Shown here: one piece after another, positions 1 through 64,000 of the stretch
How positions within the stretch are numbered: the first letter of the stretch is position 1
Layout: the number at the start of each line of letters is the position of its first letter
Source: Haloferax mucosum ATCC BAA-1512
Lineage (GTDB): Archaea > Halobacteriota > Halobacteria > Halobacteriales > Haloferacaceae
DNA: 64,000 bases
Assembly: GCF_000337815.1 (NCBI RefSeq)
Contig: NZ_AOLN01000006.1
Location: 248,001 to 312,000, forward strand
Reading direction: 5' to 3'
Program-made: the position numbers and the translations under genes
The notes under the pieces: model-generated
Told to the model about the DNA's origin: nothing
Databases searched by the model: none
The model's input: the letters and a program-made list of their open reading frames with translations, nothing else

Positions 1-204
1 CGAGCCTTCGTCCGCGTCGCCTTTGAGACTTACCGCGTCGCTTCCGCACGCACCCATGAGTGCGCGCAAAAAGGACGTGCGGTTCGTCGCGTTTCGTCCG
101 GTGAGGACGGTTACCCCCGGTGAGAGAGTGACAGTGCGCTCGTCGATTCCCCCAAGGTTGTTGATTCGAACGGTTGCTTCCTCGTGTGCCTCTGAGTGGT
201 TCAT
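1..204 (-). CDS. sph3: SMC-like P-loop ATPase, N-terminal fragment (Sph3-like, archaea-specific SMC-related protein)
   Basis: The first 68 codons of a gene that runs off the left edge. The sequence starts MNHSEAHEEATVRINNLGGI and carries a P-loop of the form GRNATNRTSF at residues 36-45, the variant typical of the archaea-specific SMC-related family (Halobacterium Sph proteins). These are coiled-coil ABC-type ATPases; in Haloferax volcanii sph3 lies beside rdfA and both affect cell shape. The start codon lies 27 bp after the rdfA stop on the same strand, so the two are probably one transcript. Only the N-terminus is visible, so the coiled coil and Walker B cannot be checked. The family is fairly sure; the exact orthology is inferred from the neighbour. 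Confidence 0.75.
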   Translation of the reverse strand, partial: MNHSEAHEEATVRINNLGGIDERTVTLSPGVTVLTGRNATNRTSFLRALMGACGSDAVSLKGDADEGS

Positions 205-231
205 GTGAAGAGAGATTGTACCCGACGTGTG

Positions 232-873
232 CTACCCGTCATCCTCGTGTTCGCAGTTGCAGTGCCCGGAAGAGAGGAGCGCCGTCGGTGTCAGTCGTGT
301 TTCGCAGTCTGTACAGGTGACGCGGATGTCAACATCGACTTCGTACTCACCGATGGCGACCGCTTGCGCCTTGACGAGCCGGTCGATAACGTCGATGGTC
401 ACCGTCCGGAGCCGCGACCGGAGTTTTCGAATCGTGTTTAGCCCGGATTCGGCCGCGGGTTCGTCGTCGTCAGTGTCACGTTCGACGTTCCGATGTCGCT
501 TGAGGTAGTTGTACACCGACTGGTAGGAGATGATGTCCGCCTCCAGTTGGTCGATATCAACTCCCTTCTCTCGGAGCGTGTTCCGCGCCTCGGTGCGACT
601 CCCGGCGGTCACGTCGTCACTCGTTAAGAGCCGATAGAAGTTATCGACTTCACCGTCGAGGACGTGCGCGCCCGCCTCGTCGAGCGCGGCCCGGATGAGT
701 CGTCTGTTGACGTCTCCTTCGAGTTCGCGGAGGCTCCGCTGTTCTCGACCCTCGCCGAGCCATGCAGCGACGATGTCGTCACCGAGACCGGAGATTCCGT
801 ACCGGTCTGCGATTCGTTCTATTTTTGGGCCCCGACCGCCGCGGCGGGAAACCTTGGTTCCTGTCTTGCGCAT
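232..873 (-). CDS. rdfA: Rod-determining factor RdfA family protein
   Basis: A 213-residue acidic, soluble protein without signal peptide or membrane span. A basic N-terminus (GRGPKIERIADRYG) is followed by a helical domain (about 25-130) and a C-terminal zinc-ribbon-like end with C187xxC190 and C205xC207. This layout matches the haloarchaeal RdfA family, whose H. volcanii member is needed for rod-shaped cells. The gene is first in an apparent operon with the SMC-like gene downstream (27 bp gap), the same pairing known in Haloferax. An AT-rich TATA-like stretch lies about 35-45 bp upstream of the ATG. RdfA has paralogues in haloarchaea, so the sph3 neighbour is the main reason for calling this the true rdfA. 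Confidence 0.72.
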   Translation of the reverse strand: MRKTGTKVSRRGGRGPKIERIADRYGISGLGDDIVAAWLGEGREQRSLRELEGDVNRRLIRAALDEAGAHVLDGEVDNFYRLLTSDDVTAGSRTEARNTLREKGVDIDQLEADIISYQSVYNYLKRHRNVERDTDDDEPAAESGLNTIRKLRSRLRTVTIDVIDRLVKAQAVAIGEYEVDVDIRVTCTDCETRLTPTALLSSGHCNCEHEDDG

Positions 874-1194
874 CCTGGCGTGGTAACGAACGTTTGATTT
901 GCAGTACTGTAAATATTACTTAACAATTATCAAGACTGATAAAGTTAAAAACACGAACCCATTACACGAATGAAAGCACACATCCGTTCAGTTGTGGTTC
1001 GAGTAATCAGACGGTCGAATCTCGCCGGGTGGCCGGGCTTGCGAACAGTTCAGCCCGAGTACGCGGTGTAAAAAAGATGGTGTAATTCCGGTCCGAAATG
1101 ACCGGATTCGACGCGAACCTGCGACCGACCGAAAAACGACCAGAGTACCGCCCCGGCCGGCCGACGATTTCCCGTCTGTCCGCCCAATCGACCG
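874..1194. other. Intergenic stretch with one weak short ORF
   Basis: About 320 bp without a convincing gene. The left half is AT-rich and holds the rdfA promoter. A plus-strand TATA-like TTAAAAAC (944-951) precedes an ATG at 970 that opens a 33-codon frame ending at 1071 (MKAHIRSVVV...). Spacing fits a leaderless start, but the peptide is short, basic and unlike anything I recognise. It may be chance. I see no tRNA or other structured RNA here. Confidence 0.3.
905..918 (-). promoter_or_regulatory. TATA-like promoter element of the rdfA operon
   Basis: On the minus strand the sequence reads AAGTAATATTTAC, 32-45 bp before the rdfA ATG at 873. This is the only AT-rich element correctly placed for the operon and predicts a leader of about 15 nt. 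Confidence 0.4.
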
Positions 1195-2193
1195 CTACTG
1201 CTCTCGAACCGTCAGCCAGAGGTAGACCTCTCGATAGGCGTTTTCGACGCTCGGTGACGTCGGAGGTTGGCCCCTGTAGAGGAGGTACGTCAACCGCAGG
1301 TTCTCACCAGTCATCGTCGGTTGAATCCGGTGGTCTCGGTGCCACGTCTCGTTGTGTTCGAGTCGCGGTGAGAACGTTTCGAGTTGGTCCGATTCGAGAA
1401 CGGTCGTCGAATTGTTCTCGGTTTCGACCCGCTGGAGCAACACGACCACAGTGTAGTTCACCGGCCGATGTTCCTGATTACCGACGCCGACGACGAGCGG
1501 TGCGGACTCGCCTCGGACGAGCGTTTCTGGGTAGTCGTCCGCCACGAGGTCGTCTTCGCCGTCCGCGGTGAGCAGATACAGTTCGCTGAAGGACTCGCCG
1601 TCTTTCGGTCCCGCCACGGCGTAGCCGACGCTCGCAGTTGCGAGGACGAGACTCAACACGAGCACGACGTTCAACACCGCGTCAGTCTTCGAGTCGGGTG
1701 CGAACAGTTCCGCCCGCACCGTCTCGAACCACGCCTCGTACGGGATGGCGAACCGTTCCGGTTCGGGGAGTGCGCGCCGCCGAATCAACGCGACGACAGC
1801 GGTGACGGCGGTGAAACCGCCGATTGCGACGAGAATCGGGACGAGTCGCAGTCCCCACGGGGTGAAGTTGAGCACGAGTCCGAAAAGCGGGACGGTGGCG
1901 ATACTCGTCCCGAACGAGAGCGTCGCCCGCTCGATGCCGTCGATACCGCGTTGGTCGTCCGGCGAATCCGTGGTCGGCCCGCGTTCGGGAAAGAGCGCGG
2001 CTACGAGCGTGTACCCGGGGACGAAAAGCAAAAACGGAAGCCCGATAGCGTCTCGGAGCACCGTCTCGTTGAGTCCGGGCGTAAGCGCGACTATCGCCGT
2101 GAGCGCGACTGTTGCGAACACGGCGGCGAGGTCGGCCGGGAGCGTTCGAATCTGCTCGGGGAGGTAGAGTTGCCAGTCTGAGCGCGCCGCCAT
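1195..2193 (-). CDS. DUF1616 family membrane protein
   Basis: 332 residues. The N-terminal half has four hydrophobic segments (about 23-42, 47-70, 90-115, 120-145) including the family-typical LPFLLFVPGYTLVAALFP stretch. A further membrane segment near 175-190 is followed by a C-terminal extracellular domain (about 195-330) with NNSTT-type glycosylation sequons. This layout is that of the archaeal DUF1616 family; its biochemical role is unknown. The gene follows the large signal-peptide protein upstream by 32 bp on the same strand, so the two are probably co-transcribed. It lies at the edge of the MoxR/DUF58 envelope cluster, which suggests a role in surface assembly. Confidence 0.8.
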   Translation of the reverse strand: MAARSDWQLYLPEQIRTLPADLAAVFATVALTAIVALTPGLNETVLRDAIGLPFLLFVPGYTLVAALFPERGPTTDSPDDQRGIDGIERATLSFGTSIATVPLFGLVLNFTPWGLRLVPILVAIGGFTAVTAVVALIRRRALPEPERFAIPYEAWFETVRAELFAPDSKTDAVLNVVLVLSLVLATASVGYAVAGPKDGESFSELYLLTADGEDDLVADDYPETLVRGESAPLVVGVGNQEHRPVNYTVVVLLQRVETENNSTTVLESDQLETFSPRLEHNETWHRDHRIQPTMTGENLRLTYLLYRGQPPTSPSVENAYREVYLWLTVREQ

Positions 2194-2225
2194 CTATCTG
2201 AGCATGGTGCGTAGGGACACAAAAA

Positions 2226-4379
2226 TCAGTTGGTAGACGTGTTCGATTCGGTCGCATCGACCAGCGCCCGCGCCGTCTCGACGAGTCGTTCAGCCTCGTC
2301 ATCGGACACTGAGACGCCGCTGTACGCCGCCAACTCGTAGCCGGCGGTGAGCGATTCGAGCGAGTCGGCGGAGCCGACGCCGGCATCGACACACTGTTCG
2401 TAGAACTCCCAGTGCGTCGCGGCGTCGTCGATACCGGCGTCGGCCGCGAGTGCCCGCCTCGCCCCCGCGTAGGCGACGACGACGGCGTCGTTAGGGCACC
2501 CCGAAGAGAGCGAGTCGGACGCCGAGTCGAGCATGGTGGGGACCGCAGGAGTCGGCGCGGGCGACGTTCCGCCATCGACGCTCGGGGCGACTGACTCGGC
2601 GGTGCCACCGTCGGAAGCGGCTGTCTCGCCGTCTCGCCGGAGGAGAACCACCGCGACGAGTCCGACGACCGCCGTGCCGGAGACGACCCACAGGAGGTCG
2701 GTCAGCCCGAACGGAAGCCCGCCGCGTGCCGACCCACCGCCGTTGCCCGGCCGTCGGACGGTCGTCGTCGCCGACGCGGATTCGAGATTCGTCCCGGTGC
2801 CGTCGAACGCGGCTGAGACGGTCGCATTCGCCGCGGTTACGTTGGCCGGAAGAGAGACTGTCGTCCGGTACGCGCCCGACGAGTTGGTGCTGACCGTCTC
2901 GACGGGGTGTCCGGCGACGCTGATAGCGACGGGTTGGTCCTCGACGGCCTCGCCCTCCCGCGTTTCGAGTGCCCCGGCGACGACGACGGTTCGGTTCGCG
3001 GACGCGCCAGCACGCACGTCAAGTGTCGTCGCCTCGCTCGTGATTGGGACCGAAACCGACGCCGGTTCGACCCGTACGGCGCGGCCGTCGCGGGCGGGAC
3101 CGACCCGCAGTGTCGCGTCTCCGACCGGCGCGGTCGCGGGGACGGTCCCCGAGAGCGTCGAGTGTCCGCGGCCGTCAGTCCGCGCCGTCGATACCGGCAC
3201 GCCGCCGAGCACCGCCGAAAGCCGGTAGTCCGTAACCGGTGTCTCGTTCACCGACACGGTCGCACGAACCGAGACCGGGTCCGCGTAGCCGGATGCGCCG
3301 GTCGGCGCGTCTGCGAGCGTCGTCGTCGCGGCCACCTGCGTAATCGAGACGGGTATCGCTCGTTCGGAGCGTTGGTACGCCGACGCGTTCGACGGGAGGT
3401 ACCTGACGGTCAGTTCGGACGCGTTCGCGGCCACCCGCGTCGGACGGTACGCGAGTTCGAACCCGCCGTCGGCACCGACGGCCGTCCGAATCCGTTGGTC
3501 GCCGACGGCGAACGTCGCGTTCGTCGTCTCGACCGGCGTGCCGTTGTCGGTGACGAGCGACCCCGTGAGCACCAGCGGGTCGGTAAAGGAGATGTTGCGG
3601 TCGTACGATGTCACGTCGAGTCGGGTTGCGACGAACTCGCGGCCGACGATGTCCCGCCGTTGGGCGGAGATGTTCGACTGGACGGCCGCGAGTCGAGTGC
3701 TCGTCTCGGAGAGGTCGTCGCCGGTCTCGTTCGAGATGCCGTCGAAGGCCGCGATGAGCCGTTCCGATTGGGTTTCACCGGCTTCGTCGAGACGCGACAG
3801 ACGGCGGGCGAGTTCGCGGGCGCGTTCGGTATCGCCCGCCTGTTTTGCCGCCTCGTACTCGCGGCGCGTCTCTTGGAACTCGCTGACGGTGTCGATGTAA
3901 TCGCGTTGGGTCTCTTTGACCGTCTCGTACTCTTCTGTGGCACCGTCGCCTGCGGTCTCGCCTTCGACATCGACGTATTTGCGAAGCGGGGTGTCGTACT
4001 CGTCGCCGAGCGCCGATTTAGCCGCCTCGTACTCGCCGCGACTGAGCCGGAGCGTGCTCGACTCGATTTGTCCGTTCAACGCCCCGGTGAGATAGGAGGC
4101 GAGGCGGTCGAGGTCGTCTTCGCTATCGACCTCGTCGGGGTTCTCGTGGATGACGTCGGTGCTGTTGTTGGTTCCGTCGGCGGTCTGTTGTGGCAGTCGG
4201 CCCGTGTCGCCGAGGGAGTGTGCCGAAGCGACCGACGCACCGTCCGTCACCAGCGACTGCCCGTCGGTGTCCACCGCGAGCATCGCTGAGACGGGGGCGA
4301 CAGTCGCCATCGTGACGGTACTTACAACTAACAACAGCATCGAAAGTAGGCGAATCGAACGACCCCAGTCTCCACGCAC
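2226..4379 (-). CDS. Secreted, membrane-anchored protein with coiled coil, Ig-like repeats and DUF4129-like tail
   Basis: About 717 residues from the GTG at 4379, which puts a good Sec signal (SIRLLSMLLLVVSTVTMA) at the very N-terminus. ATGs at 4433 and 4538 are in frame but add an unlikely hydrophilic extension. After the signal come a charged helical region rich in E/R (about 65-240), several beta-rich carbohydrate-binding- or Ig-like repeats (about 250-560), one membrane span (FGLTDLLWVVSGTAVVGLVA) and a cytoplasmic C-terminal domain resembling DUF4129 (about 620-710). DUF4129 commonly travels with MoxR, DUF58 and transglutaminase-like proteins, as here. It is divergent from the DUF58 gene and sits upstream of the DUF1616 gene. 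The function is unknown, probably envelope maintenance. Confidence 0.75.
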   Translation of the reverse strand: MRGDWGRSIRLLSMLLLVVSTVTMATVAPVSAMLAVDTDGQSLVTDGASVASAHSLGDTGRLPQQTADGTNNSTDVIHENPDEVDSEDDLDRLASYLTGALNGQIESSTLRLSRGEYEAAKSALGDEYDTPLRKYVDVEGETAGDGATEEYETVKETQRDYIDTVSEFQETRREYEAAKQAGDTERARELARRLSRLDEAGETQSERLIAAFDGISNETGDDLSETSTRLAAVQSNISAQRRDIVGREFVATRLDVTSYDRNISFTDPLVLTGSLVTDNGTPVETTNATFAVGDQRIRTAVGADGGFELAYRPTRVAANASELTVRYLPSNASAYQRSERAIPVSITQVAATTTLADAPTGASGYADPVSVRATVSVNETPVTDYRLSAVLGGVPVSTARTDGRGHSTLSGTVPATAPVGDATLRVGPARDGRAVRVEPASVSVPITSEATTLDVRAGASANRTVVVAGALETREGEAVEDQPVAISVAGHPVETVSTNSSGAYRTTVSLPANVTAANATVSAAFDGTGTNLESASATTTVRRPGNGGGSARGGLPFGLTDLLWVVSGTAVVGLVAVVLLRRDGETAASDGGTAESVAPSVDGGTSPAPTPAVPTMLDSASDSLSSGCPNDAVVVAYAGARRALAADAGIDDAATHWEFYEQCVDAGVGSADSLESLTAGYELAAYSGVSVSDDEAERLVETARALVDATESNTSTN

Positions 4380-4540
4380 TACTCGTAGCCAAACGTGCGA
4401 CCGTAATGGACTTTCCCATTTTGGCGAACACATCTGCTCATTGACAATAATTGACAGACAAACGGACCGTCGCGTCTGACACGAGATGGTGACTGCGCGT
4501 CGCCTCGGAGTCACACGGTCGGCGCGGAACACAAACATTC

Positions 4541-4548
4541 AACTTTAG
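4541..4548 (+). promoter_or_regulatory. TATA-like box for the DUF58 operon
   Basis: AACTTTAG lies 21-28 bp upstream of the ATG at 4569, the right distance for a leaderless haloarchaeal transcript. It is the reason for choosing 4569 over the upstream ATG at 4548. Confidence 0.5.
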
Positions 4549-4568
4549 TGCAACGAATCGACACTACG

Positions 4569-5990
4569 ATGCTTCCGACCCGTCGGTGGGCCGCACTCGC
4601 TGGGACTGCGTGCTTCTTCGCCGTCTTCGCAGTCGTTCTCGGGGAGTCAGCGCCGCTTTTCGCCGCGGGCGGTCTCACCGCGTGGCTCGTCGTCACGCAG
4701 TTCGACGCGGTACGGACGATAACGACGGCCGATAGCTCCTTGTCGGCCAGCGTCTCCGTCGATTCTGCGACGGCGTTCGTCGGCGACCGCGCCGCCGTGA
4801 CGATGACCGCGACGCTCTCGGAACCCCTCGATGCACCACTCGACGTCGAACTCGTCGCGCCGCCGAGCGTTGACGCACCCGACCGGGGTCGGCGAACCGT
4901 CACGCTCGAACCCGGTGACACCACCGGTTCGACCACGTGCAGTGTCACGTTTCCCATCGCCGGGCGAATCACGTTCGAGACGGTGCAGGTCCGTATCGAG
5001 GACCGAGCGGGCTGTTTCACCGAGACGCTGACGCTCGATGCCGACGCCCGATGTCTCGTCGAGCCGCCGTCTCCCGAGGGCGTTCACGTCGGGCAGGGCG
5101 GCGAACTGGTCGGTGCGACGTTCGGCGACCACCCGAGCGACCGAACCGGGCCGGGATTAGTCCCCCACGAGACGCGACAGTACGTTCCGGGCGACACCCT
5201 CTCGCAAATCGACTGGCGGACGACCGCCCGGATGAACCAGCCGTACATCCGCGAGTTCGAGACCGAATCCGACTACCTGCTCTCGCTCGTGGTAGACTGC
5301 GGCGCGCACATGAACCGCGGCCCGACGGGGCGGACGATGCTCTCGTACGGCCGCGAGGTCGCACTCGGCTGTGTCAACGCGGCCGAATCCCACGGCGACC
5401 CGATTTCGGCGCAGATCGTAGACGAGACGGCGACGGTGTGGGAGTTCGGTCCCTCGTCGTCGTCGAACGCCTACCAGACGATTCGACGCGAGCTACTGGC
5501 AACCGAACCGAAATCCGGCACCCACAGAGCGGTCGAGTCGTCGCGGCCGGTCGCGCCGACAGACGCCCGCAAACGAAGCCAAGCGCTTGACGGTGATTCG
5601 GCGTTTTCGACGACGCTTCGGCCGTTCCTCTTCGACGGGACGAGCTACGTCTCACGGGTCAGCGACCGGCCGCTTTTCGACGCGGTCAAAACGTCGTGTG
5701 CCACTGCCGACCGCGAAGACCACCTCGTGGTCGTCACCGACGACTCGGCGAAAGTCGAGACCTACGAGGCGGTCGTCGTTGCGGCCGAGCGAAGCAGTCA
5801 GACGACGGTCTTTCTCACGCCGAACGCCTTGTTCGGTGATGCGACGGCACCCGGTGAGAGCGGCGGTTTCGCCGAGTTCGAGGAGTTCCGAAAGCGCCTC
5901 GACCGCCTGCCGAACGTCACCGCCTACGAAGTCGCACCGCGGACCGCAATCGAACTGGCGACGGCCGAGACGGCCGCGACGGTGGAGTGA
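4569..5990 (+). CDS. DUF58 domain-containing protein
   Basis: 473 residues from the ATG at 4569 (MLPTRRWAALAGTACFF). Two hydrophobic N-terminal helices anchor it in the membrane, then a beta-rich region (about 60-165) leads to the DUF58 core. The core hallmark is the GDTLSQIDWRTTARMNQ stretch followed by YIREFETE, near residues 211-235, continuing into a vWA-like fold. DUF58 proteins pair with MoxR AAA ATPases, which are thought to act as chaperones inserting metals or remodelling partners. The MoxR gene here lies about 1.7 kb downstream on the opposite strand. It is followed after 6 bp by a membrane-protein gene, so it leads a three-gene operon. Confidence 0.85.
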   Translation: MLPTRRWAALAGTACFFAVFAVVLGESAPLFAAGGLTAWLVVTQFDAVRTITTADSSLSASVSVDSATAFVGDRAAVTMTATLSEPLDAPLDVELVAPPSVDAPDRGRRTVTLEPGDTTGSTTCSVTFPIAGRITFETVQVRIEDRAGCFTETLTLDADARCLVEPPSPEGVHVGQGGELVGATFGDHPSDRTGPGLVPHETRQYVPGDTLSQIDWRTTARMNQPYIREFETESDYLLSLVVDCGAHMNRGPTGRTMLSYGREVALGCVNAAESHGDPISAQIVDETATVWEFGPSSSSNAYQTIRRELLATEPKSGTHRAVESSRPVAPTDARKRSQALDGDSAFSTTLRPFLFDGTSYVSRVSDRPLFDAVKTSCATADREDHLVVVTDDSAKVETYEAVVVAAERSSQTTVFLTPNALFGDATAPGESGGFAEFEEFRKRLDRLPNVTAYEVAPRTAIELATAETAATVE

Positions 5991-5996
5991 TACCCG

Positions 5997-6506
5997 ATGG
6001 AGACAACCCAGAACCAGCGCATCCCGACGATTCGAGCCGTGTTGGAGTCGAACGAACTCACCCCCGCGGACGCGGTCGGCGTATTCCTACTCACCGCCGC
6101 GTTGACCACGACGAGTGGTCTCTGGGGCGTCGTCGCCGGACTCTCCGTACTCGGCGTCGCGCTCGTTGCGACCGGCCCGGCCACGTTCGTCCTCGCGCAA
6201 CTCTGGGCCGTCTCGTTGCTGTCGGGAGAGACCGCGTTTCCCGTGGCCGCCGCGCAGGTGGCGACGCTCCCACTTCTCGTGAGCGCGACGTGTTCGTGGC
6301 CGCCCGACCGGACGCGCCTCGGGCGGCTGACTGCGGCGTACGTCGTCGCAGGCGGCGGTGTCTGGCTCCTCTGGACGGGACTCAGGTGGCCGTGGCAGTC
6401 CGCGTTCGTCTTCGTCACGCTGGCGGCGTTCGTCTCGTACGCGCTCCACCGGTACGAACTCGTCGCGGTCGGTGCCGTCACCCCGGACCCGGAGGCCGAC
6501 CGATGA
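5997..6506 (+). CDS. Multi-span membrane protein of the MoxR/DUF58 cluster
   Basis: 169 residues with about five hydrophobic helices covering most of the chain after a short polar N-terminus (METTQNQRIPTIRAV). It resembles the small integral-membrane proteins regularly found between DUF58 and MoxR genes in haloarchaea (DUF7519-like, from memory and not tested). It starts 6 bp after the DUF58 stop, and its TGA overlaps the next gene's ATG (ATGA), so translation is probably coupled. No catalytic motif is visible. The role is unknown, probably a membrane partner of the DUF58 protein. Confidence 0.75.
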   Translation: METTQNQRIPTIRAVLESNELTPADAVGVFLLTAALTTTSGLWGVVAGLSVLGVALVATGPATFVLAQLWAVSLLSGETAFPVAAAQVATLPLLVSATCSWPPDRTRLGRLTAAYVVAGGGVWLLWTGLRWPWQSAFVFVTLAAFVSYALHRYELVAVGAVTPDPEADR

Positions 6507-7552
6507 GCGCGGGCGAACCCGCCGACCACCAGCTAGCGAACGGGTCGTCCGACGGAGCCGTCTCGGTCTCGGCTCCCGACACCGACGGCGACGAGCGCGC
6601 GTCCGAACTCACCGCGCTCCGCCGCGAAAACGCCCGCCTCAGACAGCGATACGACAGCCTTCGACAGGGACAGTACCGACAGACGAGTATCGCACTGGCC
6701 GTCCTCGGCGTCCTCGGACTGGTCGGTGGTGCGGCCTTCCCGCCCGTCCGCGACGTGCTCGTCGTTCTCGGCGGTATCGGACTCTTCGCCGCCGCCGTAA
6801 CGCGGTATCTCAGCCCCGAGCAGTTCATCCCCATCGGCACCGGCTCGTCGGTCTTCCAAGCACACGCGTCGAATCACGGAGCCATCGTCAACGAACTCGG
6901 CCTGCAGGAGACGACCGTCTACGTCCCGGACGGGGCGGGAACGGTGCGGCTGTTCGTCCCCGAACACCGGTCGTACACGCTTCCGGAGCCGAGCGCCCTC
7001 CGCGACACGTTCGTTGTCACCGACGACGAGTCGAATCGCGGCGTCACGTTCACCCCGAGCGGCACCGGACTGTTCGACGCGTTCGAACGGAACAGCGACG
7101 GCCCGCTCGGTGACGACCCGGCGACGCTCGCCCGACAGACCACCGATGCCCTCGTCGAACTGTTCGAACTCGTCGAATCCGCGACGGCGGAGACGGACAC
7201 CACCGGCCGACTGACCGTCCGCGTCGAAGGCTGTCGGTTCGCGTCCGCCGAGACGTTCGATACGCCCGTCGCGTCGTTCCTCGGCGTCGCTGTGGCTCGC
7301 GGTCTCGGTACGCCGGTCGTCACCGAAGTTACACCTGGAGACGATGGGAGCTTCGCCGTCACCTGTCGGTGGGACCCGAACACGGTCAGAGATGGGGTCG
7401 GAGACGAAGACGAGAACGAAAACGAGAACGCGACCCGCGTGGCGTCTGAATCGACCGGCGGCGTCAGCGGGGTCGGCGATGTTGGTGACGGCGGAGATGT
7501 CGGTGGGGACCGTGGCGTCAACGGAGCCAACGACACCGAAAAGACGAACTGA
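6503..7552 (+). CDS. Coiled-coil membrane protein of the MoxR/DUF58 cluster
   Basis: 349 residues starting at the ATG that overlaps the previous stop. A polar, acidic N-terminus contains a short coiled coil (ELTALRRENARLRQRYDSLR, about 34-53). Two membrane helices follow (about 63-80 and 83-98), then a 230-residue alpha/beta domain facing the cytoplasm. The tail is low-complexity and acidic (DENENEN, Gly/Val/Asp-rich), likely disordered. I do not recognise a named enzymatic domain. Context says it works with DUF58 and MoxR. Same strand and overlap place it third in the DUF58 operon, which converges on the MoxR gene. Confidence 0.7.
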   Translation: MSAGEPADHQLANGSSDGAVSVSAPDTDGDERASELTALRRENARLRQRYDSLRQGQYRQTSIALAVLGVLGLVGGAAFPPVRDVLVVLGGIGLFAAAVTRYLSPEQFIPIGTGSSVFQAHASNHGAIVNELGLQETTVYVPDGAGTVRLFVPEHRSYTLPEPSALRDTFVVTDDESNRGVTFTPSGTGLFDAFERNSDGPLGDDPATLARQTTDALVELFELVESATAETDTTGRLTVRVEGCRFASAETFDTPVASFLGVAVARGLGTPVVTEVTPGDDGSFAVTCRWDPNTVRDGVGDEDENENENATRVASESTGGVSGVGDVGDGGDVGGDRGVNGANDTEKTN

Positions 7553-7587
7553 ATAGCCCGGTTCGAGTCCTAAGTTCCGGGGTTCGA

Positions 7588-7646
7588 GTTTCGGGTTCTA
7601 CATTCCGGATTCCGGACTCGGACACCGGGTTTCGCGTTCTACGTTC
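7588..7646. repeat. Imperfect 18-bp direct repeat between convergent genes
   Basis: GTTTCGGGTTCTACATTC (7588-7605) recurs as GTTTCGCGTTCTACGTTC (7629-7646), matching at 16 of 18 positions. It lies in the 173-bp gap between two convergent gene ends, together with several CCGG/TTCGAG fragments. The function is unknown. Confidence 0.5.
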
Positions 7647-7725
7647 AGTCTCGGCCCTCGGCCCCCGGCCGCGACCGCACAGCCCCCGATTCGCGCCGGC
7701 CGAGACAACCCGGGTCGGAGTGGTC

Positions 7726-8712
7726 TCAGTCGTCGCCTGCGATTGTTTTCGGCTTCGACTCGTCTAGCTCGACTTCCGGTGTCGGAACGTTCTCGACCAC
7801 TTCGGTTACGATTTCTCGCGGGGTGCGGCCGCTGATGTCGGCTTCGGTACCGAGGACGAGTCGGTGCGAGAGAATGAGCGGAGCGAGCCGTTTCACGTCC
7901 TGCGGAATCACGTAGTCGCGGCCGCGAATCGCGGCGGCGGCCTTTCCGGCCCGCAGGAACGCGAGCGACGCGCGTGGAGACGCACCGAAATCGACCGCCG
8001 AGTGTGTCCGCGTCGCGGAGACGAGGTCGAGGATGTAGTCGAACACCTTGTCATCGACGTGCACGTCGGTGACGACCTGTCTCGCCGTACCGATGTCGGC
8101 GTCGTCGATGACGTTGGAGATGTCGGACGGTTTGAGCGACGGCGACTGGTCGAACCGCTCCAGAATCTGGCGTTCGTCCGCACGCTCGGGCAGGTCAACG
8201 ACGACCTTGAACTGGAAGCGGTCGCGCTGTGCTTCTGGTAGGTTGAACGTCCCTTCGTACTCGATTGGGTTCTGGGTTGCGACGACCATGAACGGATAGG
8301 GGAGTTTGAGCGTCTCGCCTTCGATCGTCACCTGCCCCTCTTCCATCGCTTCGAGGAGCGCCGACTGCGTTTTCGGCGTCGCCCGGTTGATTTCGTCGGC
8401 GAGGACGACGTTCGAGAAGACGGGACCGCGCTGGAGGTCGAACTGCCCGAGGTTTTCGCGGTAGATGTGCGTGCCGGTGATGTCCGCCGGGAGCACGTCG
8501 GGCGTCATCTGAATCCGCTGATAGTCGAGATTCGCGGCGTGCGCAAAGAGATTCGCAATCGTCGTCTTGGCGACGCCCGGAACCCCTTCGAGGAGCACGT
8601 GTCCGTTGGTTAATAACGCGATTGTCAGCGCCTCAATCGCGTCTTCGTTCCCGACGAGGAGTTGTGACGTCTCGTCGAGGATAGCCGAGTATACCTCTTC
8701 GGGAGCACTCAT
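7726..8712 (-). CDS. MoxR-family AAA+ ATPase
   Basis: 328 residues, full length for the family. Walker A is GVPGVAKT (43-50) and Walker B is VVLADEINR (102-110). Sensor-1 (ATQNP) and an arginine-finger region (NLPEAQRDRF) follow, and the C-terminal lid shows the family's SPRASLAFLRAGKA pattern. MoxR ATPases remodel or mature partner proteins with vWA/DUF58 domains. Here DUF58 is nearby on the opposite strand, and DUF4350 and a small membrane protein lie upstream on the same strand. A TATA box at 8740-8748 fits a leaderless start at 8712, so it has its own promoter rather than depending on the DUF4350 pair. Confidence 0.92.
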   Translation of the reverse strand: MSAPEEVYSAILDETSQLLVGNEDAIEALTIALLTNGHVLLEGVPGVAKTTIANLFAHAANLDYQRIQMTPDVLPADITGTHIYRENLGQFDLQRGPVFSNVVLADEINRATPKTQSALLEAMEEGQVTIEGETLKLPYPFMVVATQNPIEYEGTFNLPEAQRDRFQFKVVVDLPERADERQILERFDQSPSLKPSDISNVIDDADIGTARQVVTDVHVDDKVFDYILDLVSATRTHSAVDFGASPRASLAFLRAGKAAAAIRGRDYVIPQDVKRLAPLILSHRLVLGTEADISGRTPREIVTEVVENVPTPEVELDESKPKTIAGDD

Positions 8713-8739
8713 ACGTACTGCTACTCAGCACGGCGGCCA

Positions 8740-8748
8740 CATATAATT
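8740..8748 (-). promoter_or_regulatory. TATA box of the MoxR gene
   Basis: On the minus strand AATTATATG lies 28-36 bp before the ATG at 8712, supporting a leaderless start. Confidence 0.6.
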
Positions 8749-8898
8749 GCGGCTCTCGATGGGACGGCGAGAAACGTCGAACCGGAGTGTGGGAACCGCT
8801 ATCGAAGACCGGGAGACCCGGAAAAACAACTCGACGAGTCCGAAATCCCGCGACACAGCGAGATGAGGCTGTCAGCTGACAAAACGCGCGTACGACTG

Positions 8899-9807
8899 CT
8901 ACAACTCAAACTGGTTGCGCCGTGAGATGACGGCCAGCGCGCCCACGACGACCCCACCGAAGAGCAACTGAAGCGCCGAGGAATCGCGGAGCGCACCGAG
9001 TGCGACCTGAAGCGGCGGGCGCTCGGTCGCATGGGAGAAGTCTAGCAGGACCGTCTCGTGGTCCCCGACGAGCGCCTCGACGAAGGCGCGATTGTCCGGG
9101 CGGTCGAGCATCGAGTTGATGAACACGCTCGGGTCGCTGACGACGACGACTTCGCCCGCGCCGAGTGACTCGCTCGTCACGACGGGATAGGACCGAAGCG
9201 CCTCGGACTCGTCGAGTTCACCGTCGCCGTCGGCGTCGCGGTACGAGAAGTTCGACGAGCGGACGAGTGCGGTGCTTTCGTTCGCGGTCACCGTCGCCGG
9301 GTGGTTCAGCGTGAGTTGGCTCACGTTGTTCGTTCGCGGGTCAGAGACCGTCCGCGTCGCCACCGGAAGCGCGCCCGACTTGTACTGGTGGCGGTCGTCC
9401 CGAAGCGGCGTCCGATTGATGCGCGCGCTCGCACCGAGTCGTGACAGCAGGTCGTTTCCGTGTGGCCTGAAGTCGTCGGCGACGACGAGGGTACCGCCGT
9501 CACGGACGAACGACTCGATTCGGGCCGCCTCGGCGTCTGTGTAGCCGCTCTCGGGCGAAACGACGAATGCGACCGCTCCGCCGGCGGCACCCTCGTCGTA
9601 CGCTGTGGTGTTGTACGCGAGCGCCGTCTCGGCGGGTGCGTCGGCCGCGACGTCGCGGACGCCAGAGCCGCCATCCCACGCGGAGTTGAACGCGCCGTAG
9701 GTGGACGAGGACGTGCTCGCGCCGACGCCGACGCCGACGAGCATCGCCACCAGCAATCCCGCCGCGAGGAGATGCGGATAGCCGACGTCCCGCGAGCCAA
9801 CGCGCAC
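8899..9807 (-). CDS. DUF4350 domain-containing membrane protein
   Basis: 302 residues from a GTG that directly follows the upstream stop (TGAGTG). An N-terminal hydrophobic helix (about 9-29) acts as signal anchor. A Rossmann-like extracytoplasmic domain with the DUF4350 signature (FVRDGGTLVVADDF, about 104-117) follows, and one membrane span near the C-terminus (ALQLLFGGVVVGALAVI) ends in a short basic tail. DUF4350 proteins are common partners of MoxR/DUF58/DUF4129 proteins. Here it follows a small membrane protein in a two-gene unit just upstream of MoxR. No enzymatic activity can be assigned. Confidence 0.82.
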   Translation of the reverse strand: MRVGSRDVGYPHLLAAGLLVAMLVGVGVGASTSSSTYGAFNSAWDGGSGVRDVAADAPAETALAYNTTAYDEGAAGGAVAFVVSPESGYTDAEAARIESFVRDGGTLVVADDFRPHGNDLLSRLGASARINRTPLRDDRHQYKSGALPVATRTVSDPRTNNVSQLTLNHPATVTANESTALVRSSNFSYRDADGDGELDESEALRSYPVVTSESLGAGEVVVVSDPSVFINSMLDRPDNRAFVEALVGDHETVLLDFSHATERPPLQVALGALRDSSALQLLFGGVVVGALAVISRRNQFEL

Positions 9808-10083
9808 TCAGACCACCCCCGGCGGGAGGATGTCGAGAATCCGCCGGACGACGATGTACCCGAAGACGACGAGACCGCCGCCGATGAGCCACAAGAGCCG
9901 GCGACGCCACGTGGGCGTTACCGCGACGGGAGCGGTGAGTTCGACGATGACGAGAAAGCCGATGAGCGACACGACGAACACGAGTTCGTAAGACAGCGAG
10001 TCGAGGAGGACGAGAATCAGTGTCGCTCCGAGCATCCACGCGAGTTGCGCGCGGATGAATCGTTCACGTCGTGCCGTTGCCAT
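9808..10083 (-). CDS. Small two-helix membrane protein
   Basis: 91 residues from the ATG at 10083 (MATARRERFIRAQLAWMLG). A GTG two codons earlier is possible, but a TATA-like element near 10106-10116 fits the ATG better. Three hydrophobic stretches (about 13-31, 33-45, 55-78) with basic loops are visible. Its stop abuts the GTG of the DUF4350 gene, so the pair is surely co-transcribed. I recall similar small proteins (DUF7269-like) in haloarchaeal MoxR clusters, but this is not verified. Confidence 0.7.
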   Translation of the reverse strand: MATARRERFIRAQLAWMLGATLILVLLDSLSYELVFVVSLIGFLVIVELTAPVAVTPTWRRRLLWLIGGGLVVFGYIVVRRILDILPPGVV

Positions 10084-10178
10084 ATACACTGGTGGTCAGG
10101 CCGGGATAACTAAACTATCGCTTGCGGGTGCGAACTCGTGAAAAGCGAGTCGGCGGCGGCGGCGACGACCGCCCGCCG

Positions 10179-11435
10179 TCAGAGGTGTTCGAGCGGTCGA
10201 ATCTTCGCAATTCGCCGACTGACGGCGAGCGACGAGAGGAGACTCATCAGGAACGCGATTGCGAACCCGCCAGCGAGCACGGTCTGCGGGAGCACCACGA
10301 CGTCGCCGAAGCCGACGACGAGTTCGGCCAGTTCGTTCAGTCCGCGCGCGGCCGGGAAACTGAGCGCGACGCCGAGTGCGCCCCCGACCGTACCGAGGAC
10401 GAGCGCCTGCACGACGAGCGTCAACGAGAGCGTCGATGAGGACGTTCCGAGCGCCTTGAGTGCGGCGAACTCCCGTTGTTGGTGGTAGACGTGCGAAAGC
10501 AGGATGTTGACGGTGAGCGCGAGTCCCGCGAGCAACGCGAGGAAGACGAGGCTCCCACCGGCGGCCATGAGGACCGCTTGGTCGCGGAGAATCTCTTTCA
10601 GTTGCTCCTCGTTCGTCCGGATGTCGTAGCTCGGATACTCCGATTCGAGGTCCGCCGCGACCGCCTGTGGGTCGGCGTCGTCCGCGACGGTGAGCGTCAT
10701 GAGCGTCGCCTTGTCGGTGCCGGTCGTCCCCGTCACTTCTTGGAGTTCACTCAGTTGGAGGACGACACTCGGCGACCCGAGGAACCGCGAGAACGTCGGC
10801 GAGATGCCGACGACGGTGAACTCGTTTTGCCGGGCGATGCCCGTCGTGCCGCCGATGGAAAGCGAGTCGCCGACGGAGACGTTCATCATGTCGGCCGTCC
10901 GCTGGTCGATGACGACCTCGTGGCTCATCGGACCCGAGTAGTTGCCGTTGGCGTAGTGCACGTCGTCGGTGCTGAATCCGGAGCCGTTCGTGATGTGGAC
11001 CGCGCCGCCGCTCGTGGGCGACCCGACGCCGACGAGCGTCTGATAGTCCGTCTCGTTCGATTTGACGTAGACCGTCTGGAACGCCATCGGCACCGACGCC
11101 CGAACGTCCTCGCGGGTCTCCAACTCGGTGTCCAACTCGTGTGCGCCGACGATCGTGTTTTCGAACCCGCCGACGCCGGTTGGCGAGAACCGGACCGGGC
11201 CGCCGGTAATCCACACGTCGCGGCCGGCCGCGTCGAACTTCTGTTGGCCCGTCTCGATGACGCCGATACCAGTCCCCGCGAGGAGCGTCGCCGCGAGCAC
11301 GGCCAGCGTGATGCCGAGGACGGTGAGTACCGTCCGCCCGCGGGCGTGAGAGAGTTGCGAGAGCGCGATGCCGGTGGCGGCGCGAGCGCGGGCGAGACGC
11401 GGGAACCGCGCCGGTGTTGGCTCGCCGTCAGTCAT
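10179..11435 (-). CDS. ABC transporter permease, FtsX/MacB type
   Basis: 418 residues. One N-terminal membrane helix (TVLTVLGITLAVLAATLLAG) is followed by a large extracytoplasmic MacB-type periplasmic core (about 60-270), then three C-terminal helices forming the FtsX domain (about 285-405). This is the mechanotransmission type of permease used for lipoprotein or peptide export rather than ordinary import. Its start overlaps the end of the upstream permease gene by 8 bp, so it is third in an operon with another permease and the ATPase. The two permeases likely form a heterodimer. The substrate is unknown. Confidence 0.85.
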   Translation of the reverse strand: MTDGEPTPARFPRLARARAATGIALSQLSHARGRTVLTVLGITLAVLAATLLAGTGIGVIETGQQKFDAAGRDVWITGGPVRFSPTGVGGFENTIVGAHELDTELETREDVRASVPMAFQTVYVKSNETDYQTLVGVGSPTSGGAVHITNGSGFSTDDVHYANGNYSGPMSHEVVIDQRTADMMNVSVGDSLSIGGTTGIARQNEFTVVGISPTFSRFLGSPSVVLQLSELQEVTGTTGTDKATLMTLTVADDADPQAVAADLESEYPSYDIRTNEEQLKEILRDQAVLMAAGGSLVFLALLAGLALTVNILLSHVYHQQREFAALKALGTSSSTLSLTLVVQALVLGTVGGALGVALSFPAARGLNELAELVVGFGDVVVLPQTVLAGGFAIAFLMSLLSSLAVSRRIAKIRPLEHL

Positions 11436-12666
11436 GCGACATCGCCTCCAGTGTCGGGGTTCGCCACGTGAGCCACGCAGGATACACGGACGAGACGAGA
11501 CCGATGGCGGCCGCGACCGCGACGCTGTAGCCGACGAGAATCGGGTCGAACAGCGCGACCTGCACGCCGAGTAGCTCCTGTGTGAGCGCGTTCGTCAGGA
11601 AGATGCCGCCGATACCGGTGACGACGCCGACGACCCCGCCGATGGTGGCGACGATGACCGTCTCGGCGACGACGAGGAGGGTCTGCGAGCCGGTTCGATA
11701 GCCCATCGCCGAGAGGACGGCGAGGTTGCGGCGGTCGGCGTTGACTTCGAGTCCCATCATGGTTGCGACGAAGAGGACGCCGACGAGGACGGCGACCGTG
11801 AGCGAGACGGCGGCCATGGCAAGCGGGAGACTCGACGTGGACGCGCCGCGGACGGCGAGGCCGGTCTGCGTGACGACAGAGGTTCGCGGGTACAGACGCT
11901 CGATATCGGATTTCACGCCCGCGGTGTTCGTGCTCACGAGCAGTTGGTCCGCGAGGTCGCCCGAGGTCGACCCGGTCATCGTCTGGAGTTCCGAGAGGTG
12001 GACGAGCGCGACCGGAACGGGACCCACCCCGCTCGAAACGTCGCCTTGCCGAACGTCCGCGACCGTGAACGTCGCCCGCGAGTTGCCGACTTCGGCGGTT
12101 ACCTCGTCGCCGGCGGAGACGCCCAAGAGTTCCGCGCCGGCCTCGTTGAGCACGAGTTCGCCGGTTCGCGGTCCTTCGTAGGTGCCGTTTGCGTAGTGCG
12201 GGTCGCCCGGTTCGAGCGCGTCCGTGGGAACACCGACGACGGTCGTCGGCTCTTCCGGCGGGATGATACCCGCGGCGAGGATGAATTCGTCCGTGCTCTC
12301 GTTGTCGCCTGGTGCCAGCCTGACGAGTTGCGTCTGGACCGGCGTCGCGTACTCGACTCGCTCGTCTTGGTCGAGTCGCGCGGTAATCTCGTGGGTGTTT
12401 CCGAGTTGTGGACTGCCGACAGAGACCGCGACCGACGAGGCGGTGCTCGCCTCGGGGACGACCCAGTAGTCCACGTCTTCGCTTTGAATCGCGTTCTCCG
12501 CGCCCATGCCGAGTGCGATGCCGCTGACGGTCGTCATCAGCGTCACCGCGAGCGCGACGCCGACGACGCTCAACAGAACCTGTTTGGACGAGGACGTCCG
12601 CAACCGACCGAGGACGCGCCGAACGGCGAGACCGAGGATACCGAGCAGTCGGTGTCGCCTAGGCAT
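11428..12666 (-). CDS. ABC transporter permease, FtsX/MacB type
   Basis: 412 residues with the same plan as its neighbour: one N-terminal helix (VLLSVVGVALAVTLMTTVSG), an extracytoplasmic core of about 220 residues with glycosylation sequons (NESTDEF, ANGTYEG), and three C-terminal helices. It overlaps the ATPase gene upstream and the second permease downstream by 8 bp each, showing tight coupling. The two permeases share the PHYANGTYEGP-like core motif with modest similarity elsewhere, so they probably arose by duplication. Expected to form a MacB-like complex with the ATPase. Confidence 0.85.
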   Translation of the reverse strand: MPRRHRLLGILGLAVRRVLGRLRTSSSKQVLLSVVGVALAVTLMTTVSGIALGMGAENAIQSEDVDYWVVPEASTASSVAVSVGSPQLGNTHEITARLDQDERVEYATPVQTQLVRLAPGDNESTDEFILAAGIIPPEEPTTVVGVPTDALEPGDPHYANGTYEGPRTGELVLNEAGAELLGVSAGDEVTAEVGNSRATFTVADVRQGDVSSGVGPVPVALVHLSELQTMTGSTSGDLADQLLVSTNTAGVKSDIERLYPRTSVVTQTGLAVRGASTSSLPLAMAAVSLTVAVLVGVLFVATMMGLEVNADRRNLAVLSAMGYRTGSQTLLVVAETVIVATIGGVVGVVTGIGGIFLTNALTQELLGVQVALFDPILVGYSVAVAAAIGLVSSVYPAWLTWRTPTLEAMSHD

Positions 12667-13417
12667 CGCTCACCACGATACCGTCGCGGAGTCGGATAAC
12701 GCGGTCGGCGCGGTCGATGACGTGGTCGTCGTGGGTTGCGACGACGACCGCGCGCTCTGAGGCAGTCTGCTCGATGTAGTCGAGGACGCGCTGGCCCGTC
12801 TCCGTGTCGAGTTCGCCGGTCGGTTCGTCCGCGATGAGGACCGCCGGGTCGGACACGAGCGCCCGCGCAATCGCCACGCGCTGTTGTTCGCCGCCGGAGA
12901 GTTCGCCCGGTTTGTGCCCGGCGCGGTCGCCGAGACCGACCTGTTCGAGCAGTTCGTCGGCGCGCGCCCGCCGGTCTCGTTTGGAGACGCCGCGTTCGAT
13001 AAGCGGAAGCGCGACGTTGCCGCGGGCCGAGAGCGCGGGCAACAGGTGGAAATGTTGGAAGACGATACCAATCGTGTCGCGTCTGAGTGTCGTCCGCTGA
13101 CGAGAGGACAGCGAACGCACGTCGGTTCCCGCGACGGTCACGTCGCCGGTCGTCGGGGTGTCGAGCGCGGCGAGGAGGTGCAACAGCGTCGATTTGCCGC
13201 TCCCGCTCGGGCCGGCGATGGCGACGAACTCGCCGGTCGCAATCGACAGCGAGACGCCGTCGAGAGCGCGAACCGTCGGCGCGTCACCCCCGCGGGAGAA
13301 AAGCGAGTCGCGTCCGCGCGAGTACTCCCGGGCGACGCGCTCACAGCGGAGGGCGGTCGCCGGGTCGGCCGCGTCGGCGGCGGGACGAGAACGTTGTTCG
13401 GAGACCGAATCAGCCAT
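12659..13417 (-). CDS. ABC transporter ATP-binding protein, MacB/LolD type
   Basis: 252 residues from the ATG at 13417 ([13 protein letters not shown]); an upstream ATG at 13444 overlaps the promoter. Walker A is GPSGSGKS, the signature is [15 protein letters not shown], Walker B is [12 protein letters not shown], and the H-loop is VVATHD. GTLD-type MacB/LolD ATPases power FtsX-like permeases, and two such permeases follow with 8-bp overlaps. A TATA box (13442-13449) and a 13-bp palindrome (13451-13463) lie upstream, suggesting specific control of this export operon. Confidence 0.9.
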
Positions 13418-13441
13418 GCTCCCACGTGATGCGCGACGTGG

Positions 13442-13463
13442 CATATAGTTGGTGTGTCACACC
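13442..13463 (-). promoter_or_regulatory. Promoter with palindromic operator candidate for the MacB-type operon
   Basis: The minus strand carries AACTATATG (13442-13450) 25-33 bp before the ATG at 13417. Directly upstream of that TATA box is a perfect inverted repeat GGTGTG-T-CACACC (13451-13463). Placement over the BRE suits an activator or a repressor that competes with TFB. Confidence 0.5.
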
Positions 13464-13520
13464 GCGAGCGTCGCAGTGGTCGGGCGGTAGACGTCGGAAA
13501 AAGTGACCGAGAAGCAGTCG

Positions 13521-14639
13521 TCAGCGACGAACGAGTCGGCGACCGACCGCGAACACCACGAGGATGCCGAAAAGCGCCTGCAACGCCGTGTTCGGAACGT
13601 CCGACGAGGTGGTCGATGGCTCGGTCGTCGTCGGTTCGTTGGGCGTCACGACGTTGTCGGTCGTGGTCGGTGGCGCAGTCGTCGGACTCGACTGGGTCGT
13701 CTCCGTCGTGTCGGTCGGCGGCGGCGAGTCGGTCGTTGTCGTCGAGTTTGGCGTCGGGGTCGGCGTGTCCGTCGTGTTGTTCGACGTGGGCGTCGCGGTC
13801 TCGTTGCCCGAATCGGACGAATCGCCGTCCGGCGAATCGCCGTCCGAGGTGTCGCCACCGTCGCCGCCACTACCGCCGCCACCGCCGGGCGTCGGGGTCT
13901 CGGGCGTTTCGTCGGTCTGCTCGACGATTTCGACCGTCGAAGCGTCGCTCACGCCGACGAGTTCGTCCTCGCCGAGCGCTCTGTCGTCGGAGCGGACGAC
14001 CGCGTACAGCGAGTAGTCGCCGGTGTCGAAGTCGTCGGTCGGGACCGTCGCCGAGTAGTGCGAGTCGTTTATTTTCGAGGCGTCGCTTCGGACGTGTTTG
14101 TCGCCATTCGAGAGGACGACTTGCACGGCTTCGACCGGTTCGCCCGATTCGACCTGTTCGAGTTCGGTCGTCACGTCGAGACCGTCGCCGTTCTCGACGG
14201 TGTCGTTGGCGGTGACAGAGAGACTGTAGGCGCGAATCACGAGGGGTTCGACTGCGTGCACCTCTTCGGACGATTGCTCGCCAACCGTGACGGCGTACGT
14301 CCCGGGTTCAAGCCCGTCGGTGTCGAAGGTCGCAGTCGTGTCGCCGGTCCGGGTCCGCACCCGTCGGATGTTCTGTTCGGTGTCGTAAATGGCGACTGAG
14401 TACTGCGCGGCGCTCGGCGCGTCAACTGAGATACTGACGCTACTGTCGGTGTCGGCGCGGCCGACTTGGGTGACGGTGAAGTCACCCCACTGTGTCGAGA
14501 CGGTTCTGTCGGCGGTGTCGATGGAGCCGCCGATGTCGATATCGTAGTCGCCGCTCGCCCCGAGAGACGGGGGCGCGACCGCGGCAAGGAGCACCGCGGC
14601 GACCACGAAGGCAAAAATCGAGAAACGGGGTCGAGACAT
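13521..14639 (-). CDS. Secreted protein with Thr/Pro-rich stalk and C-terminal membrane anchor
   Basis: 372 residues. A clear Sec signal (FSIFAFVVAAVLLAAVAPPSLGA) ends near residue 28. Two or three beta-rich domains (about 30-225) follow, then a Gly-rich hinge and a long Asp/Ser/Thr/Pro stalk (about 230-345) full of NxS/T sequons. The chain ends with one hydrophobic helix (TALQALFGILVVFAVG) and RRLVRR. The stalk is typical of glycosylated haloarchaeal surface proteins. The tail lacks the PGF tripeptide, so it is probably a plain membrane anchor. It is about 100 bp downstream of a PGF-CTERM gene on the same strand but has its own TATA-like TTTTTACC (14664-14671). The ligand is unknown. Confidence 0.75.
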   Translation of the reverse strand: MSRPRFSIFAFVVAAVLLAAVAPPSLGASGDYDIDIGGSIDTADRTVSTQWGDFTVTQVGRADTDSSVSISVDAPSAAQYSVAIYDTEQNIRRVRTRTGDTTATFDTDGLEPGTYAVTVGEQSSEEVHAVEPLVIRAYSLSVTANDTVENGDGLDVTTELEQVESGEPVEAVQVVLSNGDKHVRSDASKINDSHYSATVPTDDFDTGDYSLYAVVRSDDRALGEDELVGVSDASTVEIVEQTDETPETPTPGGGGGSGGDGGDTSDGDSPDGDSSDSGNETATPTSNNTTDTPTPTPNSTTTTDSPPPTDTTETTQSSPTTAPPTTTDNVVTPNEPTTTEPSTTSSDVPNTALQALFGILVVFAVGRRLVRR

Positions 14640-14741
14640 CGTTGTCCGATTTGGCTACCGGTGGTAAAAATCTGTAGGCAGTCGGTCGCGCCGCTCGCGG
14701 GCTGAAAAAATGAGAAGTGAAACGAACCGCGTGAGCGGTCG

Positions 14742-16952
14742 TTAGTCTCGGCGGACCGCGACGAGTGCGATTGCGAGGAGCGCAATCACGGCGAGGACGG
14801 CTCCGAAACCGGGGACACCGGTCCCCGTCGTGGTTGGTCCGTCAGTCGGCGGTTCGGTCGTCGTAGTCGGTCCGTCGGTCGGCGGTTCAGTTGTCGTGGT
14901 CGGTCCGTCAGTCGGCGGTTCGGTCGTCGTGGTCGGCTCTTCGTCCGCCGTGATGGCGAAGTAAGAAAAGCCGGGCGTGTCGGCTTCGAGGACGACCGTG
15001 TCGTCGCCGTCGTTGACCACGCGGGTATCGATCGACTCCCAATCACCGGTGTCGTCGTTGAACCGCTGGACTTCGAGGTCGGACGCGCTCAAGTCGAGTT
15101 CGTCGAGTTTGCTCTGTCGGACCGAGAACTTGAGCGTGGACGGGTCGTCACGGGCCGACTTCGGCACCGTGATTTTGACGTAGCCGACCGCGACACCATC
15201 GGGTTCGCCGACGGTACCGGGGACGTTCGTGCGTTCCTGCACGATGACTTCGCCCGTCGTCTTGTTGCTGAAGGTGATGTTGACGGCCGAGACCGACTCG
15301 CCACCTTTCAGCGGTGCGTCGAACTTGTCCTCGTAGAAGAGGCGGTCCCGCTCGTAGGCGTCGTTCGGTGTGTCGTCGTCGCCGCCGCCACCTCCGCCGC
15401 CCGTGGTGGGCGTCTTGACGGTGATGGTTCCGAGCGTGACGCCATCGACCGTCAGGGTGTAGTTCCCGTCAGTGTCGATGGACGTAGAGTACGTTAGCGT
15501 GTCCGACTCACCGGCGTCGAGGGTGACTCTATCGGTTGCGATTGCGGTCCCGTTCGCCTTCAGCGGCTTGGCGAAGGTGCCGGTAGCGGTACCGGTGTTT
15601 TCGACATCGACAGAGACGTTGAACGTCTCGTCGGGCTTGACCCGAGTCGGCGAGATGGAACTCGAACCGGCGTCGATGGTGAAGGATGGTGCGTCCTGAG
15701 TGACCGAGAGTTCCTTGCGGTTCGAGACGGTCTCGGTACTCCCCTCTTTGGTTGCGACGTGCATGACGACGTATTTGTCGTTGGGTGCGCCATCGGGAAT
15801 CGGCACGTCGATAGACGTCTTGCTATCCGTGACTCTCGCTACAGTCGATGCGTAAATGGTCTTGTCACCCGTACGGATAGAGACATTGTCAGATGCTGAC
15901 GTAGAGTTGTTGAGACGAGCGAAAAGAGAGAGAACGGTCTTTGTTCCGGTGAACGACCGCTTTTGTGGCTTGACACCCATGATGTTCGCGTTCGCGGGTG
16001 TACTAGCAGTTCCCGTTACCTGCTCGATTGGTGTCTTAATCGTAATGTTCGACCGATTGGTCGCGTTTACTGTATAATCGAAGTTACTGAGCCGGTCCTC
16101 GTTGAACACAGCGACGGCGTGGCTAACGTTCTTGTTACCCGCACTGAGTGCACTGGCATCTACCTCAATTGTTGCATTCTTACCGGGGTGGGCGACTGCT
16201 GGCGTTGTGATGTGCGACTTCTGTTCGTGCACCGAAAACGCATCTATGCCAACAAAAGTGACGTTACCGTCGATAGAGAGATTTCCATTATTACTACCGG
16301 AGAACCCGTTCCCGTCGTCAACAGTGACGACACCAACCATCCAGAGACCGGACTCGTTGGGTGTGAAGTTGAAGTCGGTCGTTCCTCGGTTACCCGTCGT
16401 TTCGTGTTCGACGAAGGCGGAGACGTTGTCGCTCTCGGTGAAGCGCTTCACTGCGTCTTCCTTGGTGTCTGGGAGTGAGCTCCCATCTTCGAGTTTTGCC
16501 GTGACGAACTGAATGCTTTCCCCTTCAAAGAGCGCGGCATCGCCGCCGTACTCGAAGTCGTATGGGATCGTTTTTTCGGACGAATAGACGTACATCTTGC
16601 TCTTTTGGAGGTCCACCGTTATCGGGTCCTCCCCCGGTGACGGTGGTGCTGTGATGAACGTATCCCCAGTTTCGACTTCATAAGACATGGCGTTATCGAA
16701 CTTCGAGGAATCAGTGTCCGGACGGAGCGTGAATATCGAGCGCTCCCAAATGCTTATATTGTCTGTGGCATTCACCAGTTGGTCTGAGTTGACGCCGTCG
16801 AATTGATTCACGACTGGCCCCTCCTGTACACCTGACTCATCCGTGGTGACCCCAAGACCCGCAGTGGCCGGTCCTGCGAAGACTGAAGACACCATAATAA
16901 GTGTGAATGCGAGACTCAACCCTTGTTGGGAGAGCCTGCGGTAGCGACTCAT
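14742..16952 (-). CDS. PGF-pre-PGF / PGF-CTERM surface glycoprotein
   Basis: 736 residues from the ATG at 16952 (MSRYRRLSQQGLSLAFTLIM), which gives a proper signal peptide and sits 27-36 bp from a TATA box. The ectodomain is beta-rich with many NxS/T sequons; a CARDB-like domain lies near 440-530. The conserved PGF-pre-PGF domain (about 550-690) precedes three TEPPTDGPTTT repeats and the C-terminal GTGVPGFGAVLAVIALLAIA followed by VRRD. This is the PGF-CTERM signal cut by archaeosortase A, which attaches the protein to membrane lipid. Parts of the middle (about 15.8-16.8 kb) are less GC-rich than the flanks. It is a surface protein of unknown role. Confidence 0.85.
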   Translation of the reverse strand: MSRYRRLSQQGLSLAFTLIMVSSVFAGPATAGLGVTTDESGVQEGPVVNQFDGVNSDQLVNATDNISIWERSIFTLRPDTDSSKFDNAMSYEVETGDTFITAPPSPGEDPITVDLQKSKMYVYSSEKTIPYDFEYGGDAALFEGESIQFVTAKLEDGSSLPDTKEDAVKRFTESDNVSAFVEHETTGNRGTTDFNFTPNESGLWMVGVVTVDDGNGFSGSNNGNLSIDGNVTFVGIDAFSVHEQKSHITTPAVAHPGKNATIEVDASALSAGNKNVSHAVAVFNEDRLSNFDYTVNATNRSNITIKTPIEQVTGTASTPANANIMGVKPQKRSFTGTKTVLSLFARLNNSTSASDNVSIRTGDKTIYASTVARVTDSKTSIDVPIPDGAPNDKYVVMHVATKEGSTETVSNRKELSVTQDAPSFTIDAGSSSISPTRVKPDETFNVSVDVENTGTATGTFAKPLKANGTAIATDRVTLDAGESDTLTYSTSIDTDGNYTLTVDGVTLGTITVKTPTTGGGGGGGDDDTPNDAYERDRLFYEDKFDAPLKGGESVSAVNITFSNKTTGEVIVQERTNVPGTVGEPDGVAVGYVKITVPKSARDDPSTLKFSVRQSKLDELDLSASDLEVQRFNDDTGDWESIDTRVVNDGDDTVVLEADTPGFSYFAITADEEPTTTTEPPTDGPTTTTEPPTDGPTTTTEPPTDGPTTTGTGVPGFGAVLAVIALLAIALVAVRRD
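14836..14934 (-). repeat. Three 33-bp tandem repeats encoding TEPPTDGPTTT
   Basis: Units at 14836-14868, 14869-14901 and 14902-14934 differ at only a few positions and encode the Pro/Thr stalk just before the PGF-CTERM segment. Copy number is likely to vary between strains. Confidence 0.85.
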
Positions 16953-16978
16953 ATATTGCTCAACTAATAGAATCGTCA

Positions 16979-16988
16979 TAATACTTTT
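16979..16988 (-). promoter_or_regulatory. TATA box of the PGF-CTERM protein gene
   Basis: Minus-strand AAAAGTATTA lies 27-36 bp before the ATG at 16952; this decides the start codon. Confidence 0.55.
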
Positions 16989-17564
16989 GAATATCAAGAT
17001 GGTTGACTTACCTTCGGGGCGTGGCGTACCGACAAATGTGGTCCCAAGTTCCGTCACGGCGATAAGATCCGGATGTGATGTCGGATTCGCGTTAAAAGTT
17101 GTTTTGATTACAATTCTGCGGCAACTGTTATACCGACGAGGGTCTGCCTCACTGCACCGAAATACTGTACTGACTCGTTCTTGTCACTGCAATTACCAAT
17201 AATGTCCCACACGAGTATAACAGCCATAGTACCGTTATTATAGGCAGAGTCCACAACGGCACCCGCAGTGTCGGACGCCGGTTCCGAACCACTCGGAGTT
17301 CAGTTCCAACACCAACACCGAACGAAACCGCGGATTCAGCGCCACCTCCGATTCGATACACTGTCTCAACACCGACGTAACTACGACACGACGGAGCATA
17401 CATACAATCCGTCGGATTCACCCGACGTATGTCAGTCCATCACGTGTTTGAGAAATAATTATGTCAGTGGTCGTTAAAGTATCAGCCGAGTCGCTCGCGC
17501 GGTACCTTGGATAGAGGGTGGGTTGCTAGCGCGAGTCGTCTACACAGGTGTGGGTTGTCAACGC
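16989..17564. other. AT-richer intergenic region, weak ORF only
   Basis: About 575 bp between divergent genes, clearly richer in A/T than the flanks. A minus-strand frame at 17149-17421 (90 codons) contains one convincing hydrophobic stretch (LPIITVLWLLYSCGTLLVIA) and could be a small membrane protein, but its codon use is not typical and I give it about 0.2. A plus-strand frame at 17268-17477 looks like chance. No repeats or RNA genes seen. Confidence 0.3.
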
Positions 17565-17813
17565 ATGGCTAACAAAACGTACGATACAGGGGACGTTGTA
17601 CCGGTGGAAATTTGCTCGACTCCCGACGAGTCGAACATCGAGTTCGCGGTTCCCGTCGAAGTATACGACGGGTACGGGAGTGCGAAACACGTCTATCCGA
17701 CAGAACAGATTGAACGCGTCGCCGACTTGTTCGTCGCCGACGGCGGGTCCGACGAGGTCGCGGTCGCGGACGAAGTGAGACTGTATACGATTCCGCACGA
17801 CGCGCTCCGGTAA
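17565..17813 (+). CDS. Small conserved-looking hypothetical protein
   Basis: 82 residues from the ATG at 17565 (MANKTYDTGDVVPVEICSTP); an in-frame ATG at 17523 would add a 14-residue lead that does not look coding. The protein is acidic, soluble and has no membrane span. Its composition is typical of haloarchaeal proteins, which supports it being real. I recognise no domain. It stands alone between an AT-rich region and the malic enzyme gene. Confidence 0.6.
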   Translation: MANKTYDTGDVVPVEICSTPDESNIEFAVPVEVYDGYGSAKHVYPTEQIERVADLFVADGGSDEVAVADEVRLYTIPHDALR

Positions 17814-17998
17814 GCGCGCGACGACGTCCGTAGTCGTTTCCGGGCCGTTACGCGTTCCGGACGTTACACTCGCTAATTGCGGCGGCTATATTACACTCGT
17901 CGCAAAATTGAGTCCCGAGCTACTGCTTTATTCGGCTAGACGATTCGTCGCAATGGAGAGCGAAGAGGCTACGTTTCTCAACGACAGCATCACGATTA

Positions 17999-20248
17999 AT
18001 GACACTCGAAGACGACGCCCGGGACTACCACCGCGAGCCGCCGTCGGGCAAAATCGAGATAGCGACGACGAAGCCGACGAACACACAACGCGACCTGAGT
18101 CTCGCATACTCGCCCGGCGTGGCGGCACCGTGTCTCGACATCGACGAAGACGACGACGCGGCGTACGACTACACGGCAAAGGGCAACCTCGTGGGCGTCG
18201 TCTCCAACGGGTCGGCTGTGCTCGGTCTCGGTGACATCGGGGCGCAGGCGTCGAAACCGGTCATGGAGGGTAAGGGCGTACTGTTCAAACGCTTCGCCGA
18301 TATCGACGTGTTCGACGTCGAACTCGACATCGCCGACGTAGACGAGTTCGTCGCCGCGACGAAGGCGATGGAGCCGACGTTCGGCGGTATCAACCTCGAA
18401 GATATCAAAGCTCCCGAGTGCTTCGAAATCGAGCACCAACTCCGCGAGCAGATGGATATCCCCGTGTTCCACGACGACCAACACGGGACCGCGATTATCT
18501 CCGGTGCGGCGCTTCTCAACGCCGCCGATATCGCCGACAAGGAACTCTCGTCGCTGAACGTCGTCTTCGCTGGTGCCGGTGCCGCCGCGACCGCGACCGC
18601 TCGTTTCTACGTCTCGCTCGGCATCCCCCGCGAAAACATCACGATGTGCGACATCGACGGCGTGCTCTCGGAACATCGCGCCGACACCGGCGACCTCAAC
18701 GAGTACACTGAACCCTTCGCACAGGGTGTCGATGACGGGTCGCTCGAAGACGCGATGGTGGGGGCGGACGTGTTCGTCGGGCTGTCTGTCGGCGGTATCG
18801 TGAGTCAGGAGATGGTTCGGTCGATGGCTGACAATCCCATCATCTTTGCGATGGCCAACCCGGACCCCGAAATCACCTACGAGGACGCCAAAGACGCCCG
18901 CGACGACACCGTTATCATGGCGACCGGGCGCTCCGACTATCCGAATCAGGTGAACAACGTGCTCGGCTTCCCGTTTATCTTCCGCGGCGCGCTCGACGTG
19001 CGCGCGACCGAAATCAACGAGGCGATGAAACGTGCCGCCGCCGAAGCCCTCGCGGAACTCGCCCGGCAGGACGTGCCCGACGCAGTCGTCAAAGCCTACG
19101 GCGACCACCCGCTCCAGTTCGGTCCCGACTACCTCATCCCCAAACCTCTCGACCAGCGCGTCCTCTACGAGGTGACGCCCGCCGTCGCCGAGGCCGCGAT
19201 GGAAAGCGGCGCGGCACGCCGCGAGCGCGACCTCGACACGTACCGCGAGGAACTCGAAGCGCGCCTCGGTAAATCGCGCGAGATGATGCGCGTCGTCCTC
19301 AACAAGGCGAAATCCGACCCCAAGCGCGTCGTCCTCGCAGAGGGCGAAGACGAGAAGATGATTCGTGCGGCGAGTCAACTGGTCGAAGACGGCATCGCCG
19401 AACCAATTCTCGTCGGTCGGACGAAAGAGATTCTCCGGACGGCCGAAGAACTCGGTCTCGATTTCGACCCGACCATCGCCAACCCCCACGAAGGCGAGTG
19501 GAACCACTACGTCGAATACCTCTACGAGCAACGCCGAAGGAAGGGGCTGACCCGTTCCGAGGCGGCCGAACTCGTCACGCAGGACTCCAACTATTTCGCC
19601 AGCGTGATGGTCGCCATGGACGACGCCGACGCGATGCTCACGGGGCTGACCCACCACTATCCCTCCGCGCTTCGGCCGCCGTTACAGCTAATCGGAACCG
19701 CCGACGACGCCGACTACGCGGCCGGTGTCTACATGCTGACGTTCAGAAACCGCGTGATTTTCTGCGCTGACGCGACCGTCAATCTCGACCCCGACGAGAA
19801 CGTGCTCGCCGAGGTGACAAAGCACACGGCCGAATTGGCTCGGCGGTTCAACGTCGAACCCCGCGCCGCGCTCCTCTCGTACTCCGATTTCGGCAGTGTC
19901 TCGAACGAGGGGGCCGCGAAACCGCAGAACGCGGTGGCACGCCTGCACGACGACCCAGACGTGGACTTCCCCGTTGACGGTGAGATGCAGTCCGACACCG
20001 CCCTCGTCGAGGAGATGCTCACCGACACGTACGATTTCACGGAACTCGACGGTCCCGCAAACGTCCTCGTCTTTCCGAACCTCGAAGCGGGGAACATCGG
20101 CTACAAACTGCTCCAGCGCCTCGGCGGTGCGGAGGCCATCGGCCCGATGCTCGTCGGCATGGACAAACCCGTTCACGTCCTCCAGCGCGGCGACGAGGTA
20201 AAAGACATCGTCAACCTCGCCGGGATTGCGGTGGTCGATGCGCAGTAG
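17999..20248 (+). CDS. maeB: NADP-dependent malic enzyme with phosphotransacetylase-like domain
   Basis: 749 residues. The N-terminal malic enzyme domain (about 1-155) has [14 protein letters not shown] and the metal/substrate motif [16 protein letters not shown]. The NAD(P)-binding domain (about 160-420) has a dinucleotide loop [16 protein letters not shown]-terminal phosphate acetyl/butyryltransferase-like domain (about 430-749) begins near [14 protein letters not shown]. This MaeB fusion architecture is common; the PTA-like part is regulatory (acetyl-CoA binding) rather than catalytic in studied bacterial members. The enzyme decarboxylates malate to pyruvate and makes NADPH. It is monocistronic, with a TATA-like GGCTATATTAC about 110 bp upstream. 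Confidence 0.93.
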
Positions 20249-20625
20249 GGAGGTGCTGGTAGGAGTACCGCAATAGAATAGACCAATAAACACACAATTC
20301 TATAAGCGTAGATGAGGGGAGTCGGTAACGGACAGCCACGATTTGATAAGTAAAACGTCACAGTTTCTGATTGGTCGTAGACGCGAGTACGCGCCAAATC
20401 GCGGTTCTTGGCTATTATAAACCTCTGCGATGATTGTGTGCTGGTGAACTATCCGTTCAAGTACCGGTATCTGTGTGTGCTACAATTGTTAGTAAATTCA
20501 AAAACCGACACTACAAATTGTGTTTTTATGGCAATATTATTGTCTTTCAGAGGCCAGTAACGTGACCGGCTGTCGAGCGTTAGCTTCGTGAAACTCTCGA
20601 CGCAGTTATCGAGGAGACAATCATT
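20249..20625. other. AT-rich gap between convergent genes
   Basis: About 375 bp between the ends of the malic enzyme and protease genes, AT-rich especially from 20400 to 20560, with T-runs (TGTGTTTTTATGG near 20520) that could serve as terminators for the malic enzyme transcript. I see no gene and no repeat. Confidence 0.5.
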
Positions 20626-21450
20626 TCAGACCGACACAGCTCCGAGATAGATAATCCCGAACAGCGTCGCGTTGTACAGCCCGTGAACCAACGACGGAAC
20701 GAGGATGTTGTCGGTGTATTCGTACACGGTACCGAACGCGAGCGCCGGAACGAGTAACAATCCGATTGTCACCAGTCGGGCGCTGGCGGCCCCCGTCAGT
20801 GCGACGTAGTGAACCGATGCGAAAAGCAGGCTCGTAAACCCGATTGCGATTACGGGACTGAACCGTTCACGAAGTCGCCCCTGAACGACGCCTCGGAAGA
20901 GGAGTTCTTCACCGGGACCGATGAGCAAAATCGAGGCGGGAATCAGCAACAGCAGAATGTGAGGGTGTTCCATGCCAGTCGTAGCGGCGCTGTTCGACGC
21001 ACCTTCGAGCCCGAGTTGGGAGGTGGCGATGACCGCGACCGCAAGTCCGACGAACGTGAGCACGTACGTTCCGACGACCGCGAGAGTGTCACGGAATGAC
21101 GGAATTCGAGCCGGAATCCGGAATTTCGACCGCATAATCCACGTCCGGTCGCCGACGAGCGATGCGAGACCGCTGGCGACGTGGTGGCGAGACATCACGT
21201 ACGTCAGCGCGGTGGCGAAACAGCCGACTCCTTGGGTCGTGACGAGTCCGATGACGATGAACATCGTGGGCGAGGGTTCGTATCCCGCCAGCGCGAGGGG
21301 AACAATCACAATCACCGACAGAACCGCACCGAGAGACAACCCACCGACACCGAGAACCGTCCCGGTGAGTACGGGCAGTAGAACGCCGAGAATGCGGTCC
21401 AAGAGTCCGGGGCCGGACGCCGAGTCGCCCGGTTCTTGATAGGAGGACAT
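20626..21450 (-). CDS. CPBP-family intramembrane metalloprotease
   Basis: 274 residues from the ATG at 21450 (MSSYQEPGDSASGPG), chosen over an ATG nine codons upstream because an AAATAAG-type TATA box lies 26-32 bp away. Seven to eight hydrophobic helices are visible. The catalytic signature is in the C-terminal third: GPGEELLFRGVVQGRLRE, then a conserved His in LLFASVHYVAL, and HGLYNA. This is the CPBP (CAAX protease/bacteriocin-processing, Rce1/Abi) family. The substrate is unknown; in archaea these are often assigned to prenyl-protein or peptide processing without proof. Monocistronic. Confidence 0.85.
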   Translation of the reverse strand: MSSYQEPGDSASGPGLLDRILGVLLPVLTGTVLGVGGLSLGAVLSVIVIVPLALAGYEPSPTMFIVIGLVTTQGVGCFATALTYVMSRHHVASGLASLVGDRTWIMRSKFRIPARIPSFRDTLAVVGTYVLTFVGLAVAVIATSQLGLEGASNSAATTGMEHPHILLLLIPASILLIGPGEELLFRGVVQGRLRERFSPVIAIGFTSLLFASVHYVALTGAASARLVTIGLLLVPALAFGTVYEYTDNILVPSLVHGLYNATLFGIIYLGAVSV

Positions 21451-21475
21451 GGTACATAGCATACATTCACCCGTC

Positions 21476-21482
21476 AAATAAG
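21476..21482 (-). promoter_or_regulatory. TATA box of the CPBP protease gene
   Basis: Minus-strand CTTATTT lies 26-32 bp upstream of the ATG at 21450, fitting a leaderless mRNA. Confidence 0.5.
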
Positions 21483-21724
21483 CGGCTTCCGTTTTTCCGG
21501 GTCAGAAAACCACATCGAGGGTTCATGTGGGTTAGTTGTCTCTGTATGGGTGCCGGGTACGCGTCCCCCGCTGACCCGACCCTCCGTACGTTCTCGGATA
21601 CCTCCCCCTCGGTATCCAACCCGTTTCAGGCGCAGAATGAGACGTGCCGCTCACCAGTCGCTCTCGTCGAGAGAGGCCTCGATGTGCGAACAACCAGAGA
21701 GAAAAATCCGAGGACTGGGCGGCG

Positions 21725-22483
21725 TTAAATCGCTTCCGAGGACGCCACAGGCGAGTCTTCGTTTCGGAGTTGGATGAACGCCTCTGCGAGCACGCCGAGC
21801 GAGAGCACCGAGAGAGGGATGAATACGAGCGCCGAGAAGAGCGCTGAAGCCATTTGCGAGAGGAAAGACAGGGCAAAGGACATGATTACCAACACGATAC
21901 CCAGCGCGAAGGCGATAACGAAGAGAATGACGAACAACAGGAGCAACCGAATCCAGTTACCGCGGGTCAGCGACCAACTGTCACTGAGCGCCGCGATGAA
22001 GTTCTCGTCTTCCACTGCGATGTAGAACGTCATGAAGACGAACGCGAGGTACGCGATGACGCCGGGGATGAGGAACACGAAGCTCCCGATAACGAAGAGA
22101 GCCGTGTAGACGATACCGCCAACGAACAGGTTGACGATTGCCAACGGGATGTTTCGCGTCAACACGTCGTTCGGAATCGAGCGTTCGTACCCGCCGACGA
22201 AGACCCGCGTTGCGACCAACGCGAGATACTGGAGCAAAATGAGGAACACGAACGCCAACACGGCGAGAACCGACATGGGGAGGTCTACCGATAATATCGT
22301 GGTAGAAGAACTCACAGCCGCCCCGGACGTATTCAACCCGGAGACCAACTGATTCAAGAGGCTATTGAACGCGACTTGCCAACCGAGACCGACGATGGCG
22401 TACGCCGCAATCAGTATCGCGCCGTTTCGAGTCGCCGCGCGACTGATACCGCCCGTGATAGATTTCGAAATGTCGAGTGACAC
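21725..22483 (-). CDS. Multi-span membrane protein (SWxLTRG family)
   Basis: 252 residues from the GTG at 22483, giving VSLDISKSITGGISRAA; the in-frame ATG at 22510 falls inside a TATA box (22501-22510) and is therefore unlikely. About six membrane helices are seen. Near 180 it has ALSDSWSLTRGNWIRL, a motif also present in the protein encoded at 23530-24411, so the two are relatives that flank an HTH/DUF7521 pair. This family of haloarchaeal membrane proteins (DUF7847-like, from memory) has no known activity. Confidence 0.7.
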   Translation of the reverse strand: MSLDISKSITGGISRAATRNGAILIAAYAIVGLGWQVAFNSLLNQLVSGLNTSGAAVSSSTTILSVDLPMSVLAVLAFVFLILLQYLALVATRVFVGGYERSIPNDVLTRNIPLAIVNLFVGGIVYTALFVIGSFVFLIPGVIAYLAFVFMTFYIAVEDENFIAALSDSWSLTRGNWIRLLLLFVILFVIAFALGIVLVIMSFALSFLSQMASALFSALVFIPLSVLSLGVLAEAFIQLRNEDSPVASSEAI

Positions 22484-22699
22484 ATGAAGAGCAAACAGCG
22501 TATAATACATAAGCCATCGTGGTGTTTTCTGGGTCAGAAAACGGCCTTGGGTATTGATATCCGTGTCCCACCTCGACTAATTTGCTGGTCGTTTTGTGCC
22601 TCTTGGCCAGCGTCCCCCTGCCCGAAACGTCCTCTCTTCGAAATTTCTCTTTCACCGACTCGATATTCGCCAGCGCTGTCGCGGCCCACCAACTTCGAC

Positions 22700-23029
22700 T
22701 CACCTGATGGACAGCGAGTACAAGATGACCCCGAGTCCGCACACCTCGACAATCCGCCCCACGATTGGGAGGTAGTACGTATAGACGATTGGTTGCGCGC
22801 CGAGCAGTTGTCCGACCGACGCGCCAGCGAGCGAGATACCGAACGGGATGACGGTCAGCAGTGCGAACCCGATTGCGAGATAGAGCATCGGCTGGCTCTG
22901 GTTTCGGCGGTAGCCGCGGTACGCCTGAAACACGATGAAAAGCCCCATGGCGATGGCGACGAGCGTGACCCCGAGAAGGACGAGGTAGGCGGTGTACACC
23001 GATGCGGCGTCAGTGGAGAGCGGCGACAT
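22700..23029 (-). CDS. DUF7521-like small membrane protein
   Basis: 109 residues from the ATG at 23029, which overlaps the stop of the upstream HTH gene by one base (TGATG on the minus strand). Three membrane helices (about 12-34, 49-70, 84-107) are joined by a basic loop YRGYRRNQSQP. In haloarchaea such proteins are regularly encoded directly after a small ArsR-like winged-helix regulator, as here, suggesting a membrane sensor or anti-regulator. The pairing is visible; the mechanism is not known. Confidence 0.75.
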   Translation of the reverse strand: MSPLSTDAASVYTAYLVLLGVTLVAIAMGLFIVFQAYRGYRRNQSQPMLYLAIGFALLTVIPFGISLAGASVGQLLGAQPIVYTYYLPIVGRIVEVCGLGVILYSLSIR

Positions 23030-23376
23030 CAGAGACCCTCCCACATGTCGGTAAAGCGGTCGGCGACGTCGGGCGCGGGCTTGGTTTCGATAGAGAGTTT
23101 GAGTTCATCGGCTTCGAGTTCGATGGTGAGCCGTTCGAGGCGGGCCTCGTAGACGCTGTAGTGGTGGCCGTCTTTGACGACCTCCGTTTGCTCTTCGAGG
23201 AGACCACACTCGACGAGGCGGTCGGCACGTCGATAAATCGTCGGCAAGGACGCATCGCATGCGTCACTCAGGGCTTTCGCTGACATCGGTTCGGCGTTGG
23301 TGGCGGTGAGAATCGCGCGTGCGTACTCGTCGTCAAGGAGTGCGTACACCTCCGTCGCGCGAATATCCTCACTCAC
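23029..23376 (-). CDS. Winged helix-turn-helix transcriptional regulator (ArsR-like)
   Basis: 115 residues. The wHTH fills residues 5-75: EYARAILTATNAEPMSAKAL then SLPTIYRRADRLVECGLLEE, the recognition helix. The rest is a short beta-rich tail with the phrase HHYSVYEARLERLTIEL. It has no ligand domain. The stop overlaps the DUF7521 ATG by one base, so the two are translationally coupled. It is divergent from the membrane protein at 23530, which shares the gap and might be its target. Confidence 0.82.
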   Translation of the reverse strand: MSEDIRATEVYALLDDEYARAILTATNAEPMSAKALSDACDASLPTIYRRADRLVECGLLEEQTEVVKDGHHYSVYEARLERLTIELEADELKLSIETKPAPDVADRFTDMWEGL

Positions 23377-23529
23377 AGGAACGAGTCTACCGGATTCGAG
23401 TTGAAATAGGTGGTTGGTTCTCTCGCCCGGAAAACCGACCCTCGGGAGCGTGCGGACCAGACAGCCACCGTGAGTCTGGTATTACGTATCTCGACACGGT
23501 TAACACGGGGACCTGTGTGGCTTCGCAGT

Positions 23530-24411
23530 ATGGGCCTGCACGTCCGCCACGTAATCCGCGAGGGTCTTAGCCGCGGAACCGCGCGGAGCGGTATCATTCT
23601 CATGATACTGTTTTTCCTCACGACGGCGGTCCAGACGACGTTCGTCTGGCTCGCCACCTCGACGTACCTTCCGCTCGGAACGGTTGCGACGCCCCCTGCG
23701 GCGGCCGGTGCTGACTTACCGCTCGCCGGGACGGAACTGCCGAACGCGCTCGCGTTTCAAGCGTCCGTCGTTGCGAGTTTCGCCGGCGGTCTCGTGACGA
23801 TCCCCGTGCAAGTCGTCGCCCATCGAACCCTCGTGAGCGACTGGCGAACGAAGATTCCAGAGGAGTACGTACTGTATCGCCTCGGCCGGGCGACGCTACA
23901 CTTACTCGTTGGGTCGTGGGTCGTGTTCGTTCTCGGCGCGCTCATCTTCCTCCTGTCGGCCGGTATCGGTATCGCCGGCGCGGTGACCGTCATGACCGTC
24001 ATGGCGTCAGATTGGTTGGTAGCGTCGTGGCCCGGTCGCGCCTTGGTAGTCGTCAGTTCGCTCGTACTTCTCTTGCCGACGGTATTGTTCGGCATCGGCA
24101 TCGTCTTCTTTAGCCAAGAGATTGCGGTCCGAGACAAAGGCGTCCGCGACGCGCTCGTCGAGAGTTGGCGACTGACCCGCGGCCACCGGCTTCGGCTGGG
24201 CGTGCTCATCGTCGGTCCACTCCTGTTACACGGCCTTCTCGGGACGGTGCTGTCGCTGTTGCTGACGGACGCGCTCTCGCAGATCGTCGTCGTCGCTGAG
24301 ACCGCAGTCGGGACCGTGCTCATACAGGGGATTATGGCGGTTGCGTACCTCGAAGTGAGCGGCATCGACCCGGCATCCGAACTCACGACCCGACGAACCG
24401 ACGCCGGCTGA
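23530..24411 (+). CDS. Multi-span membrane protein (SWxLTRG family)
   Basis: 293 residues from the ATG at 23530 (MGLHVRHVIREGLSRGTARSG). Six membrane helices; near 217 it has ALVESWRLTRGHRLRL, matching the motif in the protein encoded at 21725-22483. Both begin with an amphipathic segment (ISRAATRNG / LSRGTARSG) before the first helix, which supports common descent. A TATA-like TGGTATTACG lies about 45 bp upstream. Divergent from the HTH/DUF7521 pair. The function is unknown. Confidence 0.72.
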   Translation: MGLHVRHVIREGLSRGTARSGIILMILFFLTTAVQTTFVWLATSTYLPLGTVATPPAAAGADLPLAGTELPNALAFQASVVASFAGGLVTIPVQVVAHRTLVSDWRTKIPEEYVLYRLGRATLHLLVGSWVVFVLGALIFLLSAGIGIAGAVTVMTVMASDWLVASWPGRALVVVSSLVLLLPTVLFGIGIVFFSQEIAVRDKGVRDALVESWRLTRGHRLRLGVLIVGPLLLHGLLGTVLSLLLTDALSQIVVVAETAVGTVLIQGIMAVAYLEVSGIDPASELTTRRTDAG

Positions 24412-24475
24412 CTAATTGACCGGGTGACTGTTGGCTGGCCGACTGACAAACTGGATAATTGGCTGGATGGTTGTT

Positions 24476-24512
24476 GATTAACCGATTCGATTAACCATCA
24501 AGCACTTATTTG
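24476..24512 (+). promoter_or_regulatory. Promoter with GATTAACC direct repeat
   Basis: GATTAACC occurs at 24476-24483 and 24489-24496 (13-bp period), just upstream of a TATA-like CTTATTTG (24505-24512) that is 26-33 bp from the ATG at 24538. The repeat occupies the place expected for an activator in haloarchaeal promoters. Confidence 0.45.
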
Positions 24513-24537
24513 GGGTCCCCATAGCTCAGGCACACTG

Positions 24538-25614
24538 ATGAACGGCATCGAACTGTCCGTTCGGTTGCTCGCTGGACTACTCCTCATCCTCATCAATGGA
24601 TTTTTCGTCGCTATCGAGTTCGCGCTGACGCGGGTTCGTCAGTACCCCGAAGCCGAGTTCGACAAACCCGGACTGCGGCGGGCGTGGGAGATGACGAACG
24701 ACCTCGAAATCTATCTCACGAGCTGTCAGGTCGGTATCACGGCGTCGAGCATCGCGGTCGGTATCATCGCAGAACCCGCGCTCGCCGCGCTGTTCGAACC
24801 GTACTTTGAATCGACGGTCCTCGCGTCGGTCGGTGCCGGGGGTATCATCGCCTTCCTCATCATCAACCTCCTGCACCTGACCCACGGCGAACAGACGCCG
24901 ACCTATCTCGGCGTCGAACGGACGAAGTTCGTCACCCGATACGGTGCGACGCCACTGTACGTGTTCGCAAAACTCATCTCGCCGCTCATCACGATTGGCG
25001 ACACCGTGGCGAAGTGGACGCTCAAACTGTTCGGCGTCGAGATGACCGGCGCGTGGTTGGAAGCCGAAACCGACGCCATCGAATCGCGTGCTGACCTTCG
25101 AAACCGAATCGGTTCCGTGCTCGACCGCGGCGACCTCTCCGATGAACGCCGCGAAGAGGTTCTCAACGCGCTCTCCGTCGATGAACAGTCCGTCGGCGAC
25201 GTGATGGTCTCGACCGACGACATCGTCTCGCTTTCGACCGCCGAACCGGTACAGGAGAATATCGACCGCATCGGTGGCAGCCCGCACACGCGCTTTCCAC
25301 TCGTCGGCGAGGGCCACGAAGCGTTCCACGGTATCGTCTACGCGCCGACGGTTATCGAGAACATCGACGAACTTCGGGCGGGCGACGTGACGTTCCGCGA
25401 CATCGCCACGCCGCCGATGACGCTCGCCGCCGAAACGTCGATTAGCGATGCAATCGACCAGTTCCAAGCCGCGAGTCAAGAGTTAGCGCTCGTCCTCAAC
25501 GACGGCGAAGTCGTTGGACTGGTAACCGCGACCGACACCTTCGAAGCCGTCATGGGCGACCTCGAAGACCCGCTCGACGTCAAGGAGGACGCCCCGGTGT
25601 CGAACAACACCTGA
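24538..25614 (+). CDS. CNNM/CorC-type membrane protein with DUF21 and CBS pair
   Basis: 358 residues. The DUF21 (CNNM) transmembrane domain (about 1-190) has three to four helices and begins LLILINGFFVAIEFALTRVR, the family signature. A CBS pair (about 210-335) follows, with DVMVSTDDIVSLS as the first CBS motif. The C-terminal CorC/HlyC domain seen in longer homologues is absent; the chain ends soon after the second CBS. Such proteins are linked to Mg2+ or other cation transport. A leaderless promoter is visible upstream. Monocistronic as far as I can see. Confidence 0.88.
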   Translation: MNGIELSVRLLAGLLLILINGFFVAIEFALTRVRQYPEAEFDKPGLRRAWEMTNDLEIYLTSCQVGITASSIAVGIIAEPALAALFEPYFESTVLASVGAGGIIAFLIINLLHLTHGEQTPTYLGVERTKFVTRYGATPLYVFAKLISPLITIGDTVAKWTLKLFGVEMTGAWLEAETDAIESRADLRNRIGSVLDRGDLSDERREEVLNALSVDEQSVGDVMVSTDDIVSLSTAEPVQENIDRIGGSPHTRFPLVGEGHEAFHGIVYAPTVIENIDELRAGDVTFRDIATPPMTLAAETSISDAIDQFQAASQELALVLNDGEVVGLVTATDTFEAVMGDLEDPLDVKEDAPVSNNT

Positions 25615-25755
25615 CGACTCTCAGACGGACACCGATAGGCCGGGGTTCGAACCCGAACGCGAGGCGCGAATGGTGGCCACGATGCGGCCGGGGGTCGTTA
25701 CCGATCTCTGAGACCGGGCGTCCCTATTTTGTCGTTTCGCCGCGAGTAACCAGAC

Positions 25756-26649
25756 ATGTTCGACCACCTTCTGTTTCCGACCGACGGTAGTAGTGGTGCC
25801 GAGGCAGTCTTCGAACACGTCCTCGACATCGCCGAGACGCACGACGCGACGCTCCACCTCTTGCACGTCGCCCCGCCCGAACCGGAACGCCGCCCACAGC
25901 GAGACGACGGTGACGACGAGAACGCGACCGGCCGTCGCACGACCGAAGGCGAGCAGTTCGTCGCCGACGCGGCCGCCCGCGCCGCTCAGACCGACGTCGA
26001 AACGGTGACAGACGTCGCTCACGGCGAAGCGTACGAGACGATTATCGACTACGGGGTTGCGAACGACGTGGACCTCATCGTCATGCCGACCCACGGGCGG
26101 AAGGGCCTGAGCAGACTGTTGGTCGGGAGCACGACCGAACGCGTCGTCAGGCGTTCCGACGTGCCGGTTCTCACGGTTCGACCGGACGCCCAGACGTCAC
26201 TCTCGTATCCGTACGAACGGATTCTCACGCCGACCGACGGGAGTCAGTGTGCGAACGCGGCGGTGACGTTCGGAAGCGAACTCGCGGTTTCGACCGAGGC
26301 CGACCTACACGGACTGTCCGTCGTCAACGTCGCCTACTTCGGTGCCGACGTTCGCGGTCCGGTCCTCGTCGAAGAGTTCGAAGAGCGCGCGGAGCGCGCG
26401 GTGAGCGACGCGGTGGATACCGCCGCGGACGTGGGAGTCGAAAACGTCACCGAGACCGTCAAACGCGACGTTTCGGTTCACAACGGAATCCTCTCGTACA
26501 TCGACGACCACGACATCGACCTCGTGGTGGTCGGCACGCACGGCCACACCGGGTTCGACCGCTACATGCTCGGAAGCGTCGCCGAGAAACTGATTCGCAC
26601 CTCGCCGGTGCCCGTTTTGACCGTCCGGGAACCGAAGCAGGACGAGTAG
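25756..26649 (+). CDS. Tandem universal stress protein (two UspA domains)
   Basis: 297 residues with two UspA folds (about 1-140 and 153-295). Each begins with the family's hydrophobic strand and DGS (FPTDGSSGAEA; LTPTDGSQCANA). Each ends with the ATP-binding loop G-x2-G-x9-G-S/T: THGRKGLSRLLVGSTTE and THGHTGFDRYMLGSVAE. Both loops look intact, so both halves should bind ATP. The first domain carries an acidic insert (about 38-60). The gene stands alone, converging on the antiporter gene with a 9-bp gap. Role: cytoplasmic stress adaptation, target unknown. Confidence 0.93.
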   Translation: MFDHLLFPTDGSSGAEAVFEHVLDIAETHDATLHLLHVAPPEPERRPQRDDGDDENATGRRTTEGEQFVADAAARAAQTDVETVTDVAHGEAYETIIDYGVANDVDLIVMPTHGRKGLSRLLVGSTTERVVRRSDVPVLTVRPDAQTSLSYPYERILTPTDGSQCANAAVTFGSELAVSTEADLHGLSVVNVAYFGADVRGPVLVEEFEERAERAVSDAVDTAADVGVENVTETVKRDVSVHNGILSYIDDHDIDLVVVGTHGHTGFDRYMLGSVAEKLIRTSPVPVLTVREPKQDE

Positions 26650-26658
26650 CGCCGCCGG

Positions 26659-27693
26659 TTAATTTTGCAGGAGGGCGGTGACGCCGAGCGTCTCGCTGAT
26701 AATCCACGCGACAAAGAGGATATACGAGCACAAGAGGGCGTACGCCTCCGCCCGCGTGATAGAGAGGTCGGTTCGGAGCATGCCGAACAACAGTACCGTT
26801 GCGAGCGTCAACACGCCCAGCATCGGGACGGCAACGGCGAAATCGACCGGGGCACTCCCGGCGATGACGACGCCGACGGGAATCGCAACCAGCAGGTCGA
26901 ACGTGTTCGACCCAAGGACGTTTCCGAGGCTGGTCGCGCTGTTGCCGTTCGTGGCTGAGCGGACGCTGACGAGCGTGTCCGGGAGGCTCGTCGCCGCGGC
27001 GACAATCGTGATTCCCGAGAGGAACGTCGGGATGCCGAACGTCCCGCTGAGCGATTCGACGCTTCCGACGAGGAAGTGAACGCTGACGAGGATAACCACG
27101 AGACCGACGAGGAGACGGCCCCACTCACCGGCGATGCCGTCCGCGACGCCGGCGTCGTCGCCGCCGTCGTAGTCGTTGACGTCCTGCCACTGGATGAACA
27201 GATACAGGCCGTAGAGAAACAGCGGGATGAGCGCGAGCGGCCGCGTAATCTGGCCGGTGAGCGGCGACGCGTTCTGCACGGGGAAGTAGATAACCGCGAG
27301 TGAGAACGTGACGACGAGGGTGGCGACGGCGACCATATAGAACTGCGCTTCTTTGTAGACGACGATGCGGCTGGTTTCGAGGTCACCGTCGGTTGCGAGA
27401 CCCGAAAGCGCCGGAATCACGAGGATGTTGAAGATGGCTGAGCCGACGATTGCGCCGACACCCATGTCGAAGACGCCGCTGGCCGCGGCCACGGTGACGC
27501 TTGCGAACTCGGGGAAACTCGACCCGAGCGCGACGATAATCGACCCTTGAACCACTGCCGGAAGTCCGTAGTACGTTGCGAGGTGGTCGGCCGACTCTTC
27601 GAGCCAGCCGCTTCCGAACCAGATGAGTCCGGTCATCAAAACGACCACGAGAACGTTCACGAGCGGTGACGAGGGGACGAGACCGAGGACCAT
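26659..27693 (-). CDS. CaCA-family sodium/calcium exchanger (YrbG type)
   Basis: 344 residues from the ATG at 27693 (MVLGLVPSSPLVNVLVV); an ATG 14 codons upstream would put a Cys-containing polar stretch before the first helix. Ten hydrophobic helices. The two alpha repeats are intact: IIVALGSSFPEFASV (first half) and ITIVAAATSLPDTLVS with GNVLGSNTFDLL (second half); the first half also has GAIVGSAIFNIL. The acidic residue is Glu in repeat 1 and Asp in repeat 2. An acidic cytoplasmic loop (DYDGGDDAG) separates the halves. The ion pair cannot be fixed from sequence. Confidence 0.9.
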   Translation of the reverse strand: MVLGLVPSSPLVNVLVVVLMTGLIWFGSGWLEESADHLATYYGLPAVVQGSIIVALGSSFPEFASVTVAAASGVFDMGVGAIVGSAIFNILVIPALSGLATDGDLETSRIVVYKEAQFYMVAVATLVVTFSLAVIYFPVQNASPLTGQITRPLALIPLFLYGLYLFIQWQDVNDYDGGDDAGVADGIAGEWGRLLVGLVVILVSVHFLVGSVESLSGTFGIPTFLSGITIVAAATSLPDTLVSVRSATNGNSATSLGNVLGSNTFDLLVAIPVGVVIAGSAPVDFAVAVPMLGVLTLATVLLFGMLRTDLSITRAEAYALLCSYILFVAWIISETLGVTALLQN

Positions 27694-27783
27694 CGAGCGA
27701 CAGTTCAGACACTGAGAAAATGAAGCCATCGACACGGTACGGAAACCGCCTCGCCGGGCGTCGCACCAGGAGTCCGGTCGTGC

Positions 27784-29244
27784 TCAGTCGTCGGCGTGGC
27801 CGTGGTCGTGGTCGTGTTCGGGAGTGAACGTGACGCCGTTGATTTCGATTTCGTCGGGGACGCGGCTGGTGTCGTGCGTGCCGACCGGCGGCAGGTTCGC
27901 CTCGGCGGCCGCGGACACGGTCAGGTCGGTCTCGGACTCGATTTCCGACATCTCGCCGTCGGCGTCGCGGGCGTCTTGGTCGATGCGCATCGAACAGAAC
28001 TCGACGCCGCACATCGAACAGAAGCGCGCTTCCTTGTAGTTATCGCCGGGGAGCGTCTGGTCGTGGTACGACCGGGCGCGTTCGGGGTCGAGCGCGAGGT
28101 CGAACTGGCGTCGCCAGTCGAACTCGTAGCGCGCTTCGGAGAGCGCGTCGTCCCAGTCGCGGGCACCGGGAAGGTCGTTGGCGACGTCCGCGGCGTGGGC
28201 GGCGATGCGGTAGGCGGCGAGGCCCTCGCGCACGTCTTCTTTTTCGGGCAAACCGAGATGCTCTTTGGGCGTCACGTAACAGAGCATGGCGGCTCCGGAA
28301 CGACCGGCTTCGGCGGCTCCGATGGCGCTCGTGATGTGGTCGTAGCCGGGGGCGACGTCGGTGACGAGCGGGCCGAGAACGTAGAACGGCGCGCCGTCGC
28401 AGACGGCCTGCTGGCCTTCGACGTTGTCGGCGACTTTGTCCATCGGAACGTGACCGGGACCTTCGACCATCACCTGTACGCCGTGGTCCCAGGCAGTCCG
28501 CGTGAGTTCGCCCAGCGTTTTGAGTTCGGCAAACTGCGCGTCGTCGCAGGCGTCGGCGAGACACCCCGGTCGAAGTCCGTCGCCGAGCGAGAAGGTCACG
28601 TCGTGTTCGGCGAAGATGTCACAGATCTCTTCGAATTTCGTGTACAGCGGGTTCTGCATCCCGTTTTCTTCCATCCATTGTGCGAGGATGGACCCGCCGC
28701 GAGAGACGATTCCCGTCTTTCGACCGTCAGTCAACGGCAGGTGTTCCATCAACACACCGGCGTGAATCGTCATGTAATCGACGCCCTGTTTGGCCTGCTT
28801 TTCGATGACGTCGAGGAGGAGTTCGTGGGTGATTTCGTCGGGGCTTTCGGCGCGCTTGACCGCCTCGTAAATCGGCACTGTTCCGACTGGGACGGGCGAG
28901 TGTGTGATGTTCGCCTCCCGAATCTCGTCGAGGTTCGACCCCGTAGAGAGGTCCATCACGGTGTCTGCACCGTAGTGGACCGCCGTGTGGAGTTTCTGAA
29001 GTTCGCCTTGGATGCTACTCGTCTCCTCGCTGTTGCCGATGTTGGCGTTGACCTTCGTGGAGAACTCCCGTCCGATAATCATCGGGTCGAGCGACTCGTG
29101 GGCGTGGTTGGCCGGGATAACGGCCTGCCCGTCCGCAACCTGTTGCCGGACGAACTCGGGGTCGCGGTTCTCACGCTCTGCCACGCGTTCCATCGCCGGG
29201 GTCACCTGCCCGTCGCGGGCACGCTGCATTTGAGTTGACGCCAT
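27784..29244 (-). CDS. thiC: Phosphomethylpyrimidine synthase ThiC
   Basis: 486 residues. ThiC is a radical-SAM enzyme that turns aminoimidazole ribotide into the thiamine pyrimidine HMP-P. The [4Fe-4S]-binding CX2CX4C motif is present at C409-C412-C417 (CSMCGVEFC). Family stretches [15 protein letters not shown] and [11 protein letters not shown] are also present. The C-terminal 65 residues form an acidic tail ending in a His-rich HDHDHGH, unlike most bacterial ThiC. The gene is monocistronic, with a TATA box and a palindrome just before the start, which suggests control by a thiamine-responsive repressor such as ThiR; no TPP riboswitch is apparent. Confidence 0.96.
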
Positions 29245-29251
29245 TAACCAC

Positions 29252-29279
29252 CTAGTGATACCACTAGCTGATAATCTTT
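29252..29279 (-). promoter_or_regulatory. thiC promoter with palindrome between TATA box and start
   Basis: A perfect inverted repeat CTAGTG-N4-CACTAG on the minus strand (29252-29267) lies 8-23 bp before the ATG at 29244. The TATA-like AAGATTATC is just upstream (29271-29279). The palindrome covers the likely transcription start, the classic place for a repressor operator. ThiR is the obvious candidate by function only. Confidence 0.55.
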
Positions 29280-29520
29280 ATGACAAGCGGCTCTAACAGT
29301 TGTTGCCAGTACGGATTTCTAATTCACGAACGTAGTGAAATGAAGTATCTGAATTCAACCTCTCGGGTATACTTCACGTTGGCCAACATGGACGGTCAAG
29401 AGAGTAGATTGCTCGGTGACATCTACAGCGCCAGTCAGGGTCGGTTTGTGATTTCAGATGATCAAGACTTCAATCGGTCTCACCAAAAAAGTATCACTTT
29501 CAACACACTGACGATTAGAT

Positions 29521-29733
29521 ATGGCTGTTGTCATCTCTGCGCCAAAATCTCCGGCAGATTGGCTGATCTTCGCCATAGGAGTCTTCTACTTCGTGAGTAC
29601 TGTCGTCTTTCTCACGACGGGAGATTTCGCCAACTCGCTCCAGATGGGGTTTTCTTCAATGGCGATAACCGTAGGACTCACTACTGTTCTCGTTTTGCTT
29701 TGGCGGCGTTTCACACCTACAATCGCCAAATAA
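29521..29733 (+). CDS. Small two-helix membrane protein in AT-rich insert
   Basis: 70 residues (MAVVISAPKSPADWLIFAIG), two membrane helices (about 13-31 and 38-60) and a basic tail RRFTPTIAK. Base composition is distinctly AT-richer than the surroundings. An AAAAAAGTATC TATA element (29485-29495) lies 26-36 bp before the ATG, fitting a leaderless gene. A hairpin follows the stop. It faces the remnant of a DUF2249 gene, suggesting the whole 29.27-29.77 kb segment was inserted. No family recognised. Confidence 0.6.
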   Translation: MAVVISAPKSPADWLIFAIGVFYFVSTVVFLTTGDFANSLQMGFSSMAITVGLTTVLVLLWRRFTPTIAK

Positions 29734-29903
29734 GCACTCTGTAGTGAACGATTCGCCATTTCACTGTAGAACAGCGGCTTCGGGTCGTGGTCGTTCAGAA
29801 TCGTGAGCGACTCGCCGGAGTCGAGGTCGTCGAACGCCTCGTGAATCTTCGGGTGGCGCTTCGCAGGGGGCACTGCTCGAACGTCGAGCGTCGTATCAGA
29901 CAT
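29586..29903 (-). pseudogene. Truncated DUF2249-domain gene
   Basis: The first 46 residues (MSDTTLDVRAVPPAKRHPKI onward to NDHDPKPLFY) are a good DUF2249 N-terminus. This domain is normally 70-80 residues and continues with a conserved acidic/aromatic second half. After residue 46 the frame reads into AT-rich sequence, partly antisense to the small membrane protein, and loses all resemblance. So homology covers only about 29766-29903. Probably a gene cut by an insertion, although the fused 105-residue frame might still be translated. Confidence 0.65.
29738..29770 (+). terminator. Hairpin at the break of the DUF2249 gene
   Basis: TCTGTAGTGAA (29738-29748) and TTCACTGTAGA (29760-29770) can pair at all 11 positions in plus-strand RNA, two of them as G-U. 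It follows the small membrane protein's stop by 4 bp, so it could end that transcript. Its right arm lies at the point where DUF2249 similarity stops, so it may instead be the end of an inserted element. Confidence 0.4.
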
Positions 29904-30020
29904 ACATCCCGCGGTTCGCTGGTGACCGCCGAGAGCGTTCCCCGAACGTGTTCGCCGAGGCGCGTCGGAAGCGCCGACGCGACAGATGCACTCACGGTTC
30001 GAGACCGCGAATGTGACGCC

Positions 30021-31349
30021 TCAGGGCCAGAGGCCGCGGGCGTCGTGTGCCGCCGCGATTCGCTTGAGCGCGACGATGTAGGCCGCATCGCGCCACAGTA
30101 CGTCGCGGGATTCGTACTCGTCGCGGACGACGTTCCACGCACGCAACATCTCCGATTCGAGTTCGTCGTGGACGCGTTCGAGCGACCACGCACGCCGGTT
30201 GATGTCCTGGAGCCACTCGAAGTAGCTCACGGTGACGCCACCGGCGTTGGCGAGGATGTCGGGGACGACCGGGATACCGCGCCGTTCGAAGACGGCGTCG
30301 GCCGCGCTCGTCGTCGGGCCGTTGGCACCCTCGACGATGAGGTTCGCCCGCACGTCGTTTGCGTTTTCGGCGGTCAGGACGTTCCCGACGGCCGCGGGGA
30401 TGAGCACGTCAACGTCGAGTTCGAGGAGTTCCTCGTTAGAGAGCGTCTCCGGCGCGTCGTACTTCATGACGGCCTCGGGTTCCGATTCGTGGGTGGGAAT
30501 CGCGTGGGTGTCGAGTCCGTCGGGGTCGTAGATGGCCCCGTTCACGTCGGAGACGGCGACGACGTTCGCACCGGCACTTTCGAGCAAGCGGGCGGCGGGC
30601 GCGCCGACAGAGCCGAATCCTTGCACGGCGACGGTGGTGTCTTCGATGTCCCAGCCGAGGTAGTCGATGGTCTCCCGGGCGATGATGGCGACGGAGCGAC
30701 CGGGGGCCGTATCGCGGCCTTTGCTCCCGCCGACGATTGGTGGCTTGCCCGTCACGACGCCGGGGATGGTCTCGCCTTCCTGCATCGAGTAGGCGTCCAT
30801 GAACCACGCCATCGTCTGGGGGTCGGTGCCCATGTCGGGCGCAGGGATGTCCTTCGTGGGACCAACCGAGGTTCGGATTTCCTGCGTGAACCGGCGGGTG
30901 AGACGCTCTTTTTCGTCGCGGCTCAGGTCCTTTGGGTTGACCGCGACACCGCCTTTCGCCCCGCCGAAGGGGAGGTCCATCACGGCGCACTTCCACGTCA
31001 TCCACATCGAAAGCCCGACGCACTCGTCGCGGGTCACGTCGGGGTGGTAGCGAAGTCCGCCCTTGTAGGGACCGCGCACGCTGTCGTGTTGGGCGCGGTA
31101 GCCGGTGTAGACTACGACCGAGCCGTCGTCGCGCTCGACGGGAACGGTCACCTCGTGGACCGACTCGGGATGTCTGAGTCGTTCGACCACGTTCGGGTCG
31201 AGGTCGAGGTGGTCCGCGGCGCGGTAGAGCTGTCGTCGTGCGGTTTCGAGCGCCGACTCCGTCGGTGGCTCCAGTCCCGCGTCGGTGGCAGTCGTCGCAT
31301 CCGCGGCATCGCGGGACGACTCGGAGTCGTCAGGTTCGGACGCGTGCAT
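30021..31349 (-). CDS. gdh: Glutamate dehydrogenase (Glu/Leu/Phe/Val family)
   Basis: 442 residues. The catalytic region has the glutamate-binding [17 protein letters not shown] and the active-site segment [20 protein letters not shown], and the C-terminal half has the Rossmann loop [17 protein letters not shown]. The first 35 residues are a low-complexity acidic extension. It interconverts glutamate and 2-oxoglutarate with NAD(P). Haloarchaea have several paralogues and sequence alone does not settle the cofactor or the paralogue number. Its ATG overlaps the stop of the upstream 47-residue zinc-ribbon gene (TAATG), so the two are translationally coupled. Confidence 0.93.
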
Positions 31350-31492
31350 TATTCGAGTGGTGTGCCGCGATTCCGCAACCGGCCGCTACAGTCGGGGCAG
31401 GTTCCGGGGTTCGCGTCCGCGACGATAATCGTTCCACACTGGAAGCACTCGTAGGGTTGTTCGCTATCGGTGGTGGGTGGGACGTCTCTCAT
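31349..31492 (-). CDS. Rubrerythrin-like zinc-ribbon miniprotein
   Basis: 47 residues ([20 protein letters not shown]...). Two CxxC pairs, C16/C19 and C32/C35, form a rubredoxin-like zinc ribbon (ECFQCGT and TCPDCSG). Haloarchaea encode many such small rubrerythrin-like/DUF7129 zinc proteins. The last base of its TAA is the first base of the glutamate dehydrogenase ATG. A TATA-like CTTATAC near 31545 would give a leader of roughly 30 nt. It is easily missed because of its size. Role unknown; co-expression with GDH is inferred from the overlap. Confidence 0.8.
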
Positions 31493-31616
31493 AGATATCC
31501 GAGCGCGACGGGTCGTCCCGGCCGCGCTCTACAAACGGATACCGATTGTATAAGGGAGTATTCACACGTTGAGTATCAAAGTAGACTCCGAAAACGTACC
31601 TCGTTATTCAACCACT

Positions 31617-34484
31617 TTATGTAGTCGAGGGGTGCGCCGGAACGCCGGTGTCGTCGAACAGCACCGAGAACAGTTTTCGTTGGACCGTTCGCACGTGCTG
31701 GTAGAACGCCGGTGGTGAGATATCGAGCATCGCGGCGACATCCTCGCCCGTGTTCTCCCGCGGTGATTCGAAAAAGCCGCTGTAGTACGCCGTCTGGAGC
31801 ACTTCGAGTTGGCGGTCCGTCAGGTGCTCGAAGAACCGCGGCCCGGCCGTCTGCGCGTTCGACTGGTCGAACGTCCGTTTCGAGCGGAGTTCGACGGTTG
31901 CGAAGCTTCGTTCGACCAACTCGCTTACGTGGTGCAACTCGACGCTCTCGGGGATGTCGATGACGAGCGTCGCTCGCTCCACGTCGGCGGTTGCCCGGCG
32001 GAGCACCGCACCGTGGTCGGCGAGTTCGAGGGCGACAAACGGCTGTGCGAGTCGGATTCGAACCACGCCGCCGGAGCCGTCGGCTGAGATTCGTTGCACG
32101 TCGTCGATGGCCAGAACGTCTTCGGCCGCTCGCTCGACCGCGTCCAGAGACGCGTCTTCGACGGTGACGAAGACGTACGTTCCGGCCGCGGTCTGCTGGA
32201 CGCCACCTCGATAGGACACCGAGCAGTCGGCCCGCGACGCAAGTCGCGCGAGGACGAACGTCGAGTCGTCGATGTCGAACTCGACGCGGGTCAGCGAAGT
32301 CGTCAAGAGAGCGTGTTTTCGTTCGAGTGCGCTCGTCGCGGACGCTATCGTCTCACCGAGTTCACCGAGGACGGCCCGGGCGGTTTCGTCGAATGCCCGC
32401 TGGTTGTCGGCGTAGACGGACAACACGCCGTACGTGAACTCGTTGTAGGCGAGCGGGATGCTCAACACGGAGAGAAAGTCGCGGGAGAGCGCGTGTTTTC
32501 GCCACGACTCCTGTCTGAGTTTGGCCGCGACGTTGGTGACCATCACCATCTCCTGTGTCGCCGCCACGCGGCCCGTGGGGTCGCCGCCCGCGGCCGTCTG
32601 TTGAATCGTCACGCTATCCAGATAGCCGCGTTCGGACCCGGCCCACGCGCGGGGTTCGAGCGTTCCCGTGGTCGAATCCGCGGTACCAATCCACGCGAAG
32701 GCGAACCTGTCATCGGCCGTCAAGCGCTCGCAGACGGTGTGTTCGATCTCCTCGCGGGTCTCCGCCTGCACGAGTGCTTGGTCGATCTCTCGAATCGTCT
32801 CGTTGATGCGGTTCAGCGCCGTCAACTGGTCGTTTCGGCGTTGCAGTTCGCGGTCCTGTTCGCGGAGCGTGCTCTCGCGGGCGACCCGGTCGAGCGCCGC
32901 CTCCGCGGTCGCCGCGAGTAAATCGACGAGTTCGCGGGCAACGTCGTCGAACGACCCGACCGCCGGCGACCCGACGACGAACACGCCGTGGTCGCCGAGC
33001 GGGACGTACGCCGCGCTTCTGAGGTCGGTCGCGCGGTGGTCGAGTTTCGGGGCGTCGTGTACGTCGTCGAAAAACAGCGCTTCGTCCTCGACGAAACTGT
33101 GGCTCACGAGCGTTCCGGCGTCGGCGTGAACGGCCGAAAGCGGGCCGTGGAGACGTTCTATCTCGGCGGAACTGGCGGCCGGACGAAGGTCGTTCGTCTC
33201 CGCGTCGAACAGGTAGACCGCGCTCGCGGCCGCATCGAGCACGCCGCCGGTGTCATCGACGACGTGCTGGGCGATTTCGTGGTCCGTCTCCGCGTAGAGG
33301 AAGTCGCGGGCGGTCTCCTGAAGCGTTGCCAGCGCCTCCTCTCGCTGTTTCCGTTTGGTGATGTCGCGGCAACTGTACAGGAGCGACCCGTCCTGAATCG
33401 AGACTTCACGGACGTTCACCAACAGCGTGTGTTCCCGGCCGAGTTTGTCGGTCGCGGTGCACTCGATGTTCTTGAGGACGCCCGTTGCCGCGAGTTCGTC
33501 GCGGTCGAACAGGTCCTCGCCGAGAAGTTCGTCGATGCCGCCCAGCGCGCGGATTTCGTCCGCCGAGTAGCCGAAGATGAAGTGAACGTTCGGACAGACG
33601 TAGGTGTAGTCGCCCGCCTCGTCGGTCATGAGGACGGTGTCCGTCATGTTGTTGAGCGTGACGCGGTGGAGTTCTTCGGACTGCCGGAGGTCCCGTTCGA
33701 GTTCGACGCGTGTCGTGATATCGACGCCCTCGACGACGATAGAGACCAGTTCGCCCCGCTCGGAGAAGACCGGTTGCGCCGAGAGTTCGACGACGTGCGC
33801 CTCGTCCGTGCCGGGTCGCGTGACGACCGCGTTTCCGAACGCACCGTCGAGCGCGGTGTCGATTATCTGCTCGACGTCCGCCCGCGTGCCGTCCGTGTCC
33901 CACCATGGAAGCGTCCAGAATGGTCGTCCGACGACATCGGCGACGGTCTCGTCGATCATCGCCTGTGCGGTCTGGTTCACGCGTTCGAGGTCGCCGTCGC
34001 CGTCGAGGACCCACGTCGCGGTGCGCGAGTCGTGAAAGATGGCGTCGAACTGGCGTGCTCGCTCGCGGCGGGTTTCGGTCCGTCGTGCGTCTCGGAGACA
34101 GCGTTCGGCCCGCGAGAGAACGGCCATCGGGTCGAACGTATCCGATTCCGAGAGCGCGATGTAGTCGTCAACGCCGGCGGCGACGGCGTCGCTGGCGAGC
34201 GACTCGCTTCCCGCGGCGGTGCACAACACGACCGGGAGCGATGGCGCGTACTCGCGGACGTTCGTCAGGAGGTCCAGCCCCGTCGAGTCGCCGAGTTCGT
34301 ACCCGGTGAGGACGCAATCGACCGCACGGGTTCGAACCGCGTCGAGTGCGTCCTCAGCAGTCGGTTCTACCAGAACGGTGGCGTCGGTACTCGTTCGGAG
34401 GGCCGTCGCAACCGACGCGACCCAATCGCTCGTCCCGGCGAGAACGACGTGAGCGGTGTCCAAGGTGCCGACGGATGCGTCCAT
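31617..34484 (-). CDS. Bat-type regulator: receiver-PAS-PAS-GAF-GAF-HTH_10
   Basis: 955 residues. Order: receiver-like domain (about 10-125), PAS (about 145-255), PAS (about 270-375), GAF (about 385-525), a short coiled coil, second GAF (about 550-690), the bacterio-opsin-activator domain (about 700-860) and HTH_10 (about 885-945, with FFEHLTDRQLEVLQTAYYSG). In the receiver the phosphoacceptor Asp expected after VDCVLT is Gly61, so phosphorylation there is doubtful. Such proteins are soluble sensors that regulate genes directly. Targets and signals are unknown; redox or light inputs through PAS/GAF are possible. The neighbouring genes suggest no target. Confidence 0.88.
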   Translation of the reverse strand: MDASVGTLDTAHVVLAGTSDWVASVATALRTSTDATVLVEPTAEDALDAVRTRAVDCVLTGYELGDSTGLDLLTNVREYAPSLPVVLCTAAGSESLASDAVAAGVDDYIALSESDTFDPMAVLSRAERCLRDARRTETRRERARQFDAIFHDSRTATWVLDGDGDLERVNQTAQAMIDETVADVVGRPFWTLPWWDTDGTRADVEQIIDTALDGAFGNAVVTRPGTDEAHVVELSAQPVFSERGELVSIVVEGVDITTRVELERDLRQSEELHRVTLNNMTDTVLMTDEAGDYTYVCPNVHFIFGYSADEIRALGGIDELLGEDLFDRDELAATGVLKNIECTATDKLGREHTLLVNVREVSIQDGSLLYSCRDITKRKQREEALATLQETARDFLYAETDHEIAQHVVDDTGGVLDAAASAVYLFDAETNDLRPAASSAEIERLHGPLSAVHADAGTLVSHSFVEDEALFFDDVHDAPKLDHRATDLRSAAYVPLGDHGVFVVGSPAVGSFDDVARELVDLLAATAEAALDRVARESTLREQDRELQRRNDQLTALNRINETIREIDQALVQAETREEIEHTVCERLTADDRFAFAWIGTADSTTGTLEPRAWAGSERGYLDSVTIQQTAAGGDPTGRVAATQEMVMVTNVAAKLRQESWRKHALSRDFLSVLSIPLAYNEFTYGVLSVYADNQRAFDETARAVLGELGETIASATSALERKHALLTTSLTRVEFDIDDSTFVLARLASRADCSVSYRGGVQQTAAGTYVFVTVEDASLDAVERAAEDVLAIDDVQRISADGSGGVVRIRLAQPFVALELADHGAVLRRATADVERATLVIDIPESVELHHVSELVERSFATVELRSKRTFDQSNAQTAGPRFFEHLTDRQLEVLQTAYYSGFFESPRENTGEDVAAMLDISPPAFYQHVRTVQRKLFSVLFDDTGVPAHPSTT

Positions 34485-34629
34485 TGCGAAGGTGTAGCAG
34501 TGCGGGTGGGTTCAACATATCGACGTGAGGGAGAGCAGTTCTCATCGCTGTCGTGGCGAGCGAAGCCCACGTCCATTGCTACCGTGCGGTAACGTAGCAA
34601 AACGGGCAGAGCAGGCGTGTCGAAATTGG

Positions 34630-34645
34630 TTTAGGTTGGCCTAAA
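34630..34645 (+). promoter_or_regulatory. Iron-box-like palindrome before the FilR1-like regulator
   Basis: TTTAGG-TTGG-CCTAAA, a perfect 6-4-6 inverted repeat, 19-34 bp before the ATG at 34664, overlapping where the TATA box should be. It resembles DtxR/IdeR-family operators (TTAGG...CCTAA core). The same arms recur at 35912. Confidence 0.7.
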
Positions 34646-34663
34646 CAACGCCATCGCACTGAG

Positions 34664-35524
34664 ATGCCAGCCGCAAATTCGACGGACGGACTCCAAAACC
34701 GAGCGGGCGGCGGGTCGGCGCGTGACGCGCTCGAATCGGTCGCCTTTCTCGCGCGGTCGGAACACCGCGTCCACGCGCTCGAACTCCTCGACGGGGAGCC
34801 ACGAACCCGCACCGAACTGACAGAACAGATGGACGTGACGAGGGTGACGCTGAGTCGAATCCTCGGCGATTTCGAGGACCGTGGGTGGATTACCCGTGGC
34901 TCGAAGCGGACGTACGCGCTCACGAGTTTCGGCGCGCTCGTGTACTCGGATTTCAAGCGACTACTCGGAACCGTCTCGGTCGGCCGCGCGTACCCCGACA
35001 TCGTAGAACGGTTGCCGACCGACTGGTTCGACTTCGACCTTCGCTGTCTCGCCGACGGAGAACTCGTCGGCGGCGAGAGCGCGGACCCGCTTTCGGCCGC
35101 CCGGGTCGTTGCGAACGCCGTGCAGAACGCGTCTACCTGCACGTCGCTTCTCGGGACGTTCATCGCGTTTCCGATGTACACGTTCGAGGAGGCGCTTCGA
35201 GCGGGGACCGAACCAGAGACGACCGTCGTGTTCGACCCCGGCGTCACAGAGCAGATGCTCACCGACGCGGACCTCCGAAACCGGTGGCAGACAATCGAGA
35301 CCGCCACCGACGACGCGGTCTACTACAGCCTCGACGAGCGCGTCCCCTGTAGTATCGACCTCATCGACGGGAACACCGTCTTTTTGACCGTTGACCGCGA
35401 CGCCGACCGCGGCTTCGACATCATCCGCTCGACACATCCGGACGTCGTCGAGTGGGCACAGGAGACGTTCGAGACGTACCACTCGCGGGCGACGCCGCTC
35501 GCCCAGCGCGTCGAACCGGAGTGA
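34664..35524 (+). CDS. HTH regulator with FilR1-type C-terminal domain
   Basis: 286 residues. A winged helix fills about 25-95 (SEHRVHALELLDGEPRTRTE, then VTRVTLSRILGDFEDRGWIT as recognition helix). The C-terminal domain (about 130-280) matches the FilR1/DUF1724-type ligand domain found behind archaeal wHTHs. An iron-box palindrome covers its promoter, and an iron transporter with the same box lies 400 bp downstream. A role in iron-dependent regulation, possibly of that transporter, is inferred; no effector is known. Confidence 0.8.
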   Translation: MPAANSTDGLQNRAGGGSARDALESVAFLARSEHRVHALELLDGEPRTRTELTEQMDVTRVTLSRILGDFEDRGWITRGSKRTYALTSFGALVYSDFKRLLGTVSVGRAYPDIVERLPTDWFDFDLRCLADGELVGGESADPLSAARVVANAVQNASTCTSLLGTFIAFPMYTFEEALRAGTEPETTVVFDPGVTEQMLTDADLRNRWQTIETATDDAVYYSLDERVPCSIDLIDGNTVFLTVDRDADRGFDIIRSTHPDVVEWAQETFETYHSRATPLAQRVEPE

Positions 35525-35540
35525 CACCGAGCAGTCTCCG

Positions 35541-35725
35541 TCTGTCCTCCCTCTGTCGCGTCTTTTCAGCTCTGTCTCGTCCCGTCTCTGTCCTCCCTCT
35601 GTCTCGTTGTCTCCGTCTCTTCCATCTCTATCTTCTCTCCGTCTCGTCTGTTCTCTCTACCCAACCTCTTTGTCGTCTCCGCTCCGTCTCTGTCTTCACA
35701 CTGCACCGTCTGTCCTCCCTCTGTC
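35541..35725. repeat. Pyrimidine-rich tract with three 17-bp repeats
   Basis: TCTGTCCTCCCTCTGTC occurs exactly at 35541-35557, 35587-35603 and 35709-35725 inside about 200 bp that is almost all C and T on the plus strand (GTCTC/CTCTGTC variants). It fills most of the 407-bp gap between the FilR1-like gene and the iron-binding protein gene. No gene fits. The rest of the gap (35726-35931) holds only the iron-regulated promoter. Confidence 0.85.
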
Positions 35726-35911
35726 CCGGACACCGGCGTTTTTCAAACCGGCGAGCGCTCGTCCAAGCAATCCCTCCACAGTCCGCCGCGCAGACGATAC
35801 AGCGTGACGACGCCCGGAGTGCAAGAAATGAGCCTTCGCTGAAAAGAACGAACACGCGATGATACGTGTAACACGGCGTGTTTCACCGTAAGCCAGGAAT
35901 CACTAAGCGTA

Positions 35912-35927
35912 TTTAGGCACGCCTAAA
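35912..35927 (+). promoter_or_regulatory. Iron-box-like palindrome before the iron SBP
   Basis: TTTAGG-CACG-CCTAAA, arms identical to the box at 34630, 5-20 bp before the ATG at 35932, so it would sit on the transcription start of a leaderless mRNA. A TATA-like CTAAGCGTAT lies just upstream. Confidence 0.75.
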
Positions 35928-35931
35928 TTGT

Positions 35932-37128
35932 ATGCCGAATCGACGCCAACTACTCTCTCGTAGCGCAGGACTGATCGCAGTCGGGCTGGCTGGCTGTCTC
36001 GGAAACGACGGCGGCTCGAACACATCCACGGCGACCGACGCAGAGACGAAGACGGCCGAATCGACGCAGGCGACGGCTTCAGAGACCGAGGAGGCGCTCG
36101 AACCGTACACCGTGACAGTGGAGCCGAATCCGTCGCACACGTTCGAGGAAGTGCCGGAGACGTACGCGACGATTCCGAGCGTCTGGATGGACATCGGGAT
36201 GGCCCTCGGCAAACAGCCGTCGGCGACGGCGAGTCTCGAACGCGCGCCGCTGAAATTCTACGAGTTGCTCCCGGACGTCACCTTCGACGAAAGCGAGATT
36301 ACGAAGCTCGCAGACGGGTCGGAGTCGGGCTTCGACAAGGAGAACTTCTACGCGGCGAACTGCGACGTACACCTCATCGACCGGCGGATGTTGATGTTCT
36401 ACGCGAACTGGGACGAGTCCGACCTCGACGAGATTACGACCGGGGTCGGCCCGTTCCTCGGGTCGTCGATTCGGTTCGCTTCGACTTCGGTGACCGACAG
36501 CGAACCATACTACGACCTCTACGGGGCGTTCGAGAAGGCGGCGACGATATTCCAGCGACAGGACCGCTTCGAGGCGTGGCAGTCGTTCCACGACGAGTTC
36601 ATGTCGAAAATCACGGCCGAACTCCCACCGGAAGAAGAGCGACCGACCGTCGCCGCAATCTGGCGCGGCGTCAACCCCGACTCCGGACAGTTCCGCGTCG
36701 CACCGCTCCACCCGCTCCAGAACAACACCCTCACCTACCGCCGTCTCGGGATGAAAGACGCGTTCGCGGGCAACACGCCGGACGGTCCGATTGGATACGA
36801 AGAACTGCTGGACGTCGACCCAGACTACATCGGCGCTGTCGGCGGACTCACGTCACAGACCCACGACGAGTTCGTCAACACGGTCGTCGAACCGTTCGAA
36901 GCCAACGAGAACGGCAAGAAACTGACGGCCGTCCAAGAAGGGAATCTCGTCCGCACCGGCGGGCAGTTCATGGGTCCCATCGTGGACCTCTTTGCAACCG
37001 AAGCGCTCGCAAAGATGGTCTACCCCGAGACGTTCGGTGAGTGGCCGGGGTCGTCCGCCGACATCCCCGAATCGGAGCGCCTCTTCGACCGGCAACGGGT
37101 CTCGGACCTCGTTAACGGGAACGTCTAA
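35932..37128 (+). CDS. Iron-siderophore ABC transporter substrate-binding lipoprotein
   Basis: 398 residues. A twin-Arg/lipobox N-terminus (MPNRRQLLSRSAGLIAVGLA then GC, Cys22) predicts Tat export and lipid anchoring. A Thr/Ser/Glu linker (about 25-60) leads to a periplasmic-binding-protein type 2/FepB-like domain (about 65-390) with the long central helix of this class (about 225-260). The permease gene follows after 6 bp. An iron box in the promoter supports ferric-siderophore uptake. No ATP-binding subunit is encoded in the window, so it must be supplied from elsewhere. Heme or cobalamin cannot be excluded. Confidence 0.85.
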   Translation: MPNRRQLLSRSAGLIAVGLAGCLGNDGGSNTSTATDAETKTAESTQATASETEEALEPYTVTVEPNPSHTFEEVPETYATIPSVWMDIGMALGKQPSATASLERAPLKFYELLPDVTFDESEITKLADGSESGFDKENFYAANCDVHLIDRRMLMFYANWDESDLDEITTGVGPFLGSSIRFASTSVTDSEPYYDLYGAFEKAATIFQRQDRFEAWQSFHDEFMSKITAELPPEEERPTVAAIWRGVNPDSGQFRVAPLHPLQNNTLTYRRLGMKDAFAGNTPDGPIGYEELLDVDPDYIGAVGGLTSQTHDEFVNTVVEPFEANENGKKLTAVQEGNLVRTGGQFMGPIVDLFATEALAKMVYPETFGEWPGSSADIPESERLFDRQRVSDLVNGNV

Positions 37129-37134
37129 TCGTCG

Positions 37135-38247
37135 ATGACGGAGGTGTCCGACGCGTCGGCCGAAGAGGGACTCGACGCGGGAGAGCGGTACGCCGATTCG
37201 AAGCTCGCCGTGGTCATCCTCGGGAGCCTCGGGGTACTGCTGACCGCGGCGCTCCTGCAGGTGAGCTTCGGGGCGTATCCGCTGTCGCTGGCCGAAGCGT
37301 GGCGGACGGTCTTCGACCCGACGCTTTTGTTCAACCGCGAGGTGTGGGAAGCGTTCCTGCTCGGCGAAGCGATTCCGGGGTGGCTCTCGCGGCAACAGCT
37401 CATCGTCTGGAATATCCGACTGCCGCGCATCTTCGTCGGTATCCTCGTCGGCGCGAACCTCGCCGTCTCGGGCGCGATATTCCAGATTATCACGCGAAAC
37501 GAACTCGCAAGCCCCTACATTCTCGGCGTGAGCGACGGCGCGGGGTTGGTCGTCCTGCTCACGCTTACGGCCTTCAGCAGTCTGCAGGCCTACATGCCCG
37601 TCCTCGCCGCGCTCGGTGGTGGTGCCGCGTTCCTGCTTGTCTACCTCATCGCGTGGAAAAACGGGACGAGTCCGGTTCGGCTCGTCCTCGCGGGGGTCGT
37701 CGTCGGGACCGTCTTTGGCTCCGTCCAGCGGGCGCTGTTCTTCTTTATCGATAACCTCAGCGTCGTCATGTCGGCCCAGACGTGGCTGTCGGGGTCGCTT
37801 CTCGGAACCGACTGGGCGCAGGTCCGCATCGCGCTTCCGTTTACGATACTTGCGATGGTGCTGGCGTTCGCCGTGACGAGAGAACTGGACGTGCTTCTAC
37901 TCGGCGAAGAGACCGCGAGTTCACTCGGGATGCCCGTCGAAAAAGTCCGGTTCGCGGTCGCCGGAATTGCGATTCTCTCGACTGCCGCCGCAATCGCGGT
38001 CGCCGGTCTCGTCGGGTTCGTCGGTCTCATCGTCCCGCACATGGTTCGGAACGTCCTCGGCGGCGATTCGAAACGGCTCCTTGTGGGCTGTCTGTTCCTC
38101 GGTCCCGCGCTCCTCGTCGGTGCCGACGTCGGCGCGCGCCTCGCGCTCAGTCCGGTGCAACTCCCGGTCGGCATCATCACCGGTCTCGTCGGCGGGCCGT
38201 ACTTCCTCTATTTGATGCGGAAGCGCGAACGCGTCGGCGAGGTCTGA
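37135..38247 (+). CDS. FecCD/BtuC-type iron ABC transporter permease
   Basis: 370 residues with nine or ten membrane helices. Family marks are RLPRIFVGILVGANLAVSGA near 100 and GLVGFVGLIVPHMVRNVLGG near 300, the coupling region that contacts the ATPase. It follows the binding-protein gene by 6 bp and shares its iron-box promoter. It should form a homodimeric channel for an iron-siderophore (or, less likely, cobalamin) with an ATPase encoded elsewhere. No third gene follows; the next 290 bp is non-coding. Confidence 0.9.
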   Translation: MTEVSDASAEEGLDAGERYADSKLAVVILGSLGVLLTAALLQVSFGAYPLSLAEAWRTVFDPTLLFNREVWEAFLLGEAIPGWLSRQQLIVWNIRLPRIFVGILVGANLAVSGAIFQIITRNELASPYILGVSDGAGLVVLLTLTAFSSLQAYMPVLAALGGGAAFLLVYLIAWKNGTSPVRLVLAGVVVGTVFGSVQRALFFFIDNLSVVMSAQTWLSGSLLGTDWAQVRIALPFTILAMVLAFAVTRELDVLLLGEETASSLGMPVEKVRFAVAGIAILSTAAAIAVAGLVGFVGLIVPHMVRNVLGGDSKRLLVGCLFLGPALLVGADVGARLALSPVQLPVGIITGLVGGPYFLYLMRKRERVGEV

Positions 38248-38539
38248 ACGCGACGCGCGGCGACACTGTGGGCGGTCCACCGTTCCGTGGTCCCGGAACC
38301 CCGATGGATCGAGGCTCCGAGACTCCGAGGTCCCGAGGGCCGCCACGACCGACCGAGAGTCGCAGATTCACGTCAGTGTCCACGCGACCAAACGCTGTCC
38401 TGTAGTCTGCTGTGTCCCCAGTTGCGAACGCTACGATATACGACCAATATTCAACTATTATACATTACTCCCGACACAGACAATTTGCCACACTGAAAGG
38501 TTTGAGAGCTTTAATGTACAGTGTGCGAGAATATTGTAT

Positions 38540-38755
38540 ATGAACGGTGCAACTATTGACAACATAGAAACACTACTCGAAGGGGTGCTCGAAGAGACGG
38601 AGGACTCCGAAGTTCACTTCAAGATTCGGACGGCACTTCAGTTCCTGTCGGCGCTCAGAGTGCAGCATCAAGACGACCTCGAAATCGTCGAAGACGACGA
38701 GGAAATCGAGACCGACGTGTTCGAGAATCTCCGCGAGATGGGATACATCGAGTAG
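38540..38755 (+). CDS. Small acidic hypothetical protein
   Basis: 71 residues from the ATG at 38540 (MNGATIDNIETLLEGVLEET). Entirely helical by appearance, very acidic (EIVEDDEEIETDVFE), no Cys, no membrane span. The upstream 290 bp (38248-38539) is AT-rich from 38430 and holds its promoter and nothing else I can see. I do not recognise the family. Its composition and clean start after a TATA-like region suggest it is real. Confidence 0.65.
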   Translation: MNGATIDNIETLLEGVLEETEDSEVHFKIRTALQFLSALRVQHQDDLEIVEDDEEIETDVFENLREMGYIE

Positions 38756-38921
38756 CGGCGCTCGGTTCCTCGGTCCCCGTGTCAGCGATAGCAACACGCG
38801 TGATTTTGACGACGGCGTGGCCCGTCGAGACACCACCGCGAAGACGCGTCACGCGGGCGCACCGACGCCGCTGACGCCCCAATCACAGTCGATATGAGAC
38901 TACCGCGACACCATCGGAGGT

Positions 38922-39605
38922 ATGGTCGCGTTCGAATCGACGGAGCGAGAGGCAGTCTACAAGGCCATCCACACGCGTCGGGATATCAGACGGTTTTCCG
39001 ACGACGAACTCCCCGACGACGTGCTCGCGCGCCTGCTCGACGCCGCCCATCACGCGCCAAGCGTCGGGTTTTCGCAACCGTGGGACTTCGTCGTCGTCGA
39101 GGACGACGAGACGAAACGGGATATCGCCTCCATCGCAACGCGAGCGATTGCCGCCGCGCGCGAGGGGTACAGAGAGCCGCGAAAATCAGACTTCGGCGAG
39201 TTGAAATTGGAGGGCATCACCGACGCGCCGGTGAACATCTGCGTGACGTGCGACCCGACCCGAGACGCTCCCCACGTTCTCGGCCGCAACACGATGCAGG
39301 AGATGGACCGCTATTCGACGTGTCTCGCGGTCCAAAACCTCTGGTTAGCCGCCCGCGCCGAGGGCGTCGGCGTCGGCTGGGTCTCGTTTCTCTACCCACA
39401 CGAGGTCAGCGAGGTACTGGGTATTCCGCCGCACGTCCAGCCGATTGCCTACCTCTGTGTCGGCTATCCCGACGGCGGCTTTCCCGACGAACCGGTGCTT
39501 CAAAAACGAGGCTGGCGCGAGCGCATCGACGGTGGCGACCTCGTTCACTACGGAGGCTGGAATCGAGGTCGCGGTGCGGAACGCTCGACAGATGCGTCTC
39601 GATAG
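38922..39605 (+). CDS. bluB: 5,6-dimethylbenzimidazole synthase BluB
   Basis: 227 residues of the flavin nitroreductase fold. BluB marks include the N-terminal HTRRDIRRF (FMN phosphate contacts), APSVGFSQPWDF, the stretch GRNTMQEMDRYSTCLAVQNL and GVGVGWVSFL. BluB breaks down reduced FMN with O2 to make DMB, the lower ligand of cobalamin. No other cobalamin gene lies beside it; the upstream BtuC-like permease could import a corrinoid but has an iron box. A nitroreductase of different function is the alternative, but the BluB motifs make this unlikely. Confidence 0.9.
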   Translation: MVAFESTEREAVYKAIHTRRDIRRFSDDELPDDVLARLLDAAHHAPSVGFSQPWDFVVVEDDETKRDIASIATRAIAAAREGYREPRKSDFGELKLEGITDAPVNICVTCDPTRDAPHVLGRNTMQEMDRYSTCLAVQNLWLAARAEGVGVGWVSFLYPHEVSEVLGIPPHVQPIAYLCVGYPDGGFPDEPVLQKRGWRERIDGGDLVHYGGWNRGRGAERSTDASR

Positions 39606-39632
39606 CTGACGACAAACCGAAAGCGAGTCGCG

Positions 39633-42167
39633 TTAGCGACCGGTCGAAGAGTCGTACTCGGAGAGTCGCGTCGAAATCTGGTCGTCCATCTGCGTGAGCA
39701 CGCGGTCGAGGTCGCGTCCGTCGAAGAGTTCGGACAGTCCCTCGGAGATAATCGTTCGAGCGGTCGTAAACGGTCCGATGCGGGCACCGCGGGTGGCGGG
39801 CGAATCGGTGCTCTCGGCCAACTGCTCGAATGCGACCGCGAACTCGGGTTGTTCGTCGAACCAGCCGTCGCGGTCGAGGTGTCGTTTCGTCTGGCTGTGA
39901 ACCGGGAAGTACCCCGTCTGGCGGTGCCAACGGGCTTGCTGTTCCGGTTGCGTGAGCCACGCGAGGAACTCGCCCGCGGCGGCCTGTTCTCGGTTCGAAA
40001 CGTCGTCTGCGACCCACAGCGAGGCCCCGCCGACGACGACGCCCGAGCGAGACCCGGGTGCCGGGAGTTTGCCGACCTTGGCGGTAAAGCCGTTCGCGTC
40101 CGCGCCCTCGATGACCGACATCGTGCTCGAACTGGAGTCGATGAGCATCGCCGCTTTTCCGTCGAGGAACGCGTCCCGTGCCTCGCCGCGCGCCTCGACG
40201 CCGGGGTCGTACAGGAGACCGTTCTGTTCGAGGTCGCGCCACCACCCGAAGACGGTTCGCGCGGTCTCGCTGTCGAAGTTCGCCCGTTGTGCGGTGCCGC
40301 GGCGGCCGTTTTCGGCGTCGAAGAGACACTCGCCCGCGGCCGCGAACCACTGCTCGATGAACCAACTGTAGTTGGCCCACGTCGCCCCGTAGGGAGTCAC
40401 ACCGTTCGTCGTCAGTTCCGCCGCGACGCTCGTCACCTCGTCTAGCGTCTCCGGCGGCGAGTTCGGGTCGAGTCCGGCACGGCGGAACGCGTCCGCGTTG
40501 TAGTACAACACGGGATTAGACGCATTGAACGGCATCGACCAGAGCGTCCCGTCGTGGCGGTAGTAATTGGCGAGTTCGGGTACGAGCGAGTCCGCAGACG
40601 CGGTTCCGGGAAGCACCGATTCGACGGGTGTGAACTCGCCGCTGTCGAGCGCGCGCTGTGTACCGATTTCGTAGAGTTGCGCAATCGTCGGCGGCGTTCC
40701 GGACCGCGCGGCGGCGAGCGTCGCATCGAACGTCCCGCGGTAGTTCCCTTTCGCCGACGTCTCGACGCGGATGTCGTCGTGTTCGGCGTTGAATGTCGAG
40801 ACCAACGAATCCAGCAACATCGCCTTCGACCCCGACATGGCGTGCCAGAATCGGACGACCGTCTGGCCGGTTCGGGTCGTCGTCTCCGAATGTAACCGAT
40901 AGTCGTCGATGGTTTCTTGAAGCGCGTCTGCCTGCTCGGTGAGGCTATTGATTTTGGTCACCGCTTCTGACAGCGAGACGGTCTGTCTCCGAGCCGACCC
41001 CGCGACCTCGGTCGCTTGCGCGGCGGTTTCTTCGCTGATAGCGCCGACGTCGTCTGCCTGATTGACGACCTCTTGGGACGTCGCCGCCTGCGAATCCGTC
41101 GCGTCGCTAATCTCGTGGACGCTACTGTTGGTCTCGTGGATGTCCTCGACGACGCTATCGAGCGCGAGAAGCGCGTCTTGGATGGTCTCGCTTCCGTCTT
41201 CGATTCGGCGTTTCGTGTCCGTGATTTCATCGACCGTTTCGACCGACTGGGATTGGACCGCCTCGATTGTCGTCTCGATGTCGTCCGTCGCAGACTGCGT
41301 CTGCTCGGCGAGCGACTTGACTTCCTCTGCGACGACGGCGAATCCTTCGCCCGCCTCGCCGGCGCGGGCCGCCTCGATAGAGGCGTTGAGCGCGAGGATG
41401 TTCGTCTGTTCGGCGATGTCCGAAATCTTCGAGGCGATGCCCGTAATCTCCCGGATGTGCTGGTTGAGCGTCTCGACCTGTTCGACCGTCGCGTTGGTCT
41501 GTTCGCTGATTGCGTCGAGTTCTTCGATTGCGTTCTCGGCGGCCTGTTTTCCCTGCTCGCCCCGCGTGACCGCCTCGTCTGTCGAGTGTCTGATTTCGTC
41601 CGCGGACGCCGCGACCTCCTCAATCGTCGCCGACAAGTTTCGCATCTCGTCTGCGACTTCATCGACGCTGTTGCTCTGCTGTCGCGCGCCGGTTGCGATA
41701 TCATCGACCGATTCTGCGACCGTTCGACTCTCGGTCCGACTGTCTTCGACCGAGTCCGCGACGACCTCGGTCGATGCCGCGACCTGCTCTGCGAACGCAT
41801 CGACGTTGCGTATCGAAGCCTGCATCCCCTCGAACAGTTCGTTGAGTAGTCGCGCGTGGCGTTCGAGCGCGGGGTCCTCGGGGATATCGACGCGGACGGT
41901 CAGGTCGCCGTCGATACATCGGGCGACCGCGTCCGAGAGTTCGTCGAGTTGCGCTTTCGATGCACCACTCGTGGCGTGTTCGTGTGGCCCCCCGTCGCCC
42001 TCGCGCGCGAGGACAGTCTTACCGTCGTGTGGCAGAGACGCCGGTGGGCCGTCTGCTTCACCCCGCTTCGAGTCGTCCGTGTCCGACGTGTCGTTCGTGA
42101 CGAGTGCTGTTTCGAGGGCCGCCCGGACCGATGACAATTGGTGTCGAATTCGGTCGTCACTGTTCAT
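39633..42167 (-). CDS. Soluble chemotaxis transducer fused to a UgpB-like binding protein
   Basis: 844 residues, no signal peptide, no membrane span. Residues 1-70: variable acidic head. About 70-125: HAMP-like helices ([11 protein letters not shown]). About 125-430: MCP signalling coiled coil with the hairpin tip [20 protein letters not shown] (249-268) that binds CheA/CheW. About 435-840: a complete solute-binding protein of the UgpB class ([16 protein letters not shown] at 473-476, YEIGT at 499-503, [22 protein letters not shown]). Residues lining the glycerol-3-phosphate pocket in UgpB appear present. With both halves in the cytoplasm it could sense an internal metabolite. glpK lies 2.3 kb away. 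Divergent from a TBP gene. Confidence 0.88.
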
Positions 42168-42352
42168 TGTTGGGGTTCATTTATCACGGCTAATAACCAC
42201 TTGGAGCCAGGTATCAGAGTTGATATTAACTAGGTAGTGATACGAATGCTGTACCACTGCTCGCACACGACTTGACAATCGAACAGTATTTATACGGGGG
42301 TGGGGCGCGTCCGCTCGGGGATTCTTTAAGTAGTAGTATATAAAACAGAAGT

Positions 42353-42922
42353 ATGATGTCGCACGAAGCTCGTCTCGAGTCTCTTGAGATTCAGAACGTC
42401 GTCGCCTCCACGGCCGTCGGTCAGGAGTTAGACCTCGAATCGCTTTCGATGGACCTCGTCGGCGCGGACTACGACCCGGACAACTTCCCCGGACTCGTCT
42501 ACCGGACACAGGACCCGAAAGCGGCAAGTCTCATCTTCCGCTCCGGCAAAATCGTCTGCACCGGCGCGAGCAGCGTCGATGACGTTGACCGCGCGCTCGA
42601 ACAGGTCTTCGGAGAGCTGAGTAAGCTCGGAATCCCGACTGACGACCGCGAAGAAGCAACGATTCAGAACATCGTGTCGAGCGCCGACCTCGGAACGACG
42701 CTCAACCTGAACGCGCTCGCTATCGGACTTGGTCTCGAAGACGTGGAGTACGAACCCGAGCAGTTCCCCGGTCTCGTCTACCGAATCGAAGACCCGAGCG
42801 TCGTCGTTCTGATGTTCGGCTCCGGTAAAATCGTTATCACGGGTGCGAAGCAGGTCGAACACGCGCGCGAAGCGATTAACGTCGTCACCGACGAAATCGA
42901 CGCGCTCGGCCTGCTCGGCTAA
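42353..42922 (+). CDS. tbp: TATA-binding protein (TBP)
   Basis: 189 residues (an ATG one codon later, 42356, is equally possible). Two imperfect TBP repeats (about 8-92 and 100-184), each with the PDNFPGLVYR / PEQFPGLVYR core and the SGKIV strand that inserts into the DNA minor groove (FRSGKIVCTGA, FGSGKIVITGA). Haloarchaea carry several TBP and TFB paralogues; sequence alone does not say whether this is the main one. Its promoter has CTTTAAG at 42324-42330, correctly placed for a leaderless start, and a nearer TATATAAAAC at 42337-42346 that TBP itself might bind. Confidence 0.95.
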   Translation: MMSHEARLESLEIQNVVASTAVGQELDLESLSMDLVGADYDPDNFPGLVYRTQDPKAASLIFRSGKIVCTGASSVDDVDRALEQVFGELSKLGIPTDDREEATIQNIVSSADLGTTLNLNALAIGLGLEDVEYEPEQFPGLVYRIEDPSVVVLMFGSGKIVITGAKQVEHAREAINVVTDEIDALGLLG

Positions 42923-43000
42923 CTGCCGGTCAGTCCCACTCGAAAGGGAACGGCTGTGTAGCGAACGCGTCGCACGCGCGGTTTGGCGCGAATCAGATGG

Positions 43001-44020
43001 CTACGCCGAGGGGGTGGACACTCGAACCACCTGTTTTCCGATGTTGTCGCCGGCGAAGAGTCCAAGGAAGGCATCGGGCGCGTTCTCCAGTCCCTCGACG
43101 ACGGTCTCGCGGTGTTCGAGGTCGCCACGGGCAACCCACGTTGCGAGCCGCTCGCTCGCCTCGCCAAATCGCGTCGCGTAGTCGCCGACTAACAGCCCTT
43201 GTACCTTCGCGCGCGGAGCGATAAGCATGGGAAGCTTCCGCGGCCCCATCGGGACCTCCTCGTCGTTGTAGTGGGCGATCTGCCCGCAGACGGCCACGCG
43301 TGCGTCGAGATTCAGTTTCGTGAACACGGCGTCCGTAATCGGGCCGCCGACGTTGTCGAAGTACACGTCTACACCGTCCGGCGCGGCCTCGTCGAGCGCC
43401 GCGCGGTAGTCGTCTGTCGTCTTGTAGTTGATTGCGGCGTCGAAACCGAGGTCGTCGGTGAGCCAGTCGGTCTTTTCGTCCGAACCGGCGAAGCCGACGA
43501 CGCGACAGCCGTTCAGTTTGGCAATCTGGCCGACGACGGAGCCGACCGCTCCCGCCGCGCCGGAGACAACGACCGTGTCGCCGGGGGTCGGTTCGCCCAC
43601 GTCGAGGAGACCGAAGTACGCCGTTCGACCGGGCATACCGAGCACGCCGAGGTACGCGGGGAGGTCTGCCACTGTCGGGTCAACAGGAGCCACGTCGTCG
43701 GCGTCCATGACGCTGTAATCGGCCCACGTCCCTTCGCCGGTGACGAAATCACCGACGTCGTACTGCTCGCTTTCGCTCTCGACGACTTCGCCGACGACGC
43801 CGCCTTTCAGGACGTCGCCGACGTCCCACGGTTCGGCGTAGGATTCGGTGTCTCGCATGCGCCCGCGCATGTACGGGTCAACCGAGAGGTAGTTGACGCG
43901 CACGACCAGTTCGCCGGGGTTCGGTTCCGGTCGGTCGGTCTCTCGAAGGTCGAAACAATCTGCGTCCGGTTCGCCGGTCGGTCGCTCGGCGAAGTACCAC
44001 GTACGGTTCGTGTCTCGCAT
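43001..44020 (-). CDS. NADP-dependent MDR-family oxidoreductase
   Basis: 339 residues from the ATG at 44020 (MRDTNRTWYFAERPTGEPDA); longer in-frame starts run into non-coding DNA. It belongs to the zinc-free leukotriene-B4-dehydrogenase / curcumin-reductase branch of medium-chain dehydrogenases: LSVDPYMRGRM near 50, the cofactor loop VVSGAAGAVGSVVGQIAKL near 150, and VYFDNVGGPITDAV near 220. No catalytic zinc cysteines. It likely reduces an alkenal/enone or quinone with NADPH; the substrate is unknown. Monocistronic; the promoter lies in the 474-bp gap to glpK. Confidence 0.88.
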   Translation of the reverse strand: MRDTNRTWYFAERPTGEPDADCFDLRETDRPEPNPGELVVRVNYLSVDPYMRGRMRDTESYAEPWDVGDVLKGGVVGEVVESESEQYDVGDFVTGEGTWADYSVMDADDVAPVDPTVADLPAYLGVLGMPGRTAYFGLLDVGEPTPGDTVVVSGAAGAVGSVVGQIAKLNGCRVVGFAGSDEKTDWLTDDLGFDAAINYKTTDDYRAALDEAAPDGVDVYFDNVGGPITDAVFTKLNLDARVAVCGQIAHYNDEEVPMGPRKLPMLIAPRAKVQGLLVGDYATRFGEASERLATWVARGDLEHRETVVEGLENAPDAFLGLFAGDNIGKQVVRVSTPSA

Positions 44021-44494
44021 ACCGCCCTTCCGGGGGTCCCGTAAAAGGGCCTTCGGGCGGCGGCACGCCTTTCTGCCATTTGACAACTCAAGAGGCGTTT
44101 TCGAGCGTTGTAACCGTATGACGGCAGGAGTTCGACGGGCCGGTCGGAGGTGCGCTCGACCAAACGGCTGGAGACCCTCGTCATTAATGACTCTTCGAAT
44201 GTCACCGCCCGTAACTATCATAGTCAATCCAGTGACAGAGATTCGGTATCCAAACGAAATTTGATATCGAGTAAAGAAATTCTGTTGCATCACAAATGTT
44301 GTATTCGGCTTCGTAAGTCCTCTAAACTCGTTTCACGGGGTTATTTGTGCTCGCAAGTAGACGAGGCGGGACAACCCGTTAGTGGTCGAATTCGGTCCGT
44401 CGTTTGAACCGAAAGCAACGTTTATAATGAATCAATATATTGTTTACTAACGGAACCAGAGCATCCATAAAATATTGGTGCCAACATACTACAC
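44021..44494. other. Divergent intergenic region upstream of glpK
   Basis: 474 bp between divergent genes, AT-rich from about 44200. It holds a 10-bp perfect palindrome CAATATATTG (44433-44442) and the glpK promoter. I see no gene; frames across it are chance. Confidence 0.55.
44467..44484 (+). promoter_or_regulatory. glpK TATA box with TTGGTGCCAA palindrome
   Basis: ATAAAATATT (44467-44476) is 19-28 bp before the glpK ATG (44495). A TTGG-TG-CCAA inverted repeat (44475-44484) overlaps its downstream end, a position suited to a repressor. GlpR is a functional candidate only. Confidence 0.45.
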
Positions 44495-46033
44495 ATGGTA
44501 GACACATACGTCGGTTCGATCGACCAGGGAACGACCGGGACCCGGTTTATGGTCTTCGACCACAGCGGGCAGGTCGTCGGTAACGCCTACGAGAAACACG
44601 AGCAAATCTACCCGAACCCCGGCTGGGTCGAACACGACCCACTCGAAATCTGGGAAAACACCAAGGAGGTCATCACGGCCGGACTCGACGACGCCGGCAT
44701 CGACGCGGAGCAACTCGAAGCGCTCGGCATCACGAACCAGCGTGAGACCACCATCATCTGGGACAAAGAGACCGGCAAGCCGGTTCACAACGCGCTCGTC
44801 TGGCAGGACCGCCGGACGACCGAGCGCGTCGAAGAACTCCAAGAGGCCGACAAGGTCGAGTGGATCCGCGAGAAAACGGGTCTCGAAGCCGACGCGTACT
44901 TCTCTGCGACCAAGGCTGAGTGGCTCCTCGACAACGCGGAACCGCTCAAGCTCCAAAGCTCGCGCGGCGGCAACCTCCGCAGTCGGGCCGAGGAAGGCGA
45001 ACTCCTGATGGGGACCATCGACTGCTGGCTCATCTACAACCTGACCGGCAACCACATCACGGACGTTTCCAACGCCTCGCGGACGATGCTCTACAACATC
45101 GAGGACCTCGAATGGGACGACGAACTCCTCGACGAGTTCGACGTGCCGGAAGAGATGCTTCCGGAGGTTCGACCCTCGTCCGACGAGAACCTCTACGGAC
45201 ACACGGACGCCGACGGCTTCCTCGGCGCGGAAATTCCCGTCGCGGGCGCGCTCGGCGACCAGCAGGCCGCCCTGTTCGGCCAGACCTGTTTCGACAAAGG
45301 CGACGCGAAAAACACCTACGGCACGGGTTCGTTCTACCTGATGAACACCGGAACCGAAGCCGTCAGCTCCGACCACGGTCTGCTGACGACCATCGGCTTC
45401 CAGATGTCCGGTGAACCCGTCCAGTACGCCCTCGAAGGTTCGATCTTCATCACCGGCGCGGCTATCGAGTGGCTCGAAGACGTTGACCTCATCAACAACG
45501 CCGCACAGACCGCAGAACTCGCTCGCTCGGCGGGTTCGACCGACGGCGTCTACATGGTGCCCGCGTTCACCGGTCTCGGTGCCCCACACTGGGACGGTCG
45601 CGCGCGCGGCACAATCGTTGGTATGACCCGCGGCACGCGAAAGGAACACCTCGTCCGCGCGACGCTGGAATCCATCGCGTACCAGACCCGCGACGTTGCC
45701 GAGGCGATGGAAGCCGACTCCGGCGTCGAACTGACGTCGCTTCGCGTAGACGGCGGAGCGGTCAAGAACAACTTCCTCTGTCAGCTTCAGTCCGACATCA
45801 TCCAGACGGATATCGTTCGGCCGGAAGTCGATGAAACCACGGCGCTCGGGTCGGCCTACGCCGCCGGTCTCGCCGTCGGCTACTGGGATACGGTTGACGA
45901 ACTCCGGAAGAACTGGCAGGTTGACCACGAGTTCACGCCGGAAGCGGAGCCGCAGACGGTCGATAAGATGTACGACCGCTGGCACGACGCGGTCGAGCGG
46001 TCCCGCGACTGGGCACAGGAGGAGGCGGAATAA
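44495..46033 (+). CDS. glpK: Glycerol kinase GlpK
   Basis: 512 residues, full length for a FGGY kinase. Phosphate-binding loop DQGTTGTRFMVFD (10-22); ITNQRETTIIWD with the glycerol-contact region; catalytic Asp region in GALGDQQAALFGQ near 250; ATP-site GTGSFYL and GGAVKNNFLCQLQSDI near 425. It phosphorylates glycerol to sn-glycerol-3-phosphate, the entry step of glycerol use. The next gene starts 2 bp later. In H. volcanii glpK follows the gpdABC dehydrogenase genes; here those are absent and an MDR oxidoreductase is divergent instead. Confidence 0.97.
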   Translation: MVDTYVGSIDQGTTGTRFMVFDHSGQVVGNAYEKHEQIYPNPGWVEHDPLEIWENTKEVITAGLDDAGIDAEQLEALGITNQRETTIIWDKETGKPVHNALVWQDRRTTERVEELQEADKVEWIREKTGLEADAYFSATKAEWLLDNAEPLKLQSSRGGNLRSRAEEGELLMGTIDCWLIYNLTGNHITDVSNASRTMLYNIEDLEWDDELLDEFDVPEEMLPEVRPSSDENLYGHTDADGFLGAEIPVAGALGDQQAALFGQTCFDKGDAKNTYGTGSFYLMNTGTEAVSSDHGLLTTIGFQMSGEPVQYALEGSIFITGAAIEWLEDVDLINNAAQTAELARSAGSTDGVYMVPAFTGLGAPHWDGRARGTIVGMTRGTRKEHLVRATLESIAYQTRDVAEAMEADSGVELTSLRVDGGAVKNNFLCQLQSDIIQTDIVRPEVDETTALGSAYAAGLAVGYWDTVDELRKNWQVDHEFTPEAEPQTVDKMYDRWHDAVERSRDWAQEEAE

Positions 46034-46035
46034 CG

Positions 46036-47109
46036 ATGGCAATCGTATTCGGACTCGAAGCCATCGACATTCTGGTCCTCGTCATGGCCTCGTTCGCGGG
46101 CGGCATGTTCGGTGCGTCTATCGGCGCACTGCCGGCGTTCATCTTCACCGGCTTCATGGTGCTCATCGGTGAGGCGGGCAACGTCGTCTCGAGCGAGTTC
46201 GTCGGCGGCGGCGGTCTCATCGCAGACGCCGCGGGTGGCTACGGCGCAGGTATCGTCGGACCGCTCGCGTTCGGTCCGGTGTTCGGCCCGCACGTCGCCT
46301 TCGCAGGCGGTGTCGCCGCCGCGGCCTACGCCGCAAAGTACGACGGGATGCCCGAACCCGAAGACGGTGACTACCACCCCGCAAAAGACATCGCGTACGC
46401 CCTCGGCACGCGGCCAGACATCCTCGCTGTCGGTGGTGTCTTCGGTGTCATCGGCATGGCGATTCGCCAGACCTCCGGCGGACTCGGTATTCCGATGGAC
46501 CCGCCCGCGGTCGGCGTCATCCTGACTGCGCTCCTCGCGCGCGCAGTGTTCGGATACAGCATCATCGGTTCGCCGAACGGCGACGGTATCCTCGACATGA
46601 CGCCGTTCGAACGCGGTAAGAAGCGCACGACGCTGGCGGACGGCGGAAGCACGCAGTCGTACCGACTGGCCGTCGAACCGTGGCTCCCCCACCAGTACAA
46701 ATGGAGCGGTGTTGCCACGATCGGTTTCGCCGTCGGTATCCTCAGCGCGTACATCTTCGCGCGGACCGGGAGCCTGTTCATCCCGTTCGGTATCTCCGCG
46801 GCGAGCCTGCTGTTCTTGAACCTCGGCGTCGAGAAGTTCCCTGTCACTCACCACATGGCGTTGCCGGCGACGTTCATCGCCAGCATGGTCATGATCGACG
46901 GGTCGAGCGTCCCCGTGGCACTCGTGGCCGGTGCCGCCTTCGGTGTCCTCGGCGCACTCATCGGAGAGTTCTGGGAGCGCGTGCTCTACGCCCACGGCGA
47001 CACCCACGTTGACCCGCCGGCGGCGTCCATCATGACGACCACGCTCATCATCGGCGTGCTGGCGCTCATGGGAGTCTTCTCCACGAGCGGTGCAGTTCCG
47101 CTCCCCTGA
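46036..47109 (+). CDS. Putative glycerol transporter (glpK-linked membrane protein)
   Basis: 357 residues, roughly ten hydrophobic helices with many small residues (GGMFGASIGALPAFIFTGFM). It begins 2 bp after the glpK stop, so it is co-transcribed. In Haloferax the gene downstream of glpK is called glpX and proposed to take up glycerol; this protein fits by size and place. It is not an aquaporin-type GlpF: no NPA motif is seen. The transport role rests on context, not on a recognised channel motif. The downstream ptsH2 gene known from H. volcanii is missing here. Confidence 0.7.
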   Translation: MAIVFGLEAIDILVLVMASFAGGMFGASIGALPAFIFTGFMVLIGEAGNVVSSEFVGGGGLIADAAGGYGAGIVGPLAFGPVFGPHVAFAGGVAAAAYAAKYDGMPEPEDGDYHPAKDIAYALGTRPDILAVGGVFGVIGMAIRQTSGGLGIPMDPPAVGVILTALLARAVFGYSIIGSPNGDGILDMTPFERGKKRTTLADGGSTQSYRLAVEPWLPHQYKWSGVATIGFAVGILSAYIFARTGSLFIPFGISAASLLFLNLGVEKFPVTHHMALPATFIASMVMIDGSSVPVALVAGAAFGVLGALIGEFWERVLYAHGDTHVDPPAASIMTTTLIIGVLALMGVFSTSGAVPLP

Positions 47110-47158
47110 GCCAGCCGGCCGAACGAAACCAATTATTTAGGCAGTTCGACATTATTTC

Positions 47159-48361
47159 ATGAATATAGAATCGAGAATCAAGCGACGACAACGCCGAGAC
47201 GGCGAGCAACGCTTGGTTCTGGACTACGAGCCATTGTCCCCGACCACGCATCTCGACGAACCGGTCAACTGCGGACCGGTTTTAGAGCGACTGCTCGACC
47301 ACATCGACCCAGTGTTCGACGGCACGCTCCCGCCTAACGCGTACCTCTACGGTCCAAAGGGAGCGGGCAAATCGGCCGTCGTGACGACGCTTTTCGAACG
47401 CCTGTCGTGTCTCTCGACGACGAACCACGCGGCGATTCACACGACGACTCGCGTTCGGGCGACGTTCTCTCCGGAATTCGTCTACGTCGATACGCGACAG
47501 ACGACGAGCGGGTTCGCGTTTTATCACGCTGTGTTGGACGCCATCGTGGACGACGACATCCCGAGACAGGGCGTCAAGACCGAGACGCTCCAATCGCGGC
47601 TTCAACAGGTGTTAGAGCGCCCGAAATCTGGGGTGGTACTCGCGGTTGACCACCTCGGCGAACCCGGAACAATCGGTGACTCGGAGTTCATCGACATCTG
47701 CGCCGGCCTCCCGAGCAACATCAGTTGGATTGCGATTTCGCGGACGGAACCGTCGGAGACGCCGTTGACCGACTACACCGCGGCGCAGATAGAAATCGAG
47801 CGCTACCAGCGCCAAGTGCTGGTTGACGTGTTGATGACGCGAGCTTCGGCCGGCGGCTCTCGGCAGTCATTAGACCACCGTCTCGCCTGCGACATCGCAG
47901 ATTGGGCCGACGGTGACGCTCACGATGCGCTCGCCGCGCTGTTCGGTGCGGCCGATAGCGCGATGCTCAATCAGCACGCGACGATAACGGCCGCGGACGT
48001 CAACGCCGGTATCGAGGCTGTCCCGCGACCCGGTATCTCACTCGGGCGCGCGTTCGCGTTGCCGACGAATCGCCAGCGGGTGCTCAGGCATCTGCTCGAA
48101 CTACAGACCGACCAACCCGATTCCGTGCGAGAGGCGAGCGAACGCATCTCGGAGTCGGTTTCCCTCTCGGCCGCGACGATCAAGCGCATCCTCTACGAAC
48201 TCGCCGAAGACGGCATCGTGAGACGCGTCACTGCCGAGCGAACGAATCGAAAAGGGCGACCACCGAGTCGGCTCGAACCGTGTTTCCCGACGGTCGTCTT
48301 CGAGCGGTTGTTCGCGTTGAACTACGCGACGAAGCTCTCGGACGCGGCGCAGGCGCAGTAG
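47159..48361 (+). CDS. Orc1/Cdc6-like AAA+ ATPase with degenerate Walker B
   Basis: 400 residues. AAA+ domain about 35-275 with Walker A GPKGAGKS (65-72) and a C-terminal winged helix (about 310-395). It aligns in plan with Orc1/Cdc6 initiators, but Walker B is VVLAVDHLGE, with His165 in place of the catalytic Glu of the usual DE, so ATP hydrolysis may be impaired. The initiator-specific motif could not be found. Haloarchaea encode many orc genes, several without a nearby origin. The 49 bp before the start holds an ATTATTTAG-like promoter; no origin repeats were seen. Confidence 0.75.
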   Translation: MNIESRIKRRQRRDGEQRLVLDYEPLSPTTHLDEPVNCGPVLERLLDHIDPVFDGTLPPNAYLYGPKGAGKSAVVTTLFERLSCLSTTNHAAIHTTTRVRATFSPEFVYVDTRQTTSGFAFYHAVLDAIVDDDIPRQGVKTETLQSRLQQVLERPKSGVVLAVDHLGEPGTIGDSEFIDICAGLPSNISWIAISRTEPSETPLTDYTAAQIEIERYQRQVLVDVLMTRASAGGSRQSLDHRLACDIADWADGDAHDALAALFGAADSAMLNQHATITAADVNAGIEAVPRPGISLGRAFALPTNRQRVLRHLLELQTDQPDSVREASERISESVSLSAATIKRILYELAEDGIVRRVTAERTNRKGRPPSRLEPCFPTVVFERLFALNYATKLSDAAQAQ

Positions 48362-48365
48362 CAGG

Positions 48366-49691
48366 TTAGGCGTGCGTCTGTGTCACGCCGACGACGCTAT
48401 CGAGCGCAGTTTCGAGAATGTCGATAGCGAGGTCGAGTTCGCGTTCGGTCACGTCGAGCGGCGGAAGCAACCGGAGCGACCGCTTGCCACAACCGAGCGT
48501 GAGCAGACCCTCGCCTAACGCCGCTTTCAGCGCCTCGTCGCGGTGCTCTTTGGTGTCGAATTCAATCGCCGTCATCAGACCGAGACCGCGAACGTCGGTG
48601 ACGCAGTCCGCGCGCCCGGCGAGCGTGTCGAGACGGTCGCGGAGGTACGTCCCTTTCTCGGTCGCGTTCGACATCAGATTCTGTTCTTCGATGAGTTCGA
48701 GCGTCAGCGCGCCCTGAATCGACGCGAGAATGTCGCCCGCGCCCCACGTCGAGGAGAGGCGCGCTTCGGTATCGGGAAAGAGGTCGTCGTTCGACACCGT
48801 CGCGCCGACGCGGAGGGCTTTCGCGCTGGTAATCACGTCGGGTTCGAGGTCGTAGTGGTCGGACGCCCACATCTCGCCGGTACGGCCGACACCGGACTGG
48901 ATTTCGTCGGCGATGACGGGGATGTCGTGTTCGCTACAGATAGCCTGCACTTCGCGCATGAACTCCTCGCTGGGCACGCGGTAGCCGCCTTCGCCTTGGA
49001 CCGGTTCGAGGATGAGGAAGGCGACCTGCTCGGCTGGGAGATGGCCGTGTTTCGCGTCCAGTTTCTCGCGGAGCCCTTCGAGTCCCGCCATCGAGTACGG
49101 AGCGTCGTGAATCCCGCTTATCTCGGGGAACTTCCGCCGGTGGACGGACTTCGAGCGGTTGAGCGAGAGCGCGCCGAGGGTTCGACCGTGGAACGCGCCT
49201 TCGAAGGTGATGCCGTACTTCGGCGTTTCGCAGTGGTCGTAGCAGATTTTGATGGCGTTTTCGACCGCCTCGGCGCCGGAGTTCGACAGGAAGACCGTAT
49301 CCATGCCGTAGTGGTCCGTGGCGTCCGTCAGGAGGTCCATGAGATGGGACGGACCGGGAAGCGACGTCGTCTCCGGCGTGCCGCCGGTGCTCACGTAGAA
49401 GTCCTGTCCGGCGATTTTCATCGGGTCAACGAGGTCGAGACCGTCGAGACGCGCTTTCAGTTCGGGGTTGTTGTAGCCGAGCGGCGCGGCGGCGACGTGG
49501 CTGGTGAAGTCCAGCAACACGTTGCCGTCCGGGTCGGTACAGAACGGCCCGATTGCGTCTTTCGTGATGTCCCACACGAACTCGTAGACGTACGTACTGG
49601 TCGCGGCCGTCTCCTGATGATATTCGACCCACTCCGTCGCTTTTGGACCGGGAAGCGACGTCACACTCGGCTCGACAGAATCTCGATCCAT
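48366..49691 (-). CDS. Class III PLP-dependent aminotransferase
   Basis: 441 residues from the ATG at 49691 (MDRDSVEPSVTSLPGPKATE). Class III marks: SNSGAEAVENAIK near 142, FEGAFHGRTLGALSLN near 166, the Asp of DEIQSGVGRTG that holds the PLP ring nitrogen near 275, and the Schiff-base Lys in TSAKALRVG near 303. This family covers 4-aminobutyrate, ornithine, lysine-6 and related aminotransferases; the substrate cannot be fixed. It is divergent from nothing close: the IclR gene lies 277 bp upstream on the same strand. Confidence 0.92.
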   Translation of the reverse strand: MDRDSVEPSVTSLPGPKATEWVEYHQETAATSTYVYEFVWDITKDAIGPFCTDPDGNVLLDFTSHVAAAPLGYNNPELKARLDGLDLVDPMKIAGQDFYVSTGGTPETTSLPGPSHLMDLLTDATDHYGMDTVFLSNSGAEAVENAIKICYDHCETPKYGITFEGAFHGRTLGALSLNRSKSVHRRKFPEISGIHDAPYSMAGLEGLREKLDAKHGHLPAEQVAFLILEPVQGEGGYRVPSEEFMREVQAICSEHDIPVIADEIQSGVGRTGEMWASDHYDLEPDVITSAKALRVGATVSNDDLFPDTEARLSSTWGAGDILASIQGALTLELIEEQNLMSNATEKGTYLRDRLDTLAGRADCVTDVRGLGLMTAIEFDTKEHRDEALKAALGEGLLTLGCGKRSLRLLPPLDVTERELDLAIDILETALDSVVGVTQTHA

Positions 49692-49968
49692 ACTCACCCA
49701 GTACTTAACAATCATACATAAATTTAGCTGATAAACGTTGTATCGGCTCGAACGACCCTCTGAGCGAGCCGATTGTCTCGTTCCCATCGAGCCAGTTTTG
49801 ATAATTTCGAACAAGATAGTCTCAAGTGAACATCTAACAAAGTACAACTCTATGTCTCTTTCGTACAGTTCGGCGGCGGATACCAACGATGACGAAGCCG
49901 ACGACTCCCGTCGTATCCGCGAGACGGTTGGCGGAACGAGCTTTGCAAGTATCAAACAGCCAATCGAG

Positions 49969-50772
49969 TCAGCGGTTCCGTTCGAAGACGGTCGTTTCGA
50001 GGTTCACCTCGATGATGTTCGCCGCTTGCATCACGAGTTCGGGAATCTCTGTGTGGAATCGCTCGCCGGAGAGCCTGCTCGTCGGGGCCGTCACGCTGAC
50101 CGCGCCGGAGACGTCGCCGTCAACGCCGCGAATCGGCGCGCCGATAGACCGCATCCCGCGGAGTTCTTCTTCGTCGTTGATGGCGTAGCCCTGCTCGCGT
50201 ATCTGTTCGAGTTCCCGAAACAGGTGCTCGGGGTCGGTGATGGTGTTTTCCGTCTGCTCGGCGAGTCCCTGTTCGTCGATGATATCGCGGACGCGCGACT
50301 CGTTGAAGTGACTGAGCATCGCTTTCCCGGTCGATGTGCAGTGGAGGTACTGGGGTGCCTCGCGCATGCGGAGGTGGTAGTCCATCGCAATGGCGTTGTC
50401 ACCGCGACTCTCGTACATGGTCACCTCCTTGCCACGATAGGAGACAGTCAGGTGGACGTACTCGCTCGTCTGTTCGGCGAGTTTGTCCACTTCCAGTTGC
50501 CCCGCTCGATAGAGGTCCGTCTCGTTGCGGACGGTTTCGCCCATCGTGACGAATCGAAATCCGAGTCGGTAGTGACCGTCCGACTTCACGACGAATCCCT
50601 CGTCTTCGAGCGTTGCGAGGTACGTGTGGACCGTCCCCTTCGACGCGTCGAGTTCGTCACAGAGGTCGCCGAACGTCGGGTCGGACCGCCGCTGAATCGT
50701 GGCCAATATCTCGCTCGCCGTCTGCACGGATTTGATGCGGCGGGGGGCGTCCGCTTGCCGACTATCGTCCAT
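49969..50772 (-). CDS. IclR-family transcriptional regulator
   Basis: 267 residues. An N-terminal winged HTH (about 10-75) has VQTASEILATIQRRSDPTFG and the recognition helix in DELDASKGTVHTYLATLEDE. The IclR effector-binding GAF-like domain (about 85-265) includes HCTSTGKAMLSHFNES. IclR proteins usually respond to an organic acid and control nearby catabolic genes; candidates are the downstream aminotransferase or the divergent NhaC operon. A TATA-like TGGTATATC lies about 30 bp upstream. Confidence 0.9.
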   Translation of the reverse strand: MDDSRQADAPRRIKSVQTASEILATIQRRSDPTFGDLCDELDASKGTVHTYLATLEDEGFVVKSDGHYRLGFRFVTMGETVRNETDLYRAGQLEVDKLAEQTSEYVHLTVSYRGKEVTMYESRGDNAIAMDYHLRMREAPQYLHCTSTGKAMLSHFNESRVRDIIDEQGLAEQTENTITDPEHLFRELEQIREQGYAINDEEELRGMRSIGAPIRGVDGDVSGAVSVTAPTSRLSGERFHTEIPELVMQAANIIEVNLETTVFERNR

Positions 50773-50910
50773 ACGTGTCGCTTCTCACCGGACTCGTAAT
50801 AGTTCTGGTATATCAAACAGTGAACGGCCAGCGTGTTTTATCAGTCCGCTTTCGGCCAGTACGCGTTTGGAATTCACAAACATAACGGGACAGAATGTTC
50901 GAATACAAAA

Positions 50911-50918
50911 TTTATATA
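50911..50918 (+). promoter_or_regulatory. TATA box upstream of the nhaC leader ORF
   Basis: TTTATATA, 26-33 bp before the ATG at 50944 but about 200 bp before the nhaC ATG. It implies that transcription begins at or near the short ORF. Confidence 0.6.
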
Positions 50919-50943
50919 GGACATTCATGATTGTTTGAGTGGT

Positions 50944-51126
50944 ATGGGTTGCCAACCACACGACCGCCGTCGGCACGCCGCCGCGGGGGACTGGTTGCGA
51001 GCGTTCGCGTATCGGCTTTCAATCTCTCTCAGTAGGACCGCCCCGACGGCGGTGGCCGGCGAGTTCGACCGTTCACCGGTGGTTGCTTCCCGACAGTACG
51101 CTTCGGAGGTGTCTCGATGGGATTAG
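50944..51126 (+). CDS. Possible 60-residue leader ORF overlapping nhaC
   Basis: 60 codons (MGCQPHDRRRHAAAGDWLRA...), ending 10 bp inside nhaC in a different frame. The TATA box at 50911-50918 fits a leaderless start exactly here, so ribosomes loading at the mRNA's 5' end would meet this frame first. The peptide is basic and polar, unlike typical acidic haloarchaeal proteins, so its value may be in translational coupling rather than as a protein. It could also be an ordinary untranslated leader. Confidence 0.4.
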   Translation: MGCQPHDRRRHAAAGDWLRAFAYRLSISLSRTAPTAVAGEFDRSPVVASRQYASEVSRWD

Positions 51127-52586
51127 CGTTCGAGCCGCGGCTGTACGAGGACATCGACGCCGAAAAACGACCGTCGCTCGCCGAGGCGCTCGTCCCCGTC
51201 TTCGGAATGCTCGTCTTCCTCGGTGTGGGTATCGCCGGCTACGGACTGGACCCGCAGTTCCCGCTCTTTTGGGGCATCACGTTCACGGGTCTCTTCAGTC
51301 GCTACTGGCTCGACATCTCGTGGGAGGAACTCTACAACGGCATCACGGACAGTCTCCACATGGGGATTCAGGTCATCCTCATCATGTTCGTCGTCTACGC
51401 GCTCATCGCCACATGGGTCGCCGCGGGGACGATTCCGAGTCTGATGTACTACGGGTTGGAACTGTTGACGCCGAAGGTTTTCCTGCCCGTGACGGCGGTC
51501 CTCGCGGCTATCGTCACGTTCGCCATCGGGTCGTCGTGGACGGCCGCCGGAACCCTCGGCGTCTCGTTTATCGGTATCGGTGCTGGGCTTGGTATCCCCG
51601 CGCCGATGACCGCGGGAGCCATCCTGTCGGGCGCGTACATGGGCGACAAGCAGTCGCCGCTTTCGGACACGACGAACCTCGCGGCGGCCGTGACGAACAC
51701 CGACCTGTTCGACCACGTCAACGCGATGCGAGACAGTTCGCTCGTCGCGTTCGTCATCGCGGTCGCACTGTACGCCATCCTCGGCTTCCAGGCGTCCGGT
51801 GACATCCCGGTGGGCCGTATCGCAGAGATTCAAGGCGCACTCGTCGGGTCGTACGAGATTTCAGCCCTCACGTTCGTCCCGCTTTTGGTCACGTTCGGAC
51901 TCGCCATTTACGGCGTCCCCGCGCTACCGACGCTCGGCGCGGGCGTGTTCGCGGGCGCGGCGACGGCAGTGACGATGCAGGGAACGAACTTCGCCGACGT
52001 GTGGACGATTGCCCAGTCCGGAACGAGTCCCGCGACCGGGATGGAACTCGTCAACGGTCTGCTGTCCAACGGCGGCATGATTGGCGGCGCGTGGGTCGTC
52101 ACCATCGCCATCGCCGCGCTCTCGCTCGGTGGCATGCTCGAACGGGCCGGTATTCTCGCCGTCCTCGCACACCACCTCGGTCGGCTCAGCCGCGGCGTCG
52201 CCAGTCTGACCGGCGTCACCGCCGTCTCCGCGGTGTCGATGAACGTTCTCGCCGCAGAGCAGTATATCAGCATCGTCGTCCCCGGAATCACGCTTCGGAA
52301 CCTCTACGAAGAACAGGGGCTCCAAAGCGAGAACCTCTCGCGGGCCATCGAATCCGCCGGAACGACGACGAGCGCGCTCATCCCGTGGAACAGCGGGGCG
52401 CTCTTTATGGCCGGGACGCTCGGGGTCGGCACCCTCGAATACGCTCCGTACTACTTCTTCGGCATCCTCTCTCCAGTGGTCTTACTGCTGATGGGTCTCA
52501 CCGGCTGGCAAATCACGTACAAAGCGGGCGCGGCCCCCGCCGGTGCCGACGCGCACTCCGGGTCGGCATCGACGACGGACGACTGA
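51117..52586 (+). CDS. nhaC: NhaC-family Na+/H+ antiporter
   Basis: 489 residues, about eleven or twelve membrane helices. NhaC marks: GIQVILIMFVVYALIATWVA, the central ITFAIGSSWTAAGTLGVSF-like stretch with GSSW, and GAYMGDKQSPLSDTTNLAAA with the charged residues conserved in this family. It exchanges Na+ for H+ at the cell membrane for pH and salt balance; some members exchange organic acids such as malate for lactate. The start follows a possible short leader ORF that overlaps by 10 bp. Confidence 0.92.
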   Translation: MGLAFEPRLYEDIDAEKRPSLAEALVPVFGMLVFLGVGIAGYGLDPQFPLFWGITFTGLFSRYWLDISWEELYNGITDSLHMGIQVILIMFVVYALIATWVAAGTIPSLMYYGLELLTPKVFLPVTAVLAAIVTFAIGSSWTAAGTLGVSFIGIGAGLGIPAPMTAGAILSGAYMGDKQSPLSDTTNLAAAVTNTDLFDHVNAMRDSSLVAFVIAVALYAILGFQASGDIPVGRIAEIQGALVGSYEISALTFVPLLVTFGLAIYGVPALPTLGAGVFAGAATAVTMQGTNFADVWTIAQSGTSPATGMELVNGLLSNGGMIGGAWVVTIAIAALSLGGMLERAGILAVLAHHLGRLSRGVASLTGVTAVSAVSMNVLAAEQYISIVVPGITLRNLYEEQGLQSENLSRAIESAGTTTSALIPWNSGALFMAGTLGVGTLEYAPYYFFGILSPVVLLLMGLTGWQITYKAGAAPAGADAHSGSASTTDD

Positions 52587-52598
52587 AAGCGACGTGAG

Positions 52599-53318
52599 TC
52601 AGGGGTCGAGCAGTTTCGCCTCGGCCTTTCGGAGATGTTCGAGGACCGTGGTCTTCGAGATATCCAACTCATCGGCGAGTTCGCGGGTCGATACCTCGCG
52701 TGGCCAATTATAGTAGCCCCGCTCGCGGGCCAGTTCGAACACCTCGCGCTGTCGCGGTGAGAGCGTTTCGAGTTGGTGAACGTCTCGCGGCCCGCCGCTC
52801 ACCGCACCGATGCGCGCGATTTTGATGTCCGCGTTCGACCGGTCTCTGACCGCGTCAAGCGCCGCTTCGATTTCGCTTCGTGTCCCCGTGTAGCGGACGT
52901 CCCAGTACTCTCGTCCGTCTTCGATTTTCCCCGGCGCACTGTGGACGAAACCCTGTTTTCGTAACTGGGGGAAGATGAGGTCGTCGGGGTCGTATTCGAC
53001 GAACACCTCGCGGGCGACTGCGCCGGGGGCGACGCGCTGTCTCCGCGTGTCGAACTGCGTTTGAATCTCCTCGATTGTACCGACGAGCGGCGACGACCCG
53101 ACCGCCTCTATCAACTGCGTCACCTCCCGATCCGACTCGGCGTAGGCCGTGTACAGCCCGGTGACCGTCGATGACTCGGTCCCGTACGTCGGCGTCTCGT
53201 AGACGGCGTGGGCGATGATGCCTCCGGGCCGGTCGGCAGTCGCCTGAATAGCCCAACAGTTCGGGTGCCAGAGGTCGAGCGTCAAGTGAGTGCCTGTGTC
53301 AGTCATCGACGCGCTCAT
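52599..53318 (-). CDS. HTH_10 (Bat-type) transcriptional regulator
   Basis: 239 residues. About 1-160 is a Bat-associated GAF/HTH-linked sensory domain without cofactor motifs; HTH_10 is at about 180-236 with TLSPRQREVFELARERGYYN and STRELADELDISKTTVLEHL. Starts at 53318 and 53306 are both in frame and I cannot choose. It is convergent with nhaC (13 bp between ends). Targets unknown. Confidence 0.88.
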   Translation of the reverse strand: MSASMTDTGTHLTLDLWHPNCWAIQATADRPGGIIAHAVYETPTYGTESSTVTGLYTAYAESDREVTQLIEAVGSSPLVGTIEEIQTQFDTRRQRVAPGAVAREVFVEYDPDDLIFPQLRKQGFVHSAPGKIEDGREYWDVRYTGTRSEIEAALDAVRDRSNADIKIARIGAVSGGPRDVHQLETLSPRQREVFELARERGYYNWPREVSTRELADELDISKTTVLEHLRKAEAKLLDP

Positions 53319-53438
53319 ACGGCTCTTGTGCGGTGCGTCGTGGTAAGTCTATCACTGTCGGTCGGCGTCGCCGGAAGACGGTGTGAGACGACCTCGCTCC
53401 GAGAGCGCGGCACGACAGTCACCCGGCGGCTGTGGGAC

Positions 53439-53876
53439 TCACTCGCTCGACGCCTCGGGCCGTGGAACGAGGACGACCGGCACCGGCGACAGTCGCGCGA
53501 GTCGGTCCGCCGTGCTCCCGAGAATCGCCTCCGGGAGCGACGTACTGCCGTGACGACCGGCGACGACGAGGCCGGCACCGACCGCTTCGGCGTGGGCGAG
53601 AATCCCGTCGGACGGCGTCTGCGCCCGGCGGACCTCGGTGTCGATAGTCACCGTCGGCCGGTCGCTGGCCGCGACGGACGCGTCCACGAGGTCTCGAATC
53701 GCGGCGTCCAACTCGGCGACGTCCTCCACGTCGAAGCCGAGCCGACCACCCGCGGACTCAACCACGGTTACCACGTGGACGGCGGCGTCGAACGCCGCGG
53801 CAATCGACAGCGCGTGTTCGAGCGCGGCGTTCGACGCGTCGGTTCCGTCGATGGCGACGAGGATGGATTCGTACAT
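53439..53876 (-). CDS. Universal stress protein UspA (single domain)
   Basis: 145 residues, one UspA domain: MYESILVAIDGTDASNAAL at the start and the ATP loop VVAGRHGSTSLPEAILGSTA at the end, intact G-x2-G-x9-G-S layout in a slightly altered form (GRHGSTSLPEAILGST). Soluble and acidic. Gene stands alone with 120 bp to the HTH_10 gene. A stress-related ATP-binding protein; partner unknown. Confidence 0.92.
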   Translation of the reverse strand: MYESILVAIDGTDASNAALEHALSIAAAFDAAVHVVTVVESAGGRLGFDVEDVAELDAAIRDLVDASVAASDRPTVTIDTEVRRAQTPSDGILAHAEAVGAGLVVAGRHGSTSLPEAILGSTADRLARLSPVPVVLVPRPEASSE

Positions 53877-54011
53877 AGTGGGTGACGCCGCGGCGCGGGC
53901 AAAAAGACTCTGTCGGGCATCCGCAGGAGCGAATCACCGCGACTGGCCACATAGCGACTAGTCCACATAGAAGGATGTGAAGACAATTCTCATACATAGT
54001 CTATAGAGAAT

Positions 54012-54019
54012 ATTTATAT
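54012..54019 (+). promoter_or_regulatory. TATA box of the MgtC leader ORF/operon
   Basis: TTTATATT, 31-38 bp before the ATG at 54050 and about 120 bp before the MgtC gene's ATG, so the transcript should include the short upstream ORF. Confidence 0.55.
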
Positions 54020-54049
54020 TGTGGGCGTATAGAGTGCACAGCTAATCAG

Positions 54050-54136
54050 ATGATTCGAAGAACGGAAGTCGGAGCGGTCACCCTCCAAAAGCGAGCGCGA
54101 CCCGGGCGGGAGTTCGCCCGCCGGAGGCGGTACTGA
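54050..54136 (+). CDS. Possible 28-residue leader ORF overlapping the MgtC gene
   Basis: 28 codons (MIRRTEVGAVTLQKRARPGR...) ending in TGA whose last base is the first of the next ATG (TGATG). Very Arg-rich. It begins near the predicted transcription start and contains a GC-rich hairpin (CGGGCGGGAGTTCGCCCG, about 54106-54123). Like the ORF before nhaC it may couple or attenuate translation of the transporter gene. The bacterial mgtC/mgtA leaders are a functional parallel only. Confidence 0.4.
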   Translation: MIRRTEVGAVTLQKRARPGREFARRRRY

Positions 54137-55383
54137 TGCAAATCGATGTGACGGTCCTCCCGATTAGTCCTCGCATCACGCAACTGTTCATCGCGGCGGC
54201 GTTAGGGATGTTTCTCGGTCTCGAACGCGAGTGGTCACAGAAGTCGGCCGGAATCCGAACCTTCGCGCTCACGAGCCTCATCGGGGCGATTTCGACGACA
54301 ATAGACAACAACGTCCTCCTGACGCTCGGAGGCGTGCTCGTCTTACTACAGGCGGTGCTTCTCGGGGCCGATGGACTCCTCGAAGGGGAGTCGCCGCGGA
54401 GTCTCTCGTTGACGACATCGGCGTCGCTGTTCGTCGCTTACAGCGCCGGCGTGATGGTCGCCGCGGATTTCGTCCTCGAAGCGGTCATCCTCGTGATTAT
54501 CTCGTCGGTCCTGTTGGTGTTGCGGCGAGAACTCCACCAGTTCGCGTGGGGACTCTCCAAAGAGGAGGTAAAGAGCGCGGCCGAGTTTGCGATTCTCGCG
54601 TTCGTCATCTACCCGATTCTCCCGTCAGAGCCGGTCGGGCCGTGGGACGCCATCCAACCGCAACTCGTCTGGTTGCTCGTCGTCGCCGTGAGCGGACTCG
54701 GCTTCGTCAACTACGTCATCATGCAACGCTACGGGAGCCGCGGCATCGCAATCACAGGCTTTTTCGGCGGTCTCGTCAACTCGACCGCGGTCATCGGCGA
54801 GTTCGCAGACCGGGCGGAACGCAACCGAGATATCCTCTCGCTTTCGGTCGGGGCGGTGTTGCTCGCGGACGCGGCGATGGCCGTCAGAAACCTGTTTCTC
54901 GTCGGGGTGTTCATCCCCGAGGTCGTTCCGGAAGTCGGAACCCCGCTTGGGATTATCGCCATCGTCGGCGTCGGACTGTCCGTCTATCTCACCGACTGGG
55001 ACACCGAGCTACAGCTCGATTTCGACTCGCCGTTCAGCCTGTCAAACGCGCTCAAGTTCGGTGCGCTCTTCCTCGTGATTCTCGTCGCTTCGGCGGGCGC
55101 ACAGCAGTTCTTCGGTGCGGCAGGGTTGGTGACGACGAGTTTCCTGAGCGGCCTCATTTCGAGCGGTTCGACGACGACGACCGCGGTCACGCTCTACCTC
55201 GCCGGGACGGTGTCCGCCGACACCGCCGCGGCGAGTATTCTCGCCGGAACGAGCGCGAGCATCCTCATCAAAATCGTCCTCGCGGCCAGCATTAACCGCT
55301 CGCTGTTCCGACCCGTTGCGAAAGCGAGCAGCGCGCTCATCGCCGCTGGCATCCTCAGCGGCGCACTCCTAGCCGCGCTCTAA
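54136..55383 (+). CDS. MgtC/SapB family membrane protein with DUF4010
   Basis: 415 residues. The N-terminal MgtC domain (about 1-135) has LGMFLGLEREWSQKSAGIRT, where the Glu-Arg and Gly-Ile-Arg-Thr motifs are the family signature. The remainder (about 140-410) is the DUF4010 membrane domain with several helices and GFFGGLVNSTAVIGEFADRA. MgtC is linked to growth at low Mg2+ and to ATP-synthase control in bacteria; the role of the MgtC-DUF4010 form is unknown. Start overlaps a 28-codon leader ORF. Confidence 0.87.
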   Translation: MQIDVTVLPISPRITQLFIAAALGMFLGLEREWSQKSAGIRTFALTSLIGAISTTIDNNVLLTLGGVLVLLQAVLLGADGLLEGESPRSLSLTTSASLFVAYSAGVMVAADFVLEAVILVIISSVLLVLRRELHQFAWGLSKEEVKSAAEFAILAFVIYPILPSEPVGPWDAIQPQLVWLLVVAVSGLGFVNYVIMQRYGSRGIAITGFFGGLVNSTAVIGEFADRAERNRDILSLSVGAVLLADAAMAVRNLFLVGVFIPEVVPEVGTPLGIIAIVGVGLSVYLTDWDTELQLDFDSPFSLSNALKFGALFLVILVASAGAQQFFGAAGLVTTSFLSGLISSGSTTTTAVTLYLAGTVSADTAAASILAGTSASILIKIVLAASINRSLFRPVAKASSALIAAGILSGALLAAL

Positions 55384-55450
55384 GTGCCCGTAATACATAT
55401 TACTATTTTGAGATATGTTTGAAATATACTACTATATAATCATTCATAAC

Positions 55451-55458
55451 GTTTATAC
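55451..55458 (+). promoter_or_regulatory. TATA box of the phosphonate-type transporter operon
   Basis: GTTTATAC, 29-36 bp before the ATG at 55487, which supports that start over the ATG at 55466. Confidence 0.55.
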
Positions 55459-55486
55459 CGAATGTATGTCTCAATGGAATACACTA

Positions 55487-56632
55487 ATGCCCGAATTCGA
55501 CCACACGAGACGTTCACTACTCGCTAGCGGCGCGGCGGCCATCTCTCTGGGCTTCGCAGGCTGTATCCAGAGCGGTGGCGGCGACAGCGACGGCCAATCC
55601 AACGAGTCTACGACTGGCTCGGACAGTTCGTCCGAGGGAGGCGACGGCGCATCGAGCTTCGACCCGGCGAATCCCGAGTTCCCGCAACCGATGGCGACGC
55701 TCATCAGCGCCGGGTTCGAGACGGGGTCGCTTTCGGACCTCGAAAACATGGAAGAGCGGGAAAAGCCCCGCTACGGGAAGCCAGTCAAGGAGACGCCGTC
55801 GAAAGAAAGCGAACTCCTCGACCCCGACAAACTCGCGTTTGCGATGACGCCGTCCGAGGACCCGGCGGCCTACCGGACGACGATGAAGCCGCTCATGGAC
55901 AACATCGCCAAAGAGACCGGCAAGGAAGTCGAATACTTCCCGCTCCAGTCGTACGCGTCGCAGGTCGAAGCGATGCGCTCCGAGCGACTCCACATCGCCG
56001 GATTCTCTACGGGACCGACGCCGTTCGCCGTGAACCTCGCCGGTGCCGTGCCCTTCTCCCTGCAGGTCTCCGGAGAAGGTGACTTCGGCTACCGCCTCTG
56101 GCTGGCGACGCAGGCCGACAACGACGACATCAACTCGCTTTCGGACCTGCAGGGCAAGCGCGTCGCCCACTCCGAACCGTCGTCGAACTCCGGCAACCAA
56201 GCGCCCCGCGCGCTCTTCGCCAATCAGGGCGTCGTCCCCGGCGACGACTACGAAGTCGCCTACTCTGGCGGTCACGAACAGAGCGTCCTCGGCGTCGCCA
56301 ACGGCGACTACGACGCCGCACCCGTCTGCAGTACATGCGTGACGCGTGTCGCAAACGCCGGGAACCTCGACCCCTCGAACATCAAGGTCGTCTGGGCGAG
56401 CAATCCCTTCCCGACGACGAGCTTTACGTATCGTTACAACCTCACGCCCGAGATTCAGGAGGGTATCCGGGCCGCGTTCACCGACTACGACTACTCCGAC
56501 ACGCAAATCGCAGAGACCTTCGAGGGGCGCGGCAAGTTCACCGAAATCGACTACGCGACCGCTTACGACATCATCCTCCAGATTCAGGAGAACAACGGTG
56601 TCGAGTACCAGACGGACAACCTCGGGGAATAA
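55487..56632 (+). CDS. phnD: PhnD-type phosphate/phosphonate-binding lipoprotein
   Basis: 381 residues from the ATG at 55487 (MPEFDHTRRSLLASGAAAIS). Twin Arg and a lipobox LGFAGC (Cys26) predict Tat export and lipid attachment. After a Ser/Gly linker the PhnD fold starts near 115 (KLAFAMTPSEDPAAYRTTMK) and includes the family stretches KRVAHSEPSSNSGNQAPRAL and GGHEQSVLGVANGDYDAAPV. PhnD proteins bind phosphonate, phosphite or phosphate. It heads a four-gene operon with the ATPase and two permeases; no C-P lyase or phosphonatase gene is present, so phosphate or phosphite is as likely as phosphonate. Confidence 0.92.
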   Translation: MPEFDHTRRSLLASGAAAISLGFAGCIQSGGGDSDGQSNESTTGSDSSSEGGDGASSFDPANPEFPQPMATLISAGFETGSLSDLENMEEREKPRYGKPVKETPSKESELLDPDKLAFAMTPSEDPAAYRTTMKPLMDNIAKETGKEVEYFPLQSYASQVEAMRSERLHIAGFSTGPTPFAVNLAGAVPFSLQVSGEGDFGYRLWLATQADNDDINSLSDLQGKRVAHSEPSSNSGNQAPRALFANQGVVPGDDYEVAYSGGHEQSVLGVANGDYDAAPVCSTCVTRVANAGNLDPSNIKVVWASNPFPTTSFTYRYNLTPEIQEGIRAAFTDYDYSDTQIAETFEGRGKFTEIDYATAYDIILQIQENNGVEYQTDNLGE

Positions 56633-56650
56633 TCCACACCACCCAGTTCA

Positions 56651-57445
56651 ATGCTGACCGTCAACGACATCAAAAAAGTATACGATTCCGGCGACCAGGC
56701 CCTGAAGGGCCTCTCGATGGAAGTCAGTGGCAACGAAATCGTCTCGATTATCGGGCCGAGCGGGGCGGGGAAGAGTACGCTCATCCGCTGTATCAACCGT
56801 CTTACCGAGCCGTCGAGCGGCGAAGTGTGGCTCGGAGACACCGAGATTACGGCCCTGTCGAGCAAGGAACTCCGCAAGGCCCGCCGCGATATGGGGCTAA
56901 TCCACCAGGAGTTCAACCTCGTCGAGCGCCTGACCGTGATGGAGAACGTCCTCTCGGGGCGGCTGGGATATATGAGCACACTCGACGCCTTCCGGCGTAA
57001 CTTCGACAGTGAAGACATCGCCAAGGCGAGAGCGGTTCTACGTCGCGTCGGACTCGAAGGCGTCGAAAACGACCGCGCGGACGAGCTCTCGGGTGGCCAG
57101 CGTCAGCGCGTCGGCATCGCCAGAGCCGTCATCCAGCGTCCGAAAATCCTCCTCGTTGACGAGCCGACGAGCGCGCTCGACCCCGAGACGTCGATCGAGG
57201 TGATGGACCTACTGACCGAAATCGCGCGCGAAGACGACATCCCGGTCCTCATCAACATCCACGAGGTCGATCTCGCAACCGAGTACGCAGACCGCGTCGT
57301 CGGGCTGAGCGACGGCGAACTCGTCTTCGAGGGCGACGCCGACGAACTCGACGAACGCGCCAAAGACATCATCTACCGCGACGGCCAATCGCGCGAAGAA
57401 CGCGACGCCGCCAAAGCGGAACAGCAAGCGAGCGCGGGGGAGTAA
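56651..57445 (+). CDS. phnC: Phosphonate-type ABC transporter ATP-binding protein PhnC
   Basis: 264 residues. Walker [17 protein letters not shown] near 38, Q-loop GLIHQEFNL, signature [15 protein letters not shown] near 141, Walker [15 protein letters not shown]-loop NIHEVD. Membrane-associated ATPase that energises the two PhnE permeases. It begins 18 bp after phnD and 3 bp before phnE, so all are one transcript. All catalytic residues look intact. Confidence 0.95.
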
Positions 57446-57448
57446 GCG

Positions 57449-58261
57449 ATGGCGACCAGGTCCGACGTGGCCGACGGCGAATGGGAGCGCCCGACCGCCT
57501 TCTACAATCGAACGACGAAGTACCTCGTCTACACCGCCGTCGTCGCGTTCGTCCTCTATAGCCTCTGGAGCATCGGCATCCCGATAGACCGGTTCCGCCG
57601 CGGTATCGGGGCCGGTATCGACCTCGTCTCGAACATGCTCCCGCCGGCGTTGACGCCAGTTCAGTTCGAACTGATGGTACAGGGAATCGTCGAGAGTATT
57701 CTCATGTCCATCGTCGCCACGACGCTCGGCATCATCGTCAGCGCGCCCGTGGCGTTCATGGCGGCCAACAACCTCGCCCCGCGGCCGGTCTACTTCGTCG
57801 GGCGCGGCATCATCGCCGTCTCGCGGTCGTTTCACGAACTCATCGTCGCCATCGTCATGGTGAAAGCGGTCGGGTTCGGCCCGCTCGCGGGCGTGCTCGC
57901 CCTCGGGTTCAAGACGGTCGGCTTCTTCGCAAAGCTCCTCTCGGAGGAAATCGAGGATATCGACACCGGACAGATGCAAGCTATCGAGGCCGTCGGCGGC
58001 AGTCGCATGCAGGTGTACCTCTACAGCGTGCTCCCGCAGATTGTCCCGCGCATCATCGGCCTGTCTATCTACCGCCTCGACATCAATCTGCGACATAGCA
58101 CCGTCGTCGGCATCGTCGGCGCGGGTGGTATCGGTATCACCCTCCTGAACTCGTTCCAGAAGTACGACTTCCAGTACAGTTCGATGATTATCCTCGTCAT
58201 CGTCGGCATCGTCATGATCGGTGAGGCCGCGAGCGCCTACGCCCGACGGAGGGTCCAATAG
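57449..58261 (+). CDS. phnE: Phosphonate-type ABC transporter permease PhnE
   Basis: 270 residues with six membrane helices (first about 25-43). The permease coupling segment is at about 180-200: EAVGGSRMQVYLYSVLPQIV. It starts 3 bp after phnC and its stop is immediately followed by the next phnE start. Two PhnE permeases in tandem imply a heterodimeric channel. Confidence 0.93.
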   Translation: MATRSDVADGEWERPTAFYNRTTKYLVYTAVVAFVLYSLWSIGIPIDRFRRGIGAGIDLVSNMLPPALTPVQFELMVQGIVESILMSIVATTLGIIVSAPVAFMAANNLAPRPVYFVGRGIIAVSRSFHELIVAIVMVKAVGFGPLAGVLALGFKTVGFFAKLLSEEIEDIDTGQMQAIEAVGGSRMQVYLYSVLPQIVPRIIGLSIYRLDINLRHSTVVGIVGAGGIGITLLNSFQKYDFQYSSMIILVIVGIVMIGEAASAYARRRVQ

Positions 58262-59068
58262 ATGTCGAGTGAATCCTCGGACGCGGGCGCGCAGTGGGAG
58301 CGGTTCGAACCCCGCGAGCGCCTGCTTCGGTATCTCGTCACGCTCGGCGCGTTGGTCGTCCTCGCCGCCTCGTGGCGGGCGATGGACATCAACTACGGCT
58401 ACGTCGCGTCCGCGCCCCAAGAAGTGATGGACCTCTTTACGCGGATGTACCCGCCGAACGTGATGTACACGCGGGAAATCGCCCGCCCGCTCCTCGAAAC
58501 GATCAATATCTCGATTCTCGGAACGGCACTCGCAATCGTCATGGCGCTTCCGGTCGCGTTCCTGAGCGCCAGCAACACGACGCCGAATCGAGCGACGTAC
58601 CTGCTCGGGAAGTTCATCGTCTCGTTCACGCGGTCCGTGAACGTCATCATCTGGGCGCTCATCTTCGTCGCGGTGTTCGGACCCGGCGCGCTCGCCGGCG
58701 TGCTGGCGATTGCCGTCCGGTCTGTCGGATTCACCGCGAAACTCCTCGGCGAAGCCATCGAGGAGATAGACCCCGGCGAAGTCGAAGCTATCAGAGCAAC
58801 CGGCGCATCGACACTCCAGACGTTCATCTACGGCATCGTGCCGCAGATCAAGCCGGCGTTCATCAGCGTCGCCACCTTCCGCTGGGACATCAACGTGCGC
58901 GCGTCAACCATCATCGGATTCGTCGGCGCGGGCGGCATCGGCGTCGCCCTCCAGACGAATATTAACTACTTCAAGTGGGACGCCGTGCTCACGATTCTCA
59001 TCGCCATCCTCGGCATCGTCCTCGTCAGCGAGGGTGTCTCGGCGTACCTCCGCAGAAAGGTAAGCTAA
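58262..59068 (+). CDS. phnE: Second PhnE-type permease
   Basis: 268 residues, six helices. Coupling segment IRATGASTLQTFIYGIVPQI near 185-200. It is clearly homologous to the preceding permease (EEID(T/P)G(Q/E), IVGAGGIG / FVGAGGIG) but not identical, so the pair is an old duplication. The ATG directly follows the upstream TAG. Last gene of the phn operon. Confidence 0.93.
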   Translation: MSSESSDAGAQWERFEPRERLLRYLVTLGALVVLAASWRAMDINYGYVASAPQEVMDLFTRMYPPNVMYTREIARPLLETINISILGTALAIVMALPVAFLSASNTTPNRATYLLGKFIVSFTRSVNVIIWALIFVAVFGPGALAGVLAIAVRSVGFTAKLLGEAIEEIDPGEVEAIRATGASTLQTFIYGIVPQIKPAFISVATFRWDINVRASTIIGFVGAGGIGVALQTNINYFKWDAVLTILIAILGIVLVSEGVSAYLRRKVS

Positions 59069-59168
59069 CCGCGCGCCAACCCGTCGGCGACTATTTTTCG
59101 GGCGCGACGTGTCGTCCGCGTTCATCGCGTCGAACACGTCCTGTGTGCGTCTCTCCGCTCGTCTGCGG

Positions 59169-59399
59169 TCATCGGTTCGGAACGGTGCGAGCGAGATAGA
59201 GGGTGAGAGCGACGAAATACATCCCGCTTGCGAGTAGCGGAACGACCAACAGCGACCGCTCTGCGGGCGTCGAAAGGCGAAACTGGTAGCTCACCCATCC
59301 CAGACAGACGAGAGACAGCGCGCCGAATGTGGTTCCCGCGAAGACGGCAAGCCGAGCCGACACCGGAAGTCCCCACCAGACGCGGTGGGCGAGTGACAT
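59169..59399 (-). CDS. Small two-helix membrane protein
   Basis: 76 residues (MSLAHRVWWGLPVSARLAVF). Two membrane helices (about 16-37 and 48-70). A TTTTAAAC TATA element lies about 30 bp upstream of the ATG, giving a leaderless start, which supports it as real. No family recognised. It converges with the phn operon. Confidence 0.6.
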   Translation of the reverse strand: MSLAHRVWWGLPVSARLAVFAGTTFGALSLVCLGWVSYQFRLSTPAERSLLVVPLLASGMYFVALTLYLARTVPNR

Positions 59400-59766
59400 C
59401 TTCGTTCGTCTCTAGTTATCGTCGCCCAGTTTAAAATTCACGTTGTTAGATACGACTGCGGTGGTATCGGGAAACACGACAGCGCAGTCACGAAGGGGGA
59501 GGGAGGCGGGTCACGACTCTGTGGTCGGTCCGCGAACGGACTCGACCGAGAACGCGCGCGACCCGCGCCGTCCGTGAAATCATATGGTACGCGTCACAGG
59601 ACCGGACAGTACGTCCTGTGTCTCTGCGTTTCTGCCCGGTACTAGTAGCTATATTGGTACACCCATCAAATCGTGGGACTTCGCGGCTGTGTGGTTGGTT
59701 CCGAGGGAAAACAGCGGTCAGTCAATGCCGGTGATAGGAAGCGTCGCCTCACGCGACACCCCGAAC
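59400..59766. other. Intergenic, nothing recognised
   Basis: About 365 bp between a small membrane gene and the kinase gene. It holds the promoter of the former (around 59431) and no convincing gene, repeat or RNA. Confidence 0.5.
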
Positions 59767-61329
59767 TTACACAGAACCGTACGACCGCTTAGGCCGAAAC
59801 TCGAACCGCGCGCCGCCGCTCGGGTCCTCGGTGACGGCGGCGGCCCACCCGTGGGCGTCGGCGATCTCCTTGACAATCGATAGACCGAGACCGGTTCCCT
59901 GCGCGGCGGTCGAATAGCCGGGGTTGAAAACCTGCTCGCGCTGTTTGGTCGGGATGCCACAACCGTTGTCGGCGACAAAAAAGCCGTCGTCGAGCGGGCC
60001 GACGGTGACAGCCGTCGCGTCGCCGTGGGTAATCGCGTTCCGAAAGAGGTTCTCGAAGAGATGCCGACTCCGGGTGTCGTCGGCTTCGACGGTGAACTCG
60101 TCTGTCCCGTCCGTCTCGACTGTGAGCGTCGCCGCCCCCGTTTGGACGTGGTCCCACGATTCGACCGCGAGTGTCTTCATATCGACTGGTTCGGGGTCCA
60201 TGACACGCTCTCCCTCGCGCGCGAGCATCAAGACGCCCTCGATGACCTCCTCCATGCGCTTGTGTGCGCGCGTCATTCGGTCGAGTTGCTCCGTAAAATC
60301 GCGCATCTGTCCAAGCGTCCCTTCGGCGACGTTCAGCGGGTTCCGCAGGTCGTGGGAGACGGTCTGTGCGAACCGTTCGAGTCGCTCGTTTTCGTGGGCT
60401 AGCTCCTGTTCGTGTTCGAGGGTTCGCAAGGCGGCTTCGGCGTTCATCCCAAGGATTTCGACGAGTTGCGTGTCGGTGTCGGTGAAGGCGTCGGGGGCGG
60501 TCTGGCCGACGCTGATGATGCCGTATTCGCCGAGCGGGACATAGAGCCACGACCGAATCGACCCGCGGGGTCCGGTGTCGATATCGTCGTCTGCGGCCGC
60601 GCGAATGTCGTCGTAGACACGCGGGTCTCCCGCGGTGAAGATGTCGCCGACGAGGCTGTCGTCGATGTCGTAGACGGGGCGGTCGCCGAGGAGGTCCGTG
60701 GTCCGCTCATCGACGTGGACGGGAATCAACTGGTCGTCCTCGCGGAGTCGGACGACGTTGATTGGAAAGCCGAGGATGGCCGTAATCGCCTCGCCGACGC
60801 CGGTAGCGACGTCGGCGAACCGTTCGGCTTGAAAGAGGTCTCGCGTCGCGCTGTGCAGGGCTTCGATACTCCGCTCGCGCTCCCACTTTTCGGTGATTTC
60901 GATGTTGATGGCGACGTAGCCGTGTCTCTCCCCGTCTTGTGTGATGGGTGCGATAGTCTGTTCGATGACGTAGGTCTCTCCGTTCTTGCGCTTGTTGACG
61001 AGTTCTCCTTCCCACACGTCACCCGACGAGATGGTCTCCCACATCTCGGCGTAGTGGTCGTCGTCGTGGACGCCCGAACGAAGCATGCTCGGGTCGTTAC
61101 CGACGGCTTCCGAGGCGTCGTAGCCAGTCGTCTCCTCGAACGCCGAGTTGACGTACTGAATCGTCCCATCGAGGTCGGTGAACATCACGACGTGCCCGGA
61201 GCTTTCGACCGCCTCACGGAAGTACAACTGATCGACCATCTCCCGGTTCGAAGACGCGTTCCACCCCCCATCGAAACGAACGTCTCCGTCGGCACAACGG
61301 TTCCCGTACGACAGAGACAACTTATCCAT
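59767..61329 (-). CDS. PAS-GAF sensor histidine kinase
   Basis: 520 residues from the ATG at 61329 (MDKLSLSYGNRCADGDVRFD); an ATG 16 codons upstream is also possible. PAS/PAC (about 35-150; DLDGTIQYVNSAFEETTG), GAF (about 160-305), dimerisation/phospho-acceptor helix with H326 in TVSHDLRNPLNVAEG, and the ATPase domain: N-box LFENLFRNAITHGD, G1 VADNGCGIP, G2 GTGLGLSIVKEIADAHGW. No membrane span, so it senses a cytoplasmic signal. No response regulator lies beside it. Orphan kinases of this kind are frequent in haloarchaea. Confidence 0.92.
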   Translation of the reverse strand: MDKLSLSYGNRCADGDVRFDGGWNASSNREMVDQLYFREAVESSGHVVMFTDLDGTIQYVNSAFEETTGYDASEAVGNDPSMLRSGVHDDDHYAEMWETISSGDVWEGELVNKRKNGETYVIEQTIAPITQDGERHGYVAINIEITEKWERERSIEALHSATRDLFQAERFADVATGVGEAITAILGFPINVVRLREDDQLIPVHVDERTTDLLGDRPVYDIDDSLVGDIFTAGDPRVYDDIRAAADDDIDTGPRGSIRSWLYVPLGEYGIISVGQTAPDAFTDTDTQLVEILGMNAEAALRTLEHEQELAHENERLERFAQTVSHDLRNPLNVAEGTLGQMRDFTEQLDRMTRAHKRMEEVIEGVLMLAREGERVMDPEPVDMKTLAVESWDHVQTGAATLTVETDGTDEFTVEADDTRSRHLFENLFRNAITHGDATAVTVGPLDDGFFVADNGCGIPTKQREQVFNPGYSTAAQGTGLGLSIVKEIADAHGWAAAVTEDPSGGARFEFRPKRSYGSV

Positions 61330-62241
61330 ACTATCCGGTTCGTCCCGGCGCGCTTGAAGATAGCGCTCTCGCGCCAACGTGACAGATTCGGTAGGTGAAG
61401 AGACGAAGAAGTAAGCGCCTCAGACGAGGAACAGTTAGTCTGTTTGCAGTTTTTGCTATGGTTTATGTCAGCAATCGAGCGATTATGTACTCATATCGAG
61501 TGGACGACGAACCGCGTGCAGACGACAGTCAATAGGGCCAGTCACGTCCCAGTGTGCGCGGCGAAACTGGGAGGTTTCCGCCGACTAAGACCGCTACTCG
61601 GAATTGCGTACTTTAGACACACATACCACTCGAAGAGAACTCACGCTGACAGACGGGTTCTCACGTGGTTGAATTGTTATGTATAATGACTGGTTTGTCG
61701 TTTCGGAGTTCGGTATCGTGGAATTTAGATGCAGAAATACCGATTAAATTCGGATAATACTGCAATATATTCGGACTCGTGTTGCGTGACGCTGGCACCA
61801 AATATGTAACCAACGAGGATGGATTTGGAGCACGTCAAATCCGAGAGGACATTCTGGGTGGTGTATGACGAAGTATGACGAAATGTGAATTGCGTCACAC
61901 CCGAACTTTGGCGCGAATATATAACATGCATATTGGTGTTATACCTTCGTGCGCGATATGCGAGCAAGGGTGTAGCTGATTGGGGTCCGGCGGGGTCAGT
62001 CGAGGGTCCGTCAGGACGTGTTTGGTCTGGCGGAGGCAGTCCGCGTCCGGCAAGCTCCGCCACGTGTCGTCCCGGTGTCGTTGCGGCGTCGGTTCCGTTG
62101 TCGCAGGTCGGTTCGCTCGGCCTGTCACGCGCGCCTGCGACTTCGGCGGGTGACTTTGTGTGTCGGCGTCGCGGGCATCAGGCGGGAAAAAGAGAGACTC
62201 AGGCTGAAACGAGGTCGGGTCGTCGAGTACCACGAGGGTCG
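61330..62241. other. Gene-poor, partly AT-rich 0.9 kb region
   Basis: No convincing gene. A 61444-61686 plus frame and a 61725-62063 minus frame exist but have atypical codon use and no recognisable domain. Composition shifts between AT-rich (61440-61500, 61660-61950) and GC-rich. TATGACGAA occurs twice at 61864-61872 and 61874-61882. It could be a decayed gene region or long regulatory DNA. Confidence 0.45.
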
Positions 62242-63906
62242 TCAGGTCTCGTTTTCGGTCTCTCGGAGTTCCGTCCGTCGAATCTTGCCGGTCACGGTCT
62301 TCGGAAGCGACTCGCTGAACTCGATTTCGCGGGGGTACTCGTGCGCCGACAGTTCGGATTTGACGTGCGTTTTGATGTCGTCGGCGAGGGCGTCCGAAGG
62401 TGTCGCGTCGGCGCTCGGAACGACAAACGCCTTGACGATGTTCCCGCGCTCGCGGTGAGGTTTGGGGACGACGGCCGCCTCCGCGACGGCGGGGTGTTCG
62501 CCGAGCGAGCTTTCAACTTCGAACGGACCGATGCGATAGCCGGACGAGAGAATCACGTCGTCGGCGCGGCCTTCGAACCAGAAATACCCGTCTTCGTCCA
62601 CGTGCGCGAGGTCGCCCGAGAGATACCATCGGCCGTCGGGACCGTCGATACAGCAGGCGCGCGTCTGCTCGGGTTTGTTCCAGTACTCCGCGAAGAAACA
62701 CGGATAGTCACCGCGTTGGGCGATTTGACCCGTCTCGCCCGGCGGGAGAACCTCGCCGGTTTCGGGGTCAACGATGGTGGCTTCGATGCCGGGCAGAGGT
62801 TTTCCCATCGACCCCGGTCGGACGGGCATCGTCGGATAGTTGTTGAGTATCATGTTCGCGGTCTCGGTCTGGCCGTAGGTGTCGAGAATCGTCACGCCGA
62901 GAGTGTCTTCGGCCCACTCGACCACGCCCGCGCTCAGGGGTTCACCGATAGAAAGCGCGTGTCGGAGGTCCAAGTCGGTGTCCGAAAGCACGTCTTCGTG
63001 TTCGCGGAGCATGCGATAGGCCGTCGGGACCGAAAACAGAACCGTGACAGGATAGCTATCGAGCAGGTCGGCCCACGTCTCGGGGTCGAACTCGCCTTCG
63101 TAGGTGAAAAGCGCCGACCCCCAGAACCACGCGCCGAGGGTGTTTATCGCCCCCGTGAGCCAGCCGAGGTCGCCGGTACTCCAATAGACGTCGCCGGGTT
63201 GCAGGTCAACCGCATCGCGTTGGGTCGCCGCGACGCCCGCAATCCAGCGGTGTTTGTGCAGGACGCCCTTCGCCAGTCCGGTCGTCCCCGAGGTGTAGTA
63301 CAAAAGCGCGTTATCCTCGCCGGTCGTCCGCGCGGGTCGGTAGTCCGTGCTGGAATGGTCGAGCGCCGTGTTGAAGACGACGTCGTCGGCCGGCGCGCCG
63401 CCACCGCGGTCTACGGTGATGACGTGTTCGACGCTCGGCGCGTCGGCGAGTGCGTCGGCGATGGTGTCGCGGTTGTCGGTCGTCGTGACCACGACCGAGG
63501 CGTTGCAGTCGTCGAGCCGATAGGAGATGCCGTCGGGACCGAAGCGTTCGTTGACGCTTCCCCACACCGCGCCGTGTTTGAGCGTCCCCACGAGTGCGAC
63601 GTAGTGTTCCGGGATGCGCGGCATGTACGAAACCACGCGGTCGCCCTCGGCCACGCCGAGGTCGTCGAGGACGTGTGCGAACTGACTGGAGCGGTCCGCG
63701 AGTTCCCAGAAGGTCAGCGTCGTTAACTCGCCGTCCGTATCGACCTGATAGAGGGCCACGCGGTCTCGGTCGGTCGCGTGCCGGTCGGCGACCTCGTGGC
63801 CGATGTTGAGTTCGTCGGGGGCGTCCCACGACGCTTCAGCGTAGATGTCGTCCCACGAGAACGTTTCTCGTGCGACGTCGTAGTCTTCTAAGTTGTGTGT
63901 TGACAT
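62242..63906 (-). CDS. Acyl-CoA synthetase (AMP-forming, acetyl/propionyl-CoA ligase-like)
   Basis: 554 residues. ANL-superfamily motifs: P-loop YYTSGTTGLAKGVLHKHRW near 208, the ILDTYGQTETAN adenine/Gly-x-x-E motif near 335, the YLSGDLAHVDEDGYFWFEGR hinge near 420-440 and the catalytic Lys in SLPKTVTGKIRRTELRE at the C-terminus. It activates a short carboxylic acid to its CoA ester; acetate versus propionate or butyrate is not decided by sequence here. Leaderless promoter (63932-63940). Monocistronic in view. Confidence 0.93.
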   Translation of the reverse strand: MSTHNLEDYDVARETFSWDDIYAEASWDAPDELNIGHEVADRHATDRDRVALYQVDTDGELTTLTFWELADRSSQFAHVLDDLGVAEGDRVVSYMPRIPEHYVALVGTLKHGAVWGSVNERFGPDGISYRLDDCNASVVVTTTDNRDTIADALADAPSVEHVITVDRGGGAPADDVVFNTALDHSSTDYRPARTTGEDNALLYYTSGTTGLAKGVLHKHRWIAGVAATQRDAVDLQPGDVYWSTGDLGWLTGAINTLGAWFWGSALFTYEGEFDPETWADLLDSYPVTVLFSVPTAYRMLREHEDVLSDTDLDLRHALSIGEPLSAGVVEWAEDTLGVTILDTYGQTETANMILNNYPTMPVRPGSMGKPLPGIEATIVDPETGEVLPPGETGQIAQRGDYPCFFAEYWNKPEQTRACCIDGPDGRWYLSGDLAHVDEDGYFWFEGRADDVILSSGYRIGPFEVESSLGEHPAVAEAAVVPKPHRERGNIVKAFVVPSADATPSDALADDIKTHVKSELSAHEYPREIEFSESLPKTVTGKIRRTELRETENET

Positions 63907-63931
63907 TTCGGCCGGAGTGATGGAGTGTGTC

Positions 63932-63940
63932 TAAATAATT
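63932..63940 (-). promoter_or_regulatory. TATA box of the acyl-CoA synthetase gene
   Basis: Minus-strand AATTATTTA lies 26-34 bp before the ATG at 63906, supporting a leaderless start. Confidence 0.55.
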
Positions 63941-64000
63941 GTGAGGGTTGGAAACAGTGAATACTGGGACGGTTGTCAGACCCTGCGTCGGTGTCGTCGG

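Follow-up and report, generated by a model that had tools for sequence, protein, structure and literature searches.

A cytoplasmic haloarchaeal chemoreceptor with a UgpB-type binding domain and its candidate link to glycerol phosphate

The receptor gene, its parts and its topology

The window, by which we mean the whole 64,000-nucleotide stretch of DNA that was analysed, is part of contig C6 in a 3.37-Mb genome whose genus includes Haloferax larsenii, and it encodes a chemoreceptor of 844 residues in a single ATG-started frame with zero internal stops. The initial annotation had described this frame as an MCP signalling region fused to a UgpB-class binding domain, and the Pfam search recovered both halves, with MCPsignal (PF00015) at residues 207-374 (E 1.4e-42) and SBP_bac_8 at residues 455-758 (E 9.6e-43), where SBP_bac_1 also matched. 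The MCP-tip and binding-domain motifs that it quoted are likewise present in the translation. The gene and its parts are as follows.

39633..42167, minus strand: whole gene of the cytoplasmic MCP-UgpB fusion chemoreceptor, from the open frame (stop included) and Pfam MCPsignal and SBP_bac_8
41982..42167, minus strand: N-terminal tail, residues 1-62, one short helix followed by a low-confidence segment (model pLDDT 30-55)
41802..41981, minus strand: probable HAMP-like segment, residues 63-122, modelled as a helix (63-85), a GDLTVRV connector and a helix from residue 99
40905..41801, minus strand: MCP signalling hairpin, residues 123-421, from PF00015 and the model helices (99-421)
41343..41420, minus strand: hairpin tip with the CheA-CheW contact region, residues 250-275, from invariant columns in the orthologue alignment
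40866..40904, minus strand: 13-residue linker from the hairpin return helix to the binding domain, residues 422-434; in the model the helix stops at 421 and the first strand of the binding domain starts at 436
39636..40865, minus strand: UgpB-type binding domain, residues 435-844, from the 4aq4 match, the AlphaFold2 model, Foldseek and pocket mapping

We found no signal peptide, Tat motif, lipobox or membrane helix in the window receptor, as had been claimed from the sequence. The highest Kyte-Doolittle mean over 19 residues is 0.81, far from membrane hydrophobicity, and an in-frame stop sits 3 codons before the ATG, which rules out a longer N-terminus concealing a signal. A location of the binding domain outside the cell was also rejected, because none of the orthologues has a hydrophobic, membrane-type stretch between the MCP part and the binding domain while contact with CheA requires the MCP tip to be in the cytosol; the binding domain is therefore cytoplasmic. 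Several orthologues (L055, L056, L060, L062 and L065) have hydrophobic N-terminal stretches. In these the same cytosolic sensor is probably anchored to the membrane and, judging from their sequences, their binding domains must still be cytoplasmic.

A HAMP match exceeds the Pfam cut-off in orthologue L076 (27.7 bits), falls just under it in L055 and is not significant in the window protein. Twelve columns of the tip, T255, N256, L258, A259, L260, N261, A262, I264, A266, A267, G273 and G275, are unchanged in 32 orthologues, and a scan of the hairpin for methylation-type motifs returned one strict motif at residues 179-188. The full-length model, which is monomeric, has a pLDDT of 74 and a pTM of 0.56, with the MCP half at low confidence and too weak for signalling geometry. 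A TATA-binding protein gene (42353-42922, plus strand) is divergent from the receptor gene, with ~185 bp between the two.

Spread and origin of the fusion

To define the distribution of the fusion, 391 genomes of the class were surveyed for the C-terminal domain inside frames of ~800 residues or longer, and at least 66 of them, from 14 genera and 3 families, carry it. A scan of named genomes placed the fusion in Haloferax larsenii, Halobiforma, Halohasta, Halonotius, Halorubrum and Haloarcula; in the same scan it was not found outside the haloarchaea, and the bacterial relatives returned were free binding proteins. Forty fusions were extracted and 32 of them aligned end to end. One further locus, L078 (genome G054), has the fused frame and lies outside the alignments, the gene finder having missed it. 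In the tree, the fused binding domains form one clade (SH-aLRT 100) adjoining the free haloarchaeal UgpBs, so a single origin of the fusion is the simplest reading. Purifying selection acts on both halves: over ten close pairs, dN/dS is 0.09-0.23 in the binding domain and 0.05-0.22 in the MCP part. The concern raised in the initial annotation, that a frameshift or misassembly had joined two genes, is thus refuted: 40 orthologues share the junction, at least 66 genomes have the fusion and selection maintains it. Its absence from relatives, also named there as grounds for refutation, is contradicted by the same survey.

Two apparent variants were discarded. A 2395-residue GlpK-MCP super-fusion in L098 is an artefact of a run of N, and the best plasmid matches, which would have made the fusion plasmid-borne, are annotated as ordinary ABC binding proteins.

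A UgpB-derived domain and its glycerol gene neighbours

UgpB-class binding proteins are normally kept outside the cell. Among solved structures, the binding domain of the window receptor matched E. coli UgpB (4aq4, E 2.7e-59) and Phaeobacter UgpB (E 4.5e-50) best. Its C-terminal half, modelled alone with AlphaFold2, is predicted with high confidence (pLDDT 93, pTM 0.91), and the comparison with UgpB that had been proposed at the outset came out in favor of that fold in the model, the four best Foldseek matches all being UgpB structures (6x84, 9lff and 4aq4 among them) with a TM-score of 0.94 to 6x84. Compared with the UgpB of UgpBAEC ABC importers (4aq4 and 6x84 from E. coli, 9lff from Phaeobacter), the modelled domain thus has the same fold, ~31% identity in the structural alignment and the same seven ligand residues, but it is cytoplasmic, stands behind an MCP and has one tryptophan of the ligand clamp replaced. 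Neither an export signal nor an ABC operon with UgpA/UgpE/UgpC partners was found at the fusion loci, so the domain is UgpB-derived rather than a UgpB. Free haloarchaeal UgpBs, unlike the fusions, keep Tat-type, lipobox N-termini, and the window genome's own free UgpB adjoins ABC permease and ATPase genes. Against the NCBIfam UgpB equivalog NF008211, the fusion domain scored 229.8 bits and the genome's own transporter UgpB 248.2 bits, both under the cut-off of 411.

In bacterial UgpB the phosphate is contacted by Y64, S143, S266 and Y342, the hydroxyls by E88, G303 and R393, and the glycerol moiety is clamped by W188 and W191 (PMC12718374). The equivalent residues in the window protein are Y476, S550, S678 and Y753 for the phosphate and E500, G714 and R804 for the hydroxyls; in the clamp, W191 is kept as W602 and W188 is replaced by N599. 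Loss of the pocket had been named as a weak point of the fusion reading, and the pocket appears intact in the alignment: none of the seven direct contacts varies among the 40 fusions, nor does W602, and overall these fusions are only ~45-55% identical. The two-tryptophan clamp is not retained, the W188 position being Asn or Thr in the fusions, and it is Asn also in the free haloarchaeal UgpBs examined.

The genes around the receptor connect it to glycerol metabolism in a large part of the family. Those concerned in the window are listed here.

44495..46033, plus strand: glpK, glycerol kinase, a second copy in the genome, from FGGY_N/FGGY_C and, for its Haloarcula-type relative, NCBIfam GlpK
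46036..47109, plus strand: membrane protein with no Pfam match, constant partner of glpK
47159..48361, plus strand: AAA ATPase (Cdc6-like) of the glpK cluster, from AAA_16

Neighbours were typed by NCBIfam and Pfam (GlpA, GlpB, GlpC, GlpK, an aquaglyceroporin-type MIP, DhaL, HPr and PtsI). Upon clustering, glpK was the commonest recurring neighbour of the fusion loci, and glpABC, the membrane protein and the AAA ATPase, which is near 10 fusion loci, also recurred. The fusion lies ≤12 kb from glpK in 27 of the 66 genomes and in 7 of the 14 genera, and at least 19 of these linked fusions are at 129-215 bp; in three genera, Haloarcula among them, glpK lies downstream of the receptor at this spacing, and glpABC is divergent. 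The gene order varies. In the Haloarcula type (L054), glpCBA is divergent and is followed by receptor, glpK, membrane protein and AAA ATPase, and in the Halohasta/Halonotius type (L055, L060), glpK, membrane protein and AAA ATPase precede the receptor and HPr. That the same partners recur in different orders favours a functional connection over a single block frozen in place. In the lineage of L055 and its relatives, HPr and dihydroxyacetone-kinase genes flank the receptor. In six genomes picked because their fusion is linked to glpK, there are 61 other MCPs, and glpK is near none of them. Every one of the 66 fusion genomes has glpK, and the fusion is absent from all 49 of the 391 genomes that lack glpK, a co-occurrence with a Fisher P of 1.2e-4 when the relatedness of the genomes is ignored.

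This linkage is not universal. It was found in 0 of 20 fusion genomes of Halorubrum (g2) and, in the window's own genus, in 1 of 8 fusion-bearing genomes, the window genome alone, so the window's own arrangement could be a coincidence. The initial annotation had named sn-glycerol-3-phosphate (G3P) made by the nearby GlpK as the cytoplasmic ligand; G3P stands as the leading candidate through the glpK and glpABC linkage seen elsewhere, but the local gene pair is a weaker basis, as the window glpK is 2.3 kb past the receptor start codon with two unrelated genes between and no shared operon. In the Halorubrum-type loci (L068-L081), the receptor gene occupies a different, conserved site far from glpK, between a methyltransferase-like gene (FtsJ/RlmE by eye) and a DHFR-like gene.

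In most clusters the membrane-protein gene (46036-47109 in the window, L054:12354-13427) follows glpK, and in L061 the same slot (12608-13372) holds a MIP aquaglyceroporin instead; the membrane protein is therefore probably a glycerol facilitator unrelated to MIP. The Cdc6-like AAA ATPase is a possible regulator of the glycerol genes, and the C-terminus of the L054 homologue (L054:13487-14659) is weakly similar to a winged-helix domain. The genome has a second glpK besides the window copy, at G000:C1:199975-201495. The window glpK is 87-88% identical to Haloarcula glpK versus 78% to this other copy, which suggests that it was acquired by transfer.

Ligand, signalling path and relation to known receptors

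We think it likely that the receptor is a soluble cytoplasmic MCP with a captured UgpB-type domain that senses the glycerol-phosphate pool and serves metabolism-dependent glycerol taxis. The ligand would be glycerol phosphate, most probably G3P, coming from glycerol kinase or imported; to judge from the gene neighbourhoods, G3P is the most likely candidate because the linkage is to genes that make it and oxidise it. Bacterial UgpB binds G3P at 0.80 µM and G1P at 2.36 µM (PMC12718374), and inside the cell an unmodified site with such affinities could saturate and would be unable to separate G3P from G1P; to escape saturation, a cytosolic receptor would need weaker binding. One may speculate that loss of the clamp tryptophan weakens binding, a loss that the free haloarchaeal UgpBs share.

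The ligand might instead be the lipid precursor G1P, or the summed pool of G1P and G3P, which would tie motility to lipid synthesis or phosphate status and not to glycerol use. The fusion has the contact residues of a bacterial protein that hardly separates the two compounds (PMC12718374), and the window encodes an ABC importer at 55415-59068 (plus strand), 9 kb from glpK, made up of a binding protein, PhnC, PhnE and a second permease-size frame. Its binding protein is nearest to GpxB (9lf9, E 4.4e-67, versus 6.8e-29 for PtxB), a recently described G1P/G3P-binding protein, and conserves all nine GpxB ligand residues. However, the neighbours that recur are those that make and oxidise G3P, and in other genomes the fusion has no gpx genes close by, so the idea that the GpxB-type transporter is regularly linked to it was discarded; we therefore regard a G1P or summed-pool sensor as unlikely. 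Some other small phosphate compound, for example a glycerophosphodiester or dihydroxyacetone phosphate, seems to us more doubtful still. UgpB relatives do bind glycerophosphocholine or a dinucleotide (6r1b, 7c0f), and DhaL, HPr and PtsI genes stand beside the receptor in L055 and its relatives, but the closest structures are G3P/G1P-binding UgpBs and not the glycerophosphocholine type, and the glycerol-hydroxyl residues E500, G714 and R804 are retained together with one clamp tryptophan. That the domain is a scaffold, tethering for instance a glycerol enzyme to the receptor array, would fit with its being displaced from its usual partners, but it is very improbable given that every ligand-contact residue is invariant across fusions so diverged elsewhere, which is unexpected if no small ligand is bound.

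With glycerol phosphate as the ligand, its binding is expected to close the two lobes of the C-terminal domain, which would hang on the return helix of the hairpin, at the base near the HAMP-like segment, via the 13-residue linker. Lobe closure would alter the geometry of the helical bundle and thereby the activity of the CheA kinase at the tip, CheY and CheF would relay the signal to the archaellum, and the cell would drift toward conditions that raise its cytosolic glycerol-phosphate pool, that is, toward usable glycerol. CheF is the archaeal link from the Che system to the archaellum. Since Che systems can drive outputs other than swimming, the Che-type array fed by the receptor could instead regulate gene expression or some other process, but CheW-domain proteins, two CheF and archaellins are all encoded in the window genome, and we give this option very little weight.

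The initial annotation had held that an output-first, sensor-last order requires a signalling path unlike that of transmembrane receptors. This was overstated: the hairpin is antiparallel, which brings its C-terminal helix back to the base, the point at which N-terminal sensors attach as well. TlpD of Helicobacter pylori and other MCPs with a C-terminal CZB (PMC12871147, PMC6715182) are also soluble and carry the sensor after the signalling hairpin. TlpD, of which a full-length structure is solved, has its zinc-binding C-terminal domain astride the coiled coil and relays the change in that domain to the hairpin helices (PMC12871147), so a C-terminal sensor can work, although the CZB is a small zinc-binding helical bundle and the fusion sensor a 410-residue two-lobed binding protein. 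C-terminal cytoplasmic domains are already tallied as a class in the main text of a census of archaeal chemoreceptors, which lists SBP_bac among the ligand-domain families but does not identify the SBP_bac receptors there as UgpB-like or give their ligand, gene context or mechanism (PMC9680633).

Neither cytosolic haloarchaeal receptors nor C-terminal sensor domains are new in themselves, as Car and TlpD respectively demonstrate. Storch et al. reportedly identified Car of Halobacterium salinarum in 1999 as a cytoplasmic arginine transducer. Like the fusion, Car is, as summarised in PMC3579733, a soluble haloarchaeal MCP that reads a cytosolic nutrient or metabolite; it reads arginine and the fusion is predicted to read glycerol phosphate, and the likeness is one of description that leaves the sensor regions aside. 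In the freely accessible literature, including the main text of the census, we found no account of the fusion family beyond the census counts, nothing on its UgpB identity, pocket or glp linkage, and no description of a haloarchaeal chemoreceptor for glycerol or glycerol phosphate.

The alga Dunaliella leaks glycerol, a key source of carbon in brines that Haloferax volcanii prefers (PMC12366361). A cell with this receptor would probably steer by how well its feeding on glycerol goes, and many haloarchaea carry it. On balance, we lean toward the broader view that haloarchaea once turned an exported binding protein of a transporter into the glycerol-phosphate-reading half of a cytosolic chemoreceptor, which would provide a lineage-wide energy taxis tuned to glycerol, in which the quantity measured is what glycerol kinase produces and not glycerol itself, with the input entering via the return helix. 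The family may exemplify how a binding protein can naturally change sides of the membrane barrier and be rewired for signalling instead of transport, and could serve as a model for how C-terminal sensors drive the receptor hairpin. It is also a concrete candidate that lends itself to genetics: the ligand and the pocket mutants are predicted, and metabolism offers a clear test. ABC-type binding proteins are used in haloarchaeal chemotaxis by BasB/BasT and CosB/CosT of H. salinarum as well (PMC3579733), but BasB and CosB are separate, putative periplasmic proteins working with a membrane transducer, whereas the binding domain of the fusion is covalently attached and intracellular.

Follow-up and report, generated by a model that had tools for sequence, protein, structure and literature searches.

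A conserved mini-ORF running into the start of MgtC/DUF4010 genes in Haloferax and Halorubrum: a probable ribosome-loading cistron

Leaderless initiation predominates in haloarchaea, where most messages are leaderless, and the haloarchaeal SD sequence is AGGAGGTGATCC. In mycobacteria, leaderless small ORFs are coupled to downstream genes by an RTGA overlap, and the authors of that work argue that the linkage can be more strongly selected than the peptide and that it may raise downstream initiation (Shell et al. 2015, PMC4633059). In H. volcanii, the SD motif was reported not to be used for initiation at 5'-UTRs (PMC3986360); overlapping gene pairs of the same organism do reinitiate, and removal of the SD motif lowered reinitiation in six of seven pairs (Huber et al. 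2019, PMC6728339). Upstream ORFs (uORFs) before normal genes have also been described in this species (Babski et al. 2016, PMC4983044). In Salmonella, the signals for the short ORFs mgtM and mgtP are ATP and charged tRNA-Pro, and mgtQ relies on ribosome destabilisation together with alternative stem-loops (PMC8092293). Coupled leaderless small ORFs in mycobacteria, reinitiation in Haloferax and uORFs in H. volcanii are thus already known. A report of a conserved, family-wide mini-cistron in archaea was not found in the literature searched, but earlier detection by Ribo-seq (Gelsinger 2020; Hadjeras 2023) is possible; the sections considered of a H. volcanii translation paper (PMC12482152) do not mention the term 'uORF'.

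The locus studied here lies in a 64,000-nt stretch of the Haloferax mucosum genome (the window), a genome that groups with Haloferax and has H. marinum as its nearest named relative. All features described in the window are on the plus strand. The main gene (54136-55383) encodes a membrane protein of 415 aa with Pfam matches to MgtC (PF02308, 2e-19, 70.6 bits against a cut-off of 31.4) and DUF4010 (PF13194, 1.2e-54). It is preceded by a mini-ORF of 28 codons plus TGA (54050-54136; peptide MIRRTEVGAVTLQKRARPGREFARRRRY), the stop codon of which (54134-54136) shares its A with the main ATG at 54136, giving the sequence TGATG at 54134-54138. A preliminary description of this DNA had proposed exactly such an ORF near the predicted transcript start, and both points are borne out, the latter as far as the promoter sequence allows a prediction. 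A conserved promoter block, TCATACATAGTCTATAGAGAATATTTATA (53990-54018), contains the TATA hexamer TTTATA (54013-54018) at a distance of 37 nt from the mini-ORF ATG. We calibrated this spacing on 1010 genes with free upstream DNA, defined by a simple custom gene caller in 1.54 Mb of the H. mucosum genome (window included). The most frequent position of TATA hexamers is 30 nt ahead of the start codon, with 89 at exactly this distance, which is the spacing of leaderless genes. Applying the 30-nt spacing to the locus, we infer a transcription start region at 54043-54049; with a 5' end at about 54043, the mini-ORF would be near-leaderless, its ATG lying approximately 7 nt from the end of the mRNA. 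No leaderless-spaced TATA hexamer was found before the main ATG at 54136, where the best score was -2.1 against a threshold of 4.3. Within the mini-ORF, an SD-like GGAGG (54123-54127) is located 8 nt before the main ATG.

The promoter block at 53990-54018 is nearly identical between the window and H. marinum, and the leader 3' of it has diverged. At 53990-54010 we noticed a palindrome-like element of the form TATAG-N2..6-TATAG or CTATA-N2..8-TATAG, the window copy being one mismatch away from the 14-mer used in the search. It reads CTATATAGCAAGCTATAG in Halorubrum and TATAGTCTATAG in H. marinum and Haladaptatus, and it recurs at L025, L018, L049 and other loci, in each case at or upstream of the TATA box. 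Of 42 upstream regions of mini-ORF loci (260 nt), 20 contain the element, compared with 3 of 38 leaderless rows; in the source genome, only 3 of 1370 genes have it within 200 nt. Perhaps it is the operator of a regulator common to several genera.

Homologues were classified by their upstream state at 94 loci (79 from the best 80 of 136 relatives and 15 further copies, with duplicates removed). Excluded entries were L012 (a second copy from the same species as L011), L084 (the same gene as L004), and L003 and L098-L110 (second pieces of genes already counted, or short matches); among the 15 Haloferax genomes, there was one in which MgtC had no match. A mini-ORF was assigned to 42 loci, a leaderless start to 38, an operon to 7 and another state to 7. 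The protein tree shows a clear split into a clade of 36 rows and a clade of 58, with bootstrap support that is not fully settled. The former is the more distant one and comprises Natrinema, Natrialba, Haladaptatus, Haloarcula, Halobacterium and others; all 36 of its loci are predicted to be leaderless, with a TATA box 28-31 nt before the start.

The preliminary description had taken a lack of leader conservation as an argument against its reading; the architecture is in fact kept in close relatives. All 16 Haloferax copies, which fall into two paralogue clades, have an ATG mini-ORF with its stop within -7 to +5 of the main start and a TATA-like hexamer 32-37 nt upstream of its ATG. Since this distance exceeds the leaderless peak of 30 nt, a short 5'-UTR is likely. 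In the Halorubrum group (32 loci, namely the 30 so labelled plus L009 and L033, which are nested among them), an ATG mini-ORF with a TATA box at 29-33 nt is found in 27 loci, a number that includes L033 although the classifier had placed it among the leaderless rows. A mini-ORF of any kind is found in 31 of the 32. In L008, L014, L026 and L036, either the mini-ORF starts with GTG or the main start is a TTG; in L007 a fitting mini-ORF was not found. Across both groups, the mini-ORF is present in 47 of 48 loci. A few cases are less regular. In H. marinum (L004), the mini-ORF stops 4 nt before the main start, leaving a gap instead of an overlap. L044 and L057 branch apart from the Halorubrum group, together with L010, which the classifier called leaderless but which is ambiguous in that it has a 10-codon ORF with GTGA. 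In L015 and L030, from the same large clade as the mini-ORF loci, the detection rule yielded no fitting ATG mini-ORF; L030 does have a 58-codon ORF with GTGA, but no TATA box at the right distance.

One Halorubrum subclade (L014, L026, L036 and L007) carries a GTG-started, Arg-rich mini-ORF in three of its four members despite a long gene close upstream. In L014, some 60 nt separate the end of this upstream gene from the MgtC start, and Pfam gave no match for it; an 'archaeosortase' label that we had given to it was withdrawn as it lacks Pfam support.

The mini-ORFs vary in length from 9 to 57 codons. Nevertheless, in 41 of the 43 ATG mini-ORFs, over 20 distinct lengths, the mini-ORF ATG and the main start are spaced by 2 mod 3, which means that the length changes in whole codons. 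Likewise, 41 of the 43 stop at -2, +1 or +4 relative to the main start, in overlaps of the forms TGATG, RTGA and GTGTTGA, and even the off-frame mini-ORFs of L002 and L004 stop at +5 and -7. It could be argued that these are chance ORFs in a GC-rich 5'-UTR and that MgtC initiates alone on a leadered mRNA. Stops are rare in GC-rich DNA, and 19-27% of the uORFs in the source genome terminate close to the main start. When the GC-rich Halorubrum leaders were shuffled with frame and main start held fixed, 50-90% of the shuffles still ended at that start for most loci. An open frame is therefore cheap in these leaders, and it is the frame and the distribution, not the openness, that constitute the evidence there. 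However, chance hardly accounts for a mini-ORF at nearly every locus of the two groups or for a single frame over so many lengths. A blind rule, which takes the best TATA box and then the first ATG 26-50 nt downstream while ignoring the ORF, gave an ATG in 31 of the 48 loci and none in 17; all 31 resulting ORFs ended at a candidate main start. Applied to the 36 loci of the leaderless clade, the same rule found no ATG. The detection rule picks among several ATGs and in-frame main starts, which is a weakness of the comparison; it gave a mini-ORF in 1 of these 36 loci and in 40 of 496 source-genome genes without a leaderless TATA box. No single P value is given, since the loci are related by descent. 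Judged by sequence comparison, the conservation in relatives confirms that the mini-ORF is real, and we regard a chance ORF as very improbable.

Overlap frequency alone does not support a claim for the whole genome. In the source genome, 15 of 56 TATA-positioned uORFs end within -9 to +8 of the main start, compared with 124 of 655 others (P 0.11), and ends at the main start were as frequent in a control with TATA boxes at the wrong distance of 52-62 nt (10 of 37 uORFs). Such a claim was rejected for this reason, and of the genome-wide signals only the SD association described below withstood the controls. Because overlaps are common in this genome, the single case in the window would be unremarkable, and the weight rests on the comparison between loci.

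The peptide itself appears to be at most weakly constrained. Among seven Halorubrum mini-ORFs (21 pairs), there are 134, 102 and 176 differences at codon positions 1, 2 and 3, and 90 of 294 changed codons are synonymous; in the same comparison, the main gene gives 50, 22 and 200 differences over its first 60 compared codons, with 193 of 243 changed codons synonymous. On visual inspection, no alignment of the peptides is possible across genera or from one Haloferax paralogue to the other. In the mini-ORF homologues, the linkage is conserved more than the peptide. A functional small basic protein, often Arg-rich, that is co-expressed with MgtC and acts on it in trans could also explain a stable linkage. 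It would be in line with the slight excess of third-position changes just described, with an arginine content of 25.5% over the 43 peptides and with the similar N-terminus M(N/D/S)ATTRS in several Halorubrum. That N-terminal likeness may equally reflect the initiation context, however, and a protein acting in trans is difficult to reconcile with unalignable sequences, with so wide a range of lengths and with peptides of 9 residues (MEHGRSGVR). The richness in arginine that had been pointed out for the window copy is not general either, as the Haloferax mini-ORFs contain only 16% Arg. We therefore find it highly unlikely that the mini-ORF is maintained for its product.

In the Mg-related mgtL and mgtP leaders, ribosomes stall on particular peptides or codons, and the RNA adopts alternative structures. 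The preliminary description had raised the possibility of an archaeal analogue of the translated leaders that control bacterial mgtC and mgtA. In a leader of the mgtL or mgtP kind, codon-specific stalling in response to Mg or a metabolite would switch RNA structures and thereby control mgtC. The name of the gene family, the presence of a leader ORF and a GC-rich hairpin in the window copy would agree with this. The hairpin is indeed predicted inside the mini-ORF (54105-54110 pairing with 54117-54122), but it is not conserved. Folding of the window leader revealed no excess structure (z +0.51, 134 of 200 shuffles being as good), and no conserved RNA structure was found in 42 mini-ORF leaders (mean z -0.12, one leader below z -2). 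An Rfam scan of 50000-56000 gave nothing near the gathering score, the best hit having an E value of 2.4 and lying outside the leader. Apart from the peptide not being conserved, we found no proline-rich signature in the 43 peptides (proline 8.4% of residues, PP in 9). Moreover, the mini-ORF ends on the start codon, so that no attenuator would fit between the two. The modes of action described for Salmonella mgtM, mgtP and mgtQ (PMC8092293) differ as well: these short ORFs also adjoin an MgtC-family gene, but conserved stalling codons or peptides and alternative RNA structures are not seen in the haloarchaeal leaders. Mg2+ sensing explains neither the persistent start nor the frame nor the overlap, and a sensing leader of this kind is a very unlikely reading of the locus. 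The persistence of these three features without sequence conservation would be explained by near-leaderless loading followed by termination-reinitiation. The earlier reading is partly supported, in that the leader ORF is conserved and tied to the MgtC start and the NhaC leader is a second case.

If ribosomes reinitiate at such overlaps, the SD-like motif at the end of the mini-ORF may be informative. Among the operon-internal starts of the source genome, 70 of 238 have a GGAGG no more than 18 nt away; the same holds for 2 of 189 leaderless starts and for 28 of 821 free starts of other kinds. The motif is found in 6 of 14 genes that combine a TATA box, a uORF and an overlap compared with 22 of 807 others (P 2e-6), or in 4 of 12 (P 3e-4) when the two window genes are excluded. 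Viewed from the motif, an ATG uORF ends at the start in 14 of 28 free starts with GGAGG and in 92 of 793 without it (P 1e-6); omitting the MgtC and NhaC genes of the window leaves 12 of 26 (P 2e-5). This suggests that GGAGG marks reinitiation sites in the source genome, and the association fits what has been reported on SD motifs and reinitiation in H. volcanii (PMC3986360, PMC6728339). Among the homologues, an SD-matching stretch of at least 5 nt precedes the main start in 7 of 16 loci from Haloferax and 19 of 27 from the Halorubrum group; the figure for the other leaderless rows is 7 of 37. In 9 of the 16 Haloferax leaders the SD-like stretches reach only 3-4 nt, and they are weaker in paralogue-B leaders.

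The plan of TATA box, uORF and overlap was also observed before other genes of the source genome. According to Pfam, these encode an amino-acid permease with a Usp domain (L183:14500-16740, with GGAGG), a CheB methylesterase (L155:10551-11639) and an OB-fold protein (L140:3137-4594, minus strand, with GGAGG).

A second leader before an ion transporter, which the preliminary description had mentioned, could be confirmed in the window. In the leader region 50911-51126 of an NhaC-type antiporter gene (51117-52586, with GGAGGTG before its ATG), a mini-ORF of 60 codons (50944-51126) is near-leaderless by prediction, and its TAG begins 7 nt inside the antiporter gene. In two Haloferax relatives the corresponding ORF has 70 codons, a similar N-terminus and the same frame, and it stops at the same overlap.

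As for the origin of the mini-ORF, the operon loci are instructive. At seven Natrialbaceae loci (L023, L032, L038, L040, L041, L042 and L047), a full gene overlaps MgtC by ATGA, and the two such genes that were tested (L023 and L038) match Pfam Hydrolase_6 (1e-24 and 1e-25) and Hydrolase_like, which are HAD families. This overlap is a hint that a phosphatase and MgtC/DUF4010 may work together in Natrialbaceae. The 57-codon mini-ORF of L045 begins with MNRTTRPFAAAIVDLDDTASRGE and carries AIVDLDDT, in which the HAD motif DLDxT is placed as in the overlapping HAD genes of Natronococcus. Global alignments of its N-terminus to six HAD starts were reached by only 1-17 of 3000 shuffles; the local BLAST score, 24.3 bits, exceeds the 95th percentile of shuffles (22.7) but not their maximum (25.4), and the peptide has no match in Pfam. 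In the tree, L045 branches off first within the 30-row Halorubrum group (support 99/95), whose sister is the operon group (87/40). The L045 mini-ORF is thus probably, although not provenly, the relic of a HAD-family cistron, and the Halorubrum mini-ORF may be the remnant of such an upstream cistron from an ancestral operon. One might go further and take the mini-ORF for nothing but a decaying relic that has no present role, for which the motif, the alignments and the branching position of L045 would all speak. However, a relic devoid of function would lose its frame, and the frame has been kept over 20 lengths; in Haloferax, moreover, inspection by eye revealed no HAD trace in the mini-ORFs. 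This makes it exceedingly unlikely that the mini-ORF is a relic only.

We consider it likely, from the sequence comparisons described above, that the leader ORF is a near-leaderless mini-cistron that passes ribosomes on to MgtC by termination-reinitiation. Transcription would start a few bases before the mini-ORF ATG, and ribosomes would load at the 5' end of the mRNA by the leaderless or near-leaderless route. They would make a short peptide without a fixed sequence, pause at the SD-like GGAGG near the end of the mini-ORF, terminate on the TGA and then reinitiate at the MgtC/DUF4010 gene, on the ATG that this stop codon overlaps. What selection would preserve is the frame, an ATG close to the 5' end and the overlap of stop and start; the peptide would be dispensable.

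The mycobacterial coupled small ORFs resemble this arrangement in the stop codon that overlaps the downstream start and in a linkage that is conserved more than the peptide. Their start lies at the 5' end; here, the distance of 37 nt between TATA box and ATG, compared with the leaderless peak of 30 nt, places the start near the end by prediction. The present case further differs in that it concerns an archaeon and one gene family across two genera, with two paralogues and with overlaps of the forms TGATG, RTGA and GTGTTGA, and in its phylogenetic alternation with leaderless and operon states. The H. volcanii gene pairs (PMC6728339) share with it the overlapping stop and start, an SD-like motif in the upstream ORF and the genus. 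However, native pairs were studied there in reporters, whereas the upstream partner here consists of 9-57 unconserved codons. The H. volcanii uORFs (PMC4983044) are likewise ORFs of 15-31 codons before normal genes in Haloferax; unlike the mini-ORFs, these 16 cases lie in 5'-UTRs of 150-250 nt and all encode peptides of low pI. The uORF table of that paper names no MgtC/DUF4010 gene, four of its rows being given only as 'hypothetical', and stop/start coupling is absent from its uORF section. Finally, bacterial leader genes have been proposed to raise expression by reinitiation, as an 'antenna' that supplies the structural gene with ribosomes (Korolev et al. 2016, PMC4833913), which is similar in idea, but this is a statistical hypothesis for bacteria with a preferred gap of 10-11 bp, and overlapping leader genes were left out.

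Only tentatively can we suggest that this is a more general haloarchaeal route by which translation starts within a 5' leader: leaderless mini-cistrons of arbitrary sequence might take up ribosomes at the mRNA end and hand them on by termination-reinitiation, and they might arise where an operon partner collapses but its promoter and coupling site persist. If true, this would explain why SD motifs are found in a subset of haloarchaeal 5'-UTRs even though the SD is not used there for de novo initiation. As a caution, a metal sensor should not be assumed wherever a leader ORF is found upstream of an ion-transport gene. A drifting leader ORF with a fixed frame and overlap lends itself to studying how haloarchaeal mRNAs with a 5'-UTR start translation, in a genus whose genetics are well developed. 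The findings also suggest that a gene may survive the loss of its operon partner by retaining a remnant of that partner.
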